DNA from: an uncultured Elusimicrobia bacterium
GTDB lineage: Bacteria > Elusimicrobiota > Elusimicrobia > UBA1565 > UBA9628
Direction of reading: 5' to 3'
Assembly: GCA_903881545.1 (NCBI GenBank)
Contig: CAIRTQ010000086.1
Span: forward strand, 1 to 64,000
DNA: 64,000 bases
Part shown: piece after piece, positions 1 through 64,000 of the stretch
Numbering within the stretch: the first letter of the stretch is position 1
Layout of the letters: the number at the start of each line of letters is the position of its first letter
Made by a program: the position numbers and the translations under genes
The notes under the pieces: model-generated
Seen by the model: the letters and a program-made list of their open reading frames with translations, nothing else
The model's database searches: none
Told to the model about the DNA's origin: nothing

Positions 1-213
1 ACCTGCACCGCATCGTTCGGGAAACTCTGCTCGAACGCGCTTCGCTTTTTGATCTGCTCAGTCTAAACGAATCCAGGCTGGCACGCCTCAAAGGTCACGA
101 CCCCCAACTATGCCTCGAATTTTAACCGGACAGGAGTGATTTGATAATTTCCCGTAAGGCACTGGGAGGGCGTAAAAAGGTGCAGTTCGACGGGGACGAT
201 CCGGCAGAATGTC

Positions 214-243
214 TTGACAATGCGTTATGGGTGTGTTTATATG
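214..243 (+). promoter_or_regulatory. sigma70-like promoter for SRPBCC1
   Basis: TTGACA (214-219), 17-18 nt spacer, TTATAT/TATATG (237-243), 7-8 nt before ATG at 250. Confidence 0.6.
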
Positions 244-249
244 TCTTCT

Positions 250-714
250 ATGATCACGGTGACGCAATCAGCGGATATAGACGCGCCCCCGCAGAAAATA
301 TGGGACCATATCGCTGATTTTAATAACTGGCGCCAGTTCACCGCGGCCAAGTTGCGCTTCACGAAGCTGTACCACGATTTCCGCTTGGCCCCGGGTTGCG
401 CGGCCGGTGCCGGCGCGACTGTCGTCATGCGTCGGCGGAATGTGAACGTATCCTGGACTATAACGGATTGGGCGCCTCCGCTCAAACTGGCCATGATCGC
501 CCGCGAGCGGCATCTGCTCGGCAGTTTCGATTGGAGCCTTACAATCACCGTGTCGGCCAGGACCTCGCTGACCACGCGCGTGGATATCCGCTTTGATTTC
601 GAGCCCGTGGGCAGGCTCACGAACTCCCTCCTGGGCTTTTTCGACGCCGAGAAGTCATTCCAAGAAAAGGCCCAGGAGATGCTCAAGCGCCTGAAGGCCG
701 CCCTCGGCAACTGA
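250..714 (+). CDS. SRPBCC/START-like domain protein (SRPBCC1)
   Basis: ORF 214..714. N-terminus MITVTQSADIDAPPQKIWDHIADFNNW aligns without gaps to the paralog at 2940..3410. Start at 250 is preferred because the track start overlaps a TTGACA -35 element. Confidence 0.75.
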   Translation: MITVTQSADIDAPPQKIWDHIADFNNWRQFTAAKLRFTKLYHDFRLAPGCAAGAGATVVMRRRNVNVSWTITDWAPPLKLAMIARERHLLGSFDWSLTITVSARTSLTTRVDIRFDFEPVGRLTNSLLGFFDAEKSFQEKAQEMLKRLKAALGN

Positions 715-736
715 AGCCATCCCCCCCCGCAATGCG

Positions 737-770
737 CCGGGCTTCCGCCTTGGAGGCCCGGTCTATTCTT
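737..770 (+). terminator. Rho-independent-type terminator between convergent genes
   Basis: CCGGGCTTCC-GCCTT-GGAGGCCCGG hairpin (737-761) followed by TCTATTCTT. Confidence 0.65.
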
Positions 771-783
771 AATTCTTCAGCCG

Positions 784-2773
784 CTACTTCTGCTGGGACT
801 GCGTGGTTGCAGTCGTCGTAGAGATCGCGGGAGTGTTGATCGGCGGCGGTTTTATCAGGCCATTGAAATTCATTATGGATAAGAGGCCCGAGAAGAGCAC
901 AGCGGCGGCAGCGACCCAAAGGGCACCCCCGCCAATCATAACCGCGATGGCGCCTACGCCGAGGCCAGCGCCCCCTGCCATATAAAGCTTTTCCATCAAG
1001 CCACCAGCCCCTGCCTGGCTCATCTGATGAGCTAAATATATGACCCCGGCTCCCATAACAGCGGAAACACCTGCGCATATGATGGCAGCATGGGCCATCA
1101 AAGCCGCGGCCGCAGGTGGGAACCATATCATCGTCGCGGCAGCATACACCAGGGCCGTCGCGATGGTTAGTGCTATGGCGCCGGCGATAAGCAACTTGCT
1201 TGCCCAGTTCACATATTCATCCCATGGTGCTTTTTGAGCATTTTTGCTGGCTGGGATGATGTCAGTGCCAGGCACACAGACTTTCCCGTTCCAATACATG
1301 TCTGGTAGTTGATCGCATGCGTCAGCCGCCGATGAATTATATGGCAGATAGCCCGGGATGATCCCAGGGATGGCCCCCGGGATGACCCCCGAAGTCGTGC
1401 CAGGGGTGTCGCCAGGGGTGCCGCCGGTATCGCCAGGGGTGCCAGGGGTGCCGCCAGGGGGGGTATCAGTGCCGCTAGGAGTGGTGCCGCCGCCAGGATT
1501 GCCGCTAGGAATGAACCCAGACCCCGAGGGGTCGGTAGCGCCAGTAACCGTACCCCCATCAAACTGACTGTTGCCGGCGGCCGCGTTGCTCTCAGTGGCC
1601 GAGGTCCCGCCGGCGCGCATCTGGGCGTTGAAAGGCGCCATGCCGCGCAACGATGCCAAGGCCTTGCTGGACTTGAGGCCCCTCAGCGTGAAATTCGCAC
1701 GCCCCGGACGCATGCCAGCCATCAGGCGCCCGCCCAGCGCCTTGCCCGTTAAGTGCGGATAGGCGAACTGCGACAAATGCCCGCTAGCGGCTCCAACCCG
1801 TGGCATGCTGCCTCCGAGGCCACCACCACCAAGGTTCCCACCGCCGAGGTTGCCACCACCGAGGTTGCCGCTCAGCCCCCCGGAGAGTTTAGGAAAGCCG
1901 ACATTGGCAGCCTGCTCCTCTGGCTTCTGCTCCGAAACATCACCATCGGCGGTCTTGGCAACCTCGTTCTGGGGCGCCTCCTGCCCCTGACTTGGCGCTG
2001 TCCGCCGGCTTATCTCCCCAATTCAAGTCCTTGCCGGAGCCGTAAGGAAGACTAGAACCGCTTCCATCGCGGTCTACCTTGAGCGAAGAGCTGATGCCTC
2101 CTAGGTCCGGCGACATATCGGCTTGGCCTTTATGTCCCATCATCTTGGCGATGAGGGCGGCCAAACCGCCAATGACTAGCGCGGCCGTAAGCAACGCCGC
2201 CGTCTTGCCCATGGTTGTGGAAGTGAGGCCCGATATCCCGTTGCCGATGCTCGCGGAGACATTCGAGAACGCTCCCGCGACGCGGCCGAGCAGGCCGACG
2301 CCAGCCTCTGCTGCGGAACCAGCGGCGCCGGCCGCAGAACCAGCGGTTTCGGCGGCAAATCCCGCAGCGCCCTCTGCGGCAAATCCCGCGGCACCCTCTG
2401 CGGCAAATCCCGCAGCGCCCTCTGCGGCAAATCCCGCAGCGCCCTCTGCGGCAAATCCCGCGCCCTCTGCGGCGGAACCAACGGCCCCTGCCACCGATCC
2501 AGCGGCACCACCAGAGCCAAAAGCCCCGGAAGCTCCGGCACTAGATCCAGCTTCCAAAGCCGCTCCAGACTCGGCGGCGCCGGCCCCGACCCTGCCACCG
2601 AAAGCCGCGCCTTCCGCAGCGCGCGCTCCCGTCAGCGGAGCGCCCGGAGCCTTGGCCCCACCCCAAGCCACGCCGGATTTCTTACGCTCCTTATCCCTCT
2701 TCTTCTTCAGGTCAGGGATGACCAAGTCAGGGATGTTCTGCTTTGGGAGTTCAAAATCTTCTTTGTCGGACAT
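784..2773 (-). pseudogene. Gly/Ala-rich membrane protein A, split by an apparent frameshift (ORFs 1940..2773 and 784..1806)
   Basis: First ORF matches the N-terminus of protein B (MSDKEDFELPK..VIPDLKKKRDKERKKSGVAWG). Second ORF matches the C-terminal half (LRGMAPFNAQMRAGGTSATESNAAA). The second frame stays open upstream to about position 2000 (QEAPQNEVAKTADGDVSEQKPEEQAANVGFPKLSGG). Confidence 0.75.
2346..2475 (-). repeat. 24-bp tandem repeat in gene A encoding (AAGFAAEG)n
   Basis: Repeated GCGGCAAATCCCGC[A/G]GC[G/A]CCCTCT units; translation GAGFAAEGAAGFAAEGAAGFAAEGAAGFAAEGAAGFAAE. Confidence 0.85.
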
Positions 2774-2827
2774 ATCGAGCCTTCCTTGTGGACCTTCGAT
2801 GAACCTCGCCTCCGGTCCAATACGATG

Positions 2828-2856
2828 AGTTTAATGCAGGCATAAAGCATTGTCAA
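2828..2856 (-). promoter_or_regulatory. sigma70-like promoter for gene A
   Basis: Minus strand TTGACA-N17-TAAACT, upstream of ATG at 2773. Confidence 0.65.
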
Positions 2857-2904
2857 TAGAACAGGAATTTTAACCATATATTTACTTTAGTCGGGTGGCC
2901 GCTG

Positions 2905-2933
2905 TTGACATGACGCAGCCTAGCTGTTATATT
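2905..2933 (+). promoter_or_regulatory. sigma70-like promoter for SRPBCC2
   Basis: TTGACA (2905-2910)-N17-TATATT (2928-2933), 7 nt before ATG 2940. Confidence 0.7.
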
Positions 2934-2939
2934 TGTCCC

Positions 2940-3410
2940 ATGCCCATCGTCGAACAGTCCTGTGTTCTACGCGAAAGCCCCGAGCGCCTCTGGAACATCC
3001 TGAGCGACCTGCGCAACTGGAGCTATCTCTTCTCCACCAGGACCTGGCTGCGCCGGATCAAGCCGTCCTTCGAGTTATTGGAGGGAACGGGCGCGGATAT
3101 GAGCTTCCAGGTGTCCTACGGCTGGTCATTCCGCGAAAAGTGGATGATGACTCAGTGGCGCCCGCCGGAGTATCTCGCGGCCGCGGGGCGCTCTTTTCTT
3201 TACCGCTGCCCTCTGCATGACGCCGGATTGGCTTTCGCCCTTGCCGCCATCGGGCCCCTGGAGACGCGCGTGGATTGCTGTCTGGAGCTCGAGCCCTTCC
3301 CCCCCCGCCGCCTGGTCAAGATGCGGCCCGTGTTCTCCGTGGAAAAGGAGATGCGCAACCAGTTAGTGGAGTTCTCGGCGCGCTTGACGGTACTGCTGGA
3401 ACGCGCATAA
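2940..3410 (+). CDS. SRPBCC/START-like domain protein (SRPBCC2)
   Basis: MPIVEQSCVLRESPERLWNILSDLRNW, colinear with SRPBCC1; start at 2940 rather than 2895 because the promoter lies between. Confidence 0.75.
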   Translation: MPIVEQSCVLRESPERLWNILSDLRNWSYLFSTRTWLRRIKPSFELLEGTGADMSFQVSYGWSFREKWMMTQWRPPEYLAAAGRSFLYRCPLHDAGLAFALAAIGPLETRVDCCLELEPFPPRRLVKMRPVFSVEKEMRNQLVEFSARLTVLLERA

Positions 3411-3476
3411 GCCGCCGGCCCTGCGGCACTTCCTCATCTGCAAGAGCCAACGACGCACGGCTGCACGCGCTCCGGG

Positions 3477-5219
3477 TCAGAAGAAAGCGAAGTACGCCGC
3501 CGCGGCGCCCAACACCGCCATGGCGATGCTGGCCGATGCGGCAACCTCGCCGTAGGGTAGCATCACCCATATAGTAGCCGCGGCAGAGATGCAGCCTCCT
3601 GCGGCCATCATGATGTTGCCCTGGAGCGGCTGGCCGTAGTGCACGCGGGTGTACAGACCCAAGGCGGTGATGGCGACTCCCAGGACGCCGGCGATGTATG
3701 TGCCGTACGTCATGAGCCATGAGATCGCCGCGATCAATCCAGGTCCCAGGGCCAGGCCGAAAGTGTTGACAGCGATGGCGATGACATTGGTGATGAGCAG
3801 GAAAGCGGAAATGATCCCGATGATGATCTTCGCCGCGTCCACCATTCCCTGCCATGGAGTCACATTCGCATGCTTGCCGCTATTCGGCGTCAGCGAAGTG
3901 CAGGTCTTCCCGTCCCAATACTCGCCCGCATCATAGTTGCACTTCTCAATGGTCGGGACATAAGGAGTCTGGGTGACACCGGGGACCGTGCCGCCGCCCG
4001 TGCTGGTGCCCCCACTGCTCGGCGTCTGTCCCCCGCCGGTCTGCGTCCCTCCCCCGCCGGTCTGCGTCCCTCCCCCGCCCGCAAAAGAGCCTCCCAACGA
4101 CGGCCCGCTCGGAATGGTCCCGCCGGCGACCTGGCTGGCTTCCCACTGGGTCGAGGCCGCAGCCGCGTTGGATTCGGTGGCCACAGAAGTCCCGCCCGAG
4201 CGCATCACGGCGTTGAAAGGAGCCATACCGCGCAGCCGCGCCAGATATCCACTGGCCAAGCCCCGCTTGCCTCCCACCGCTTTGCCTTCCAAGCGGCCCA
4301 TGCTCGCCGTCTTGTTGAGCGCCACGGCGCTCAGCTTTCCCCCTTTGCCTGACTGGGAGCCTCCCATGCCAAACTTGTCCAAAACGCCGCTCGCCGCCCC
4401 ATAGGGCGTCCCGTTAGATCCCGCCACATTGCCCCCGCTGCCCGCCGAGCCGCCCAATTCGGTGCTGAGCTTGAAACCAGAGAGATTGTGCGCCATCTTG
4501 TCACGCGAGGTATCTCCACCTAGGGTGTTGGACGCCATATCCGCGGTCCCCGCATTATTTGCATCCTTCGTGTTCTGGGCGGCGTCCGCTCCGGAGGGCG
4601 CATCCGCCGATGGGGAAACGGCCTGGCCTTGGCTGTTGCCGAAGTCGAGTCCCAGGCCCCGCCCCGCGCGGGCGTCGTAGTCCAGGCTGGAATCCCCGCC
4701 CCCGGGGCGGATCTTGAGATTGGAACTAATGCCGGCCAGATCTGGCGGCGCGGACGCATCCGCCATGGCGCGGCCCACGATCTTATAGGCGAGCAAAGCC
4801 GCGCCCCCCATCATGAGCGCGACCGCCACGGCAACCGCGATCTTGCCCAAGACCGTTGAAGTAAGGCTCGCCAGAACGCCCTCCACCTGGCCGAAAATGG
4901 TCGCAAAGAAACCGGCCTGCCCCCCGGCTCCGGCCGCGAAGGCGGCTTCCGCTCCGGCGGCGGCCTCCTCTCCGACTGCGGCGGCCCGCACGGCGCTGGC
5001 AGCGACCCGCGTGGCGCTGGCAGAAGCCCGCGCGGCGCTAGCCGCTGCGCGGGCACCGCCGGCGGCGCCTCTGGCCCCGGCAAAGGGAGCGCCGCCAGGC
5101 TTGGCTTGGCCCCAAGCCGCGCCCGCCTTCTTGCGCTCTTTCTCCTCTTTCTTGAGGTCTGGGATAACCAAGCCTCTGTCATCCAACTTCGGAAACCGAA
5201 AGTCTTCTTTTTCAGGCAT
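3477..5219 (-). CDS. Gly/Ala/Ser-rich membrane protein B, unknown family
   Basis: 580 aa; N-terminal IPDLKKEEKERKKAGAAWG, TM, low-complexity region, LRGMAPFNAVMRSGGTSVATESNAAA, C-terminal hydrophobic helices. Confidence 0.8.
   Translation of the reverse strand: MPEKEDFRFPKLDDRGLVIPDLKKEEKERKKAGAAWGQAKPGGAPFAGARGAAGGARAAASAARASASATRVAASAVRAAAVGEEAAAGAEAAFAAGAGGQAGFFATIFGQVEGVLASLTSTVLGKIAVAVAVALMMGGAALLAYKIVGRAMADASAPPDLAGISSNLKIRPGGGDSSLDYDARAGRGLGLDFGNSQGQAVSPSADAPSGADAAQNTKDANNAGTADMASNTLGGDTSRDKMAHNLSGFKLSTELGGSAGSGGNVAGSNGTPYGAASGVLDKFGMGGSQSGKGGKLSAVALNKTASMGRLEGKAVGGKRGLASGYLARLRGMAPFNAVMRSGGTSVATESNAAAASTQWEASQVAGGTIPSGPSLGGSFAGGGGTQTGGGGTQTGGGQTPSSGGTSTGGGTVPGVTQTPYVPTIEKCNYDAGEYWDGKTCTSLTPNSGKHANVTPWQGMVDAAKIIIGIISAFLLITNVIAIAVNTFGLALGPGLIAAISWLMTYGTYIAGVLGVAITALGLYTRVHYGQPLQGNIMMAAGGCISAAATIWVMLPYGEVAASASIAMAVLGAAAAYFAFF
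4030..4085 (-). repeat. Short tandem repeat encoding GGGGTQT units in gene B
   Basis: Repeated 21-bp TCTGCGTCCCTCCCCCGCCGG; protein GGGGTQTGGGGTQTGGGQTP. Confidence 0.75.
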
Positions 5220-5284
5220 ATAGCTAACCCTCTAACGAGTCATCTAACGAATCATCGGCCATTCCTTTCCCCTTTCGCCAAGAA

Positions 5285-6895
5285 CTACTTGCTGGAGCTG
5301 GTGCTTGTGCTGGTGGTCGTGGGAGCGCTGATATTCTTTCCGAACAACGCCTTATTTATCCCGAAGGTGTTATTGGCAACGCCAGCATCAAGCAAGGACA
5401 GGCATCCCGTTATGGTGCCGGTGATGGCCGGTATGATGCTGGAAGACATTAGATTTGCCACCCCTATAAACGAAGCAGCCGCGATCACCCCTCCGGTTAT
5501 GCCGTAGATGAGCCCCAATTCCGGACGCCCCATGCCCGCCAGAGTAAAGCCGATACCGCCGATGGCCGCGCCCAGGGCGGTAAGCATGTATCCCAGATAC
5601 TTCGAGTAGGCCAGCGCCCCGGGCCAAACCAGCCACAAAAGCGACGCTACCGCTTGAAGAGCCGCGATGATGGCGGCGGCATCGATCAAATACTTGGCAA
5701 CCTTCACCAAAGTATTGGTCGTGTCCTGACTTCCGGTCCCGGTCACGCTCTGGACGCAACCCCCGGCGGGCGAATTGACCCACTGACCCTTCCACCCCTT
5801 TGCTGCCGCGAGCGTGGTGCAGTCGTCGACCGTACTGGTGGTAGCCGCGCCCGCGGAGCCCGACACTGGCGATCCATTTCCGGAGGCCGCGTTGACGCCA
5901 GGTGCGGCGTCGCCGCTTCCTAACGATGGCGAGGCCTGGCCCGCGCCCGCGGTCTGGGCGCCGCTTCCCGTGATGAGTGGAGCGGCAGCCGTGCCAGCAT
6001 CGAATGGAATCGAAGCGCTGGCCGAGCGTGTCTCGTTGGCTCCCGATTTCACCGAGGGGGCCAGCATGGCGGCGGTATTAAGCTGCCTCTGGGCCAACCC
6101 CCGACCAGAGTTTCTGCCCAGGCTTACGGGCCGGGCCGCCGTCGCGGCCAAGGTCCTGTTAGTTCTCATGGCCAGCAACTTGCCGGATTCGCCATTGGAC
6201 TTAATAGTATTTTCGAAAGGACGACTCACTCCGCCGGACAGACCGCCACCTCCTCCGGACAAGCCCCCGCCCAAGCCGGAACTGAGTTTGCCGAAGGAGT
6301 GTTCCATGCCTGCCCCTTTCCCTTTCCCCGCAGCCGCCAATGCTTCCGGGTCCACATAGTCCCCCGAACCTCCCGGCATAGTGGGCGCTGCGCCGGCGTT
6401 GGCGTTGGCCTGCGCGTCCGCAGCGGCCTTGGCCGCTTCGGCCTCGGCCTCAGCCTTGGCCTTGGCCTTGGCCTCCCGCTCTTCCGGGGTCATGCCGTCC
6501 AAACTGCCTGACACCATGTTCAGGCCGCTCTGCGCCGAGCGCTGCGTCCCCGGCAGATTCGAAAGGTCCCCATCATATTTGGACCCAGCCCTGGCGACGA
6601 ACAACTGGGACTTCCCGTGCGCCAGGAATCCGCTGTCGTTCGGAGCCAGCGCCTTACCCAAGCCATAGGCGCCGGCGGAGAGGGCGGCCACAAGGAGGGC
6701 CACCGCAACCTTGCCCGCCGAGAGAGCGCCTGCCAGGCCTCGCAACCCGCCCAGGACGCCGCGAGCGCCAATGGAGCCGCTTGTGGAGCCTCCTTTAGTA
6801 GACCACCACGCCAGGCCTGATTTCTTGCGCCGGCGGTCACCGACATTGGCCAACTTTAAATCCGGTATTTGCACGGCATTATCTTGATTATCCAT
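5285..6895 (-). CDS. Gly/Ala-rich membrane protein C, unknown family
   Basis: 536 aa; VQIPDLKLANVGDRRRKKSGLAWW N-motif shared with A and B, TM, low-complexity region, C-terminal TM cluster. Confidence 0.8.
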   Translation of the reverse strand: MDNQDNAVQIPDLKLANVGDRRRKKSGLAWWSTKGGSTSGSIGARGVLGGLRGLAGALSAGKVAVALLVAALSAGAYGLGKALAPNDSGFLAHGKSQLFVARAGSKYDGDLSNLPGTQRSAQSGLNMVSGSLDGMTPEEREAKAKAKAEAEAEAAKAAADAQANANAGAAPTMPGGSGDYVDPEALAAAGKGKGAGMEHSFGKLSSGLGGGLSGGGGGLSGGVSRPFENTIKSNGESGKLLAMRTNRTLAATAARPVSLGRNSGRGLAQRQLNTAAMLAPSVKSGANETRSASASIPFDAGTAAAPLITGSGAQTAGAGQASPSLGSGDAAPGVNAASGNGSPVSGSAGAATTSTVDDCTTLAAAKGWKGQWVNSPAGGCVQSVTGTGSQDTTNTLVKVAKYLIDAAAIIAALQAVASLLWLVWPGALAYSKYLGYMLTALGAAIGGIGFTLAGMGRPELGLIYGITGGVIAAASFIGVANLMSSSIIPAITGTITGCLSLLDAGVANNTFGINKALFGKNISAPTTTSTSTSSSK

Positions 6896-6910
6896 GGAAG
6901 TTCTCCTGCC

Positions 6911-8404
6911 TTAAACCAGATACCGGTCTAAAATCCCATCCGAAGGCACTTGGCTGGTCTTCGATCCCGACTGATGGTCCCAGTCCGGTGGCCAGCCATT
7001 CTGGAAATCGGTAGATGGATATTGCTTGGGCTTGGTCAGATAAGCCGCGGCCAACGCAGCCAAGGCAGCTCCCCCGCAGACCATGGTGATGGCCAGGGGG
7101 CCACCCTTGAGCACTCCGTCCGAAGCAAAGCCCCAGATCGCCGCAGCGGAAGCGGCGATGGTGAAGCCTCCGGCCAAAGACAATATCCCGCCTTGCAGAG
7201 GCTGGCCGTACGCGCCGCCGCCGATCAAGGCGCCAAGATACACGGCAAAAGCGCCCAGCGACGCGGCCACGGCCGACAGGGCGATAGCCAAACCCTTGGC
7301 CCAAGGCCCCATGGCGGCGGATTTTTTGGAGATCATGTTGGCAATGAATAGCAAAGCGCATGCGCCCGCCAAGCAAAGCAGCGCCGTGTTGATAGCGGAC
7401 TGCCAGGGGGTTACGTTTGTGCCAGGCACGGAAGGGACCGGGGCGAAATTACTGGTACCGGCTGACCCGGAAACAGGATTGACTGTAGGGTACGTGCCGC
7501 CAGAACTGGTCGTGCCGGGGCCGGTGCCGCCGCTGCTACTGCCTTGGCTACCCGCGTCAGCAAGCGCAGGCGCTTGCGCATTGCCGTCGTAGGTCTTTCC
7601 CGCGGCCGCGCTGCTCGCGGCGCTGGCCTGGTCGCGGCGTACCTGCATGGCCTGGTTCAAAGCGCCGCCCAAACGGCGCGCGCTGGGGATGGCTCCCGCC
7701 GCCCCACCCGCCCGGGAGGCGGACATGCCAGAGAGATTGCCGCCCTTGGCGCTGGCCAATAGCCCTGCACCCGACCCTGCGGAACCGCTGCTGGCTCCCG
7801 AGCCGCCCCCCCCGCTCTGGCCGAGCTGTCCGAACTTCCGGTCTGATTTAAGTTTTGCGGCCGGTCCCTGCGAGGGGGCGTTATCGCTCTTCGTGAACGA
7901 CTCGCCAGGCGTGGCAACAGCAGCAACAGCAGCAACAGCAGCGGCCTTCGCCGCAGCCGCAACATCAGCGGCCTGGTCCTGCGCCGGCACCATCTTCTTG
8001 GCGTTGGCATCGACCAGATACTGCAAAGACTGGGAAATCCCGTCAGCCGATGCGCCGCCCTGTCCCGAGACGCTGGCAGCAGCGGATTTCGGCTTGGCTG
8101 CGAAGATCGACTTAAAATCCGCATCGCTGCGGTCCGCGGACGTAGGACCAAATAGCTTGTATCCGACGAAACCGACGGAGCCGGCGACCGTAGTCCCCAC
8201 CAGGATCAGTCCAATGATGCCGGCCTTGGTCGCCAGGATCCCCTTGCTCAAGAACAAGCCGGCACGGCCGATGCCGCCCACGCCGCCCACCCCTCGGGAG
8301 CCAATCCCCATGCGGGAGAACCAACCGGCCAGACCGCCGTGCTTCTTCTCCTCCTCACGGTTCACCGCCGGAGTGATTTTAGGGATGTCAGTTGGCTGAT
8401 CCAT
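6911..8404 (-). CDS. Gly/Ala-rich membrane protein D, unknown family
   Basis: 497 aa; C-terminal VTPWQSAINTALL and YGQPLQGGILSLAGG match protein B. Confidence 0.8.
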   Translation of the reverse strand: MDQPTDIPKITPAVNREEEKKHGGLAGWFSRMGIGSRGVGGVGGIGRAGLFLSKGILATKAGIIGLILVGTTVAGSVGFVGYKLFGPTSADRSDADFKSIFAAKPKSAAASVSGQGGASADGISQSLQYLVDANAKKMVPAQDQAADVAAAAKAAAVAAVAAVATPGESFTKSDNAPSQGPAAKLKSDRKFGQLGQSGGGGSGASSGSAGSGAGLLASAKGGNLSGMSASRAGGAAGAIPSARRLGGALNQAMQVRRDQASAASSAAAGKTYDGNAQAPALADAGSQGSSSGGTGPGTTSSGGTYPTVNPVSGSAGTSNFAPVPSVPGTNVTPWQSAINTALLCLAGACALLFIANMISKKSAAMGPWAKGLAIALSAVAASLGAFAVYLGALIGGGAYGQPLQGGILSLAGGFTIAASAAAIWGFASDGVLKGGPLAITMVCGGAALAALAAAYLTKPKQYPSTDFQNGWPPDWDHQSGSKTSQVPSDGILDRYLV

Positions 8405-8413
8405 ACGTCCTCC

Positions 8414-9463
8414 TCAATACGCGCTTTTCGTCTGGGACGTCACGTTACTGCCGGAATTCTGGCTGTAGCCCATGGTGGCCGAGGCCATCGTGGTTCCCAT
8501 CATGACCATCTGCCCCGCCACTCCCCCGATGAGGCCTCCGGCCAGGACACCCGCCAGCATGAGGACGAGGCGCACCTTCATCTGCTGGCTTGTATCCATG
8601 GCGGCCTGGTAAGCCGGCACCGCAGACTGCTGGTTCATGTTGATGCTAGTATCGTTGGGCTTGAGGCTCATCGGCGCGGCCGCGTCCATGCTCGCGTAAG
8701 CGCCCTCTTGGCTTTGCCCTTGGTTGGCCGTAATGGGAGAACCTGCGCTGCCGCCGTCGAATATCCTCCCGGCCACAGACCTGGAGGCATCCGCGCCCTT
8801 CTGGGCGAGCGCGGCCGCGCCCTGGGCCTGGGCCGCTCGCAACGAATTCATGACCGGCGCCCCGCTCTTGGCGTCAGCGGAACCCGCACCGAGGCCGTGG
8901 GTGGCGATCAATCCGGTCTTGGCCACCGGCGTGCCGAACGGGCTCGAGCCCGCGGTCACATTCGCCCCGCTGCCCCCGCCGCCGCTGCCCAATCCGGAGA
9001 GTCCCCCGGCCTTGACCTTGGGCGGATTGAAGCCTTTCTGGGGCTTATCGCCGCCCCAGCCCGCGACATCGGCCTTCTTGCGACTTACCGCCTTGAGAGC
9101 GTCGGCATACGATGCGGAGCCCTTTCCGGGCAGAATCGGCGAACCCGCAGCCGATGCCTCAGGGGACGCCAGAGGCGCCTGGTAAAGCGCGGAGGCAACA
9201 TCCTGGTCGTCGCGCCTCTGCTTGCGGTTGGCGCCTTCCATGGAGAGGTCCACGGCGGAACCCGGAGCGCCGTTAGGATTGGCCGTGGAGTCCAGGCTCT
9301 GCTCCGAAGTCCGAAGTCCGGCGCCGGAGAATGCCGGAGCGGAACTGGCGGATGAATCCATCAACGGCAGGCAGACCCATCCTCCGATCACTCCGAAGGC
9401 CAAAAGGATGACCCACCAGAATTTCTTGAATGGATCGCTGCCCTTCCTAATGGTTACAGTCAT
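8414..9463 (-). CDS. Gly/Ala-rich membrane protein E, unknown family
   Basis: 349 aa; N-terminal TM, Gly-rich middle, helix ending RSVAGRIFDGG, C-terminal TM segment. Confidence 0.75.
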   Translation of the reverse strand: MTVTIRKGSDPFKKFWWVILLAFGVIGGWVCLPLMDSSASSAPAFSGAGLRTSEQSLDSTANPNGAPGSAVDLSMEGANRKQRRDDQDVASALYQAPLASPEASAAGSPILPGKGSASYADALKAVSRKKADVAGWGGDKPQKGFNPPKVKAGGLSGLGSGGGGSGANVTAGSSPFGTPVAKTGLIATHGLGAGSADAKSGAPVMNSLRAAQAQGAAALAQKGADASRSVAGRIFDGGSAGSPITANQGQSQEGAYASMDAAAPMSLKPNDTSINMNQQSAVPAYQAAMDTSQQMKVRLVLMLAGVLAGGLIGGVAGQMVMMGTTMASATMGYSQNSGSNVTSQTKSAY

Positions 9464-9478
9464 AAATCCACCGTGGTC

Positions 9479-9507
9479 AGTTTAGCCGTAGGCCCAGGCT
9501 TTGTCAA
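9479..9507 (-). promoter_or_regulatory. sigma70-like promoter for the E-D-C-B unit
   Basis: Minus strand TTGACA-N17-TAAACT, close upstream of ATG 9463. Confidence 0.65.
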
Positions 9508-9596
9508 GAGAAACCGTTTTCCTTACTATATTTTTACCGAATGCCGGCGGCTAGCGCCGTATGCGGATTCGCCAAAGGAGCCCCGCAGTCCGGGCC

Positions 9597-10211
9597 TTAC
9601 ATGCCGGGAAGGACGAAAGCAATCGGCCGGTCGCGGTTGGGCACATACTTGGTCACCTCGAAGCCGAAACCGCTGTTCTGCATGAACGGCATGTTGACAG
9701 GATTGGTGCAGACCGTCAGGGTCACGATCTGCCAGACTTGAGTGCGGCTGATCGCAAGGCCGGGTGGGCCCACGCAACTGTTGCCGTTGCACGGGCAGCT
9801 GGGCTCGGGACAGAGCCCCAGGAAGGCGCAGTTCTGCTGTTCCTGCGGCGTGGTCGGCCGGGCGCCGACATACTTCATGGCGCGCTCCTGGATGTCCGCC
9901 TGCAGGTTGGCGTCATCGCCCTGGAAGTTCACGTTGCGGTGCGACTCGAGCTGCCAGCGCCGGGCGGCATAATAGGACGCAATCTCGATCTTCTGCACCA
10001 GGATGAGCAAGGCATATAGCTTGGCGAAAGCGAACATGAAGAAAAAGAAGATCGGCAAGAGCAGCACGGTCTCCACGGTCGCCTGCCCCTTGCGCCGCCG
10101 CCAGAACAAGGGCCTGGGCGCGGCAGCGCCCTGGCCCTGACAGCCATAAGGAAATGCGTTGGCTGTCAAGGGTAGGTCCTCACCTGGAACTTCGGGGTCG
10201 GATTCGGCCAA
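9597..10211 (-). CDS. TadE-like pseudopilin (start may be internal, near 10168)
   Basis: RRRKGQATVETVLLLPIFFFFMFAFAKL, a TadE-type N-terminal motif. Confidence 0.75.
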   Translation of the reverse strand: MAESDPEVPGEDLPLTANAFPYGCQGQGAAAPRPLFWRRRKGQATVETVLLLPIFFFFMFAFAKLYALLILVQKIEIASYYAARRWQLESHRNVNFQGDDANLQADIQERAMKYVGARPTTPQEQQNCAFLGLCPEPSCPCNGNSCVGPPGLAISRTQVWQIVTLTVCTNPVNMPFMQNSGFGFEVTKYVPNRDRPIAFVLPGM

Positions 10212-11425
10212 ATCGCGGGCAGGGCCCCGGCAAACCCATCTATGGCGGCCGTCACATTGACCTTAGGCTGGGCGGGCGCGTTGAAATCATAGTTGAAATA
10301 GTTCGCGGGCGCTTTCCAGCTTTGCCGTACGGCCACACCTCTCACTTCCGGTATGTTGTTGGGGCTAGGGTTGAGCCGTTTCAGGGGCTCGAGCAATTTA
10401 GGGGACACCCACAATAATTGAAAAAGACCTGAACAATAATTGGGGCTGGGCACCTTCCACGGGGTGTCCGGAGCAAAGACCTGCCAAGGTTGGAATTTAT
10501 TACCGGTCGGCTGGTTTCCATAGAAATTGAGGTATTCATAACAGGAGTACTGGATGTTCGTGCCCGGGCTCCAATTCCCGATGCCGCTGGCGAAGGACTG
10601 GACCCCGTCCGTGGCGAAATCCCCGGTATTGAGCCAATAGGACTTCGTGAGGAAATTGTGCTGGGCTGCCAAGCGCTGTAGCACCGAATACTGGGCGTCC
10701 TCGACCGAACCCAGGAGCTGGTAGATCTGCACATAGAGCTTGAAAATCTGATTAGCGTCATCCCAATTGATCCAGTAGCTGTTGGCGTCCGCCATGGTCA
10801 GGAGGTTCAGACAAGGTGTTTGCGCACCGCTGTTCGTGCCCTTGCATGTTGACACCGGTTGCGGCCAGGACGGCGGGCTGGCGTTCTTGTCCGCGCCCCT
10901 ACTGTTGTACCATTTGTCGCCAAAAGAGATATCCCATTGCATGTCGGTCTGTGCATACTGCTGCCCGCTGATGCTGGGGTCACCGGAACAATTGCCATGC
11001 TTCACCGGGAAGTCCCCGTCCATGCACATGATTTTCCAGAGCGTCTCACCCCTCCCCCCCGTGCAAGAGTGCTTTTGGGTGCAATCGGGAGGATTATCAC
11101 AGACATCCTTCTGGTCGCATTCGATCGTGGTCCCGGAAAAACCTTCCGAGAAGATGCGCATGGGGAAGGCGCCGTTGACGTAGGCCGTGCGGTTGAGGAA
11201 GTCCGAGTAATTGGTCATCTCCACGAACACGGCCGCGTCCAAGGCGAACTGGTGGCGGATCTTCTCCCGGGAAAGCTTGGCGGTCTCATAGATGAGGTAA
11301 ATGAACAAGAAGAAGGTGGGGAAGAGGAACAGGGCCGGGATGACGACCTGTCCCGCGCGTGACCGTGGACGGAGGAAGCGCATCAGCATTAGATTAGCCT
11401 GCAAGCGAAAAAAAATCAAGTCCAA
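10166..11425 (-). CDS. TadE/TadG-like protein, divergent
   Basis: RAGQVVIPALFLFPTFFLFIYLIYETAKLSREKIRHQFALDAAVF N-terminal helix followed by a large extracytoplasmic domain. Confidence 0.6.
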   Translation of the reverse strand: MDLIFFRLQANLMLMRFLRPRSRAGQVVIPALFLFPTFFLFIYLIYETAKLSREKIRHQFALDAAVFVEMTNYSDFLNRTAYVNGAFPMRIFSEGFSGTTIECDQKDVCDNPPDCTQKHSCTGGRGETLWKIMCMDGDFPVKHGNCSGDPSISGQQYAQTDMQWDISFGDKWYNSRGADKNASPPSWPQPVSTCKGTNSGAQTPCLNLLTMADANSYWINWDDANQIFKLYVQIYQLLGSVEDAQYSVLQRLAAQHNFLTKSYWLNTGDFATDGVQSFASGIGNWSPGTNIQYSCYEYLNFYGNQPTGNKFQPWQVFAPDTPWKVPSPNYCSGLFQLLWVSPKLLEPLKRLNPSPNNIPEVRGVAVRQSWKAPANYFNYDFNAPAQPKVNVTAAIDGFAGALPAIWPNPTPKFQVRTYP

Positions 11426-11458
11426 CGTGGTTAAAAATCAGAAAAGGGCGGCTGCGGG

Positions 11459-12547
11459 CTATGCGGCCAGGAAGCGGGTCGTGTCCTCAATGCTAAACTT
11501 GACCTGGGGAGCTCCCAAATCCAGCGAGGTGGCGATATGCTGCTCGAGCGCGCCCTCTTTGAAGCGAAAGATGCAGGACTGCAGGGTGGTGGAATAGGTC
11601 TCCCCGCGCACGCTCTCGACCTCGGCCCACAAGGCCCGGTCGCCCCACGGCCGCAGCGTCTCCCCCATGCCGGAGCGATAAGCGGCGTAGTCCGCGTCAC
11701 CCATGCCCGCGGTCGTGCCCATGTTCAGCACGAGGAGCCCGACGTCCTCCTCCGGCGGGACATTCTTGGCGATGAAGCGCGGGGCCAGCCGCGCCGCGCA
11801 AGGCACGAGCTGGATGAAGCTGGCGTCCCGGGACATCCGGTCCAAAACAAAGTCCGCCGCCCGGTCCATCTCGGCTATGGCGGGCATGTTGTCGGGCGGC
11901 AAAGCAGCGGTCAGCCAGCGCCGGTGAGCTATATCGCCCAGGAGCAAAGGTTCGGGGTCCAGACCGATGCGCGCGGCCAGGAGGTCGGAACGAAACCCTC
12001 TTTGCGGCGCAACCAGGTCCGCGGCCAGGTTCAGGCCCGCCCCGGCGTTGACCTCCACCAAGTAGAAGGGCATCTGGCGCTTGCGCTGGAAGAAGAGGAG
12101 GGCGGGGATGATCCACAGCGGCGCACAGGCCGCGGCATAGGCGCGGCAATGGCCAGTCTTCAGGCGCTCGAAAAATGTGGCCGGCGCCCCGGCCAGGAAC
12201 CGGTCCAAGGCCGGCGCCGGGTCAGCCTCGGGCGTCCCTCCGCAAGACGGGAAATACCGGACCAAGGGATGGTCCGCGTCGCTGAGGACCTCGTAATGGA
12301 TGGCGGTAAGGAAGAGCACCCAGGCTTCCGTCCAGCCTACGAATCGGCGCTTCTCCCAAGCCTTGATGGTCTTGGGCCACCAGGGCGGCTCGCTCTTCTT
12401 AAGCTCCGCGGCCAGATGCCGGACCATGGCGCCAGTGACGGGCTGCCCTTGCGTGACCAGGGCGGCCCGTTCCAGCTGGGCCAGGAAGAGATCCTTGGTC
12501 ATCATGGGAGCCGCGCCTCCGGCCCCCGCCGCGTCATACGCTGGCAT
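11459..12547 (-). CDS. Hypothetical protein, possibly DUF2332 family
   Basis: 362 aa; YFPSCGG and LVEVNAGAGLNLAADL resemble DUF2332 motifs. Confidence 0.5.
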   Translation of the reverse strand: MPAYDAAGAGGAAPMMTKDLFLAQLERAALVTQGQPVTGAMVRHLAAELKKSEPPWWPKTIKAWEKRRFVGWTEAWVLFLTAIHYEVLSDADHPLVRYFPSCGGTPEADPAPALDRFLAGAPATFFERLKTGHCRAYAAACAPLWIIPALLFFQRKRQMPFYLVEVNAGAGLNLAADLVAPQRGFRSDLLAARIGLDPEPLLLGDIAHRRWLTAALPPDNMPAIAEMDRAADFVLDRMSRDASFIQLVPCAARLAPRFIAKNVPPEEDVGLLVLNMGTTAGMGDADYAAYRSGMGETLRPWGDRALWAEVESVRGETYSTTLQSCIFRFKEGALEQHIATSLDLGAPQVKFSIEDTTRFLAA

Positions 12548-12559
12548 GGCGCGGGGCGC

Positions 12560-13231
12560 TCAGGACTCCCGCGGTGAGATGAGCCCTATCTCAATGCCCT
12601 TGACCACCGCCTCGGTGCGGTTGGAAACATCGAGCTTCTGGAAGACGGCGTTGAGGTGGTTCTTGATGGTCTTGACCGAACATTCCATCTTGGCGGCGAT
12701 CTCCTTGTTGGCGAGCCCCGAGCCCAGTAACACCAAGACCCGGATCTCGGTCTTGGTCAGAGCCACCGGAGAGCCGTGCCCTTCGCCCGAAGCCATCTGC
12801 CGCAGCCCGGCCAGAAGCTTGCCCATGACCTGCTGAGGAATCATCACGCCGTCGTTGGCAAAGGCCTTCAAGGCGTTGACCAGTTCGGAGGCGGGGAGCA
12901 TCTTGGACAAATAGCCGTTGGCCCCGGCCTGGATGGCCTCCATCACGTGGGCCTCGTCCTCATAGCTGGAAAGGATCAGCACATTCGTGTTGGGGCATTC
13001 CTTGCGGATTTGCCGGGTCGCCGAGATACCGTCTATCTGCGGGAGCTTGATGTCCATAAGAATGACGTCAGGCTTGAGCTTCTTGGCCTGGCGGATGACA
13101 TCCTGGCCGTCGACGGCTTCACCGACCACTTCGACCATCTTCTCGTTCTCGAGCAGGTCCTTGATCCCCTCGCGGAACAGGGTCTGGTCATCGGCGATCA
13201 GCACTCTGACTCTTTTCTTCGGCGTCGGCAT
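12560..13231 (-). CDS. NarL/LuxR-type response regulator
   Basis: RVLIADDQTLFREG..DVILMDIKLP receiver plus LTKTEIRVLVLLGSGLANKEIAAKMECSVKTIKNHLNAVFQKL HTH; AGGGAGG RBS before ATG 13231. Confidence 0.9.
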   Translation of the reverse strand: MPTPKKRVRVLIADDQTLFREGIKDLLENEKMVEVVGEAVDGQDVIRQAKKLKPDVILMDIKLPQIDGISATRQIRKECPNTNVLILSSYEDEAHVMEAIQAGANGYLSKMLPASELVNALKAFANDGVMIPQQVMGKLLAGLRQMASGEGHGSPVALTKTEIRVLVLLGSGLANKEIAAKMECSVKTIKNHLNAVFQKLDVSNRTEAVVKGIEIGLISPRES

Positions 13232-13320
13232 GTCTTTCCTCCCTGCGCTCCCGGCTCGCGGCCCATCCAAAATCCGCATTGATTAGACCACAAAATCACA
13301 TGAGTATACCAAATAATATT

Positions 13321-14442
13321 TCAAGCCTTGGCCCGCGGCACGGGCAGCGTGAACAAGAACATGGCGCCCCGGTCGCGGCCCGGGCTTTCGACCCAGATGC
13401 GCCCTTTGTGGCTCTCCACGATCTCCTTGGCGATCGTGAGCCCCAGGCCCAGGCGGCCGCCCCCGGCCTGGCTTTGCGCCTGGCAGAAACTCTCAAAGAT
13501 GGTATCGACATCCTCGGGCGCTATCCCTTCGCCGGTGTCGCGCACCGCGAAGCGGACCGCATCCCCCTGGCGGCTGACCAGGACCGCGACCTCCCCCCCC
13601 CGGCTGGTATGACGGATGGCGTTCTCCAGCAGGTTGTTCAAGACCTGCATGACCCGGCGCTGGTCGCCGCACAGCATGGGCAGGCCGGGCTCGAGCTGGG
13701 CGCGCAGCGACACCCCCCGGGCCGCTGCCCGGCCTTGGGGCCCCACTAATCCCTCCTCCACCATGGCCCCGGGCGCGAAGAGGCTCGTCTCCATGCGGAA
13801 CCGGCCCTGCTCGATCGCGGCCCAGTCCACCAGGTCCCCGCTGAGCCGCGCCAGCTGGGCGATGCCGCCGGAGATGTAGTCCATGCGCTTCTTCTGCTCC
13901 GCGTCGGGCGTGATGGATTGGGCCAGCATCTCGAAGCTTACCTGCAAGGCCATCAGCGAGTTGGCGAGGTCGTGCGAGGACATGGACAGGAACTTGGACT
14001 TCATGTGGTTGAGGCGCGTCAGCTGGGCGTTCTTCTCCTTGAGGTCCGCCACGAGCCGCCGATTCTCGCTCTCCAGGCGCAGCTTCTCCATGGCCTTGAT
14101 GATGGAGTGCTTGAGCCGATCGAAGTCCACGGGCTTGGACATAAAGTCGGCGACGGATTCCTGGATGGCCTTCACCGCGGTGTCCAGATTGGCGTGCGCG
14201 GTCAGCATCAGGATCTGGCTCTCGGTGTTCACGGTGCGGATGGCCTTGATGACGTCGATGCCGGTCGCGTCGCCGAGATTGTAATCCATGATGATGACGT
14301 CGAAAAAGCGCCGGCGGACCTGGGCCATGGCCTCGGCGCCCGAGGCGGCCTGGCAGACCTCGTAATCGTCCATCTCGAGATTGTCGCTGACGGTCTCGCG
14401 CATGTGCGCGTCGTCGTCGACGATCAGGACCAAGCCTCTCAT
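13321..14442 (-). CDS. Receiver-histidine kinase hybrid
   Basis: N-terminal receiver (LIVDDDAHMRETV..VIIMDYNLG), HisKA (SMSSHDLANSL), HATPase (NNLLENAIRHTS, GLGLTIAKEIVESH). Confidence 0.9.
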   Translation of the reverse strand: MRGLVLIVDDDAHMRETVSDNLEMDDYEVCQAASGAEAMAQVRRRFFDVIIMDYNLGDATGIDVIKAIRTVNTESQILMLTAHANLDTAVKAIQESVADFMSKPVDFDRLKHSIIKAMEKLRLESENRRLVADLKEKNAQLTRLNHMKSKFLSMSSHDLANSLMALQVSFEMLAQSITPDAEQKKRMDYISGGIAQLARLSGDLVDWAAIEQGRFRMETSLFAPGAMVEEGLVGPQGRAAARGVSLRAQLEPGLPMLCGDQRRVMQVLNNLLENAIRHTSRGGEVAVLVSRQGDAVRFAVRDTGEGIAPEDVDTIFESFCQAQSQAGGGRLGLGLTIAKEIVESHKGRIWVESPGRDRGAMFLFTLPVPRAKA

Positions 14443-16346
14443 GCGGGGCGGGCCCCGGGCGCCGCAGCCTGGGCCACCGGAAGCGTGATTCGGAAGACCG
14501 TGCCCTGCCCGACCACGGAGTCGACGTCCACGGCGCCGCGGTGGCGGTCGGCGACCTTGCGCACCACCGCCAGGCCCAGTCCCGTGCCGCGCGCCTTGGT
14601 GGTGTAGAAAGGCGCGAAGATCTTCTCCTGGACATCCGGCGGCATGCCCGGACCGGTGTCGCCCACGAAGATGGCCACGCGGCCGCGGTCATCGCTGAGG
14701 CGGGTGTGCACGCTGACCCGGCCTCTCTCAGGCATGACCTCAATGCCGTTGTTGATCAGGTTGCGGATGGCCTGCTGCATCTCGGTCGTATCGATGTCTA
14801 CCGGCGGATTGGCCGGATCCAGGCTCTTGTCCAGGACGATATGCGGCGGGAAGGGGTAGACCGAAAGCAGCTCCTCGATCCAGGCGTTGAGGAGGACCCG
14901 CTCGGGCTTGAGCTCGCGCGTCCGGGAGTAGGTCAGGATCTCGTTGATTATGCCGTTGGCCTGCCGGATCTCGGACTCGATGATCTTGATGTGCTTCTCG
15001 ATCTTGGCGTCGGTCCCGCCGGGTGCGATCCCCAGCTTGGTCTTGATGAAGTAGATGGAATTGTTGATGACGGCCAGGGGATTTCGGATTTCGTGGCCCA
15101 CCACCGAGGCCATCTGCCCGATGGCCGCGAGCCGCTCCTTGTTGATGAGCTCGTCCTGTGCGGCCTTGAGCTCGCGGGTGCGCGCCTCGACGCGCTTGTT
15201 GAGTTCCCGGTTGAGCTTCTCCAGCTCCTGCTGGGCCTGGAGCAGGTCGCCCGTCTTCTCCTTCAGGTTCTCCCTCATGTCCAGGAAGGCCTGGGTCAGC
15301 TCCCCGATCTCGTCGTTGGTAGGGATCATCTCCGGGATGTCCTCAAACTGCCCCCGACCCAACTTCGCGGCGGCCACGCGCAGAAGCCGGATGGGCTGGG
15401 CGATGTAGTTGGCCGCGGCCAACGAGAGCATGATGATGAAAACCACGACCAGCAGCAAATACTCGAAGATCTGTTTCTTCATCTCGGCGGCGCCCTGGTA
15501 GGCGTACTCCATGGGCTGCTTGACGTAGACGACCCAATCGAGGTCGTGCACGTCCGCGTAGGCGCCCACCAGTCGCCGGCCGTCGGAGAGGAACATCTCG
15601 CCTCCGCCCTCGGACGCGGTCTGGGTGGTGATGATCTTCAATTCCTCGTCGCTCAGACGCGCGTCGGACTTGAAGACTTCCTTGGGATCGGAATGCGCGA
15701 TCAGGAAGCCGTCGCGCTTGTCCACCACGGCGGCGGCGGACTTGCCGGTGGCCGGGAACTCCATGCCCAGCATGGAGGTCAGCCCGTTCAAGCTCACCCG
15801 CGCCATCAAGACGCCCGCCGGCTTGCCCGGCGGCGGGGCCTTCTGGTCGGTCACGGCCACGGCGATCGTCGCCGTCGGATAAATCCCCTGGCGCTCCAAC
15901 TTGCCGATGTACTGCCCTCGGCGCAGGGCGGCAATGAAGAACTCCTCATTCTCAAAATTGCGCAGCGGCGGCGCCGCCCCCAGCAGGCGCCCACGGTGCA
16001 GCTGCTCCGCGCCCTGGGCGTTGCAGACGGAGAGCTCCAGAATAGCAAGATGCACCTGCAGTATCCGGTCGAGGTACTGCTGCTGCCGGGCCGGGTTCAT
16101 GGCAGCGAATTCCTCTATGCCCGCGGTTTCCGCCAAGACATTGCGATAGGTGGTCACATACTTGTAGGCCGTGTCCGCGAAGCCGGCGGCCAAGGTCTTC
16201 TGCATCGACAGGGTCGCCTTGCGCAAGGAACTCTGGGAGATGCCGACCAGATGGTAGCCCACCACCCCCATGGGCGCCAGGGAGATGAGCAGAAACCAGC
16301 CCAGCATCTTGTAGGCCAGCTTCCCGCGTCGCACCGGCGGTGCCAT
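14439..16346 (-). CDS. Membrane sensor histidine kinase (extracytoplasmic sensor, HAMP, HisKA/HATPase)
   Basis: GHEIRNPLAVINNSIYFIKTK H-box; RNLINNGIEVMPERG, GLGLAVVRKVADRHRG; two TMs flanking a Cache-like region. Confidence 0.9.
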   Translation of the reverse strand: MAPPVRRGKLAYKMLGWFLLISLAPMGVVGYHLVGISQSSLRKATLSMQKTLAAGFADTAYKYVTTYRNVLAETAGIEEFAAMNPARQQQYLDRILQVHLAILELSVCNAQGAEQLHRGRLLGAAPPLRNFENEEFFIAALRRGQYIGKLERQGIYPTATIAVAVTDQKAPPPGKPAGVLMARVSLNGLTSMLGMEFPATGKSAAAVVDKRDGFLIAHSDPKEVFKSDARLSDEELKIITTQTASEGGGEMFLSDGRRLVGAYADVHDLDWVVYVKQPMEYAYQGAAEMKKQIFEYLLLVVVFIIMLSLAAANYIAQPIRLLRVAAAKLGRGQFEDIPEMIPTNDEIGELTQAFLDMRENLKEKTGDLLQAQQELEKLNRELNKRVEARTRELKAAQDELINKERLAAIGQMASVVGHEIRNPLAVINNSIYFIKTKLGIAPGGTDAKIEKHIKIIESEIRQANGIINEILTYSRTRELKPERVLLNAWIEELLSVYPFPPHIVLDKSLDPANPPVDIDTTEMQQAIRNLINNGIEVMPERGRVSVHTRLSDDRGRVAIFVGDTGPGMPPDVQEKIFAPFYTTKARGTGLGLAVVRKVADRHRGAVDVDSVVGQGTVFRITLPVAQAAAPGARPA

Positions 16347-16405
16347 ATCAGGCTTCCTCAGACCTCATCGGGAGTCCTTGCTCCTCCCGAAGGACCGGAC
16401 GGATT

Positions 16406-16780
16406 TCAGTCCGCCGTCCGGCGCGAGAGCAGCTGCTTGATGCGGATGGAAAGCTCGGCCAGGTCGAAGGGCTTGGTGATGTACTCATCGGCGCCCAGCT
16501 CGAAGCCCTGCTTCTTCTCCTCCGAGGAGAGAAAACGCCCGGTCATCATGATTAGGATGGTGCGGCGCGAGCGCTTGCGCAGGGTCTGGCAGATCTGGAA
16601 CCCGCTGGAATCCGGCAACTGGATGTCCATGATGACGACGTCCGGGTCGACCTTCTTGGCGGCCTCGATGCCGGAGTGCGCCGTGCCCGCCTGGCAGCAT
16701 TCAAAACCCTCCAGCTCCAGAACCTCGGCAAGGCTCTCGCGCAGGTGTGCGTCGTCGTCGATGATGAGTAATCTGGCCAT
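16406..16780 (-). CDS. Single-domain response regulator
   Basis: MARLLIIDDDAHLRESLAEVL..DVVIMDIQLPDSSG..YITKPFDLAELSIRIKQLL. Confidence 0.9.
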   Translation of the reverse strand: MARLLIIDDDAHLRESLAEVLELEGFECCQAGTAHSGIEAAKKVDPDVVIMDIQLPDSSGFQICQTLRKRSRRTILIMMTGRFLSSEEKKQGFELGADEYITKPFDLAELSIRIKQLLSRRTAD

Positions 16781-16781
16781 G

Positions 16782-17582
16782 TTACCTCCGCATTTCCGCG
16801 CCCGGCGGGACCAACTTGTAGCCGACGCATGGGATGGTGGTGATATAGCGCGCAGCCGACCCCAGCTTCTCGCGCAGGCGGCGGACGTGAACATCCACCG
16901 TGCGTGGCGACCCGAAATAATTATATCCCCAGACGCGCTCGATGAGGTAGGGCCGAGACAGCACCCGATTCGCCGAGCTCAGGAACACGTAGAGCAGGTC
17001 GAGCTCCTTCGAAGTCAGGGCCACGCGTTTGCCCGAGACATGCAGGGTGTAACTCGTGAGATTGAGTTCGACCGGCCCCAGCTTAATGATCTCCTCCGAG
17101 GCGGTGGTCTGGGTGCGCCGCAGCACCGCCTTGATGCGCGCCACGCATTCCGCCGCGTCCCAATTGAGTGAGAGGCACTCGTCTGCGCCAGCCTGGAAGA
17201 ACTCCAGGCGCAGGGAGGAGGCCCGGCTGCCGGGCGGCGCGATGGCCGAGGGCGGCGCTGTCTTCGCGAAATAGCCGGCGTAGGCGGGCCGGGTAATCAC
17301 GGCGGGCGAGGCTGCCGGCGCGTCGGCGTGCTCGACTACAGCAATGATGGGCAGTTGCTTTGTCGGGCCGCGCGCGCGCAGGGTCTTGACCATGACCACG
17401 CCGTCCTCATCGACGAGCCGGGAGCCGACGAGCAGGAGATCGCAGCTGCGGTTGGCCAACAGGCCCAAAAGTTCCTTCGCTTTCTGGGCCACGGTCACCG
17501 CCAGGCCGTTGGCGGCCACCGCCTCCAGGATGACGGCCGCCCGGTTGGGCTCGCGCGAGGCGTAGACGACGTTTAGCCGCAT
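16782..17582 (-). CDS. OmpR/PhoB-type winged-helix regulator with atypical receiver
   Basis: C-terminal VALTSKELDLLYVFLSSANRVLSRPYLIERVWGYNYFGSPRTVDVHVRRLREKLG; receiver-like N-terminus lacks the usual acidic residues. Confidence 0.85.
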   Translation of the reverse strand: MRLNVVYASREPNRAAVILEAVAANGLAVTVAQKAKELLGLLANRSCDLLLVGSRLVDEDGVVMVKTLRARGPTKQLPIIAVVEHADAPAASPAVITRPAYAGYFAKTAPPSAIAPPGSRASSLRLEFFQAGADECLSLNWDAAECVARIKAVLRRTQTTASEEIIKLGPVELNLTSYTLHVSGKRVALTSKELDLLYVFLSSANRVLSRPYLIERVWGYNYFGSPRTVDVHVRRLREKLGSAARYITTIPCVGYKLVPPGAEMRR

Positions 17583-17589
17583 GGCCCGG

Positions 17590-18036
17590 TCAGCCCGCGG
17601 ATGAGTCAGCGGCGGAGCCGTCCTCCTCCGCCTCCAGCTCCACCGTCACGCCACGCATGCCCAAGGCGGCGGAATAAAAGTTATAGAAGACGGCGACGAT
17701 CATCACCAAGGCGTCCGCGAGCACCATGTAGAATACGGCGAACATCAGCGTGGCGACGAGCCGGAGTGACAGCGACATGTCCGCCGTGCCCATGCTGGGC
17801 ATGATCAGGAAGCTCAGCACGCCTCCCGCCAATCCCATCGTCCCCAGGACCGCAGATAGGACCGGCCGCGCCGCAAAGACGATAGCCAGCGCCGCGATGA
17901 CGGCCCCGACCACGGAAACGACCAGCTTGACCTTGAGGTAGCCGATCAGTATGAGAATCGCGCCGACCGCGACCCCGGTCGGGATCATGGGATGGCTGTG
18001 CCAATAAGGATCGATACGCTTCACTTGCTGGGTCAT
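17590..18036 (-). CDS. Small membrane protein, unknown function
   Basis: MTQQVKRIDPYWHSHPMIP plus several hydrophobic segments; start chosen at the internal Met. Confidence 0.55.
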   Translation of the reverse strand: MTQQVKRIDPYWHSHPMIPTGVAVGAILILIGYLKVKLVVSVVGAVIAALAIVFAARPVLSAVLGTMGLAGGVLSFLIMPSMGTADMSLSLRLVATLMFAVFYMVLADALVMIVAVFYNFYSAALGMRGVTVELEAEEDGSAADSSAG

Positions 18037-18164
18037 TTCATTCTCCTGAAGACAGGATACCCGCGCCGGCGAGGATTGCACCAATCCGTAAGCCCGGCGA
18101 CCGCGGCATGATAGAGAAAGATTAACAATAGCAAAGAGAAATTACAAGGGTATCGCGCGCAGGC

Positions 18165-19292
18165 TCAGGCAAAGGGGCGCGCGGCGACCGCCTTAGGCTC
18201 GAAGAGGATGAGAGTCCGACGCAGCTCGCCCTCCTCTTCCAAATGCACGGCCCGCACGTGGCAGGGCTCGGAACGGAACATCGTGTCGGCCTCAACGAGA
18301 TGGTTGGGCTTGTCCAAAGCCGCGGTCACCAGGCGCAGTACGTCCTGCTGCTGGCTGTCGATGACATCGAGCAGATGGAGCTTGCCGTCCGCCGACGCCC
18401 CCCCCGCGATCGGGAAATTGGTGTAAAGGACGGAGTTATCCTCGTCCACCACAATCGCCCGGTGATTCTTGGCGACGATGGCCATGAGGATGGATTGCCA
18501 CCACTTGGCCTCGGCCGCGCCCCGCTGCTTCTCCTTGACCATGGCGTTGGCCACCTCGGCCTTGACCTTGGAGAGGAAGATGCTCACGGCGTTGGCCAGT
18601 CCGCCGATCTCGTCGTGCCGCGGGGGATACTTGAGCTCCAGACTCTTGAAGGAGATGCCCTCGATGGCGTCGCGCAGGGACAACAGTGGGTTAATGACGA
18701 AATGATGCAGGAAGAAGTACAGGGGGATGCCCAGCAGGAACAGGACCCCAACGGCTCCCGCCGCGTACTTACGCATGGCCTGATTGATGACCCGAACCAC
18801 GCCCTCGCGGCTGATCTGTAGGTCGATGATACCCAGGACCTCTCCGCGCAAGGCCAGCGGGATGGCGATGTCGTAAAGGGGCAGGCCGGGCACGGCGCGC
18901 ACGATGGGGGTCTTGGCCAGCGAGGCCTGCTCGATGGCGTCAGAGGGCAGGCTCACCTCATGGACGAAGGTCTCGAAGGGCTCCGTGATCTTGCCGGGGT
19001 CGCGGAACCAGCGCACCTCGCCGAACTTATTGAGATAGAGCAGCGAGGCCACCCGATCGTCCTTGGAGAAGCGCAGGACCACATCGTGCTCGTCCATAGT
19101 AATAGCGTTCGGGCTGCGCGCCAAGCCGGAAATGAGGGTCGGGGCGTAAAGGCGCACCATACTCTTGGCGTCCTCCACGAGCCGCTCGTCAAAGGTCCAC
19201 TTAAAAAGGTTGTAGTAGAAGATGCCCCCCAGGACCATGACATAGATCCCGATCATCGTGAACCACAGGAACCACTTGGAGGACAGATTCAT
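18165..19292 (-). CDS. Membrane sensor protein with HAMP-like linker
   Basis: N-terminal TM, extracytoplasmic sensor region, second TM, HAMP-like INPLLSLRDAIEGISFKSLELKYPPRHDEIGGLANAVSIF. Confidence 0.65.
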   Translation of the reverse strand: MNLSSKWFLWFTMIGIYVMVLGGIFYYNLFKWTFDERLVEDAKSMVRLYAPTLISGLARSPNAITMDEHDVVLRFSKDDRVASLLYLNKFGEVRWFRDPGKITEPFETFVHEVSLPSDAIEQASLAKTPIVRAVPGLPLYDIAIPLALRGEVLGIIDLQISREGVVRVINQAMRKYAAGAVGVLFLLGIPLYFFLHHFVINPLLSLRDAIEGISFKSLELKYPPRHDEIGGLANAVSIFLSKVKAEVANAMVKEKQRGAAEAKWWQSILMAIVAKNHRAIVVDEDNSVLYTNFPIAGGASADGKLHLLDVIDSQQQDVLRLVTAALDKPNHLVEADTMFRSEPCHVRAVHLEEEGELRRTLILFEPKAVAARPFA

Positions 19293-19323
19293 GGACTAAC
19301 CTTAACCGCCGGATCGCGTCCGG

Positions 19324-20658
19324 TCACTGGCCGCCGCCCAGAGCACTGTTGACGCGCTCCAAGCCTGCCTTAGCATCAGAGTTCGACGGGTCCAATTGCA
19401 AGGCATGGGTCCACTCGTTGCGCGCCTTCTCCAAATCACCCTTATCGTAGTAGATCATCCCGGAAAGATAGTACTGCTGGGACTGGCGCCGGTTCTCCTC
19501 GGTGGCGGACGCGGAGGGGCCGGCGGGGGCCGGGGCCGCGGTCGGGGCAGCGGCCTCCTTGGCCTTCTGCTCCGCCTCCTTGGCCTTCCTCTCGACCTCG
19601 GCCTTGGCGGCCGCCTCGGCGGCCCGGCGCTTGGCCTCCTCGTCCCTCTCCTTGACCAATTCGGCCGACCGCGCCCTGGCCGCCTGCTCGCGACGGATCT
19701 GCTCGCTGGCCCGGGCGATCAGTTGATCCGCAGCGCGGGAGTCGTAGCCGTAGCTCACCGCCTTCCTCCATTCCGCCTCCGCGTCGACGTAGCGGCGGGC
19801 CTCGTAGAGCCGGCGCCCCGCGGCCACGTGCTGGCTGGCCATCTCGGCGCGCAGTTCCGCCTGCAGCTTCTGGGCTTTGGCGTTGCCCGGGCCGAGCGCC
19901 AAAACCTGATCGAGCATCTTGAGAGCCTCGTCGACAAGCCCCTGCCCGTAAAGGTTCAGCGCGGTCTGCAGCTTCTCATTGGCGTCAGCCTCCCGCACCT
20001 CGGCCTCGACCTTGGCGATGGCGGGGACCAGACGGGGATAACGGTTGTTAAGGGCCAAGGCCGCATACCATTGGTCCAGACATTCGCGTAGCCGGTGCTG
20101 GCGGTAGGCCTTTTGCCCGCGACGAAAATGGTCGTCGGCCATCTCGCCGCGCGCCTTCCTAAGCCACCAGCGGGCCTTAAGGTTGCTCGGGGAGAGCTTG
20201 ACCGCCTCCTCCCAGCGCGAGGCCGCCTCCACCAGACGGCCCTGGCGGTAGAGCGCCATACCTTCCTCGAAACGGTCATCGACGAGCTTGGCCGCCGAGG
20301 CGTGCGGCTTGAGCGAGCCGTTGAGCTCGACGCAGGCCCGCCGCAGGATGGCGGCGTCCTCGTTGTTGGGGTCGATGGCCAGGATTTTAGCGGAGAGATC
20401 CCGCGCGCCCTCGTAGTCACCCTTCTGGTAGAGCTCGAAAGCATTGTCGTAGACCCCGGCCAGGGTCTTGTGCATGAGGCGCGCCTTCTCCAGCTGGATG
20501 GTGTAAAGGAATCTCTTTTTGTCGTCCTCGGAGGTGATGGTCCCCAGGTTGATTTTGGCCATGTTCAGGAATAGGGCATCGGCGTCCTGGGTCTTGGGCA
20601 GGTCCTGACCCCAAGCGAAGGGTGTGAGCCACAGGCCCAGCGCGATTCGGCTGAGCAT
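19324..20658 (-). CDS. TPR-repeat protein
   Basis: Repeated TPR motifs; signal-like N-terminus; adjacent to tadC. Confidence 0.75.
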   Translation of the reverse strand: MLSRIALGLWLTPFAWGQDLPKTQDADALFLNMAKINLGTITSEDDKKRFLYTIQLEKARLMHKTLAGVYDNAFELYQKGDYEGARDLSAKILAIDPNNEDAAILRRACVELNGSLKPHASAAKLVDDRFEEGMALYRQGRLVEAASRWEEAVKLSPSNLKARWWLRKARGEMADDHFRRGQKAYRQHRLRECLDQWYAALALNNRYPRLVPAIAKVEAEVREADANEKLQTALNLYGQGLVDEALKMLDQVLALGPGNAKAQKLQAELRAEMASQHVAAGRRLYEARRYVDAEAEWRKAVSYGYDSRAADQLIARASEQIRREQAARARSAELVKERDEEAKRRAAEAAAKAEVERKAKEAEQKAKEAAAPTAAPAPAGPSASATEENRRQSQQYYLSGMIYYDKGDLEKARNEWTHALQLDPSNSDAKAGLERVNSALGGGQ

Positions 20659-21557
20659 CAGAATCCCAAGCCGCCGGACATCAGCGTTTTCAGCATCGGC
20701 GCCAGCATCATGATGAACACGGTGGGGAAGATGAAAATGAACAAGGGGATCAGCATCTTGGTGGCGGCCTGGGCGGCGAGCTTCTCGGCCTTGTTGAGCC
20801 GCCGGAAGCGCATGTCGGTGGCGTAGTTGCGCAGCAGCTCCACCAGGCTCGTGCCCAGCTCGTCCGACTGGATGATGAGCCCGACGAACGAGCGGATCTC
20901 CTGGGTGCCCGTGCGCATGGCCAGGCGCTTGAGGGCGTCGCGGCGGGAGTAGCCCAGCGATATCTCGTTGATCATCTTACCCAGCTCAACCTCAAGCTCG
21001 GTCTTGACCTTGGCGTTCTTGAGGATGCGGTCGATGGCCGTCATGTAGTCCAGACCGGCCTCGATGGTCAGCGCGGCCAGGTCCACGAACGTGGGGAAAT
21101 TACGCATGATGACGGCCTGCCGGGCCCGGATACGGCTGTTGAACAAGGAGTCCGGGATGAAGAATGCGACGAGCCCGAAAGGGGTCAGGAAAAAAGACTT
21201 GGAGACGAAATAGAAGAACCCGCAGAGCAGGACCGCCGCCAGCTCCTTGAGGTGCAGCATATCCAAGGGGGTCGGCTTGTCGGGACGCCCCATCATCATG
21301 TGTAGTTCCTCAAGCATAACGTCGAGGTGGAAGGTCTTCAGGAGGAACAGGTCGAGGCGGTCCAGGAAGCCGCCGTGCGGGTCAAGGCTCTCGAAGGCCG
21401 AGGTCATGCCCAGGCCGCGCTTGGCCAGCTGCGACAGGTCGGAAGACTCCGGGGCGGGCGGCGGGGTCAGCAGCCGCTGGATGGCGGTGTAGGCGGCAAC
21501 CGAGCCCAGGACGCCGATGACCAGCAGCAGGTAGTGCGCGAAGGTTCCCGCGATCAT
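20658..21557 (-). CDS. tadC: TadC-like type II secretion F-family inner-membrane protein
   Basis: T2SF-like LAALTIEAGLDYMTAIDRIL..SFVGLIIQSDELGTSLVELLRNYATDMR; overlaps tadB. Confidence 0.85.
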   Translation of the reverse strand: MIAGTFAHYLLLVIGVLGSVAAYTAIQRLLTPPPAPESSDLSQLAKRGLGMTSAFESLDPHGGFLDRLDLFLLKTFHLDVMLEELHMMMGRPDKPTPLDMLHLKELAAVLLCGFFYFVSKSFFLTPFGLVAFFIPDSLFNSRIRARQAVIMRNFPTFVDLAALTIEAGLDYMTAIDRILKNAKVKTELEVELGKMINEISLGYSRRDALKRLAMRTGTQEIRSFVGLIIQSDELGTSLVELLRNYATDMRFRRLNKAEKLAAQAATKMLIPLFIFIFPTVFIMMLAPMLKTLMSGGLGF

Positions 21558-23059
21558 ACCTGGATGTCTCCCAACTTATTGACCACCTTCATGCCGATGC
21601 CGATCCAGACCGTGCAAAACACCAGCACGAACACGCCCAGCGGAGTGAAGTAGAACGCCTTCATGGGGCCGGGCTGGAAGGCGAACATGATGAAGAACAT
21701 GACCCAGGGCATGATCCCAACCACGATGGCCTGGATGCGCTGCTGCGCGGTCATGGCCGCGGTCTTCTCAACGAGCTTGGTCTCCTCCCGGATGTTCTCC
21801 ACGATGCGGTCGAAGATCTTGGTCAGGTTGCCTCCCACCTGGCGTTGGATGACCACGGCCTTAATCATGTAGGCCAGCAGCCGGCTCTGCACGCGCTCCT
21901 CCACGCCCTCCAGTGCCCGTTCCAGGCTCGTGCCCAGCTGGTAATTCTTGATGGCTAGGCCGAATTCCTCGGAGATGGGCGGCTGCAGGTCCCGGTGCAC
22001 CAACTCCAGGCACTGCACCAAGTCGACGCCGGAGCGCAGGCCATTGGACATCAGGACCATGGCGTCCATAAGCTGGGCCTCGCACTTCATGCCGCGGCGC
22101 CAGCGGATGTTATTCAGGAGCCAGCCGGGCAGGATCAGCCCGCCGTAGATGCCGAAGCCCGTGAAGATCAGGAAGCCGAAAGGATTGAAGCTCAGCAGTC
22201 CCAGCACCAGGCCCAACACGGCCGGGCCGCCCACCAGGTAGTTGACCTTGATGGTGATGAACTGCCGCTCGTAGTCGTGCGCCCACTGCTTGGCCTTGGC
22301 CTTGTAATCCTCCGCGTACTTGGCGATGCGCCCCTCGTTCATGCTGCCCACCAGAAAGAAGGCCGCGAAGATCAGCGCGATGCCGCCGAGCTTGAAGAGC
22401 GTGGCCATGACCAGCGCGCCCCGGCGGCCCCCGGAGTCCGGCGGGGCGTAGCCCCGCGGGGCCCGGCCGAGGACATCGAAGGCGTTGTTGCTCAGGGCGC
22501 CCACCGCCATCACGGCGTCATTGTAGCCCTCGGCGTTGGCTGAGGTGAGCGCGTCGACGACGCTGTCCATCTCCTTGAGGATCAGATCAAAATCGGCCAT
22601 GACCGCCCGGCCGCGCCCGCCCAGGGAGCTCCCCAGCCGCGCCCGCAGCAGGCGGTCCAGGGACATCTGGAAGCGGATGCGGTTGTCGGCGTAGTCACGC
22701 GCCAGGCTCGCGGGCGGGACCAGCTGGCCGCCATCGACGGGCATGAAGGTCTTGCGGGTGAGCTCGAAGAACTCGTAGAGCACCGAGAACGGCGCCTGCC
22801 AGAGCTGCGCCTCGTTGAGGACACCTTCCTCCGGATCCTTCCAGACCGGGCGCCGGACCATGGCGTCGAGGGTCTGGTCGATCCAGGACGGCACCTGCAG
22901 GGCCGGATCGCGATCCTTCTTAAAGTAGTGATAGCTGATCTGGCTGCGCGCCTCCGCCCCGCTGCCCTTGTCCACGAGGAACTTGACCTGGGCCGGGGCA
23001 AAAACCTGCGCCGCGCCGGGCGCGGCCCACAACCAGACGGCGGCGAGCAGGGCGTTCAT
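21554..23059 (-). CDS. tadB: TadB-like type II secretion F-family inner-membrane protein
   Basis: T2SF-like LMDAMVLMSNGLRSGVDLVQCLELVHRDLQPPISEEFGLAIKNYQLGTSLERALEGVEERV. Confidence 0.85.
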   Translation of the reverse strand: MNALLAAVWLWAAPGAAQVFAPAQVKFLVDKGSGAEARSQISYHYFKKDRDPALQVPSWIDQTLDAMVRRPVWKDPEEGVLNEAQLWQAPFSVLYEFFELTRKTFMPVDGGQLVPPASLARDYADNRIRFQMSLDRLLRARLGSSLGGRGRAVMADFDLILKEMDSVVDALTSANAEGYNDAVMAVGALSNNAFDVLGRAPRGYAPPDSGGRRGALVMATLFKLGGIALIFAAFFLVGSMNEGRIAKYAEDYKAKAKQWAHDYERQFITIKVNYLVGGPAVLGLVLGLLSFNPFGFLIFTGFGIYGGLILPGWLLNNIRWRRGMKCEAQLMDAMVLMSNGLRSGVDLVQCLELVHRDLQPPISEEFGLAIKNYQLGTSLERALEGVEERVQSRLLAYMIKAVVIQRQVGGNLTKIFDRIVENIREETKLVEKTAAMTAQQRIQAIVVGIMPWVMFFIMFAFQPGPMKAFYFTPLGVFVLVFCTVWIGIGMKVVNKLGDIQV

Positions 23060-25323
23060 CGGTCAGCCGGCGGGGGCGCCACGGGCGGCACCGCCGACGC
23101 CTTCTTCTTCTTGGTCGTCTCGCTGAGGAACATCTCCCGCGAGACGCTCATGCCCTTAAGCTTGAACTCGTCGTAGAAAGAGGGCACGTAATCCTCGGCC
23201 GTATAGTTCCCGATGCTGCGTCCCTGCTCGTCCACGGTCACCTGGTGGAAGCGGTAGATGTCGCGAGTGTGGACCTGCACCCCCTCCTTGCCCGTGATCT
23301 CCGTGATGTAGGTGACGCGGCGCTTACCGTCGGAGAAGCGCGAGATCTGGACGACGAGGTGGACGGCGCTGGCAATCATGTCGGTCAAGACGCTCATAGG
23401 GAGTTCCGTGCCCGACATGAGGCACATGGCAGAGAGGCGCGAGATGGCGTCTGAGGGGGTATTAGCATGGATGGTGGCCAGGGACCCTTCATGGCCCGTG
23501 TTCATGGCCTGCAGCATGTCCAGGGCCTCGCCGCCGCGGCACTCGCCGACCACGATGCGGTCAGGGCGCATGCGCAGACAGTTCTTGACCAGGTCGCGAA
23601 TGGTAATCTCGCCCTTGCCCTCAATGTTGGGCGGCCGGCTCTCCAGGCGCACCCAGTGCTCCTGCATCAGCTTGAGCTCAGCCGTGTCCTCCACCGTAAT
23701 GATGCGCTCGTCCTCCGGGATGAAGTTGGAGAGCATGTTCAAGAAGGTGGTCTTGCCGGTGCCGGTGCCGCCCGAGATGATGATGTTCTTGCGCAGGAGT
23801 ACGCAGCTCCGGAGGAACTCGATCATCTCCGGGGACACGGAGCCGAAGCGGATGACGTCCTTGGCCGTGAAGGGCTTGGCCGAGAAGCGCCGGATCGTCA
23901 GGCTCGGCCCGGAAACCGCCAGCGGCGCGATGATGGCGTTGACCCGGCTGCCGTCTTTTAGCCGGGCGTCCACCAGCGGCACAGACTCGTCGATGCGCCG
24001 GCCGATGGGGGCCACGATGCGTTTGATGACCTGGATGACCTGCTCGTCGTTGCGGAAACGGTTGGGCAGGAGCACCAGCTTGCCGGCCCGTTCGATGTAG
24101 ATATGGTCATACGAGTTGACCATGATCTCGTTGACGCTGGGGTCGCGCATGAGCGCCTGCAGGGGGCCCAGGCCCAGGATCTCGTCGACCAGCTCGGCGA
24201 CGAACTGCTCGCGCAACGCGCGCGAGAGCGGCAGGTTGGCCTCCTTCTGTAGGAAGTTCTCGATGATGCTGGAGACCTTCTGGCGGTTCTCCTCGTTATG
24301 CGCCGCGTCGTCGGTGATGCGAATGCGCTCCGTCTCCATGGCGGCGACGACGGATTTGTGCAGGCGGGTCTTGAGCTCGTCCCAGAAGTCCGGCACGTCG
24401 GACGAGACCGCGGCCGCCGCCGGCTTGGCCGTGGCGGACTTGACGGCGGGGCCGCCGCCCTGGGGCTTCCAGAGGAAATCGGCCCCTTCGCCGAACTCCT
24501 CGGCCGCCATAAAGCTGTCCCAGGACTTCACGGCGGGCTTGATCTCCATGGTCCGGCCCAGGAGGATGCGCAGGGTCTTGACCCACTCGCTCTGCAGGTT
24601 CTCCACCACCAGGATCTTCTGGGTGTTGGCGTACTCCGGCAAGAGGTCCTCCCAAGGCATGTAGGCCAGGACCTTCTTCTGCATCGCGCCGAAAAACCGG
24701 TCGACCTCCTTGGGGACGAGGGCGCCGGGGAGGTCCGCCGAGTTCACGATGATCTCGAACTTCTCCAAGGGAAAATGCAGGGCCTTGATGTCCTGGAACA
24801 GGTTGTAGGTGGCCTCGAAATGGGCCCTTTGCGGCAGGCAGGTCCAGAAGACCAGGTCGGCCAGATCGTAAGAGAATATCTGCATGGGGAAGAACGGGGT
24901 CACGTCCAGGAACAGGTCGTAGGATTCGGCCAGGGAGCCCAGGATCTGGGAGATGACCTGGGGCGAGAGGCCGAGTATCTCGGAGCGCTTGGCGGCCAAG
25001 GGCAGCAGGCCCACGCCCCATTGCGTGAAGGGGATGCGCCCCTTGAGCAACTTGCCCAGGCCCGTGGGGTTGTCCCCGACGAGCTGCACCATGCTGGCCA
25101 AGGTCGGCGGGTTCAAGCCCAGCGGGAAGGCCATATCAGTACGGCAGAGGGGGTCCATGTGGACGATGAGGACGCGCCGGTTCTGGCTCCCGGCCCAGGC
25201 CAGGGCGAGGTTCAAGGCCAGCGTGCTCGAGCCGACCCCCTCCTTGGGGCCGGTAAACACCAGGACCCGGCTCGGCTCCCGGGCCGGCCGCCCGGACTCT
25301 GCTTCAGGCGCGTTCTCTGCCAT
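23056..25323 (-). CDS. tadA: TadZ/CpaE-like - TadA/CpaF fusion ATPase
   Basis: C-terminal CpaF motifs (IISGGTGTGKTTFLNMLSNFIPEDERIITVEDTAELKL; GHEGSLATIHANTP); N-terminal ParA/TadZ-like FTGPKEGVGSSTLALNLALAWA. Confidence 0.9.
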   Translation of the reverse strand: MAENAPEAESGRPAREPSRVLVFTGPKEGVGSSTLALNLALAWAGSQNRRVLIVHMDPLCRTDMAFPLGLNPPTLASMVQLVGDNPTGLGKLLKGRIPFTQWGVGLLPLAAKRSEILGLSPQVISQILGSLAESYDLFLDVTPFFPMQIFSYDLADLVFWTCLPQRAHFEATYNLFQDIKALHFPLEKFEIIVNSADLPGALVPKEVDRFFGAMQKKVLAYMPWEDLLPEYANTQKILVVENLQSEWVKTLRILLGRTMEIKPAVKSWDSFMAAEEFGEGADFLWKPQGGGPAVKSATAKPAAAAVSSDVPDFWDELKTRLHKSVVAAMETERIRITDDAAHNEENRQKVSSIIENFLQKEANLPLSRALREQFVAELVDEILGLGPLQALMRDPSVNEIMVNSYDHIYIERAGKLVLLPNRFRNDEQVIQVIKRIVAPIGRRIDESVPLVDARLKDGSRVNAIIAPLAVSGPSLTIRRFSAKPFTAKDVIRFGSVSPEMIEFLRSCVLLRKNIIISGGTGTGKTTFLNMLSNFIPEDERIITVEDTAELKLMQEHWVRLESRPPNIEGKGEITIRDLVKNCLRMRPDRIVVGECRGGEALDMLQAMNTGHEGSLATIHANTPSDAISRLSAMCLMSGTELPMSVLTDMIASAVHLVVQISRFSDGKRRVTYITEITGKEGVQVHTRDIYRFHQVTVDEQGRSIGNYTAEDYVPSFYDEFKLKGMSVSREMFLSETTKKKKASAVPPVAPPPADR

Positions 25324-25335
25324 GTTGGGACGCCT

Positions 25336-26088
25336 CTATTTCACGATTTCCATGGTGATGAAAAGGAAAAGGGACTGCTGCGTCTCCGTGACGCTGGAGT
25401 AAGTGAAGAGCAGACCCAACAGAGGGATGCGGCCCAAGTACGGGATGCGCGACTTGCTCATGTTCTTGGTGCTCATCTTGAGCCCCCCCATGACCAGGGT
25501 CTCGCCGCTCTTGATCTCGACCGAGGTCCTCAACTGCCGGGTCACGATCGACGGGACCGTGGTATTGCCCACCTGCACGGTCTGGGAGAAGTTGGGGTTG
25601 GACACCTCCAGCCGCAGCTCCGCGCGGATGGTGTCCTTCTTGGTGGGGTTGATGATCGGCATAATACTGAGGGAGACACCGTACTTCTTGAACTCCGTGC
25701 CCACGCTCTGCGCGTTGGCCACCGGAAAAGGCACCTCGCCGCCCACTAGGAATTCGGCCTCCGCATTGGCCTGCACGATGAGCTTGGGGTTGGAGAGGAT
25801 CTGCGCCTTGCCCTCGGTCTCCAGCATCTTGAGCTGGGCCGACACGGCGGTCTGCCGCGCGAAGTCCCCGAGCTTGAAGATGCCCGGGATGTTCTTCTCC
25901 CCGAAGGTAATACCCGTCTGAAACGGCGTCCAAGCCAACCCCATGTCGAGCCCCGAGGAGCCGGCGATCTCCACGACGTCTGCGGAGACGGCGATGAGGG
26001 AGTCCTCGGGCTGGGCCCGCAGCGGCGCGGCGCCGCCCAGCAACAGCCACGCGCTCAGGACGGCCCCGGCGGTCTTTGGTCTGCTCAT
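25336..26088 (-). CDS. CpaC/RcpA-like secretin, short
   Basis: Signal peptide, ILSNPKLIVQANAEAEFLVGGEVPFPV, GETLVMGGLKMSTKNMSKSRIPYLGRIPLLGLLF; typical secretin core. Confidence 0.85.
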   Translation of the reverse strand: MSRPKTAGAVLSAWLLLGGAAPLRAQPEDSLIAVSADVVEIAGSSGLDMGLAWTPFQTGITFGEKNIPGIFKLGDFARQTAVSAQLKMLETEGKAQILSNPKLIVQANAEAEFLVGGEVPFPVANAQSVGTEFKKYGVSLSIMPIINPTKKDTIRAELRLEVSNPNFSQTVQVGNTTVPSIVTRQLRTSVEIKSGETLVMGGLKMSTKNMSKSRIPYLGRIPLLGLLFTYSSVTETQQSLFLFITMEIVK

Positions 26089-26114
26089 GTTGTCTTACCC
26101 TTGCGGTCGCAGTC

Positions 26115-26894
26115 CTATTTGAACAGTTTCCGGAAACTCGCCATCTCCATCGGATGCATCTCCACATCGCCCAGGCCGCGCAGGACCACGGTGGTCTCGC
26201 CCTGCTTCATGGCCAGGGCCAAGTACTGGGCCTCGTTGGGGTTGAGCGCCAGCGCGATCACGGCCTTTTCCGAAAGCGCGGCATTCTTGTCCTCTTTCGC
26301 CGCGGCGGCCTTGGCCTGCTGGGACGACATGCCCTGGCCGAGGTTCGTCCCCACCGCGATGATGAGCACGTTCTGCAGGATGGTGGCCGTCACCTTTTCC
26401 TTGCGGCTGTCCGCCATGAGCGCCTCGAAGGTCACCAGCACATCGACGCGGTCCCCGGGCTTGAGCAGGGCCTTGAGCTCGCCCTCGACGCCCATGATGG
26501 TGCCGCGGTAGCCCGGCGGGATCTTGACGCTCAGGCCCGCCTCGGGCGACAGCGAGATCAAGGCGGACTGCGAGATCTGATTGCCCTTGGGCACGCGGAT
26601 GCGGGTGACCAGGTTCGCGATCAGCTTGATGTCGGCCGGGGTCCGGACCTCGAAGGCGTCCTGCTCCATGTACTTGCGCGGGACCGGGATCGGAGTCACC
26701 ATCTCCTCCTTGAGCACAGTCCTTTCCGGGATGTCCACGTTGGCGACCAGCACCTGACCGGTCTCGTACGCGGAAGAGAGCGCCCGTTCCTTGCTGGTCA
26801 GCATCATGAGGTAAAAGATCGCGGCCCCCATGGCCAGCACCATCGGCACCATGATTCCTTTTTTTTCCATATCAGTAGTTGAGCGGCTGTTCAA
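26115..26894 (-). CDS. cpaB: CpaB/RcpC-like Flp pilus assembly protein
   Basis: VLVANVDIPERTVLKEEMVTPIPVP SAF-like domain; KPGDRVDVLVTF. Confidence 0.85.
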   Translation of the reverse strand: MNSRSTTDMEKKGIMVPMVLAMGAAIFYLMMLTSKERALSSAYETGQVLVANVDIPERTVLKEEMVTPIPVPRKYMEQDAFEVRTPADIKLIANLVTRIRVPKGNQISQSALISLSPEAGLSVKIPPGYRGTIMGVEGELKALLKPGDRVDVLVTFEALMADSRKEKVTATILQNVLIIAVGTNLGQGMSSQQAKAAAAKEDKNAALSEKAVIALALNPNEAQYLALAMKQGETTVVLRGLGDVEMHPMEMASFRKLFK

Positions 26895-27360
26895 TCGGCA
26901 TGCGCACGGTAGTAGTCAGCGTCTTGTACCCCATGTTAGCCGCGTCGGAAAGCCAGACGCTCTCCAAAGGGTTAAAACCGAAAATCAACTGCACGGTGTT
27001 CTTTCCAGTCACGACGATGTCGTAGTTCTGATGGCCGGCCTGCCGGTCCTGGACCGTCGGCTCATTGAAGCAGGAGACGCTAGCCGAGGGGAGGATATTC
27101 CTCATCAGGGAGGCCAGCCGCGAGCAATCGCCGTATAAGGAACCGTCATGCTTACACTGTGTCATGCCCCCGATCCGCGCCACCTCGTAGGTGGCGTGGT
27201 TGAGCACGATCATGCGGAAAGCCAGGTAGCCCATTTCCATGATGACAAAGACGATGGTAAGGAAGATGGGCAGGATGAGCAGCATCTCCACCAGCACCTG
27301 TCCTGGGAGCCCGCGTCCTGCCCGGAGGCTCCCAGCCTCTTCCCCGCCGATCTTCGACAC
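26872..27360 (-). CDS. TadE-like pseudopilin
   Basis: LPGQVLVEMLLILPIFLTIVFVIMEMGYLAFRMIVLNHATYEVAR. Confidence 0.8.
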   Translation of the reverse strand: MSKIGGEEAGSLRAGRGLPGQVLVEMLLILPIFLTIVFVIMEMGYLAFRMIVLNHATYEVARIGGMTQCKHDGSLYGDCSRLASLMRNILPSASVSCFNEPTVQDRQAGHQNYDIVVTGKNTVQLIFGFNPLESVWLSDAANMGYKTLTTTVRMPIEQPLNY

Positions 27361-27431
27361 GGATCCCCCCTCGCGACCCTGTCGGGTCCACGCCCAACGG
27401 CGATATTCCAGCTCCTGCGGCGGCGGGCTAT

Positions 27432-27617
27432 CTATTTATTGGCGTTGCTGCCAATCGTGCCTGCGGCGCCGGTGATCAATCCCTCGACCGTGCTTAGAAT
27501 ATTCGGCATATACTGCTTCAGCCCCCACCCCGCTGCCAGGACGACGGCGACGACGACGGTCAGCATCAACAGATACTCCACGGTGTTCTGGCCCTTGCGC
27601 TTCCCAGTTAGTTTCAT
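27432..27617 (-). CDS. Flp-type pilin
   Basis: 61 aa; KGQNTVEYLLMLTVVVAVVLAAGWGLKQY. Confidence 0.8.
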   Translation of the reverse strand: MKLTGKRKGQNTVEYLLMLTVVVAVVLAAGWGLKQYMPNILSTVEGLITGAAGTIGSNANK

Positions 27618-27631
27618 GATCGTTCTCCTCG

Positions 27632-27844
27632 TCAGTAATAGTCCCGAATAATGGCAGTCCCGGCGGCGATGAACAGCGACTTAAGCTGCCCCTGGAGGAA
27701 CCCATAAAGGCTCGCGAACATGGTCACCAGGATCAGCGTGGTCAGCAGATACTCGACCGCCGCTTGCGCCGGCCGCCGGTGCCGCCGCATCGCGCTCAGC
27801 CGCTCGCCAATCATGCCAATCAATGAGTTTATCAGCCGTCGCAT
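27632..27844 (-). CDS. Second Flp-like pilin
   Basis: 70 aa; RRPAQAAVEYLLTTLILVTMFASLYGFLQGQLK. Confidence 0.7.
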   Translation of the reverse strand: MRRLINSLIGMIGERLSAMRRHRRPAQAAVEYLLTTLILVTMFASLYGFLQGQLKSLFIAAGTAIIRDYY

Positions 27845-27864
27845 GACCTTGTCAACCAGAATCC

Positions 27865-28869
27865 TCAGAATTTCAGCTTGACCTCGAACTGCTCCGCCGT
27901 GCCCAAGGCGCCATAAGGGACGAAAGCGTAGTCCACCGCGAGGCCGTAGCCGAAGGCCCGGGAGGTGAACAGGCCCATGCCGAAAGAGAGCCCGGCGGAG
28001 CGGGACAAGCCCAGACCCTGTAGTGAATGGCTGAGGCTCTGGCCGAGGTTGTCGGCGTTGTAATAGCCGACCCGGAAGGCGATCTGGCCGAAGTCCAGGT
28101 ACTGCTCGGGGATTTGGAACTCGCCGCCGATTCCGGCGTGCACGCCGGAATCGGCGGACCGGCTGAACTCGCAGCTCACGTTGACGAAATCCCCTAGCCG
28201 CAGGGCCGCGCCGCCCCGCGCCGTAGCCGCAACGTTGACCGTGTTGGCGCCGAAGTTCTGCAGCGCGGCGCCCAGCGTGAGTATCCCGCTGGGCCGTATC
28301 AGCAGGCCGATGTCGCCAACCAGCGTGTCATGGATGGATCCAGCGAGGTCCTCATGCACCGCGCGCGCGGCGGCGCCCAGGAACAGCGTTTCATAGAAAA
28401 ACGAGCGCGCCAGGCCGAAGGACGCGAAGCCGTCGGCCACGTACACATTGGCGCCCACCTGCGGAATGCCGTTTTGGTCACGCACATCAAAGCCCGAAAC
28501 GCCGATATAAGCCACGTTGGCGCCCCAGACCGTGCGCCCCATAGGATGGGCATAGCCCAGATACACCGGCGCGCTGGTATCCTGCGCATGCATCATGTAA
28601 GCGTAGGACAGCTCCTTCTGCTGGGTCAGCGCTAGCCCCGCCGGGTTCCAAACCAGAGCATCCGTGCCTTCCGCCAGGGCCACATAAGCCTGCCCCAGCG
28701 CCATGGCCCGGGCCGACCCCTGCTGCAGCTTCAGGAACGTCGCACCGCCGGTGCCGGCCCCGTTAGACTGGGCCCGGGTCGGCACCGAGACGGCCGCCAG
28801 CAGGGCGCAGGCCCAAAGGGCCGCCCCCTGCCACGACCGCGCGTCGCCTGCCCATGCGTTCGGCTTCAT
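27865..28869 (-). CDS. PorV/PorQ-like outer-membrane beta-barrel protein
   Basis: Signal peptide; FLKLQQGSARAMALGQAYVALAEGTDALVWNPAGLA; ATGA overlap with upstream gene. Confidence 0.75.
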   Translation of the reverse strand: MKPNAWAGDARSWQGAALWACALLAAVSVPTRAQSNGAGTGGATFLKLQQGSARAMALGQAYVALAEGTDALVWNPAGLALTQQKELSYAYMMHAQDTSAPVYLGYAHPMGRTVWGANVAYIGVSGFDVRDQNGIPQVGANVYVADGFASFGLARSFFYETLFLGAAARAVHEDLAGSIHDTLVGDIGLLIRPSGILTLGAALQNFGANTVNVAATARGGAALRLGDFVNVSCEFSRSADSGVHAGIGGEFQIPEQYLDFGQIAFRVGYYNADNLGQSLSHSLQGLGLSRSAGLSFGMGLFTSRAFGYGLAVDYAFVPYGALGTAEQFEVKLKF

Positions 28870-31800
28870 TGCACCAGGAGCTTCTTGACGGTCTGAAATA
28901 CGTTTCGGCCGCCTAAGGTCTCCTCCAGCCGGATCACCGCGTAATAAACGCCGCGCGCCACGCGGCGCCCGGAGGAGTTGCTGCGGTTCCAGAGAAAGCC
29001 CTGCGGGTTCGTCGTGGGCGAGCACCCATCGACCACATAGCATCCCGCCGGCGTATCTTCGAAATCATGGGACAAAACGAGGTCCCCGTTCATGGTGTAG
29101 ATGCTCAATTTGGCGATGGCCTGAAAAGGCGTGTAGATGACGAAATTCGCGCTGTTGCCGCGAATGGGATTGGGGTAGACGAAGGAGTTCTGCTCGAATG
29201 ACTCCTTAGGATTGGACAAGTCGTTGCGCGACACCGGGATGTCGTCGATGGGATGGTCGTAGGCCAAGGCCGTGGTGGTGACCGCGCTGCCCGTCAGGCT
29301 GCTGATGGCGCTCATGTCCGTCGAGCCGATGATGCTGAAGCGGTAGATTCCGTCCGGAGCGATGCCCATCCGCAGGTCGGTCCCGTCCCACATGTCCGTG
29401 ATGTCCGTCAAAGCAGGCCGCACCCCCACGATGCGTTTGACCAGGGACGTGGTCTCATTGGGAATGGGATTGCCGTATTGGTCGAAGTTGGTGCCTGGGC
29501 GATATATCTTGATGGCCACCTTCATGGTCTGCGAGACCTGGTACAGGATGTGCGCCTGGTTGGTGGTCGCTCCGGTCAGAGGTCTGATGGCCACATCGAA
29601 GATGCGCAGCGGATTATAGGAAATGGTGATCTGCGCCGTGGCGGGCTGGGATAGGAATGTGTCCACGTCCGCGGCCACCGCGCGCACCAGGTAGAAGTCG
29701 GCCGGCGGAATATTATTATTGTCGTCGCGGCCGTCCCAGAAATCCTGCAGGAGCACCCCGCCGTCCCGCGTCTCCCCAGAGAATAGGGTGCGCACGACGG
29801 CGTTGGGCGGATTATTGTTGAGAATCTGAATGGTAACGGAGGATTGCCGGGTCATGGAATAGTTGATGGCGAAAGGAGCGAGGCCGGTGATGGTGGCGCT
29901 GGAATTGAACAGGGGCGGGACATAGGGCAGCACATTGAAGACGGGAAAGAAGATGGAGCCCCGGTTGATGACGATGTTGCCGAAGGTCTGATCCTCCGGG
30001 AAGTACTTCGGCGTGGTGGTGGACTGCGCCGCCAAGGTGTAGACGTAGCTGCCGTCCGGCTCATAGATCCCGTTAGAATCCCGGCCGTCCCAGTATTCTG
30101 TGATGTACATGCGCCCAGGGCGCATCCCGTATACGGTGTGGATAGGCGCCACCTGGGTTATGCCGTCAGGACCGACCACGTCCGTGCACAGACCGGTAAC
30201 CAATCCACTACTTGCACAGGGCGGCCAGGCCGTGGCGCTGTTGAGGATCCTGGTGCCGGGAGGATAGATGTTCCAGACGATGTTCATGGGCTGGGACAAC
30301 TGATAGCTGAACGTCGCGTAGGACGAGGTCCCGGCGAACAGCGGCGTGGTCTGCAGGTCCGTGACGCGGAAGAGGTCCGCGGTGAAAGCCACCGACACCG
30401 TGGAGACCTTCATAGGACAGAGCGGGTCGGCGGCCGCGAGCTGAGCGATATAAGTGCCAGAGCTGACCCAAAGGCCGGTGTCGTTTGTGGCGGGGTTCCA
30501 AGTCTCGGAATTCGGGAAGTTGCCGGGGCGGACGGCGTTGCTGATCAAGGTCTTGACCACGGTGTTGCCGGTGACGTCGTAGATGGCCATGTTGGTGATG
30601 GCGTCGCGGCTGAGCGAATAGCGGAACACGAAGGGATTGAGTCCGCTGACCGCGGGACTGGAGCCGATGACGGTGGCCCCGGGCGAGATCTGGCTGACGC
30701 CCACCAGCCCCCGCAGGACCGACCAGAATCCCGTCCGTGCCTGGCCGGTCCAGATCCGACGGTCGCCGTCGTTTCCGTTGAAGATGGCTCCGTTTGCCGA
30801 CGGCAGGGAGGCATAGAGAATGAACACGTAGTCTCCGTCCGTACACACCGCGTTTCCGTTTGAGTCCCGTCCGTCCCAGATGCTCTGCACCGGGGTGCGC
30901 GAGGCCTGTATCTGCTCGATGTGGCGTATCAGGGGCGCGCGAGTGCTTGGGTCGTAAGGATCAGTGCAAGATCCCAAAGTGGGAAAGAAGTCTTTGGGCG
31001 GCCCCGGGAGCGCGCCGGTGATAGGATCGCCCTCGGGCGGCACGTCCGCCTGGCCGGTAACGTTGGTGATGTCGCCGCAGAACTGGGTATTGGGAGGATA
31101 GATGTCTATGTAGACGGTGGCGGGCTCGGTCAGGGTATAACTCATCACCGCCAGGGAGGTCGAGATGGCCAGAACCGGCTGGGTCCGGATGTCCGTTATC
31201 TGAAGCGGGTCTAAGCCGAGCTGGACCGTGGTGGGGTAGGAAAGGTCCTTGCCGTACTGGTCCTGCGTGAAAGCCTGCAAAGTAGCCAGGTACAGGCCCG
31301 ACGGCATCAGGGCGCCGTTGTTGGCCCGGCCGTTCCAAGAGTCGCCGTTGACCAAGATGGGCGCTGGAGCCATACCTTCACCGGAACGCGGCTGGCCGGG
31401 GATCATATTGCGGACTACGGGGAAAGGATAAGTGGTGGCGTTTATAGTGATGTACATCGTGGCGTCCTTGCTCAACCGATAGCTGATGTTATAAGGTTGG
31501 GCGTAGACGCCAGTGGTGCCGACAACGGTCGGAGATGAACGCACGACGTGGATATTGGTGACATCGACCGTGATGGGTTTCTGCCCCACGAACGCGCCAT
31601 TACTGTCCTGGGTGGCGCCCGCCGGATAGGCGCGCTGGGCCGTGACCGTGATGTTGCCGCTGGCCCCGGTCTGGTTGGTCATGACCGTGACCCGAAACCC
31701 GAACTGGCCGTTGGCCTTGGCCAGTTGGCCCTGGATGGAGTAAGAGCCGTCCAAAAGCACACAGTAAGGCCCGATAGGATTGTTGGAAGAGTTGCTGTTG

Positions 31801-32414
31801 GCGGGCATGATACCGGGCGAATCGATGAAGAAGGTGCGCAAGGGCGGCGTGGATCCCGGATCCAACGGGTTAGACCCGTCCTTGAACTGGAACATCTCGA
31901 ATTCCACCTCGTCCAAAGCCACGCTGTCCGTGCCCGAGTTGTTGTAGCCAATCGACGCGCAGAGGAACAGGTCACTATTGCAAACATTGGCGGCGGTATC
32001 CCCGATCGGCAGGATGCCAGCGGAAGGAATGCAATTGGAAGACAAGCTAAAAGACGTCTGCTCGAACTGGATCTCCGGGTCGTTGGAGATGATGCCGGCG
32101 ATCTGATTCACAGGGAAGGGATTGGGCCCCGGACAGTGGGCCGTGTCTTTGACGCAACAGCCGGCCGGATGCTCCGTCAAGTCGCAGTTGTCGTCGCCGC
32201 CGTCACACAGGAAATGATGTCCCTTCTTATCGTACCAGCAATACTGGCCGCTGTCTTTGACGATAAAGGATTGGTCGATGAAGAGCTGGACCTGGTTCTG
32301 TGCCGAGAGCGGCGTTCCCCCGGCCAGCAGCAATAGGGCCGCGCCGAATAATATCCGGGCCGCCCACGCGCCGAGCCGATGTCTCATCATCGCAAGCATC
32401 TCCTTGGCATCCAA
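28866..32414 (-). CDS. Large secreted multidomain protein with FlgD-Ig-like repeats and C-terminal sorting-like domain
   Basis: 1182 aa; repeated WDGRDSNG..DGxYxxxL modules; C-terminal FVYPNPIRGNSANFVIYTPFQAIAKLSIYTMNGDLV..GVYYAVIRL. Confidence 0.75.
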   Translation of the reverse strand: MDAKEMLAMMRHRLGAWAARILFGAALLLLAGGTPLSAQNQVQLFIDQSFIVKDSGQYCWYDKKGHHFLCDGGDDNCDLTEHPAGCCVKDTAHCPGPNPFPVNQIAGIISNDPEIQFEQTSFSLSSNCIPSAGILPIGDTAANVCNSDLFLCASIGYNNSGTDSVALDEVEFEMFQFKDGSNPLDPGSTPPLRTFFIDSPGIMPANSNSSNNPIGPYCVLLDGSYSIQGQLAKANGQFGFRVTVMTNQTGASGNITVTAQRAYPAGATQDSNGAFVGQKPITVDVTNIHVVRSSPTVVGTTGVYAQPYNISYRLSKDATMYITINATTYPFPVVRNMIPGQPRSGEGMAPAPILVNGDSWNGRANNGALMPSGLYLATLQAFTQDQYGKDLSYPTTVQLGLDPLQITDIRTQPVLAISTSLAVMSYTLTEPATVYIDIYPPNTQFCGDITNVTGQADVPPEGDPITGALPGPPKDFFPTLGSCTDPYDPSTRAPLIRHIEQIQASRTPVQSIWDGRDSNGNAVCTDGDYVFILYASLPSANGAIFNGNDGDRRIWTGQARTGFWSVLRGLVGVSQISPGATVIGSSPAVSGLNPFVFRYSLSRDAITNMAIYDVTGNTVVKTLISNAVRPGNFPNSETWNPATNDTGLWVSSGTYIAQLAAADPLCPMKVSTVSVAFTADLFRVTDLQTTPLFAGTSSYATFSYQLSQPMNIVWNIYPPGTRILNSATAWPPCASSGLVTGLCTDVVGPDGITQVAPIHTVYGMRPGRMYITEYWDGRDSNGIYEPDGSYVYTLAAQSTTTPKYFPEDQTFGNIVINRGSIFFPVFNVLPYVPPLFNSSATITGLAPFAINYSMTRQSSVTIQILNNNPPNAVVRTLFSGETRDGGVLLQDFWDGRDDNNNIPPADFYLVRAVAADVDTFLSQPATAQITISYNPLRIFDVAIRPLTGATTNQAHILYQVSQTMKVAIKIYRPGTNFDQYGNPIPNETTSLVKRIVGVRPALTDITDMWDGTDLRMGIAPDGIYRFSIIGSTDMSAISSLTGSAVTTTALAYDHPIDDIPVSRNDLSNPKESFEQNSFVYPNPIRGNSANFVIYTPFQAIAKLSIYTMNGDLVLSHDFEDTPAGCYVVDGCSPTTNPQGFLWNRSNSSGRRVARGVYYAVIRLEETLGGRNVFQTVKKLLVQ

Positions 32415-32437
32415 GGTAACTTAAACCTGTTGCCGAA

Positions 32438-33301
32438 CTATTTCCATCGTGTTAAAAAATTGCAAAGACTCGGCCAGACGCCGCGCCGGGCCTGACCGGC
32501 TCGAACTTGCTCCTGGGCGGCCATCTCGGCGCGCCAAGCCTCGCGTTCCCGCTCCAGACGCTGCTCCCAGATCCCGGCGAGTTCCGCAATGCGCTTCTCC
32601 AAAGCGGCAGCGCTCTGAGTGACCCGGGCCCGCTCCGCTTCTCCATCCTGGCGCTCCCGCCTCTCGCGCGCGACCTCCGCCAGTGCCCCCTCCAAGGCGG
32701 CTTGGGAATTCTGGACGCTGCGGGAAAGCCTCTGGACGGCCTCCTCGGCGTGCTGGGCTTCGGCCTCGCGACGCTCGGCCAGCGCCTGCGCTTGCTGGAG
32801 GTCCAGGCGGCATTTCTGCTCCGCCTTCTCCCAATGCCGCGCCTCGTCGCGCCAGCGCGCGCCCTCGGCGGCGGCGGCTTCGCGCGCCGCGTCTACCAAT
32901 CCTTGCATCTCGAGCCGCTGCGCCGAGCGCGCCGCGCGCTCACCGGCCAAGGCTTCCTGTACTTCCTGCACGCGTAGACTACCGTCCAAAGCGTCGGCCA
33001 GGGCGCGCTCGTCGGCGCCTGCCGCGCGCTCGCGCAGGCCATGCAGCTCTTTCTCCAGCAGGGCCTGGCGCTCCTGCAAGGCACTCAAGGCCAATTCCCG
33101 GGCCTCCAGAAGCTCCGCCCAGCGCCGCTCCTGGCGCTGGTGCCGACTCTTGAGCAGGTCCACGGCCTCCCAAGCGGCATCGTTGAACGAAGCCAAGGAT
33201 ACCGGGGGTGGCCCGGGCTCAGTAGCTGCGGCGGCGGGGCCGACCTTTTCCCAAAGCCGAGAAATCTCCCGGCCCAGGTCGTCGGATATTGGTTTCTCCA
33301 C
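32438..33301 (-). CDS. Coiled-coil protein, GTG start proposed
   Basis: Ala/Glu/Arg-rich heptads from VEKPISDDLGREISRLWEKVG; the longer track ORF overlaps the upstream membrane-protein gene. Confidence 0.6.
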   Translation of the reverse strand: MEKPISDDLGREISRLWEKVGPAAAATEPGPPPVSLASFNDAAWEAVDLLKSRHQRQERRWAELLEARELALSALQERQALLEKELHGLRERAAGADERALADALDGSLRVQEVQEALAGERAARSAQRLEMQGLVDAAREAAAAEGARWRDEARHWEKAEQKCRLDLQQAQALAERREAEAQHAEEAVQRLSRSVQNSQAALEGALAEVARERRERQDGEAERARVTQSAAALEKRIAELAGIWEQRLEREREAWRAEMAAQEQVRAGQARRGVWPSLCNFLTRWK

Positions 33302-33363
33302 GGCGCCCCAGTTTAACAGGCGGGCCGGTGAATTGGTGACGGAATTGTTAAGTCGCGGCCGCC

Positions 33364-34956
33364 TCAGCGCCCGGCGCCGAACTCGATGTGGTAATCCTCG
33401 GGGTCCAAGGCCGCCGCCATGAGAAAATCCCATGAGGCACGGGGATCGTGCCGAAAATCCAGCAGCGTCCCGGCCAGGTAGTGCGCGAAGGCGTACGACA
33501 GCAGGACATCCCGCGCGTAGCTCTCCTCGCGACGCAGAGCATACCCGCGCCGCAAGACCGAAAGCTCCCAGAAATCCCCCCCGACAAGGCCGGGATCCAA
33601 AGTCTGGACCAGGCCAGCAGGAGTCAGCCCGCCCGCGGGCGTCAGGCCCAGACGCGCAAGATTCTGCAGGGACAACCCCAAAGCGAACCGCGGACTCTGG
33701 CCGGGGCCGATGTCCTGATAGTCCACGAGCCGGCGGCTGCGGCCGTCGGGCCGGGTCAGATCGAGGTAGCGCGAAGCGTAGAGCGCCGTGTCGCCGCCAG
33801 CCGCGGCGATGCTGCCGGGCGGCAAGGCCCGGCGCAAGTCCTTGACATAATCGAAGGCGCAGAAATCGTCGCGATGATAGCAGGGCCCCGCGCCGCGCCA
33901 AAGAGCGTGGCCCACCATGGCCGCCGCCAACAGCCAGGCGGCGCGCCTCCAGCGCCGGCCGACCCAGGCCAAACCGAAACCCGCCGCGACGCAGACGAGC
34001 ACCGCGGGCGCGACCAAGGCGGATTCCAGGACCGTGCGCGCCACCCATCCGCCCAGGTCGAACCGCGTCATGACGAAGAACGCCGGTCCGAAAGTCGCAA
34101 AAAGCACGGCCAGGCCCACGCAGAAACGCCGGCGGCCGCGCCAAAGCTCCACGCAGCCCAGGATGCCCAGGCCGAGCGCCAGAGGCGAAAGCGCCCCCCA
34201 AAGCTGCTCCCAAAAGCTCCCCAGAAGGCCCCAGGCCAGATCGAAGCTCATGGGCCGGCTCAGGCCCGCGGAGAGCTGCCAGGTCCCATATTCCCGGCGC
34301 GTGAGCAGCGCCCAGGCCCGGCTTGGCCCCGCGCGCAGCCAGAGGAAAGCGTAGACGCTCAAACCCAGTAGGAAGAGCGGCAGGCAGACCCGGACGAAGA
34401 TCCGCCAGTTGCGCTTGTCCGCCAGCGCCCCCTGCCAAAGGACAGCCAAACCGGGGACGGCCAGAATAAATGCTTGATGATTGACCAAAGCCAGGCCCAA
34501 GAGAAGGGCGCTCAATGCCGCGCGCCTGGGCAGCGCACCCTCGTCCCGGGACACCCCGGGGGCCAGCAGGATCATGGCCGCCAAAAACAGGCCGTGCAGA
34601 GAATACATCTCGCAGAGCAGACTAAACTTCCAAAGCGGCAGGCTGAATGCCAGCGCCAGGGCCGCGGCCGCAGCCGCCCAAGCGCCACAGGAGGCCTCCA
34701 ATATAAGGAAGACGACGGTCACGCAGCCGGCGCCTGCCGCCGCGGACATGAGGTTGAGCCGGTAAGCGGCATCGCCCCAGGGCAGAAGCCAAAGCCAAAG
34801 CCTGCCCAAAAGAACATAGAAAGGATAGCCGGGCGGGTGCGCGGGCGACAGGGTCAGGACCGCGACGGCCAGGTCCGCACTGTCGCGGGGCGCGATCGTG
34901 GGATAGGCGGTATAGACATAGACGGCGAACACTGTTAAGAAGATCAGCTTCTTCAT
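33364..34956 (-). CDS. DUF2723-like multi-pass membrane protein
   Basis: YTAYPTIAPRDSADLAVAVLTLSPAHPPGYPFYVLLGRLW, many TMs. Confidence 0.75.
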   Translation of the reverse strand: MKKLIFLTVFAVYVYTAYPTIAPRDSADLAVAVLTLSPAHPPGYPFYVLLGRLWLWLLPWGDAAYRLNLMSAAAGAGCVTVVFLILEASCGAWAAAAAALALAFSLPLWKFSLLCEMYSLHGLFLAAMILLAPGVSRDEGALPRRAALSALLLGLALVNHQAFILAVPGLAVLWQGALADKRNWRIFVRVCLPLFLLGLSVYAFLWLRAGPSRAWALLTRREYGTWQLSAGLSRPMSFDLAWGLLGSFWEQLWGALSPLALGLGILGCVELWRGRRRFCVGLAVLFATFGPAFFVMTRFDLGGWVARTVLESALVAPAVLVCVAAGFGLAWVGRRWRRAAWLLAAAMVGHALWRGAGPCYHRDDFCAFDYVKDLRRALPPGSIAAAGGDTALYASRYLDLTRPDGRSRRLVDYQDIGPGQSPRFALGLSLQNLARLGLTPAGGLTPAGLVQTLDPGLVGGDFWELSVLRRGYALRREESYARDVLLSYAFAHYLAGTLLDFRHDPRASWDFLMAAALDPEDYHIEFGAGR

Positions 34957-36446
34957 AGATCGGCGCAGGCCGGCTCGCGCCCCGGGCCGCGCTGGCGGGC
35001 CAGCTCCCGTATGGCCGCCAGCCAGGGAGAGTCCTGGCGGGCGAACAGGCCGCTCTCCTCGTCTGCGTAGGCCAGCCCCCAGCCGTTCTTGCCGCTCATC
35101 AGGTTGAATTCCGGAAATCTCCTGCTCACCAAAGCCAGTTCGGGGCGGCCCCGGTTCAGGACCGCGTCCCAGCGGCCCACGCCCATGATAAAATCAAGGT
35201 GCTCTCGATACACCTCCGAGGAATAAATCGTCTCCCGCCGCCCGTCCATGGAGACCCTCACGCGGGGTCCCAAATGGTGAAGGACATATTCCCCCCAATC
35301 GAAATGGACGACCATATTGCCATGGGCCCCGCCCGCCTTGAGCAACGCGACGGCGCGGACCGGATAGTGGGACACCTCCGGCTCCATCCGGATGCAGGAG
35401 CACTGCCGCCAGGCCACGACTGCCAGGGCCGCGGCCGCGGCAAAATGCAGGCCGGCCAGAGTAGCCCGCGCGCGGACGCCCAGGCCCGCGTCGCCGCGAT
35501 GGAACCGGTCCCAGGCGTCGGCGATATGCTCTCCCGCGAAGACCCAAAGCCCCATTACGAAGAAAAGGCTGTGGCGTACGGCCAAAAGCGGCAGCAAGGC
35601 CGTAACCGCCCATAGCGCCAGTTGCGTCCGGCTGAGGTGCCTGCGGCTCAACGCAAAGCCCAAGATGGCACAGGCCAACAGAACGACATAACCCGCGCCC
35701 GGGATGGTACGCACCGAAATCGGATTCCATTCCGAAATGTCCCAGCGCGGGCCCGTGGCCGTGCGCCAGAGGAACAGCCAAAGACTGATCCCATAGGGAT
35801 TAACCAAAGTGGCCAAGGCACAGCCCAGGCAACCCCCCAACCACTGCCGCCGCAGCAAGGCCCAAAGGAGCAGCAGGCCCAGGCCCGCGGCGAAGCCTCC
35901 ATGCAGGTTGGCCCAAAAGGCAAAGAAGAGAGGCGTCAGCCAAAGGGAGCGCCGCTCTCCAGCCTCGGCGGCGTGGATCGTGAGCAAGGTCAGGAGAAAG
36001 AACAGGAAAGAAAACACCCCAGGCCGCAATGCGCCGAAGTGGTGGGTAAACGGCAGCAAGCTCAAGGCCAGGAGCAGGTTAGCCCGTAGAGGGCTCAAGC
36101 CGCGCCGGAGCAAGAAGCGGCGACCGATCCATACGGTCAGTCCGTAGACCGCGGTTTTAAGGATGACAAGGCCAGCGGGGCCGAAGCGAGAGAACACAGC
36201 AGCGAAGACGGCTTCAGCCAGCCACTCGTGGTTGATCCAAAGCCGGCCCGCCGTCAAGTAGGAATAGGGGTCCTCCCGGATGACGCGGCCCGATGCCAAG
36301 AAGTCCCGGCCGAACCTCAGATGTCCCCAGAGGTCCGGGTCGGCCAAGGTCAAGGAGCACGCGTAAAATACCGCGCCCCAGAACAGACAGGTCAGGCTGA
36401 GGTCCCACCAACCCGACGCCCGCCGTTCTAAGCCCTGGAGGCCCAA
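34953..36446 (-). CDS. Multi-pass membrane protein, possible GT-C-like; start uncertain
   Basis: Hydrophobic protein with ADPDLWGHLRFGRDFL, DPYSYLTAGRLWINHEWLAE; TTG at 36446 is one possible start. Confidence 0.6.
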   Translation of the reverse strand: MGLQGLERRASGWWDLSLTCLFWGAVFYACSLTLADPDLWGHLRFGRDFLASGRVIREDPYSYLTAGRLWINHEWLAEAVFAAVFSRFGPAGLVILKTAVYGLTVWIGRRFLLRRGLSPLRANLLLALSLLPFTHHFGALRPGVFSFLFFLLTLLTIHAAEAGERRSLWLTPLFFAFWANLHGGFAAGLGLLLLWALLRRQWLGGCLGCALATLVNPYGISLWLFLWRTATGPRWDISEWNPISVRTIPGAGYVVLLACAILGFALSRRHLSRTQLALWAVTALLPLLAVRHSLFFVMGLWVFAGEHIADAWDRFHRGDAGLGVRARATLAGLHFAAAAALAVVAWRQCSCIRMEPEVSHYPVRAVALLKAGGAHGNMVVHFDWGEYVLHHLGPRVRVSMDGRRETIYSSEVYREHLDFIMGVGRWDAVLNRGRPELALVSRRFPEFNLMSGKNGWGLAYADEESGLFARQDSPWLAAIRELARQRGPGREPACADL

Positions 36447-37429
36447 TTCTCGAACCCCAATCCCGGATCGCAGCGCAAGGAGCCGCCCCGGAGGCCCCAG
36501 CGCAGACGATGCCAGGCGGCCTGCGCGAGCATGGCCCCGTTGTCCGTGCACAGCACGGGCGGAGGGATGCTCACGCGCAGGCCCTGCTCGCTTGCCGCAG
36601 CCGTAAATGCCGCGCGCAGGCGGGAATTGGACGCCACCCCGCCGCCCACCACGATGTCCTTGACCCCGTGGCTCTGCGCCGCGGCCACGGTCTTGCGCAC
36701 CAAGGTCTCCACCACCGCCTCCTGGAACGAGGCGCAAAGGTCGGCGACGGCGCGCCGCGTGAGAGGCTGGCCGCGGCCCTGGACATGATAGAGCACCGCG
36801 GTCTTGATCCCCGCAAAAGAGAAATCCCAGGTGCCGGGCATGAGCGGCCGGGTGAAGGGCACCGCCGCAGGGTCGCCGCCACGGGCCAGCCGGTCTATGA
36901 CCGGCCCGCCGGGATAGCTCAGGCCTAGCATGCGCGCCACCTTGTCATAGGCCTCGCCCGCGGCGTCGTCGCGCGTGCGACCCAGCAGGCGGTAGCGCCC
37001 CGGAGCCCGGCAGAGCAGCAGGTCCGTATGCCCGCCCGAGACGATGAGGGTCACCAGCGGAAAGCGCAGCCGGCCGCAGAGTTCGGCCGCGAAGACATGG
37101 CCTTCCAGATGATTGACGGCGATCACCGGGCAGCCCTCGGTCTCGCCCACCGCCAAGGCGGCCATCTTGCCCACCAGCAGGGGTCCCATCAGTCCCGGGC
37201 CTCGGGCGAAGGCCACTGCGTCAGGGCGGCCGCCGGCCTCGCGCAGCGCGGCCTCCACCACCTGGCCGATGCGCTGCAGGTGCGCGCGCGCGGCCAGCTC
37301 CGGGACCACACCCCGGTAGCGGCGGTGCAGGCGGACCTGCGAGGAGACGATATTGGAGAGGATGCGGCCGTCCTCGACCACGGCCGCGGCCGTCTCGTCA
37401 CAGGTCGTCTCGATGCCGAGGACTCTCAA
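36428..37429 (-). CDS. tsaD: tRNA N6-adenosine threonylcarbamoyltransferase
   Basis: MRVLGIETTCDETAAAVVEDG..SSQVRLHRRYRGVVPELAARAHL; GGGVASNSRLR. Confidence 0.97.
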   Translation of the reverse strand: MRVLGIETTCDETAAAVVEDGRILSNIVSSQVRLHRRYRGVVPELAARAHLQRIGQVVEAALREAGGRPDAVAFARGPGLMGPLLVGKMAALAVGETEGCPVIAVNHLEGHVFAAELCGRLRFPLVTLIVSGGHTDLLLCRAPGRYRLLGRTRDDAAGEAYDKVARMLGLSYPGGPVIDRLARGGDPAAVPFTRPLMPGTWDFSFAGIKTAVLYHVQGRGQPLTRRAVADLCASFQEAVVETLVRKTVAAAQSHGVKDIVVGGGVASNSRLRAAFTAAASEQGLRVSIPPPVLCTDNGAMLAQAAWHRLRWGLRGGSLRCDPGLGFENWASRA

Positions 37430-38808
37430 TTATCCTTGCCTTTCAGGCAGCCCAGCACGCCGCGGGCCTTGAGCAGCGCCACGGCGCGCTCCAGCGCCTC
37501 GTCGCGCACGATGTCGCTGCTCTTAGCCGCAGAGCGCGGCTTCTTGCCGGGCTCGTAGACCAGCTCCCATTGCGCGAAGAGCTTCTCGTTGATATCGCGC
37601 CCGGCCGGGACCGCGATGTCCGGAGTGATGCCGCCCGTCTTCTTCTTCTCGTCGCGATGGATGGAGCGGCCGCTGGGCGTGTAGTAGCGCGCCACGGTCA
37701 GGCGCAGCGCCGAGTTGTCCGGCAGGGGGACCACGGACTGAACGCTAGCCTTGCCGTAAGTACGCGCGCCCATGAGCACGGCACGGCGGTGATCCTGTAG
37801 TGCCCCGGCCACGATCTCCGCTCCGGAGGCGGAGGCCTCGTTGATGAGGACCACCAAGGGCAGGTCCTGGTAGGGCGCCTGGGCCGCGCCGCGGAACTCC
37901 TGGCGGGTGGCGGCGCGGCGGCCCTGCGTGTAGACGATCAGCTTGTTGCCGCCCAGGAAGCTGGAGGCGACGTCGACCGCCGCGGTCAGCAGGCCGCCGG
38001 GGTTGAAGCGCAGGTCCAGCACCAGTCCCGCCAGCCCGCCCTTGGTCAAGGCGCGCATGGCGTCGTGGAAATCCGCGACGGTGTGGCCGCTGAACTCCGA
38101 GATGCGCAGGTAGCCGATCTGGTCCTCCATGCGGCGCTGGCGCACGCTCTCGATCTTGATGCTCTCGCGGACCAGATCGAAGTCCTTCCGTGTCCCGGGC
38201 TCCTCCATGGCCTGGCCGTCCTCGTCCGCCTCGTCGCGGCCCCGCTCGGCGGCCGCCGCCTCCGCCGGCTCGGTCCAGCGCTGGACGCCGATCTTGAGCT
38301 TGGTCCCGGCCGCGCCCCGCAGCTTGTCCATGGCATCGGCGACCTGGAGGTCCTTGGCGCTCTCGCCGTCGATCGCCACGATACGGTCGCCGGGCAGCAG
38401 GCCCGCCCGGTAGGCGGGCGTGCCGGGCATGGGCGTGAGCACGGTCAGCCAGTCGTCCTTCATGTAGAGGCGCACGCCGATGCCTCCGAACTGGCCCTCG
38501 GTCTCGGCCGTGATCTCGCGATGGGCCTCGGGCTCCATGAACTGGGAGAAGGGGTCGAGCGTGCGCACCATGCCGCCGGCGGCGCCGTAGATGAGCTTCT
38601 GGGCGTCCGTATCGTCCACGTAGCTATCCTGGATGAGGTTGAGCACGTCCACCAAGAGGCTCAGTTGCTCGTAGGTCTTGTCGTTGGTGCGGGCCGCGGC
38701 CGCGGCCGGGGGCTTCCCCGGGGCCGCGGCAGGGACGGCAGCGGACGGCGCCGCGCCCCACGCCGGCGACAAGATGCAGGCCAAGACCACGCCCAGTATC
38801 GTTCTCAT
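37426..38808 (-). CDS. S41-family C-terminal processing peptidase
   Basis: PDZ plus GLVLDLRFNPGGLLTAAVDVASSFL, LVVLINEASASGAEIVAGALQDHRRAVLMGARTYGKASVQ. Confidence 0.93.
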   Translation of the reverse strand: MRTILGVVLACILSPAWGAAPSAAVPAAAPGKPPAAAAARTNDKTYEQLSLLVDVLNLIQDSYVDDTDAQKLIYGAAGGMVRTLDPFSQFMEPEAHREITAETEGQFGGIGVRLYMKDDWLTVLTPMPGTPAYRAGLLPGDRIVAIDGESAKDLQVADAMDKLRGAAGTKLKIGVQRWTEPAEAAAAERGRDEADEDGQAMEEPGTRKDFDLVRESIKIESVRQRRMEDQIGYLRISEFSGHTVADFHDAMRALTKGGLAGLVLDLRFNPGGLLTAAVDVASSFLGGNKLIVYTQGRRAATRQEFRGAAQAPYQDLPLVVLINEASASGAEIVAGALQDHRRAVLMGARTYGKASVQSVVPLPDNSALRLTVARYYTPSGRSIHRDEKKKTGGITPDIAVPAGRDINEKLFAQWELVYEPGKKPRSAAKSSDIVRDEALERAVALLKARGVLGCLKGKDN

Positions 38809-38825
38809 GCGGATATCTCCTGACG

Positions 38826-39953
38826 CTACGACTTGCTTTTCAGCCAAAGCATGGGGTCCAGGGCCTGCGTGCCCCGGCGCAGTTCCAAGTAAAGGGCGCC
38901 CTTGCCATTGGCCGCGCCCGCCGTGCCTAAGCCCTCGCCCGCGCCCACCGCGGCGCCCTTGCCCTTGAGGATGTCGCCCAACTCTCCGTAGATGCTGTAG
39001 AACCCGTTGCCGTGGTCGAGGATGACGACCTTGCCGTAGGACCGGAACTCGCCGGAGTAGATGACCCGGCCCGCTCCGACCGCGGCGACCACGGCCGCCG
39101 GCTGAGTCTCGAAGGTCACCCCTTGATGGATGGCCCAGGTGTGGAGCTCGGGGTCGCGCTCCCGGCCGAAGGGGCGTCTCAGCACGCCGTCCACGGGCCA
39201 GGGCAAGGAATTCCTAGCCATCTCCGGCAGCGCGGCGCCGGGGCGCGCGTAAGGCTTCCTGCTGGCGAGCTGGGCGAGCAATTTCGTCAGGGCCACCTTG
39301 GTCTCTTCGAGTTCCCGGGCGCGCTTCTCGGCCGCCGCCACCTTGCCGTGGGCCTCGCTGACGGCGGCCTGCGTCCGCGTGAATTGCTCATGCAAGGCGA
39401 GCGCCTCGCTCTGGGCCTGGCGGCTTTTGTCCTGCAACCCGTCCGCCCGGCTGCGCGCCGCCGCGGCCGCGGCCTCGGTCTTGCGGCGATAGCCGCGCAG
39501 GCTGGCGGCGATGCGCGCGTCTTCCAAGAGGGCGCCGCGGTGCAGGGCCTCGGCCCAGAGGGTCCGGCCGCCCCAGGCCTCCTCGCGCTCGGCCAAGCCG
39601 GAGGCGTAGTCCCGGAACTCGCCGTAGATGACGGAGGTCCAGAAGCCGGAGGCGAATTTGAGCGCGCCCAGGCGCGATTTGAGTTCGGAGCGCCGGCTCT
39701 CGGCCCGATGGATTTTGCCCTCGATGGCGTTGATCCTGCCACGGGTCTGGGAGTCCTGGCTGGCGAGCTTGTTGAGGTTGCGGCTGAGCGCCGCCTCCTG
39801 GCGGCGGTATTCCTCCAAGGCGGCCTTGGTCTGGCCGAGCTCCTTCTGGATGCGGCCGAGTTCGCGGCGCTGGTTTTGCGTCTGCGCGGGCGCGGACGGC
39901 GCCGCGAAGAGCAGCGCGGCGAGTATTAGGCCTGCGCGTCCGGGACTTTCCAT
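38826..39953 (-). CDS. EnvC-like M23 peptidase-domain protein with coiled coil
   Basis: Coiled-coil N-terminus; IHQGVTFETQPAAVVAAVGAGRVIYSGEFRSYGKVVILDHGNGFYSIYGEL. Confidence 0.88.
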   Translation of the reverse strand: MESPGRAGLILAALLFAAPSAPAQTQNQRRELGRIQKELGQTKAALEEYRRQEAALSRNLNKLASQDSQTRGRINAIEGKIHRAESRRSELKSRLGALKFASGFWTSVIYGEFRDYASGLAEREEAWGGRTLWAEALHRGALLEDARIAASLRGYRRKTEAAAAAARSRADGLQDKSRQAQSEALALHEQFTRTQAAVSEAHGKVAAAEKRARELEETKVALTKLLAQLASRKPYARPGAALPEMARNSLPWPVDGVLRRPFGRERDPELHTWAIHQGVTFETQPAAVVAAVGAGRVIYSGEFRSYGKVVILDHGNGFYSIYGELGDILKGKGAAVGAGEGLGTAGAANGKGALYLELRRGTQALDPMLWLKSKS

Positions 39954-40678
39954 GGCGAGCAGAGCCCGGCGGAGCAGGCGCAGGCGGCCCAGGTGACGAG
40001 CTGCCTGGATACCAGCGGCAGTTCCCACCAGGGGAGGTATCGGCGCGCGGGCCAGGCCGCGGCCAGGGCCAGGGCCATGCCGGCGGCGGCGCCGACCGCG
40101 GACCAGGCTATGGCGGGGACCGCGGCCCAGAGGCCGGGCCGGGACATGCGCCAGAGGGCCAGCGTGAGGATGATGGCCACGGCGCACAGCAGGGCGCTGA
40201 GCAGAAGGGAGAGGAAGTGGCCGTAGAGCTGGGCTTGGAGGATGGCGCGGGCCTGGCCGGGGCGATAGCGGAGGTCGGCCCAGTCAGCGGCGCCGCGCGC
40301 GGCGGCGAGCCATTGCGGAAAGCTTTTGAGCCCGGCGGGTGTGGGGCGGACGGCGAAGGCGGAGTGGAGTGGGTTTTCGCCGATCCAGGTAATGGAGTCT
40401 ACGAGCTCGGGGTCTTCGCGGCGGAGGGTGGCGAGGGCTTCGTCGCGGGGGATGTAGAGGGCGGCTTGGACCTGGGGGAGGGCTTGGAGCTTTTCCTGGA
40501 GGATTTTTTCCTGGCCGGGAGTGGGTTCGTCCCTGAGGAACATGATGACCTGGAAGTCGTCACGGAGGAGGCGTTCGAAACGGCCGACCTGGGCACGGAC
40601 AAGGATGAGGCTTTCGCCGGCCATGCCGGCCATGACGGCGACGAGGAGGGTGAGGAGACGGCGGAGTCGGGAGCTCAT
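39926..40678 (-). CDS. ftsX: FtsX-like permease
   Basis: RFERLLRDDFQVIMFLRDEPTPGQEKILQEKLQALPQVQAALYIPRDEALATLR..; TM segments; next to EnvC-like gene. Confidence 0.8.
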   Translation of the reverse strand: MSSRLRRLLTLLVAVMAGMAGESLILVRAQVGRFERLLRDDFQVIMFLRDEPTPGQEKILQEKLQALPQVQAALYIPRDEALATLRREDPELVDSITWIGENPLHSAFAVRPTPAGLKSFPQWLAAARGAADWADLRYRPGQARAILQAQLYGHFLSLLLSALLCAVAIILTLALWRMSRPGLWAAVPAIAWSAVGAAAGMALALAAAWPARRYLPWWELPLVSRQLVTWAACACSAGLCSPWKVPDAQA

Positions 40679-40713
40679 GAAATCTTAGGAAGTATACAAA
40701 AATGAGGGGACGG

Positions 40714-40788
40714 GCCTTGTGGGCGCGCGGCGCTATTGGGGACTATGCCCTATGAGGATGAGGCGCGAATTCTTGCGCTTGGTTCGGC
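40714..40788 (-). repeat. 75-bp attC-like site 2, degenerate
   Basis: Shares GCGCnTGGTTCGGC end and GCGCTATTGG block with the site at 41831-41905; immediately downstream of the BrnA stop. Confidence 0.45.
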
Positions 40789-40791
40789 CCT

Positions 40792-41010
40792 CTATACGGC
40801 CCATTTGAGTTCAAGCTTCTTGTGATGCAAAGCGCAATCTCGCAGGTATAGGTTGATCAGGTTCTGGTAGGGCATCCCGACTTCGGTTCCCAGCGCCTTG
40901 AAGTAGGACACGGTCCCTTTATCCAAGCGAATAGTAATGGGCTGCTTCAGCCGGGATATATAAGGGTTCCTTTCGGACTTCATCTTCGAGAAATCATAAT
41001 GTGTTCTCAT
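40792..41010 (-). CDS. BrnA/CopG-like antitoxin
   Basis: QPITIRLDKGTVSYFKALGTEVGMPYQNLINLYLRDCA ribbon-helix-helix; downstream of BrnT-like gene. Confidence 0.8.
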   Translation of the reverse strand: MRTHYDFSKMKSERNPYISRLKQPITIRLDKGTVSYFKALGTEVGMPYQNLINLYLRDCALHHKKLELKWAV

Positions 41011-41014
41011 AGGG

Positions 41015-41299
41015 TTACCTCCAGTAGTTCTCTGCTTCATGTTTATCAGCTTTTCTCGCTGAAATGATGCGAATCACCGTGTCGTTCTTTCGGTGACAGT
41101 GGCACACAACGAGGACGTGAAGTTTGAAGCTCATGCCAAGCATGATGAATCGGTCCTCATCTTGCGAATGGTCGGGATCAAAGAATCGCACGGCGTTCTC
41201 ATCAAAAAACACGGTCTGCGCCTCTTCAAAAGAAATGCCGTGTTTTCTGACGTTATCCCTGCCCTTGGCGGCATCCCATTCGAAATGCAGATCGCTCAT
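41015..41299 (-). CDS. BrnT-family toxin
   Basis: LHFEWDAAKGRDNVRKHGISFEEAQTVFFDENAVRFFDPDHSQDEDRFIMLG..RIISARKADKHEAENYW. Confidence 0.9.
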   Translation of the reverse strand: MSDLHFEWDAAKGRDNVRKHGISFEEAQTVFFDENAVRFFDPDHSQDEDRFIMLGMSFKLHVLVVCHCHRKNDTVIRIISARKADKHEAENYWR

Positions 41300-41305
41300 A
41301 TGTAC

Positions 41306-41334
41306 ATTGTGCATAGAATCACGGGAAGAGTCAA
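41306..41334 (-). promoter_or_regulatory. sigma70-like promoter for the BrnT gene
   Basis: Minus strand TTGACT-N17-CACAAT, 7 nt before ATG 41299. Confidence 0.5.
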
Positions 41335-41356
41335 TGCCTTGTTTGGCGCGGCGGCG

Positions 41357-41593
41357 TCAGTGCATGATGTAACGGCTCGCGTAGGCATCGATGAGCCTGC
41401 GGATCATCTGCTGGTAGGGGGCGTGGTACTTTTCCGCGGCCTTCTTGAAGAACTCCACGCTCGATTTGCTCAGCGTCATCGTTACTTTGACGCTTTCGTC
41501 TTTGAAAGCGAGTTCCTCCGGAGGAGGCAGGAAATCCTTGACCAGCCGGACCTTCCCAAGCGGCTCATCCGTGTACTTTATTTTCTTTTTCAT
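41357..41593 (-). CDS. BrnA/CopG-like antitoxin (second module)
   Basis: DESVKVTMTLSKSSVEFFKKAAEKYHAPYQQMIRRLIDAYASRY. Confidence 0.75.
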   Translation of the reverse strand: MKKKIKYTDEPLGKVRLVKDFLPPPEELAFKDESVKVTMTLSKSSVEFFKKAAEKYHAPYQQMIRRLIDAYASRYIMH

Positions 41594-41736
41594 AAATGGC
41601 CTTCCCCACTGTGGCCCAAGTCCTCGGCGATGATGCGTTGGGGGTCGAGGAATGCGTATTGCGCGGCCTTGAAGGATACGTGGTGTTTTGACTGATTCTC
41701 CAGGTCCTTCCTGTCGTCCCATTCAAAACTCAGCAT
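41590..41736 (-). pseudogene. Truncated BrnT-like toxin, 48 aa
   Basis: Manual translation MLSFEWDDRKDLENQSKHHVSFKAAQYAFLDPQRIIAEDLGHSGEGHL*; stops before the C-terminal half and overlaps the antitoxin ATG. Confidence 0.75.
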
Positions 41737-41830
41737 GCCCAGCAATAGTGTAGCATTTATATGGCTATATTGCCATATATAATTATGGCTATTAGGAAAC
41801 TATCCGACTCAAAAATTAATACGTCTGCCC

Positions 41831-41905
41831 GCCTAACGTGACGCTCTGACGCGCGCGCTATTGGTGCTCCTCATGGCGCGCGGCGGCAGAAGCGCGTGGT
41901 TCGGC
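41831..41905 (-). repeat. 75-bp attC-like imperfect inverted repeat, site 1
   Basis: Minus strand GCCGAAC..GCGCTTCTGCCGCCGCGCGC-loop-GCGCGCGCGTCAGAGCG..GTTAGGC: terminal 7-mers complementary with one mismatch, internal arms pair with bulges. Confidence 0.55.
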
Positions 41906-41919
41906 AGTCACTCCGTTTG

Positions 41920-42657
41920 CTAAGGGTGTAGTTGGTCGCCATTAGAATATCGCTTGAGTTGTTCCAATTTATACAAAGTAAAGTGACTTTTGAACCGCAT
42001 TAATTGCCAGTTCTTGCCAAGACATTTAGCAGCGTGAATGAGCAGGCATTCGGCCGACCTTGCCACCCCACGAAGATCAAGGAGATTTCGGGCGTCGTTG
42101 TCATTGATTTCATAACGCAGGAGATAGGGAAGTTCGTCCTTCATGATTTCCAAAAGATCCCCGACAGGAATCCTATCGGGGATACGATTAAAAATCCAAT
42201 TTTCATCAATAGGATATGTCTGGTCAAACCAACCGGGCTTATATCCGTCGCGCTCCTTGCCGGGGTCCTTTGGGCCAAACCCCTTCTTGTTCCAACCGCA
42301 CTGGCCCTTCTCTTTGAAATAGTTGATTAAAAGTTCCTCGTTCGCCGCAGTACTCCAGCTGACTTCCAGAATTAGGGCCTTGAATGCTATTGAATTTATG
42401 TCTAGATTCCGACGCCCACTGAGTTTTCCCCAATGCTGCTGGAGCCGTTCGCAAACATTGTCTGCCTTGCCTATGTAGACAGGTATCCCTTCTTGTAAGA
42501 GCAGGTAAACGCCGTGCTGGATTTCATGCCTAGCTTGAAATTCCTCCAGCAAGTGAAGGTTAGTGGAATCCAACCTGGAACCGCTGAGTTGATCCAACTC
42601 TATCAGCAATGATTTGGTTACCGCATTTGGCAGGTCGAAACGAAATAGGCTAAACAC
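41920..42657 (-). CDS. GIY-YIG restriction endonuclease, Eco29kI-like
   Basis: GVYLLLQEGIPVYIGKADNVCERLQQHWGKLSGRRNL; C-terminal Eco29kI-like PGWFDQTYPIDENWIFNRIPDRIPVGDLLEIMKDELPYLLRYEI; next to a C5-methyltransferase. Confidence 0.8.
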   Translation of the reverse strand: MFSLFRFDLPNAVTKSLLIELDQLSGSRLDSTNLHLLEEFQARHEIQHGVYLLLQEGIPVYIGKADNVCERLQQHWGKLSGRRNLDINSIAFKALILEVSWSTAANEELLINYFKEKGQCGWNKKGFGPKDPGKERDGYKPGWFDQTYPIDENWIFNRIPDRIPVGDLLEIMKDELPYLLRYEINDNDARNLLDLRGVARSAECLLIHAAKCLGKNWQLMRFKSHFTLYKLEQLKRYSNGDQLHP

Positions 42658-42663
42658 TTGGGC

Positions 42664-43815
42664 TCATGAAAGGCTCTGACGAAGTTGTTTTAATACAACT
42701 CGCGCCAAGTTAACTGGCACCGCGTTACCGAGTTGGCGCATGTTCTCAGTCCAAGAACCAGAGAAAACGTAGGCATCCGGAAAAGTCTGCATACGAGCGG
42801 ATTCTCGAACGCTGAAGTATCTCACGGATCCATTCGGATGCCTAAGCATGTTCTCTCCACCAGGCACGCCATGATCTCCAGCCTTAAGTGTTTTTGCCGG
42901 CTCATCGAGTTCGCTTCCTGTATGGCCAGGATAAGTCCTAGCGCCCGGCTGTAGCACATGATTTTCCATTCGCGCCAATGCCGCAGATTTTGCTGGCTCA
43001 CCAAGATCTCTCAGAGCGTCGCGTATGGTAAGCCAGGGCAATGTGCCTCTTGAAGCCATCGCCGGTCGATAAAATTGGGCTACTTTTCTCATTGATCGGA
43101 TTTCATTTGGGGCCACACGGTGACGATTCCAATATTCACCAGTAACCCACTTGGATTCTTCGAGAGCCCCTCGCGAATGTGTGGGAGTTGGGAAAGACCA
43201 TTTTCGATCCAAATCGGACCTTATGCCCACAATGAAGGTTCGTTCGCGTTTTTGTGGAACTCCATAGTCGGCGGCGTTCAACAGACGGAAAGTAACGCGA
43301 TATGATAGATCGAAATGAGAACCGCTTGTGTGCAAACGTTCTAAACGGGAAAGATGGTCCTGCCATATTTCGGCAGATCGTCGCTTCGCTGTCGGATAGG
43401 TAAGTTGAAGAAGAATGTAGCTAAAATAGGTGCGAAAAGATCCGCTCAAAAGGCCTTTAACATTCTCGAAAACAAATGCCTTGGGCCTTATGTCTCTAAC
43501 AGCACGTACTGCTTCTGGAAACATGTTACGATCGTCTCTATTTCCTTTATGCTTCCCGCCAATTGAAAATGGTTGACATGGTGGCCCGCCAGAAACGACC
43601 TCGACCTTATCTTCCCACTTCCGGAAATCGACATCGCGAACATCCGCCTGAATTACTGGCCACCCCCTGACTGCCTTGTAGCCGCGTTTCTGGTTGGTAC
43701 GGATATTTGAACATGAATCCGGATCCCATTCGATAACAGCAGCGTGATGGATGCCCTCCAACGAGGCACCTAACGCAAGGCCCCCAGCACCAGCGAACAG
43801 CTCCAAACTTTTCAT
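42664..43815 (-). CDS. DNA (cytosine-5) methyltransferase
   Basis: SLELFAGAGGLALGASLEG, GGPPCQPFSIGGKHKG, FVFENVKGL, QLGNAVPVNLARVV. Confidence 0.95.
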   Translation of the reverse strand: MKSLELFAGAGGLALGASLEGIHHAAVIEWDPDSCSNIRTNQKRGYKAVRGWPVIQADVRDVDFRKWEDKVEVVSGGPPCQPFSIGGKHKGNRDDRNMFPEAVRAVRDIRPKAFVFENVKGLLSGSFRTYFSYILLQLTYPTAKRRSAEIWQDHLSRLERLHTSGSHFDLSYRVTFRLLNAADYGVPQKRERTFIVGIRSDLDRKWSFPTPTHSRGALEESKWVTGEYWNRHRVAPNEIRSMRKVAQFYRPAMASRGTLPWLTIRDALRDLGEPAKSAALARMENHVLQPGARTYPGHTGSELDEPAKTLKAGDHGVPGGENMLRHPNGSVRYFSVRESARMQTFPDAYVFSGSWTENMRQLGNAVPVNLARVVLKQLRQSLS

Positions 43816-44231
43816 TTATTCTCTAAAAATTGGATAAGTTTATTCTCCAACTTGTCAAGTTTAGCTAATTTGCATTCCCAAATCACTAAGATTTTCCACC
43901 CTAGCCGCCGCAAGTTTCGCTGGATTCGCTGATCTCTTCGCTGGTTCTTTTCTAATTTGGGAATCCAAAAACTACGCCGTGTTTGAGGAAGACGATACTG
44001 GCGACATTTTTTGTGAAGATGCCAAAAACATCCATGAACGAATATTAATTTCCGTCGGGACCGAAAAACCAAATCCGGCTTCCCTGGTAACGAGGAGACA
44101 TGGAGCGCGTATCTGTAGCCTAGGCGATGAACTACAGATCGAAGCATGCATTCGGTCGAAGTATTTTCGTTCCGAACAAGACGCATTCGCGCGCTACGCT
44201 CGGAAGGCGACAGGGGGTCCAGTCTGATCAT
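43812..44231 (-). CDS. vsr: Very short patch repair endonuclease (Vsr)
   Basis: SERSARMRLVRNENTSTECMLRSVVHRLGYRYALHVSSLPGKPDLVFRSRRKLIFVHGCFWH. Confidence 0.93.
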   Translation of the reverse strand: MIRLDPLSPSERSARMRLVRNENTSTECMLRSVVHRLGYRYALHVSSLPGKPDLVFRSRRKLIFVHGCFWHLHKKCRQYRLPQTRRSFWIPKLEKNQRRDQRIQRNLRRLGWKILVIWECKLAKLDKLENKLIQFLENK

Positions 44232-44328
44232 TAAAGTATTACGCGGCCACCAGTAAAGAGAAAGACCATGACATCGTGATTATTCAAATATTCATACGGC
44301 CTTGATATCACCCGCTACTAATTTTTTA

Positions 44329-44358
44329 AGTCTGCCGAACTATTGAGTCTGCCGAACT
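44329..44358. repeat. Direct repeat pair AGTCTGCCGAACT, 4-nt spacer
   Basis: Identical 13-mers at 44329-44341 and 44346-44358. Confidence 0.85.
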
Positions 44359-44447
44359 CGGTTTCGGGAACGTTCGTGATATCCACTCTGCAAATTCTAC
44401 TTTTCCCGCCGATATCTAGCAAGTCGGACTTCTGCCTCCACTTCCCC

Positions 44448-44474
44448 AAAGGCCGTCCGGCTGGGACGGCCTTT
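44448..44474. terminator. Perfect 11-bp hairpin, possible terminator of integrase remnant
   Basis: AAAGGCCGTCC-GGCTG-GGACGGCCTTT, abutting the integrase stop codon. Confidence 0.55.
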
Positions 44475-45263
44475 CAGGCGGCGCCCCTCTCAAAGCCCAA
44501 TAGCTTGTCCGCCGGGCTCAGAACTCCCTTGCCGCCCCGGTTGAGCACATGGGTATAGACCATGGTGGTCGTGACCTTTGCATGGCCAAGCAGCTCCTGC
44601 ACGGTCCGGATATCATAGCCGTCCTCCAGCAAGTGCGTCGCGAAGCTGTGGCGCAGGCTATGGCAACTGGTGGGCTTGGCGATCCCGGCTCTGAGCCGAG
44701 CTTCTCTGAAAGCCTTCTGTAGCACCGACTCATGCAGGTGGTGCCTGCGCCGCACGCCCGTCTCGGGGATCAGGTAGTGGCTCGTGGCCGGGAACACCCA
44801 CTGCCAGCCCCACTCCTTGGGCGCGTTGGGGTACTTCCTGTCCAGGGCGTTGGGAAGCTCTACGCTGCCCAGGCCAGCGCCGTAGAACAGCATGGCCATT
44901 AGCCTGGGCGTGCCGTCCATTTTCCCCAACACCGCACGGACTTCCTCTCGGCCCAGGACGCGTAGGTGGCCTCGGTGCTCGGGCTGAAATGCCGCTAGCG
45001 CACGGCGGACCTGAGCACCTTGAGCCAGGCCTGGATATCCTCCGCGGCAGCCGCTGAGACCTCCGGCTGGCTGGATGAGCGTTGAGGCGGGCCAAGCCCA
45101 GGCGCCACCAGCACTTGCTCGCCGGAAAAGAGCTGAAGCAGGCGCTCCACCGCCTTGTCGTCGTGGGGAACCGTCCAGTGTTTCTCCTGGATGTGCCAGC
45201 GCCGGCCGGCCACGGTCTTGATCTTCTCCACGCGCTCGGGAGAATAGGGCAGATGCACCACAA
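44474..45263 (-). pseudogene. Decayed integron-type tyrosine recombinase
   Basis: C-terminal fragment [102 protein letters not shown]-terminal fragment [45 protein letters not shown] in another frame; SAM-like domain and first catalytic box missing. Confidence 0.85.
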
Positions 45264-45394
45264 GCCTGCCTGGCTCGCCGGGTCTGATTCTTATCGGTTC
45301 CGTAAGGATGGCCTCCCCACTACATACGAATCAGGAGGCCAATAGTTCCACGGCAACCTTCGCGCCCGCCGCCCTCATATCGTATAATCGGCCC

Positions 45395-46327
45395 ATGGAT
45401 GCCGTTTCCCGCCTCAAAGCCCTCGGCGGCCTCACCGACCCCCAAGCCCGCCGCATCTCCGACATCCAATCCGGCCGCCTCTTCTCTCTCCACTCCGAAC
45501 TGCGCGCCTGCCTCTACCTCGGCGCACTCTTCATCGTGCTCGGCGTCGGCGCCACTGTCGCCAGATACTTCTCCGACCTCGGCCACCTCACCATCATCAC
45601 CGCCCTCACCCTCGCCGTCGCCGCCTGCTACGCCTACTGCGTCACTCGCGCCACCCCCTATTCTCACGGCCAAGTCCCCTCCCCCACCGCCGCCTTCGAC
45701 TACATCCTCTACCTCGGCTGCGCCTTCCTCGGCGTCGAGTTCGGCTACATCGAACACCACTTCCACCTCCTCGACAAGCACTGGGACCTCTACCTTCTCA
45801 TCTCCGGCGCATGGTTTCTCTACCTTGCCTACCGCCACGACAACCGCTTCGTCCTCGCCATGGCCCTGGCCAACATCGCCGGCTGGCTCGGCGTCAGGCT
45901 CAACACCATCCACCCCGAATGGTTCGCACTCCGGGCCCAGGGCCTCTGCTACGGCCTCGCTGTCTGCGGCGCGGGCTTCTGGCTCGCCGGCCGCGCCGTC
46001 AAGCCCCATTTCCGCGACACCTATCTCAATATCGGCCTCAATGTCCTCTTCTGGGCCGTCCTCTCCGGCGTCTTTGAGCAAGGCTGGTCCTCTCCTTATA
46101 ATATCGTCCTCGCGGCCCTGGTCGCGGCGGCCGTCTGGTGGGCGCTCCGCGAAAGGCGCTTCCAGTACTTCCTCTACGGCGTCGCCTACGGCTACATCGG
46201 GCTCTCCTCGCTCATCCTCAAGGATATCCACGAGACGCAGGCGATCTCCTTATATTTCCTTATATCAAGCTCGGCGCTGATCTATCTCATCTTCCGCTTC
46301 CGAAAACTCTTGGAGCAGAAGCGATGA
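45395..46327 (+). CDS. DUF2157-like multi-pass membrane protein
   Basis: RLKALGGLTDPQARRISDIQ cytoplasmic N-terminus plus many TMs; ATG at 45395. Confidence 0.65.
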   Translation: MDAVSRLKALGGLTDPQARRISDIQSGRLFSLHSELRACLYLGALFIVLGVGATVARYFSDLGHLTIITALTLAVAACYAYCVTRATPYSHGQVPSPTAAFDYILYLGCAFLGVEFGYIEHHFHLLDKHWDLYLLISGAWFLYLAYRHDNRFVLAMALANIAGWLGVRLNTIHPEWFALRAQGLCYGLAVCGAGFWLAGRAVKPHFRDTYLNIGLNVLFWAVLSGVFEQGWSSPYNIVLAALVAAAVWWALRERRFQYFLYGVAYGYIGLSSLILKDIHETQAISLYFLISSSALIYLIFRFRKLLEQKR

Positions 46328-47514
46328 GAATATTCGCCGCGGAAGAGGAGCACAAGCTCTACGAGCTCGAACTCGCGCGCGACTGGGCGCGCTCAGGGCT
46401 GATCAGCCAGGATCAGCTCTCGGCCACGGAAAGCGGGCTCGGCCCTGCTCTGGCACAAGCGGGCTGGGCCGTCCGACTCTTGTTCTTCGGCTTTTGCGCC
46501 TGCGCGCAGTGGGCGTTGGGCGACTACCTCACGGCCGGCATCCGCGACCAGAGCCTGATAGGCTGCTACCTCCTGGGGACCGCCGTCTTGTGCTACGCGC
46601 TTGGGGAATTCCTCATCCGATGGTTCCGCCTCCACCGCTTCGGGGTGGAGGAAGCCCTGCTGGCCGGGGCTGTGGTCCAGTTCTCCATCGGCCTCTACTT
46701 GGTCATGCCCGAAAGTCTCGGCTTCTTCACCCATGACCGCGCCTTCGCCGTTTGCTGCGCGGCCGCGGCACTGTTCGGCTGGCTATACAAACGCTGCGGC
46801 TATCTCTACGCGGCCTTTGCCGCCATCGTCGCCCTTTCAGTCGCGGTAGGCTGCCTCGGTCTGCCTGAGAGGCTCACCCGCATCTGGCTCGCCTGGCTCT
46901 ACTGCCTGCTCCTGGCCGTCTCCCTGCTGAGCGATGATACCGAGCATGAAAAGGACGACCGGCTCTTTGTCAGGGCCGCCCTATTCATGTGGACCTACCT
47001 CGTCCTCAACCTCCGTCTAAATGACATCGCCAACATCCCAGGCCTTCCCGGAAGGGCCCCTCGTTACAATGGCGAGGCCATTGCCACGGGGCTCTTCTAT
47101 TGGACGACCTTCGCCCTGATCTGGATCTTTCCCGCCGCCGGGATGTTCTGGGGCGTCAAACGCCGCCAAAGGCCTATCCTCGCCGCCTCAACCGTCATGG
47201 CCCTTATCACCGTCATGACCTACAAGCCCTATCTCGGCTGGCAGCGCCACGCTTGGGATGCCGCCATCCTGGGCGCGGCCATGATGGCGCTGGCGGCCTG
47301 GCTGACGCGCTGGCTCGACTCCGGTCCCGAAGGCCGCAGAACGGGATTCACCGCCCGGCCCGCGATACTGGACCGCGACGAGGGCTTCAGCGCAGCGGCG
47401 CTTTTGGCCGCGGCGGCGGCGGGGGCCTCGGCTCAAGCCCCGGCAACGGTAAAGCCCGGGTTCGAGGGCGGCGGCGGAAGTTCCGGCGGCGGCGGGGCTA
47501 GCGGGGATTTCTGA
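46324..47514 (+). CDS. Membrane protein, DUF4401/DUF2157-like partner, Gly-rich C-terminus
   Basis: MRIFAAEEEHKLYELELARDWARSGLIS, many TMs, C-terminal GGGGSSGGGGASGDF; ATGA overlap with upstream gene. Confidence 0.6.
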   Translation: MRIFAAEEEHKLYELELARDWARSGLISQDQLSATESGLGPALAQAGWAVRLLFFGFCACAQWALGDYLTAGIRDQSLIGCYLLGTAVLCYALGEFLIRWFRLHRFGVEEALLAGAVVQFSIGLYLVMPESLGFFTHDRAFAVCCAAAALFGWLYKRCGYLYAAFAAIVALSVAVGCLGLPERLTRIWLAWLYCLLLAVSLLSDDTEHEKDDRLFVRAALFMWTYLVLNLRLNDIANIPGLPGRAPRYNGEAIATGLFYWTTFALIWIFPAAGMFWGVKRRQRPILAASTVMALITVMTYKPYLGWQRHAWDAAILGAAMMALAAWLTRWLDSGPEGRRTGFTARPAILDRDEGFSAAALLAAAAAGASAQAPATVKPGFEGGGGSSGGGGASGDF

Positions 47515-47545
47515 TCGAAGCGCGTCCTGCGCTTCGGCGGCCGGC

Positions 47546-48658
47546 TCAGCGGTAAGGGACGAAGGAGCCGGCCATGGCCGTCAGGCCCGAAAGGATCCAC
47601 GGCAAAGCCATAAGCGCGGTCACGATCAGCAGAATCGGCGAATGCGACATGACGAAATCGATGAAGCGCCGCAACTCGGCCGAAAACGGCTGCCCGGTCT
47701 TGACCGGCGCGGGCGCCTCGCCCGGCGCCGCGGCCAGATGAATAATGTTCGGCGACGCCATGACGCGGGACAAAGAGCTGATCGGCACGGAAGCCTCGAT
47801 CACCAAGACCGACTGCGCCGTTCCCGGGACGATCTGCGTGCCCATCTGGCGCAGGACGCGCAATCCCAGGCCGGCAAATTCATTTTGCAAATCGGAAACG
47901 ACCTGGGCGGCAGCGGCTCCGGCCGGCAGGCGCACCCCCATGACCATATTGGTTGCCGTCGCGCTGGCGGCCGGTGCCTGAACCGAATTAACCTGCAAGC
48001 GCGCCACTGACGGAACCTTCAAAGCCTCGGCCAAGCGCGCCGGGGACATCCAGCCCCACAGGGCCACTTGCGACGCCCCCGGTCCCACGCCGATCGCGGC
48101 CGGCGCGAACCGGAAATCCTGACGGAAGCCCGCCGCGCGACCCAGGTCGGCCACGGCATCCTTGAGCGAAGCGTCCGGCCTCTGCTTCAGGTCCAGGCTC
48201 AAAGCCACGAACACTTCACGGTCGGCCTGCGCCCTGGCCACCGGAGAATCCACGACTGCGGCGTGCAGCACGGCAGGCCGCGGCGCCGAGGGCGCGTTAG
48301 CGGAAACGCCCGGCCGCTGGCCGAGGATATGCGTCTCGTAATCGTTGCGGCCCATGACCGCGGCATCCTCATCCTCGCCGACCTCACCCAACTTCTGTGA
48401 CGACAAGGCCATGGGCGCCGTCAAGCCGCCCAACATGCTGCGCTGGCTCCGGCTTCCGTCGTCGCCTGTCGCAGCGTTGGACCCGGATCCGTTCTGGCGG
48501 GTGCCGGTCTCCATGGCGTCGGAGGCGTCCTGGAACGGCTGGGTATAACCCCCGCCCTCTCCGGCGTAACCGAGCTTGGGAGATTTAGGCTTGGAGGAAT
48601 CGCTATGCGCCGGCAGAACGAGCCAGGACGCCACGGCAAGGACGAAAATGATTTTCAT
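47546..48658 (-). CDS. Secreted/membrane-anchored protein, unknown
   Basis: Signal peptide MKIIFVLAVASWLVLPAHS, C-terminal TM segment. Confidence 0.6.
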   Translation of the reverse strand: MKIIFVLAVASWLVLPAHSDSSKPKSPKLGYAGEGGGYTQPFQDASDAMETGTRQNGSGSNAATGDDGSRSQRSMLGGLTAPMALSSQKLGEVGEDEDAAVMGRNDYETHILGQRPGVSANAPSAPRPAVLHAAVVDSPVARAQADREVFVALSLDLKQRPDASLKDAVADLGRAAGFRQDFRFAPAAIGVGPGASQVALWGWMSPARLAEALKVPSVARLQVNSVQAPAASATATNMVMGVRLPAGAAAAQVVSDLQNEFAGLGLRVLRQMGTQIVPGTAQSVLVIEASVPISSLSRVMASPNIIHLAAAPGEAPAPVKTGQPFSAELRRFIDFVMSHSPILLIVTALMALPWILSGLTAMAGSFVPYR

Positions 48659-48685
48659 TATTCCTGAAAGGTAATGATTGCGTGT

Positions 48686-48714
48686 ATATTATCAAAATCA
48701 GCCTTCCCGGTCAA
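48686..48714 (-). promoter_or_regulatory. sigma70-like promoter for 47546..48658
   Basis: Minus strand TTGACC-N17-TAATAT. Confidence 0.6.
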
Positions 48715-50305
48715 TGTCACCGATCGGTTTCTCTCCGCGGCCACTGGCCTCCCAGAGGGCGCGCAGAGCGAGCCAAGCCCCTCCCAGCGCCCCCCCCGCA
48801 AGCACGACCACGACGCTATGCCCCAAGACCATGAAGGGCGCGGCTCCGGGCCGGCCCAGAGCCGCGATGGCGCCGATAGGGAAGAAAAGCCCCAACCACA
48901 ACCAGGGCCGCGGGTCCGCGGCGTGCGCGCTCCTGGCCTCGGGCGCCTCGGCGTCGAACTGCCTGCCCACCAGAAGCAGAGCGTTCATGAAGGCGGGCAG
49001 GCCGATCAAAAATTCCCGCCACCGCCATGTCCACCACCAGAACGGGGCCGAGCCATCGGCCACGGACTGAGCCCATCCCCCCAAGCCGGCGGCGGCCAAA
49101 AGCGGCCGAGGCCGGAACAGGATGGCGACTGCGGCGGCCGCCCCTGCCAGGCGCAGGAGGTCGGCGTAGGTCGGCGTCCGGCTTAAACGCCGCGCCAGTT
49201 CCGCGCGCGACAACGGAAACAGGGCCAAGCCGCCGATGACCAGGGGCCAAGCCAAGGTCGAGAAGGCGATTCCCTCGGGCAGTTGCGAGGCATTGCTCCC
49301 CTTGAGAAGCAGGGCTACGGCCAAGCCCACGGCTACTGCCGCGGCGGCGGTCGAGGCCACGCCCATCAGCAGTTCGGCCACGGGAGAGGCCAGGGGACTG
49401 CGCTTGCGGATAAGAACGCGGACGCGCTTGAAGGCTTTGACGCCCAGACGCACCGCGATGATGGGGCCGAGCACGGCCAGCAGCCAAGCCAGCGCCAGCC
49501 GCCAGCGTCCCGGAGGCACGGCAGCCGCGGGGACGGCTGCCTCCGGCCACTCCCGACCGATGAGCTCCCGGTCCCGCAAAGGACGCAGCAGGGCGCGCAA
49601 ACGATCCAGGTTTCCCTCGACACCGCCGGCCGGGTCCAGGCGCAGCAGCAGCACCCGGCCGCGCTGGGCATAGGCCGAGCGCAGCAAGGCCGCCAGCCGG
49701 ACCGGGTTCTCCAAGACGCGCAGCGGCGCGGCTTCCGAACGCCCGGCCCGCACCGCGCCCGCGGGACCAACCACGAATGGGATCATCTGCACGGCCGCGG
49801 CCGACGCGGCGTCCTCGGCGCTGCTTCCCGCGAAGGTTTCCGGGGCCAGGCCGCCCTTGATCTCCAGAAAACCATGGCCGGCGGCGGTGCCGGTGCTGGC
49901 CAAAAGGCCCTGGACCGCCAGGACGCCCGAGAGCCGCGCGAAGAGCCCGGCGTCCCGGACCCAAAGGGCGTTGGGCTTGAGCGCGGCGTTGGGCGCGATG
50001 AGTCCAGCGCTCTTCCACTTCTCCAATTCCGCGCGTGAGAACACCAGCACCCGGCCGCCCTCGATCAATTCCCCCAAGGTGTCGGCGCGCAGGGCCATGG
50101 CGCCCACGCCCATGGCCTGGGCTCTTTGCCAGAAATCCGCGGGCGGGTAGCCCGATGCCGAGCAGACCGCCGCAGCCTCGGCGGCGTCAAGCGCCGGCAG
50201 GGACTTGGCGCCGGGCCGGGCGGCGGCGCCGGCCAGGTAGAGCAGCAGGCCGAAGCCGATGAAAAGCAGCCAAGGCCGGACCTTGTCCTGGGCGGTCACG
50301 ATCAT
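48698..50305 (-). CDS. DUF5693-like membrane protein
   Basis: N-terminal TM, soluble GVGAMALRADTLGELIEGGRVLVFSRAELE region, C-terminal TM cluster; ATG at 50305. Confidence 0.5.
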   Translation of the reverse strand: MIVTAQDKVRPWLLFIGFGLLLYLAGAAARPGAKSLPALDAAEAAAVCSASGYPPADFWQRAQAMGVGAMALRADTLGELIEGGRVLVFSRAELEKWKSAGLIAPNAALKPNALWVRDAGLFARLSGVLAVQGLLASTGTAAGHGFLEIKGGLAPETFAGSSAEDAASAAAVQMIPFVVGPAGAVRAGRSEAAPLRVLENPVRLAALLRSAYAQRGRVLLLRLDPAGGVEGNLDRLRALLRPLRDRELIGREWPEAAVPAAAVPPGRWRLALAWLLAVLGPIIAVRLGVKAFKRVRVLIRKRSPLASPVAELLMGVASTAAAAVAVGLAVALLLKGSNASQLPEGIAFSTLAWPLVIGGLALFPLSRAELARRLSRTPTYADLLRLAGAAAAVAILFRPRPLLAAAGLGGWAQSVADGSAPFWWWTWRWREFLIGLPAFMNALLLVGRQFDAEAPEARSAHAADPRPWLWLGLFFPIGAIAALGRPGAAPFMVLGHSVVVVLAGGALGGAWLALRALWEASGRGEKPIGDIDREG

Positions 50306-51747
50306 CCGACTCTCCCCGCCAAGGCCCGCGCGTAGACATCCAGGTAAAGCCGGACGGAACGACCCCATGAGAAATCGCGGCCCATGCCGGCGCGGGACAT
50401 GGTCTCCCAATCCGGCCCCGCGAAAGCGTCCAAGGCCCGGTCCAAGGCGCGGCCGAAATCCCGCGCGTCGTCCGGAATGGCCGTGAAGCCGTTGCCCGGC
50501 GGATAGTCGGAGACCGTATCGGCCAAGCCGCCGGTGCACGAGACCACGGGCACGCAGCCGTAGCGCATCGCGATCATCTGCCCCAGGCCGCAGGGCTCGA
50601 AGCGCGAGGGCATGACGATGATGTCCGCAGCGGCGTAAAGACAGTGCGCCAGCTCCTCGTTATAGCCGCAGAAGAACCGCGCGGCCCCGGGATGGCGCGC
50701 CGTCCACTTCTTCACGCTGGCCACCAGCTTCCGCTCGCCCTCCCCCATGCCCATGAAGCAACAGCGGCGCAAACGCGGCCCCAAAGCCTGGATGGCCACG
50801 TCCCAGCCTTTCTGGCGGTCAAGCCGTCCGATCATGCCGACCAGCGGCGCCCCCGCCGCGGCCTTGAGGCCGTATCGGGCGAGGAACTTCTTCTTGCACT
50901 CCCGCTTGCCCGCCATATCCTTCGCCGAGAATCGCGCGGGCAGGAATGCGTCCTTCTCCGGGTTCCAGCACTCCAAGTCGAGGCCGTTGAGGATTCCCGT
51001 CAGTTGGCCGCGGCGCCGGCGCAGGACAGTCTGTAGACCGTGCCCTCCCACGGCGGTCTGGATCTCGCCGGCATAGGTGGGGCTGACCGTATTCAGCCGG
51101 TCCGCGTGGACCAGGCCGGCCTTAAGAAAGCTGTAGCGCGCCGCCCCGCCGCGGCCGGAGCCCAGCCGGGCTGTCCGGAACTGCGGCGCCGCGAAGCCGG
51201 CTTGCAGGAAACCGCGCGCTGGGAACACTCCCTGGTAGGCCATGTTGTGCACGGTGAGCACCGAGGCGGACGCGGCGAAGAAGGGATCCCGGGCGTAGAG
51301 CGTGGCGAGGTACAGCGGCGCCAGGGCCGTCGGCCAATCGTGCGCGTGAACGATGTCTGGACGGAAGTCAACGGCCTTGGCCCCCTCCAGCGCGGCGCGG
51401 CAGAAGACGGAGAAGCGCTTGTCGCTATCTGGATAGTCGCGGCCGTCCTCGCCGTAGATGCAGTCCCGGTCGAACAGCTCCGGGCAGTCGACGAATTGGA
51501 CCACGACCGAACGCCATTGGACGCGGCGCAAGACAACCCGGACGCGGCCCGGGCCCAGAGGCACCTCCAAGAAAGTGGTCTTGCCGCCGCGGAGCGCTGC
51601 CGGAGCGATGACCCGGTACTTAGGCAGGAAGAGCAGCACATCGTGGCCGGCTTCGCCCAGCTTCTGGCACAAGGTGCCGACCACGTCGGCCAGACCGCCG
51701 GTCTTGCAGAAAGGGAAGGCCTCGCTGGCGGCCTGGAGAATCCTCAT
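50302..51747 (-). CDS. glgA: Glycogen/starch synthase
   Basis: MRILQAASEAFPFCKTGGLADVVGTLCQKLGEAGHDVLLFLPKYR; PSRFEPCGLGQMIAMRYGCVPVVSCTGGLADTV. Confidence 0.95.
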   Translation of the reverse strand: MRILQAASEAFPFCKTGGLADVVGTLCQKLGEAGHDVLLFLPKYRVIAPAALRGGKTTFLEVPLGPGRVRVVLRRVQWRSVVVQFVDCPELFDRDCIYGEDGRDYPDSDKRFSVFCRAALEGAKAVDFRPDIVHAHDWPTALAPLYLATLYARDPFFAASASVLTVHNMAYQGVFPARGFLQAGFAAPQFRTARLGSGRGGAARYSFLKAGLVHADRLNTVSPTYAGEIQTAVGGHGLQTVLRRRRGQLTGILNGLDLECWNPEKDAFLPARFSAKDMAGKRECKKKFLARYGLKAAAGAPLVGMIGRLDRQKGWDVAIQALGPRLRRCCFMGMGEGERKLVASVKKWTARHPGAARFFCGYNEELAHCLYAAADIIVMPSRFEPCGLGQMIAMRYGCVPVVSCTGGLADTVSDYPPGNGFTAIPDDARDFGRALDRALDAFAGPDWETMSRAGMGRDFSWGRSVRLYLDVYARALAGRVG

Positions 51748-51754
51748 CCGCGGC

Positions 51755-52513
51755 TCAAGTCTCCGGAGCGGGTTCCTCTGACGGCTCAGCCGGGGCTTCC
51801 TCGGCGCTGGGCCATATGGACTGGGCCGGAGGCTCTTGCGGCTCAGCCGGCGTTTCCGGCGCGGCCTCGGCTTCCGGGATGGCTTCGGTTTCTGAGGCGA
51901 CAGCGGCCTCCGCAGGAGGTTCTGAAATCACGGCTTCCGAGACCGTCACCGCTTCTGCGGCCGGCGCCGCGGCCTGGAAGTTCTCGATGGGCGGCAGGTC
52001 CTCCAGGCTGCGCAGGCCGAAATGGCGCATAAAGTCGGCGGTGGTTCCGTAGAGCAAGGGCCGGCCCACGGATTCCTTGCGCCCCACCACCTTGATGAGG
52101 CGCTTCTCCAGCAAAGATTCCAGCGCGGCGATGACCTCCACGCCGCGGATGTCCTCGATCTCCGCGCGGGTCAAAGGCTGCTTGTAGGCAATGATGGCCA
52201 AGGTCTCGTGCGCCGCGGTGGAAAGGCGCAGGGTCATCCGGTCCGTGAAGAGTTTCCGCACCAAGTCGGCGTAGGCCGGCCGCGTGGCCATCTGGTAGCC
52301 GCCGGCGACCTCCATGACCTGCAGGGCGGACTTATCGTCCTCCAGCTTCTGCCGGAGCTCGCCCACCAAGGCTTGCAGGCGGGCGGCGTCCTTGACCTTG
52401 GTAAGCTTGCGCAGCTCGTCGAGGCTCAGGGGGCGGTCGGTGATGAAGAGCAGGGTCTCCAGCCGGCCCTTGAGCTCCTCATCCTGCGGCGCTGGCGTTG
52501 GCGTCTCGGACAT
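51755..52513 (-). CDS. scpB: Segregation and condensation protein B
   Basis: ETLLFITDRPLSLDELRKL..LSTAAHETLAIIAYKQPLTRAEIEDIRGV. Confidence 0.93.
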   Translation of the reverse strand: MSETPTPAPQDEELKGRLETLLFITDRPLSLDELRKLTKVKDAARLQALVGELRQKLEDDKSALQVMEVAGGYQMATRPAYADLVRKLFTDRMTLRLSTAAHETLAIIAYKQPLTRAEIEDIRGVEVIAALESLLEKRLIKVVGRKESVGRPLLYGTTADFMRHFGLRSLEDLPPIENFQAAAPAAEAVTVSEAVISEPPAEAAVASETEAIPEAEAAPETPAEPQEPPAQSIWPSAEEAPAEPSEEPAPET

Positions 52514-53216
52514 CGACGCTGACCTCCTTTTTGTAGACCATGATGGGGCCGAAATTCCCTTCCTGCCGCAGGAAGACCTTCTGGATCTTCACGAGCTCGA
52601 GCATGGCCAAAAAGCAGGCGATGATGCCGCGGCGCTTGCGCTCGTCGGCGAAGATATCCTCCCAGCTCACGGCTGGCCGGCTCTCCATGAGGAAGAGGAT
52701 CTTGGCCTTCTTCTCCTCGATGGGGAACTCTTCGCCGGCGACCGCGCGGGTCTCGGCCGGAGCCCGGTCCAGTATGCCGCGCAGGCTCTCAAGCAGGTCA
52801 AAAAGGTTGATGTCCAGATCCTTCTGGGAGTCGTCAATATGGGGCGCGCCCCGGTAGAAGACGTCCTTGAACTCCTCGCTGCGCTGCTCCAGGAACTTGG
52901 CCGCCTCCTTAAACTTCTGATATTCCAGCAGCTTGGCCTGCAACTCGGCGGTCGGGTCGGGCCCGGACTCCTCCTCCTCTCCCGGCCGCGAGGGCAGCAG
53001 GGCCCGCGCCTTGATATCCATGAGGGTCGCGGCCATGACCAGGAACTCCCCGGCCACGTCGAGGTTGAGCTCCTTCATGAGGTCGAGGTAGTTCAGGTAC
53101 TCAGAGGTGATGCGGGCAATGGGGATATTGTGGACGTCGAGATCGTCGCGCTTGACCAGGAAGAGCAGAAGGTCGAGCGGGCCTTCGAACATCTCCAGAT
53201 GGACTTGGTGGCTCAT
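52479..53216 (-). CDS. scpA: Segregation and condensation protein A
   Basis: VHLEMFEGPLDLLLFLVKRDDLDVHNIPIARITSEYLNYLDLM. Confidence 0.93.
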   Translation of the reverse strand: MSHQVHLEMFEGPLDLLLFLVKRDDLDVHNIPIARITSEYLNYLDLMKELNLDVAGEFLVMAATLMDIKARALLPSRPGEEEESGPDPTAELQAKLLEYQKFKEAAKFLEQRSEEFKDVFYRGAPHIDDSQKDLDINLFDLLESLRGILDRAPAETRAVAGEEFPIEEKKAKILFLMESRPAVSWEDIFADERKRRGIIACFLAMLELVKIQKVFLRQEGNFGPIMVYKKEVSVDVRDANASAAG

Positions 53217-54289
53217 CGCAGCCTCATCGCCTTGCGCACCTCCGACATCGTGGCCCGGGCCACGGCCGCGGCCTGGCGCGCGCCTTCGGCCAGGACGACT
53301 TCGACGCGCTGCGGCTGCGCGGCAAGGGCCTCGCGGGCCTTGCGGAACTCCGCGGAGGGCCCGTCCATGGACCCGATCAGGCTCTTCTTGTCGGCCACGC
53401 AGCCGAGGCGGCCGGCGCGACACTCCTCGCCGATCTTCTCCCAGCCCGGGGTGTAAAGCTTGTGCAGGGCGTAGACCACGCAGCCGGGCGGGTTCTCCGC
53501 GCAGGGCTCCGGGTGGCCGGGAGTGTCCTTGCGCAACTTCGAAGGGTCCGTGTACATGGACATGATCTTGGCCTGCAGCGACTGCGCGCTCTCGAGGATG
53601 TCCACCGTGTTGCCGTAGGATTTCGACATCTTGCGGCCGTCCAAGCCCGGGATCTTGGGCGTCGGGGTCAGCAGGGGCTTGGGCTCCGCGAGCACAGGCC
53701 CGAAAAGATGGTTGAACCGGCGCGCGATCTCGCGGGACAGCTCCAGGTGCGGCAGCTGGTCCTGGCCCACCGGGACCCGGCTGCCCTTATAGAGCAGGAT
53801 GTCTGCAGCCTGCAATACCGGGTAGCCCAGGAAGCCGTAGGTGCAGAGATCCTCGCGCGACGCGGCGGCGGGCGCCGGCTCGGCTGTGGGGCCTGCTGCG
53901 GCCACGGCCTGCGCGTGCTTGGTCTTAGCCAGCTCGTGCAGCTGTTCCTTCCAGGTCGGGTTGTTCTCCAGCCAGGACAGCGAGGTGGTCATGCCCAGGA
54001 GCAAGGCCAGCTCGGCATGCTCGGGCACATCGGATTGCTTGAAGATGACGCACTTGGCCGGATCCAGGCCCGCGGCCAGCCAATCCAGCACCATCTCCCG
54101 GATGTTGGCCTGCAAGGCCCCCGTGTCGGCGTAGCCGGTGGTGAGCATGTGCCAGTCCGCCACGAAGAAGTAGCACTGACAGCTCTCGGTCAGGGAAATC
54201 CAGTTCTTGAGCGCGCCCCAGTAGTTGCCGATGTGCAGGCGCCCTGTGGGCCGCATACCGGAAACCACCACCTCGCGATGCTCGGACAT
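53213..54289 (-). CDS. trpS: Tryptophanyl-tRNA synthetase
   Basis: VVSGMRPTGRLHIGNYWGALKNW; DGRKMSKSYGNTVDI. Confidence 0.97.
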   Translation of the reverse strand: MSEHREVVVSGMRPTGRLHIGNYWGALKNWISLTESCQCYFFVADWHMLTTGYADTGALQANIREMVLDWLAAGLDPAKCVIFKQSDVPEHAELALLLGMTTSLSWLENNPTWKEQLHELAKTKHAQAVAAAGPTAEPAPAAASREDLCTYGFLGYPVLQAADILLYKGSRVPVGQDQLPHLELSREIARRFNHLFGPVLAEPKPLLTPTPKIPGLDGRKMSKSYGNTVDILESAQSLQAKIMSMYTDPSKLRKDTPGHPEPCAENPPGCVVYALHKLYTPGWEKIGEECRAGRLGCVADKKSLIGSMDGPSAEFRKAREALAAQPQRVEVVLAEGARQAAAVARATMSEVRKAMRLR

Positions 54290-54334
54290 TAGGCGACTAT
54301 CTTATCCTATATGCGTCGAGGGAAACAAGAAAGA

Positions 54335-54359
54335 GGTTCCGGCGCAAAGCGCCGGAACC
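54335..54359 (-). terminator. Strong hairpin terminator
   Basis: Perfect 11-bp stem GGTTCCGGCGC-AAA-GCGCCGGAACC; minus strand followed by TCTTTCTTGTTTC. Confidence 0.7.
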
Positions 54360-54439
54360 CGCGCCGACCGAAGGAAGGCGCCCGCACCTGCGGCCAACCA
54401 GAATTGAACGCGGGAGTGGCCACCGGCCTTTAATAGAAT

Positions 54440-54495
54440 CGGCGCCGATGCGGAAGGTCGGCGCCGGGGCCTGCGCGGCGTACGCCGCGCAGGCC
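54440..54495. repeat. Two adjacent inverted repeats
   Basis: CGGCGCCGA-N9-TCGGCGCCG (54440-54466) and perfect 28-bp palindrome GGCCTGCGCGGCGTACGCCGCGCAGGCC (54468-54495). Confidence 0.85.
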
Positions 54496-54506
54496 GCATT
54501 ACGGCA

Positions 54507-55532
54507 TCAGGGCCGCACAACCGGCGCCGCGCAGCGGAAGCCGTTGGTCTCGCTCTTGCCCTGGGGGAAATACCAGTCCCGGCTGGCGGCGCGGCACTTG
54601 TCCGCGGGGCTAGACCAAGAACCGCCGCGCAGCACACGGTTCTCTCCCGAAGCGGGGCCGGCGGGGTTCTTCTGGGGCTCGGAGTCGTAACCCTCATGAT
54701 ACCAGTCCGCCACCCACTGCGCGACGTTGCCATGCATGTCGAAAAGGTCGTATTGGTTCGACCGCTTCCGGCCGACCGGATGCGAGTGCCCCCCCGAATT
54801 ATTAGAGAACCAGGCGTATTCGCCGAGCTCGGTCTCCTTGTCCCCGAAGCTGTAGAGGGTCTGCACCCGGCCGCGCGCCGCCTTCTCCCACTGCGCCTCG
54901 GTGGGCAGGCGCTTGCCCGCCCATTCGCAGTAGGCGACGGCGTCGTCCCAGCTCACGTACACCACGGGAAGATCGTCTCCGTTGCCCGGCTGGCTCATCA
55001 TGGGCCGGCCCGCGGCCGCGCCGAACTGCCGGTACTGCGCCACGATGACCAGATACTTGTCCATGTCGAAAGCATCCAGGAAGACCTTGTGCTGAGGGCG
55101 CTCGTCCGCGCTGCCTTCCGAGGCGGTGGAGCCCATCCAGAACCAACCTGCGGGTATCCGGACCATCTCATTGCCCTGCCGCAACCCGGTCTTGGCGGCG
55201 AACCGGCGGCATTCGACGGCAACGAGGCAGGCGTCGCAAGCCAGGACGGGAGAATCCTTCTCCACGTCCCAGACCGCTTCCTTCTCCCCCGTTCCAGACA
55301 CCGGACCAAAATCGCCCCGCAGCGTGACCGGGACCAAGCCGAAGGTCTTGCCGCCGTCGTCCGAGATCTTGAAAGTCGCCTCACAACGCTCCACGGCCGC
55401 AAGCTCCAGCCGATAACGGAGATGGACCAAGCCCTGGGGGTCCTGCTGGAAGCTCGCGTTCCGTACCGCCGCAGGAGCCGCCTGCGCCCGGCCGGCCAGG
55501 GCCAGCAGCGCCGTCAACATTGCCGCGCTCAT
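54507..55532 (-). CDS. SUMF1/formylglycine-generating-enzyme-like domain protein
   Basis: EMVRIPAGWFWMGS..PVVYVSWDDAVAYCEWAGKRLPTEAQWEKAARG..DMHGNVAQWVADWY..VLRGGSW. Confidence 0.9.
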   Translation of the reverse strand: MSAAMLTALLALAGRAQAAPAAVRNASFQQDPQGLVHLRYRLELAAVERCEATFKISDDGGKTFGLVPVTLRGDFGPVSGTGEKEAVWDVEKDSPVLACDACLVAVECRRFAAKTGLRQGNEMVRIPAGWFWMGSTASEGSADERPQHKVFLDAFDMDKYLVIVAQYRQFGAAAGRPMMSQPGNGDDLPVVYVSWDDAVAYCEWAGKRLPTEAQWEKAARGRVQTLYSFGDKETELGEYAWFSNNSGGHSHPVGRKRSNQYDLFDMHGNVAQWVADWYHEGYDSEPQKNPAGPASGENRVLRGGSWSSPADKCRAASRDWYFPQGKSETNGFRCAAPVVRP

Positions 55533-56962
55533 GCGCCCGGGCCTCCGTCTATCTTATTCAAACGCACGGCCACATCCTTATAATTCGGCGCGTGCTTGAC
55601 CAGCATCTCGTAAATATGGCGCGCCTCGGTCGCGCGGCCCGAGGTCTCGCAGAGATACGCGTAGAAATAGTAGAGCTCGGGCGACTTCTCCAGAGGCAAG
55701 GTGTAGCGGATGTCGTTGAACAGCCTGGCGGCGGCTCCGAAGTCGTTGAGCTTGGCGCAAATACGCAAAGCCAAGGTATAGTCGGGCTCGCCCAGGGCGG
55801 TCTCGCGGCCCTCGAGGATCGTCTTCAAGGCCATGACGTCCTCGCCCGCGTCCGTCAAGGCCTGGGCCAAGAGCAGCTTGTCCGAGTCCGGCACCTGGAA
55901 GAAAGCCGTCGGCCCAATGCGCCCGAGCTCCTTGTAGCAGGCCACGAGCAGCGCGTAATCCTGGGCCTCCAGGGGATGCTTCCTCTGCAGCAAAGCCAGG
56001 GCCGTCTCGGGGTCGCGCAGGGCGTGGAAGGCCTGGGCATAGGCGCGGTAGAATTGCCCGGGCCTGCGGGCGATGCGCTGGGCCGCGAATTCCGCTCCCT
56101 TGCCCGCCGCGTGGTAGATGGCCGCGACCTTGAGGCACTGTTCCTTGTCGGCCATGGCGGCCAGCAGGACCTCGTCGCTCAAAAGGCGGAAAGCCTCCGC
56201 GCCGTAGCCGCGCTCGGCCAGCGCGCCGGCCACGTTCACCTTCTCGAAGGCCTGGCCGGCGGCGGGCGCCCCCTTCGGCCGGCTGCGCGCGGCGAGCTGC
56301 AGCACCTCGCAGAAGCCGGCGTCCTTGGGGTCCGGTGGCGTCTTGCTCCGCAGAATAGCGGCCGCCGTTTCCCAGGCACCCAACCTGAGAAAGGCGCGCG
56401 AGTAAGCGTCATAATAATCCGGCGCGCGACCGCAGCTGCGTGCGAGAAACTCCTTCACCTTGCCCGAGCGCAGGAATCCGTTGGCGATCGCGGCGCACTT
56501 AGCCTCGTCCCGCGCCGCCGCCGTCCAGGAACGCTCCTCCTCCCGAGCGAACATGGCGGTAAGTTCCTCGGGCGAGGCGCCGCGAGTCTCCGGCGCGTGC
56601 GCGGGGGTCGCTTTGGCCTTCACCGGAGGGGCCGGCCGCTTGCCGAACCGGGTGTACGCCAGGACTCCGAGCGCGAGGAAGGCGCAGAGGCTAAGGAGCG
56701 CCGTGACGGACCAGCCGCTACCTGAAGGCGCCGGGGCCGGAGTCAGGGGCCGCGCCGGAACCGCCACGGCGAGGGCGGCGCTGCTCGCTTGCATGGCCGC
56801 TTGCGCCTGCCGGTATTTTTCCGCCGCCTGGCCATCTATGCGGCCCGGCGCGCTCACCGCGCGCAGCAAGTCGCCATCATTCTGGCCGCGAGCGGGACCA
56901 GCGGCGGTCAGGCATGCCGCGGCCAGAATCGCGAGCCCGAGCGACCTGCTGGTTATGTTCAT
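55529..56962 (-). CDS. TPR-like membrane-anchored protein
   Basis: Signal peptide, TM near GWSVTALLSLCAFLALGVLAYTRFG, helical-repeat C-terminus. Confidence 0.6.
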   Translation of the reverse strand: MNITSRSLGLAILAAACLTAAGPARGQNDGDLLRAVSAPGRIDGQAAEKYRQAQAAMQASSAALAVAVPARPLTPAPAPSGSGWSVTALLSLCAFLALGVLAYTRFGKRPAPPVKAKATPAHAPETRGASPEELTAMFAREEERSWTAAARDEAKCAAIANGFLRSGKVKEFLARSCGRAPDYYDAYSRAFLRLGAWETAAAILRSKTPPDPKDAGFCEVLQLAARSRPKGAPAAGQAFEKVNVAGALAERGYGAEAFRLLSDEVLLAAMADKEQCLKVAAIYHAAGKGAEFAAQRIARRPGQFYRAYAQAFHALRDPETALALLQRKHPLEAQDYALLVACYKELGRIGPTAFFQVPDSDKLLLAQALTDAGEDVMALKTILEGRETALGEPDYTLALRICAKLNDFGAAARLFNDIRYTLPLEKSPELYYFYAYLCETSGRATEARHIYEMLVKHAPNYKDVAVRLNKIDGGPGA

Positions 56963-57050
56963 CGTGGCAGAAAGCCGCTAAAAGTGTACAGACCGTCGCG
57001 GCAGGGTGTCAAGCGCTGCGCGCCGGCCGGGCGCGGTCACTAACGAAGAC

Positions 57051-58574
57051 CTACAGGGCCGGAAATCCACAATCAAGGAACGCCTTCTTGAGCGTTCGCA
57101 TGAGCGTGTAGGCATTGCCCATCCTCCTGAGCGATCTGATGGGGTGGCGCAGACCCCGCTTAAGAATCTGCCGGCGCTGCGCTTGCGCGGTGAGCCTTCG
57201 GCTCAGACACTCGACGTCGCGGTGGGAAAACTGCGGAGTGTCGATCAATCCATAACCATCCGAAATGACGGATTCCGATAGCGCCCTCGGGGTGATGGGC
57301 TCGGCGAAATAGCCGTTGTCCTGGCAGACGTCAAAAAGCGCCGTCCCGCTCAGCGGGGTCGCGATCAGGTTGATGATGCCGACGTCATATCGGTCGGCGA
57401 GGGACAGGGCGAAATCCGCAGTCCTCGTCATGGTCTCGATGGTCTCTCCGGGAAACCCTAGGATGAAGAAAGCCCGCAGCGGCAATCCCACCTTCCAGCA
57501 GCGCCTGGCGAATTCCTCAACATCTCCCAGATTGATTCCCTTCCGGACGATCTTGTCCAGGACCTCTTGGTCTCCGGACTCGACCCCGATGTTGAGCGAT
57601 CGGCACCCGGCGCTCTGGAATCGGCGCAGGACCTCTTCGGATATCCTCAGGTCGACCCGGATGCCGTTGGGAGTGTCCCAGCTCAGATGCTTCTCGGCCA
57701 AGACATCCAGGACCTGTAGGAAGCGTTCGATATCGACGAGAAGATTATCGTCTTCAAAATGGATGTGCGCGGCCCCGTATCTTTCCGCCAAGAGGCGGAT
57801 GTGGCGCCGCAGATGCTCCGCGGAGTGCGCGCGCCAGGTACGGCCCATGCTCTGGTGGATGGAGCAGAAGATGCAACGGTGCGGACAGCCGCGGCTGGTG
57901 ATGACAGGGACGGCGCGCCGGACGTCATGATCCCGGGCATAAATCCCCCGTTCATGAAGGGACAGATAGCGTTCCATGTCGACCAGATGATAGGCGGGCA
58001 AGGGCAGCGCATCGAGCGCAGGGTTCTCGCGGGGGCCGGCGGTGCGGCGGACCGCGCCGGCCTGGCGGTACGCGATGGACGGAATCTCCGCCAGCGGCCT
58101 TTCGTCCCGCCAGTACGCGGCCAGAGCGGCGGCGGCCCCTTCCCCTTCTCCCAGGACCACCAGATCCACTGACGGGCAGGCCAAAAGCTGCTCCGCCCGG
58201 GGCCGCGCATTGGCGCCCCCCACGACGACCAGGACGGACGCCTGAGCATCCTTAATGGTCCGAGCCGCTTCGACGACGCTTTCCTCCTGGGTCGTGAATG
58301 GGCTGGATATCCCGACGATATCGGGACCGAATCCGAGGACGGCCCTCCTCAACTCGTCACTGTTGGACCCGAAGCGCGTCCGGGGTCCGTCCTTGGTCAG
58401 GGTGGTCGTGTCCGCCATGAGGGAATCGAAGAGCCGCACTTCCCATCCGACAGCTTCGAAGGCCGCGGCGACATAGAGCAGACCCAGGGGAAGGCCGATA
58501 GACCCTTGCCGGGAGTCCCGATTCGTTTTCGCGAAATAGACCTGCGCCGGATTGACGAGAAGTATCTTCGGCAT
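57051..58574 (-). CDS. B12-binding-domain radical SAM protein
   Basis: PKILLVNPAQVYFAK..; VITSRGCPHRCIFCSIHQSMG CxxxCxxC. Confidence 0.9.
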   Translation of the reverse strand: MPKILLVNPAQVYFAKTNRDSRQGSIGLPLGLLYVAAAFEAVGWEVRLFDSLMADTTTLTKDGPRTRFGSNSDELRRAVLGFGPDIVGISSPFTTQEESVVEAARTIKDAQASVLVVVGGANARPRAEQLLACPSVDLVVLGEGEGAAAALAAYWRDERPLAEIPSIAYRQAGAVRRTAGPRENPALDALPLPAYHLVDMERYLSLHERGIYARDHDVRRAVPVITSRGCPHRCIFCSIHQSMGRTWRAHSAEHLRRHIRLLAERYGAAHIHFEDDNLLVDIERFLQVLDVLAEKHLSWDTPNGIRVDLRISEEVLRRFQSAGCRSLNIGVESGDQEVLDKIVRKGINLGDVEEFARRCWKVGLPLRAFFILGFPGETIETMTRTADFALSLADRYDVGIINLIATPLSGTALFDVCQDNGYFAEPITPRALSESVISDGYGLIDTPQFSHRDVECLSRRLTAQAQRRQILKRGLRHPIRSLRRMGNAYTLMRTLKKAFLDCGFPAL

Positions 58575-59693
58575 CTACGCCGCGCCGCCCACCCGCCTCT
58601 TGAGCCAGGCCAAGGCGTCTCGGCGTGAAGAAATGAGGCCGGCCCACTGGGCCCGGGCCGCGGCATCGAGCAAGGTTCCCAGCTCCGGGCCGGGCTCAAG
58701 CCCAGCGTCCCGCAGGTCCGCGCTGGAGACGAGCAGCGGACGCAGGGCAGCCGGCGGCAGGCCCGGGCAAGCCACGGCCACGATGCGCGCGGTCTGCTCG
58801 GGCAAAGCCGTACGCGGCGAGGCCTTGCCGCGCGCGACGCGCCAAGCCTCGCTCACGCTGCGCGCCAAAGCATGCTCTACGGGCAGGCTCTTGACGAACT
58901 CCCCACCCTTCTCCCCCAGGCCCAAAGCCAGCGCGCCCAGCCTCTGCGCGGCGTCTACGCCGCGCACCCGCGCGGGCAGGTCCGGGAATACCAATTCGAG
59001 GTAGCCCCAGGAGCGCAGGCGCCGCAGCGGAGCCTCCGGCTCGACCTCGCCGAGCACGCGCAAGAGTTCCGCGGCCAAGCGATGGCGCGACAAACGGCCC
59101 GCGATCCCGCCGCGCAGAGCCGCGCGGGCCAGGTCCAGGAGGCCCGGCGCGGGACGCAGATCGAAACGGCAGAGGAAGCGGGCCGCGCGAAACACCCGGG
59201 TCGGGTCGTCCCGGAAACTGGCGGGATGCAGCACACGCAGGACGCGGCCGTCGAGGTCGCTCCGGCCGCCGTAAGGGTCCACGATTGCGCCCGCGCCTTG
59301 CGGCTCCAGGCGCGCGGCCATGGCGTTGACGGTGAAATCCCTGCGGAATAGGTCGAGTTCCAAAGCCGCAGGCCGGACCTGGGGCAGGCAGGCAGGCTCC
59401 GGGTACTCTTCCTGCCGGGCCGCCGCGAAGTCCACGCGCCAATCGCGGCCCTTGACCCGCCAGGTGCCGAACGCGCCGAACGCCTCGGCCTTGGCCTCTA
59501 GCCTGCGGCCGCACAGCCGCGCCAGCGCGGCCGGGTCGCCCTCGGTCACTAGATCCAGATCACACACCGGACGACCCAGCATCCAGTCCCGGACGCAACC
59601 GCCCACGGCATAAAGGGGCACGCCTTGCTTCTTAGCGGCCGCGGCCAGGCAACCCAGCAGAGCCCAGGTCCGACCCGGGATGTGCAGTGCCAT
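58575..59693 (-). CDS. CCA-adding / poly(A) polymerase family nucleotidyltransferase
   Basis: YAVGGCVRDWMLGRPVCDLDLVTEGDPAALA; RDFTVNAMAARL; DLDGRVLRVLHPASFRDDPTRVFRAARF. Confidence 0.9.
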   Translation of the reverse strand: MALHIPGRTWALLGCLAAAAKKQGVPLYAVGGCVRDWMLGRPVCDLDLVTEGDPAALARLCGRRLEAKAEAFGAFGTWRVKGRDWRVDFAAARQEEYPEPACLPQVRPAALELDLFRRDFTVNAMAARLEPQGAGAIVDPYGGRSDLDGRVLRVLHPASFRDDPTRVFRAARFLCRFDLRPAPGLLDLARAALRGGIAGRLSRHRLAAELLRVLGEVEPEAPLRRLRSWGYLELVFPDLPARVRGVDAAQRLGALALGLGEKGGEFVKSLPVEHALARSVSEAWRVARGKASPRTALPEQTARIVAVACPGLPPAALRPLLVSSADLRDAGLEPGPELGTLLDAAARAQWAGLISSRRDALAWLKRRVGGAA

Positions 59694-60343
59694 CAGAACC
59701 GGCCCGGCGGCAAGCCCGCCTTGGGCGAAGCGCGCAGGCTATCGAGAAAGCCGCGGTAGGTCGTAAGCCGGTCGTTGGCCGCCAGCAGGCGCTCCAAACC
59801 CGCGATGAGGCCCGCGCGCGTGAGGGCCTGCGCCCCAGCGGTATGCGGCAAGAGAGCGGGCACTCCCTGGCGCCTGGAGAAAACGGGGGGCACACGGTAG
59901 AGCGCGAGCCCCAGCCCGCCAGCCACGGCCGCCATCACCTCAACCTCCTCGGCGAGACGGTCCCGCGCCTCCAGGAGCTCGGCTAGGCCGTCAGGCCCGA
60001 AGAAGACCTCGGGCTCGATGTCGATGGGCATCTTCTCGCCCATGACCTTCTTGAGCGCGGCAAAATCATCCCGCATCTTGCCGCGCCAGCGCTGGTCCTC
60101 GGCGCGGTGGGATTCCGGAAAGACGAAGGCGATTATACCGTCATCAGGCTCGAAATAAACATAGGCGGCCTCGGCGAAGAACGCGGCGCCGCAGCCGGGG
60201 CAGAGCAGGAGGTTCAATTCCCCGGCCTGCACGGTCTCGCGCAGCTCCGGGCTCCGCCGGCCGTGGATGAAGCTCCATATCTCGGTCTCGAAAGACTCGC
60301 AACCCCGGGGACAGCGCGCCTCTATGACTCCCTTGAAGGACAT
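59693..60343 (-). CDS. CpXC-domain protein
   Basis: CPRGCESFETEIWSFIHGRRSPELRETVQAGELNLLLCPGCGAAFFAE. Confidence 0.75.
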   Translation of the reverse strand: MSFKGVIEARCPRGCESFETEIWSFIHGRRSPELRETVQAGELNLLLCPGCGAAFFAEAAYVYFEPDDGIIAFVFPESHRAEDQRWRGKMRDDFAALKKVMGEKMPIDIEPEVFFGPDGLAELLEARDRLAEEVEVMAAVAGGLGLALYRVPPVFSRRQGVPALLPHTAGAQALTRAGLIAGLERLLAANDRLTTYRGFLDSLRASPKAGLPPGRF

Positions 60344-60383
60344 GACTACATTATAACTCTTAGCCGCCCGATGCGGCCCGCCC

Positions 60384-63300
60384 TCACTGCGCGAGCCGCT
60401 TGAAGTACTCCTTTATGAGAGCATCGTAGACCTCAGGCCTCTTCTCCCTCAGCGACCGCTCCAGCTCCTCGCGTATCTCCCGGGGCGGCTGATAGTCCTT
60501 AGCCGCGGGCAAGGGCACGAATTCCAACCGCTCGCCGGCCCTGCCGCCCGCGGACCCGCGCACGCCGGTCGCGGGCTGGGAGAATCCCGCGCCGAGGGAA
60601 AGCTCGAAGCTCTGCTGGGCGGAGGCGGCGCGCCCCAGGCTCTGACGGCCCTGCTCCAGGAGCTCAAGCGCCTTCGCCTGCCGAGGCAAGGCCGCACCCG
60701 AATCGCCGCGGGCCAGGCCGCCTTGCGCCGCCTCCTGCTCGCCTTGGGCCGCCTTCAGGCTCTCCCGCGTCCCGGCCGGCGGCGCCCCGAAATCATGGGC
60801 CAAGGCCTCCACTTCCTCGGAGAGCCTCGCGGTCTCGGCCTTGACCTCGGCCTGGCCCTGGGCGGCAGCCGCAGTCTCGGACCGCGGGCCCTCGGCCGCG
60901 GGCGCTTCGGGCACGGCCGCGAGCTTGCGGCCGATGGCTTCCTGCGCCTCACCGAACCCATCCGCGGCGCGCAGCGCAGCGGATGCGCTCGCGGCTAGCG
61001 CGATGGCGCGGAGGGCCCGGCCTGAAGCCAGCTCATCGCGCAGGGCCTGCATGGCGGCCAGAGCTTGGGGCTGCAAGGCCGCACCCGCGGCGGCGGCGGA
61101 AGAGATGAGCGTTCCCTCCTCCGCAGCGAGGCCGGCCAGCGTCTCCTTTTGCCGCTTGAGGAAGCGTCCGCGGCGGTCCTCTTCCAGACCCTGGGTCGCC
61201 TCCACCAGGCGGGACTGGTCCTCGACCGCCTTCGACCAAAACTCCTGTAGGCGCTTGAGCCGGGCCGAAGTCCGCTTCTGCGCGGCGGAAGCCCCGGCCG
61301 CGGAGGCCGTCACCGCGGCCTCGACCGCAGCCAACTGTTGGGCTAGCTCCCGCGCGATGGACGCGGCCAGAGAGAGGTCCCCCGCGTTCAAGGCGGCCTG
61401 CAGTGCGTCGGCCGAGGTCTGCGCCGAGAGCAAGGGCATGGACATCGTACGCCGGGCCCCGCTCGCGCTTTCTCCCGGAGCGGACTGGGGCAAGGCCGCG
61501 ACGGCTTTCTGCAAGGCCGCCAGGCTCTGCCGGATGTCCTTGAGCGTCTCCTGCAGGCGCCGCATGGTCTCGCCGGAAGCCTGGCCCTTCTTGGCGCCGG
61601 ACATGGACTCCAGGTCCGAAGCGAGGCGCTCGCCGTCCTGTCCCAGGCGGCCGGCCTGCAGGTAGAGGTCCTGCATCTCCTGCAAAGCGCGGCCGCTGGC
61701 GAGCTGGCTCTGCGCCCGGCGCGCGAGCTCGGCCAGGCGGCCGTGGCGCGCTCCCGCCTCGGCCGCGTCGCCGCTCTTGCCCGCTTCCATGGCGGCGGGC
61801 AGGTCCCGGCTACGGGCCGCGCCGATCTCGCCGGCCAGGCCGGAGAACTGCTCGCGCAGTCCGGGATTGGCGTAGGCGTCGGCGTCCATGGCCTGGGCCA
61901 GGTCACGCATGGCTCGGCTTCCCTCTTCCCAGGCTTGAGGCAGGCCGGACAGGCCTTTCTCGGCGCCCGTCGAATCGCCCGCGGTGTAGCGGTCGCGCAG
62001 GCCTTCCTCCCGGTCCGCCAGCGCACCCAACAGGTTCTGCGCCTTGTCCCAAAACTCCTTGGCGGCGCGGTGCCCGGCCTCGAAATCCACGATCTCAACC
62101 TGCCCCGGCTGGGAGATTCCGACTTGCGGCGGCGAACCGTCGTCATAGGCCTTTACCCGGAATGCGACCTTGGCGCCGACCGGCAGGCCAGTGAGCGGCC
62201 AGGGAAAATCGCCGATGACGTCCTTGACCGGCTCGCGTCCGAAGACGCGCATGGTCAGCTCGCGCTCGGACTGGCCCGGCGCGCGGATGAGCAAGGCGAC
62301 GCGGCTCAAGCCCGAGTCGTCGCGCGCCGCATAGGCCAGGGGCAGCAGGCTTGCGGGCGCGGCCTGCACCGGCTGCTGCGGCGACAAGAGCTCGACGGTG
62401 GGCGGCTCGTCCACCGCGGCGCGCAGGCCGTAGGACACCGGGGCGGGATCCGTCCTGCCGTCCGGAGTCTCCAACTCGAATGTGAAAGTCCCGTCCTGCT
62501 GGGCCCAAAACCCGCCCGCGCAATCCCCCCCCGCCGCGCAATCGAGCGCGACCGGAGCGGCCAGGAATGAGGCCCGCAAAACCGCCTTGGCCAAAGGTTG
62601 GTTCGGCCTGCCCACGAGCCTGACCCAGCTCCCCCGGCGCGCGACTAGAGGCTCAGCGCCGCTCAAAGCCACGGCCGAGGAACGACCGGCGACCTTGGCG
62701 CGCAGTTCCTCCAGCCGCGGGGCGGGCTTGGGATCGAGGAGGTAGGCCCGGCTCTGTAGGCTGCGCCAAGTCAGCCGGTAGCGCAGAGGCTCAGTCACCG
62801 ACGCCACGGTGAACACGGCCGCGTCTACGGGCCGGCTGTCCCAGTCCACGGCACGCCAGGGGCCCGCGGTCTTGAGCCAAAGCCTAGCTTCACCGGCCTG
62901 ATCCGGCCCGCCGGCCGCGCCCGAGAGGCGCGCTGTTATCGCGGCAGGCTGTCCCAAGGCCCAGACCGCATCCGCGGGCAGGATGGCCAGGAAGCGCTCC
63001 AGCGGCATGTCGCGCCAGGGCGCCAGCACGCGCAGCCAGGCAGACCGGCCCAGAGCAGGCCAGCTCAGCACGCAAAGAGCGGCGGCGGCCGCGGCCCAGC
63101 CAAACCTCTGGAAAGGCTGGCGCGGGAAATCCGGCTCTCGGGACAGGGACTCCAGTAGTTTTCCCGTGGCCTCCAGATGGGCGCGGGCCAGTTCCGGCGA
63201 GGTATGGGCGGGCGCGGCTTCGCGCAGTTCCCAAGCCGGCCATAGGAAGTCGCGCAAGCCGGGCAGTTCTTTGGCCGCCTCTTCGAACACGGCCTGCCAG

Positions 63301-63536
63301 CTGTTGCTCCGCCAGGGCCGTACGAGCCGGACATAAGCGCCGATGGCAACAGCCGCCAGGCCGGCCAGCCAAAGGACCGCGCGCGCGGACTGCGGCAATA
63401 CCGCGAGCCGGTCAAGCCACAGCGCGGCCGTCAGAACAGGCACGCCCAAGAAGACGAGCCGACCGGCGCCCGCGCGGAGCTCCCGCAGAAGACGTTTGCG
63501 GCGCCAATCCTTGGCCTTGTCGAGCAGGAGGGACAT
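60384..63536 (-). CDS. DUF4175-like large membrane/coiled-coil protein
   Basis: 1050 aa; N-terminal TMs, Ig-like middle, long Ala/Gln/Glu helical C-terminus. Confidence 0.6.
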   Translation of the reverse strand: MSLLLDKAKDWRRKRLLRELRAGAGRLVFLGVPVLTAALWLDRLAVLPQSARAVLWLAGLAAVAIGAYVRLVRPWRSNSWQAVFEEAAKELPGLRDFLWPAWELREAAPAHTSPELARAHLEATGKLLESLSREPDFPRQPFQRFGWAAAAAALCVLSWPALGRSAWLRVLAPWRDMPLERFLAILPADAVWALGQPAAITARLSGAAGGPDQAGEARLWLKTAGPWRAVDWDSRPVDAAVFTVASVTEPLRYRLTWRSLQSRAYLLDPKPAPRLEELRAKVAGRSSAVALSGAEPLVARRGSWVRLVGRPNQPLAKAVLRASFLAAPVALDCAAGGDCAGGFWAQQDGTFTFELETPDGRTDPAPVSYGLRAAVDEPPTVELLSPQQPVQAAPASLLPLAYAARDDSGLSRVALLIRAPGQSERELTMRVFGREPVKDVIGDFPWPLTGLPVGAKVAFRVKAYDDGSPPQVGISQPGQVEIVDFEAGHRAAKEFWDKAQNLLGALADREEGLRDRYTAGDSTGAEKGLSGLPQAWEEGSRAMRDLAQAMDADAYANPGLREQFSGLAGEIGAARSRDLPAAMEAGKSGDAAEAGARHGRLAELARRAQSQLASGRALQEMQDLYLQAGRLGQDGERLASDLESMSGAKKGQASGETMRRLQETLKDIRQSLAALQKAVAALPQSAPGESASGARRTMSMPLLSAQTSADALQAALNAGDLSLAASIARELAQQLAAVEAAVTASAAGASAAQKRTSARLKRLQEFWSKAVEDQSRLVEATQGLEEDRRGRFLKRQKETLAGLAAEEGTLISSAAAAGAALQPQALAAMQALRDELASGRALRAIALAASASAALRAADGFGEAQEAIGRKLAAVPEAPAAEGPRSETAAAAQGQAEVKAETARLSEEVEALAHDFGAPPAGTRESLKAAQGEQEAAQGGLARGDSGAALPRQAKALELLEQGRQSLGRAASAQQSFELSLGAGFSQPATGVRGSAGGRAGERLEFVPLPAAKDYQPPREIREELERSLREKRPEVYDALIKEYFKRLAQ

Positions 63537-63565
63537 GCCGGCTCCGGGACGAGAAGTCTCGGCCT

Positions 63566-63898
63566 TCAGCTGGGCAGTATGCCGGGGTCGGTGATGCCGT
63601 CCCTCGCCTGCAGCCGCGTCTCAATCATATCCATCTCTTTAATCCGACGGCGGCGATGGTCCACACGGCGGTCGGCTATAATGGTGGAGGTCTTGTTCCC
63701 GGCTTTCAGAAGCGCGTCCTCGGCCTGGACCTTCGCCAGGTTGCCGGGCTTAGCCGAGCAAGCCGCTGTCACGCAGTCCGCGACCTCATGGAAAACGTCC
63801 CAATCCTCAAAGACATTCTCCAGGAGGACTTTGAGCACGGCCCCCAACCCCACGAGGCCGAAGGCCAATGTGCCGATGAATCTCACATAGAGTTCCAT
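63566..63898 (-). CDS. Small hypothetical protein
   Basis: MELYVRFIGTLAFGLVGLGAVLKVLLENVFEDWDVF..; single ORF with hydrophobic N-terminus. Confidence 0.4.
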   Translation of the reverse strand: MELYVRFIGTLAFGLVGLGAVLKVLLENVFEDWDVFHEVADCVTAACSAKPGNLAKVQAEDALLKAGNKTSTIIADRRVDHRRRRIKEMDMIETRLQARDGITDPGILPS

Positions 63899-64000
63899 GA
63901 ATTTTCGCCTTGCAAAGATATTATAGTTCCAGCCGCCGCCCATCACTAGGGTCCAAGGGCCCCCTGCTGCCGGGCAACAGGCCCAGAGCCGGATAGGCCC

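Follow-up and report, generated by a model that had tools for sequence, protein, structure and literature searches.

An integron remnant of the inverted type with a restriction-modification cassette in an Elusimicrobiota genome

Insertion beside ftsX and the intI pseudogene

The minus strand of the window, as the whole 64-kb stretch of DNA analysed is called here, holds in this order an intI remnant, a Pc-like promoter, an attI site, a restriction-modification (RM) cassette, a 75-bp attC site, and two BrnTA-type toxin–antitoxin (TA) pairs. The initial annotation had claimed an order of parts on this single strand, which was confirmed by the positions of the open reading frames and by profile matches; it had overlooked the attI site, the Pc-like promoter, a hairpin 3′ of intI, and a DUF2157 gene pair inside the same insertion of ~6.8 kb. 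The integron is flanked by a conserved gene (47546–48658) on one side and by ftsX (39926–40678) on the other. Since the ftsX of the window is 52–61% identical to the ftsX of six congeners, the contig can be assigned to this Elusimicrobiota lineage. The nearest intact IntI, with 88% identity over the C-terminal half, is found in a genome of the same genus.

In all six congeners, the homologue of the conserved gene stops between a few and ~110 bp before ftsX, an arrangement also present in further members of the family. The window therefore carries an insertion of ~6.8 kb (40705–47545, ends approximate), and the empty site that was to be looked for according to the initial annotation is present in these six genomes. 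Besides the integron, the insertion contains two membrane protein genes on the plus strand next to intI (45308–47514), the first of them for a DUF2157 protein. The pair is absent from the six congeners.

The intI pseudogene (44474–45303, minus strand) was delimited by its TIGR02249 match and by alignment to a full-length congener IntI. Its C-terminal half (44474–44932) scores 200 bits over profile positions 191–315, including the IntI-specific patch, which bears out the assignment as an IntI-like integrase remnant; the score lies below the full-length cut-off of 265 bits because the gene is a remnant. According to the alignment, residues 2–112 are kept at 45300–44944 with one stop, a short piece is retained around residues 200–212, and residues 275–408 are retained at 44875–44477. 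The start codon has changed from ATG to ACG, and the segments around residues 113–199 and 213–274 are deleted, the latter having held the first catalytic Arg. With the start lost, a stop gained, and this Arg segment gone, the integrase is dead and the locus is a remnant rather than an active integron. About a third of intI genes are pseudogenes (PMC2426708), and the window resembles those integrons in that the integrase is inactivated while the cassettes are kept. However, that survey counted frameshifts and stops, whereas the intI of the window additionally has two large internal deletions. A Xer or phage recombinase was ruled out as the identity of the integrase by lower family scores and by the lack of attI and attC sites for such enzymes. 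A terminator-like hairpin, AAGGCCGTCC...GGACGGCCTTT, lies 3′ of the intI stop (44448–44473, minus strand), and a similar one is found 3′ of intI in L050, an integron locus of a congener.

attI, attC and the restriction-modification cassette

Sequence comparison places a Pc-like promoter, TTGCTA-N17-TAGAAT, between intI and attI (44394–44422, minus strand). The block is conserved in L050 and in two other congener loci (L051 and L052), and would act as a promoter. It is followed by the attI site, GTTCGGCAGACTCAATA-G|TTCGGC (44334–44357, minus strand), whose final six bases are part of the first cassette. The attI block of the window, GTTCGGCAGACTCAATAGTTCGGC, located between the intI stop and vsr, has its counterparts at the same place in the three congeners, namely GTTCGGCAGACTCATACGTTCGAC (L050), GTTCGGCAGACTCATATGTTGGGC (L051), and GTTCAACAGACTCACACGTTAGAC (L052), and the first cassette of the window begins there, with a start complementary to the R″ arm of the attC site.

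This attC site (41831–41905, minus strand; hereafter site 1) is 75 bp long, with R″ GCCGAAC, R′ GTTAGGC, and two extrahelical bases. It had been proposed as attC-like, and the attC-model check suggested for it returned a match of 46.6 bits (E 1.2e-10) with a covariance model, R1, trained on other genomes only. R1 was built from 16 sites of one length class, none of them from the genome of the window; a single class was chosen, as mixing two attC length classes in a MAFFT alignment put R″ out of register. The sites of the training set have R″ and R′ arms and a 17-pair stem that includes two extrahelical bases, 91% of the cells in the alignment are paired, and the observed covariation was reached by none of 500 shuffles. 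Site 1 shares the arms, the covarying stem, and the extrahelical bases. In the relatives, families of 75–105-bp repeats with RYYYAAC...GTTRRRY ends lie 3′ of intact intI genes on the same strand. A scan of the region with Rfam gave no match, and single-sequence DNA folding of site 1 gave modest z-scores (−1.5 and −2.7 on the two strands), which were left out of the argument.

Once a cassette is integrated, the sequence that follows the cut before it is the cassette's own, and it is the complement of the R″ in the attC of that cassette. Among the relatives, this rule holds with a 7-of-7 match in 20 of 26 neighbouring site pairs, compared with 11% of random pairs. In the window, the cassette start GTTCGGC agrees at 7/7 bases with the reverse complement of the site 1 R″, as it does in cassettes made by an integrase. 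This match delimits cassette 1 as 44339–41837 on the minus strand (2503 bp), its ends being given by the cut points in attI and attC. Its G+C content is 48%, against 64% for the window.

Cassette 1 encodes, all on the minus strand and all as intact open reading frames, the mismatch endonuclease Vsr (43812–44231; TIGR00632, 138.5 bits, above the cut-off), a DNA (cytosine-5-)-methyltransferase (42664–43815; PF00145, 198.5 bits; PADLOC MTase_II, 425.9 bits), and a GIY-YIG nuclease, probably an Eco29kI-like restriction enzyme (41920–42657), whose assignment is marginal, with 31.1 bits for PF09517 against a cut-off of 30.8. The vsr-methyltransferase-GIY-YIG operon that had been described is thus substantiated as a Type II RM system with Vsr in one operon. 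No homologue of the nuclease was found in 340 other Elusimicrobiota genomes, and a search for the source of the cassette recovered homologues only on three plasmids, with 31–33% identity. Cassette 1 is a horizontally acquired restriction system, held in the chromosome by a dead integrase. It probably works as an ordinary RM system, and it would still be expressed and active in restriction. Together with the TA genes, it may represent cargo of selfish stabilising modules. Both functional classes are among the commonest cassette functions of chromosomal integrons (PMC8618304), in agreement with the cargo of the window. However, cassettes generally hold one open reading frame, and sometimes two or none (PMC8618304), while cassette 1 holds three genes.

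Other attC-like sites occur elsewhere in the same genome. A single one is found in L071 (C25:26651–26729, 30.7 bits), and two weaker matches lie in L019 (minus strand, 13934–15079) at C125:15001–15079 and C125:13934–14008 (17.4 and 15.0 bits), the latter sharing 82% identity with site 1 along 67 bp. One of the C125 sites is located behind the gene for a 178-aa zinc-ribbon protein, and the other follows a 324-aa gene that matches HEPN weakly. Being away from intI, the C125 and C25 sites look like cassettes without an integrase.

Toxin–antitoxin cargo and the history of the array

Behind site 1, the initial annotation had placed BrnTA modules, and two BrnTA-type pairs are indeed present, each with BrnT preceding BrnA, although the first BrnT is truncated. 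In module 1 (41357–41745, minus strand), brnT (41590–41745) is cut to 51 aa and matches PF04365 over positions 1–40 (36.0 bits), while the score of brnA (41357–41593) for PF14384, 24.6 bits, falls just under the cut-off of 26.1. Module 2 (40792–41314, minus strand) is intact, with brnT at 41015–41314 (PF04365, 98.4 bits) and brnA at 40792–41040 (PF14384, 29.0 bits). Since the BrnA of module 1 is 79% identical to a BrnA encoded between two attC sites in L058, an integron locus of a relative, the module 1 stretch is cassette-derived, and the module can be read as what is left of another cassette that lacks an attC. The attC model was also used to look for a decayed attC between the two modules, and none was found.

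At the junction with the chromosome, the initial annotation had placed a second 75-bp attC (site 2, approximately 40721–40788, minus strand). This site was not upheld. The attC model run with filters off found no match there, the GTTRRRY end is absent, and single-sequence DNA folding gave nothing. Its gapped alignment to site 1 scores 43; the best unrelated place in the 64-kb window reaches 41, and another contig carries a second copy of site 1 that reaches 86. Site 2 is thus a decayed attC at most. The statement that each operon ends in one attC accordingly applies to the RM operon, the only complete cassette, and fails for the BrnTA region, which has no recognisable attC of its own. What stands of the proposed two-cassette integron is a remnant in which one cassette can be demonstrated, together with decayed TA cargo; a second cassette with its own attC is not supported.

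That the parts form one integron, as had been inferred from their order, is supported by the attC match with a model from foreign genomes, the attI site, the complementarity of the cassette ends, relatives with the same layout, and the empty site in the congeners. The IntI patch region, the foreign composition of cassette 1, and the absence of a nuclease homologue from the other genomes searched in the phylum point the same way. The locus is, with high confidence, a chromosomal integron of inverted layout that has decayed and holds one complete RM cassette and eroded TA cargo. In the working integron, intI would have been transcribed towards attI, and IntI would have inserted circular cassettes at attI by way of their folded single-stranded attC. 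This place lies just after the Pc-like promoter, from which the cassette genes would have been transcribed in the direction of intI. As the RM cassette adjoins attI, it would have been the last one captured, with the TA cargo sitting behind it. Later, intI would have decayed through loss of the start codon, a new stop, and internal deletions, and decay would also have reached the attC that followed the TA cargo. The RM cassette is now fixed between an intact attI and an intact attC. Three points weigh against the decayed-integron reading, namely that no intact second attC is present, which obscures the history of the array beyond cassette 1, that three genes in one cassette are unusual, and that the R′ of site 1, GTTAGGC, lacks a matching R″, GCCTAAC, further downstream.

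The origin of the intact BrnTA module allows for a different explanation, in which module 2 is not cassette cargo but a TA module of the integron platform, either a relic of an earlier platform or the result of rearrangement. In the fetched integron loci, the homologues closest to module 2 directly follow intI (L054, L057, and L060), those in L054 and L060 being upstream of Pc and attI, and no attC follows the module in the window. However, module 2 is found at the opposite end of the array, a second platform was not seen, and the search for homologues covered integron loci only, so that this origin is considered rather unlikely.

Still less probable is a complete two-cassette array, in which the RM and BrnTA cassettes each have an attC and site 2 is divergent but real. 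Site 2 begins with GCCGAACCA, like site 1; apart from site 1 itself, no place in the window scores higher, and it is located where the end of the array is expected. Nevertheless, in addition to the missing model match and GTTRRRY end and to an alignment score that barely exceeds the background, its arms are no longer complementary, and its R″ mismatches the cassette start GTTAGGC. RM and TA genes in general cluster in defence islands, but a chance neighbourhood of such an island with an integrase remnant and GC-rich palindromes, with which the failure of site 2 would agree, is hardly conceivable, as it is already refuted for cassette 1 by the attC model match, the conserved attI, the complementary cassette ends, and intact relatives with the same layout.

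Inverted integrons in Elusimicrobiota and other phyla

As in the window, where intI lies on the same strand as the cassettes and attI is downstream of intI, the relatives with an intact IntI hold real attC arrays in the same inverted layout. The closest of those compared is L050 (Elusimicrobia MAG, JAHFCF010000006.1), which shares the attI block, the attC type, and the layout, with an IntI 88% identical over the C-terminal half; it differs from the window in its full-length IntI, its at least seven attC sites, and its other chromosomal place. In typical integrons, intI is divergent from the cassettes, whereas in Treponema both have the same direction (PMC3607928). As in the Treponema integrons, the intI of the window is read towards attI and has the same orientation as the cassettes, and the IntI of the Treponema locus L172 has a similar N-terminal extension, matching query residues 15–399. 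The window differs from the Treponema integrons in phylum, in its integrase pseudogene, and in the single intact attC that is left. Among the loci of other phyla fetched with the IntI alignment, same-strand attC sites downstream of intI occur in 22, compared with 3 of the classical arrangement, a count that excludes loci whose attC escape the attC model. The layout had been described in the initial annotation as a rarer one known from some spirochaetes; this is correct as history, but the same-strand layout is the usual one in the retrieved IntI group.

The IntI of Elusimicrobiota, some Nitrospira, and one Treponema align along an N-terminal extension of ~80 residues, which is absent from or unaligned in most other matches. 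A 2008 survey describes one clade with an IntI about 120 aa longer (PMC2426708). In L050 (7417–7660) and other intI loci, the N-terminal extension has a weak HARP-like match. IntI proteins above the curated cut-off are encoded in 30 of 341 Elusimicrobiota species genomes and in none of 14 control genomes. The list of integron-bearing phyla in a 2021 review does not include Elusimicrobiota (PMC8618304), and a literature search, with most subscription journals outside its scope, found no papers on integrons in this phylum, although earlier reports are possible.

In several of these platforms, a TA pair is found behind intI, in the same reading direction. BrnTA pairs (L054, 4531–5056; L060, 11346–11839) and a MazEF pair (L056, about 7470–8085) precede Pc and attI, while in L057 (BrnTA, 9225–9750) and L068 (HicAB, about 2417–2809) the contig ends soon after. 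The presence of three unrelated TA families at one place suggests repeated acquisition. It is tentatively proposed that inverted Elusimicrobiota platforms repeatedly gained a TA pair between intI and Pc/attI as a built-in addiction module, which may guard intI and attI against loss. In the window, no TA pair lies between intI and attI, and intI is decayed.

The integron of the window itself belongs to a known type, and its intact relatives, as a set, are of wider interest. In several phyla, the layout held to be exceptional in Treponema is the rule for this IntI group, and the comparative set may serve to address why intI faces the cassettes in this lineage and whether the platform is protected by the TA modules that separate intI from attI. 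The window shows the end state, in which the loss of the integrase freezes an acquired restriction system into the chromosome.

The contigs of L051, L053, L055, L057, L059, and L065–L067 stop ~0.1–1.5 kb behind intI, as expected if repeated attC sites break the assembly, and the arrays in Elusimicrobiota are probably longer than observed. A repeated element, the same in each case, interrupts three attC sites of one genome immediately after GTT; it lies at 9431–10540 of L056 (minus strand), with the same boundary sequence, GTTGATATGGTTGCTTGAAGTCAA, in L054 and L055. IS110/IS1111-type elements are known to insert into attC, and by eye the L056 element carries a candidate transposase gene of this type.
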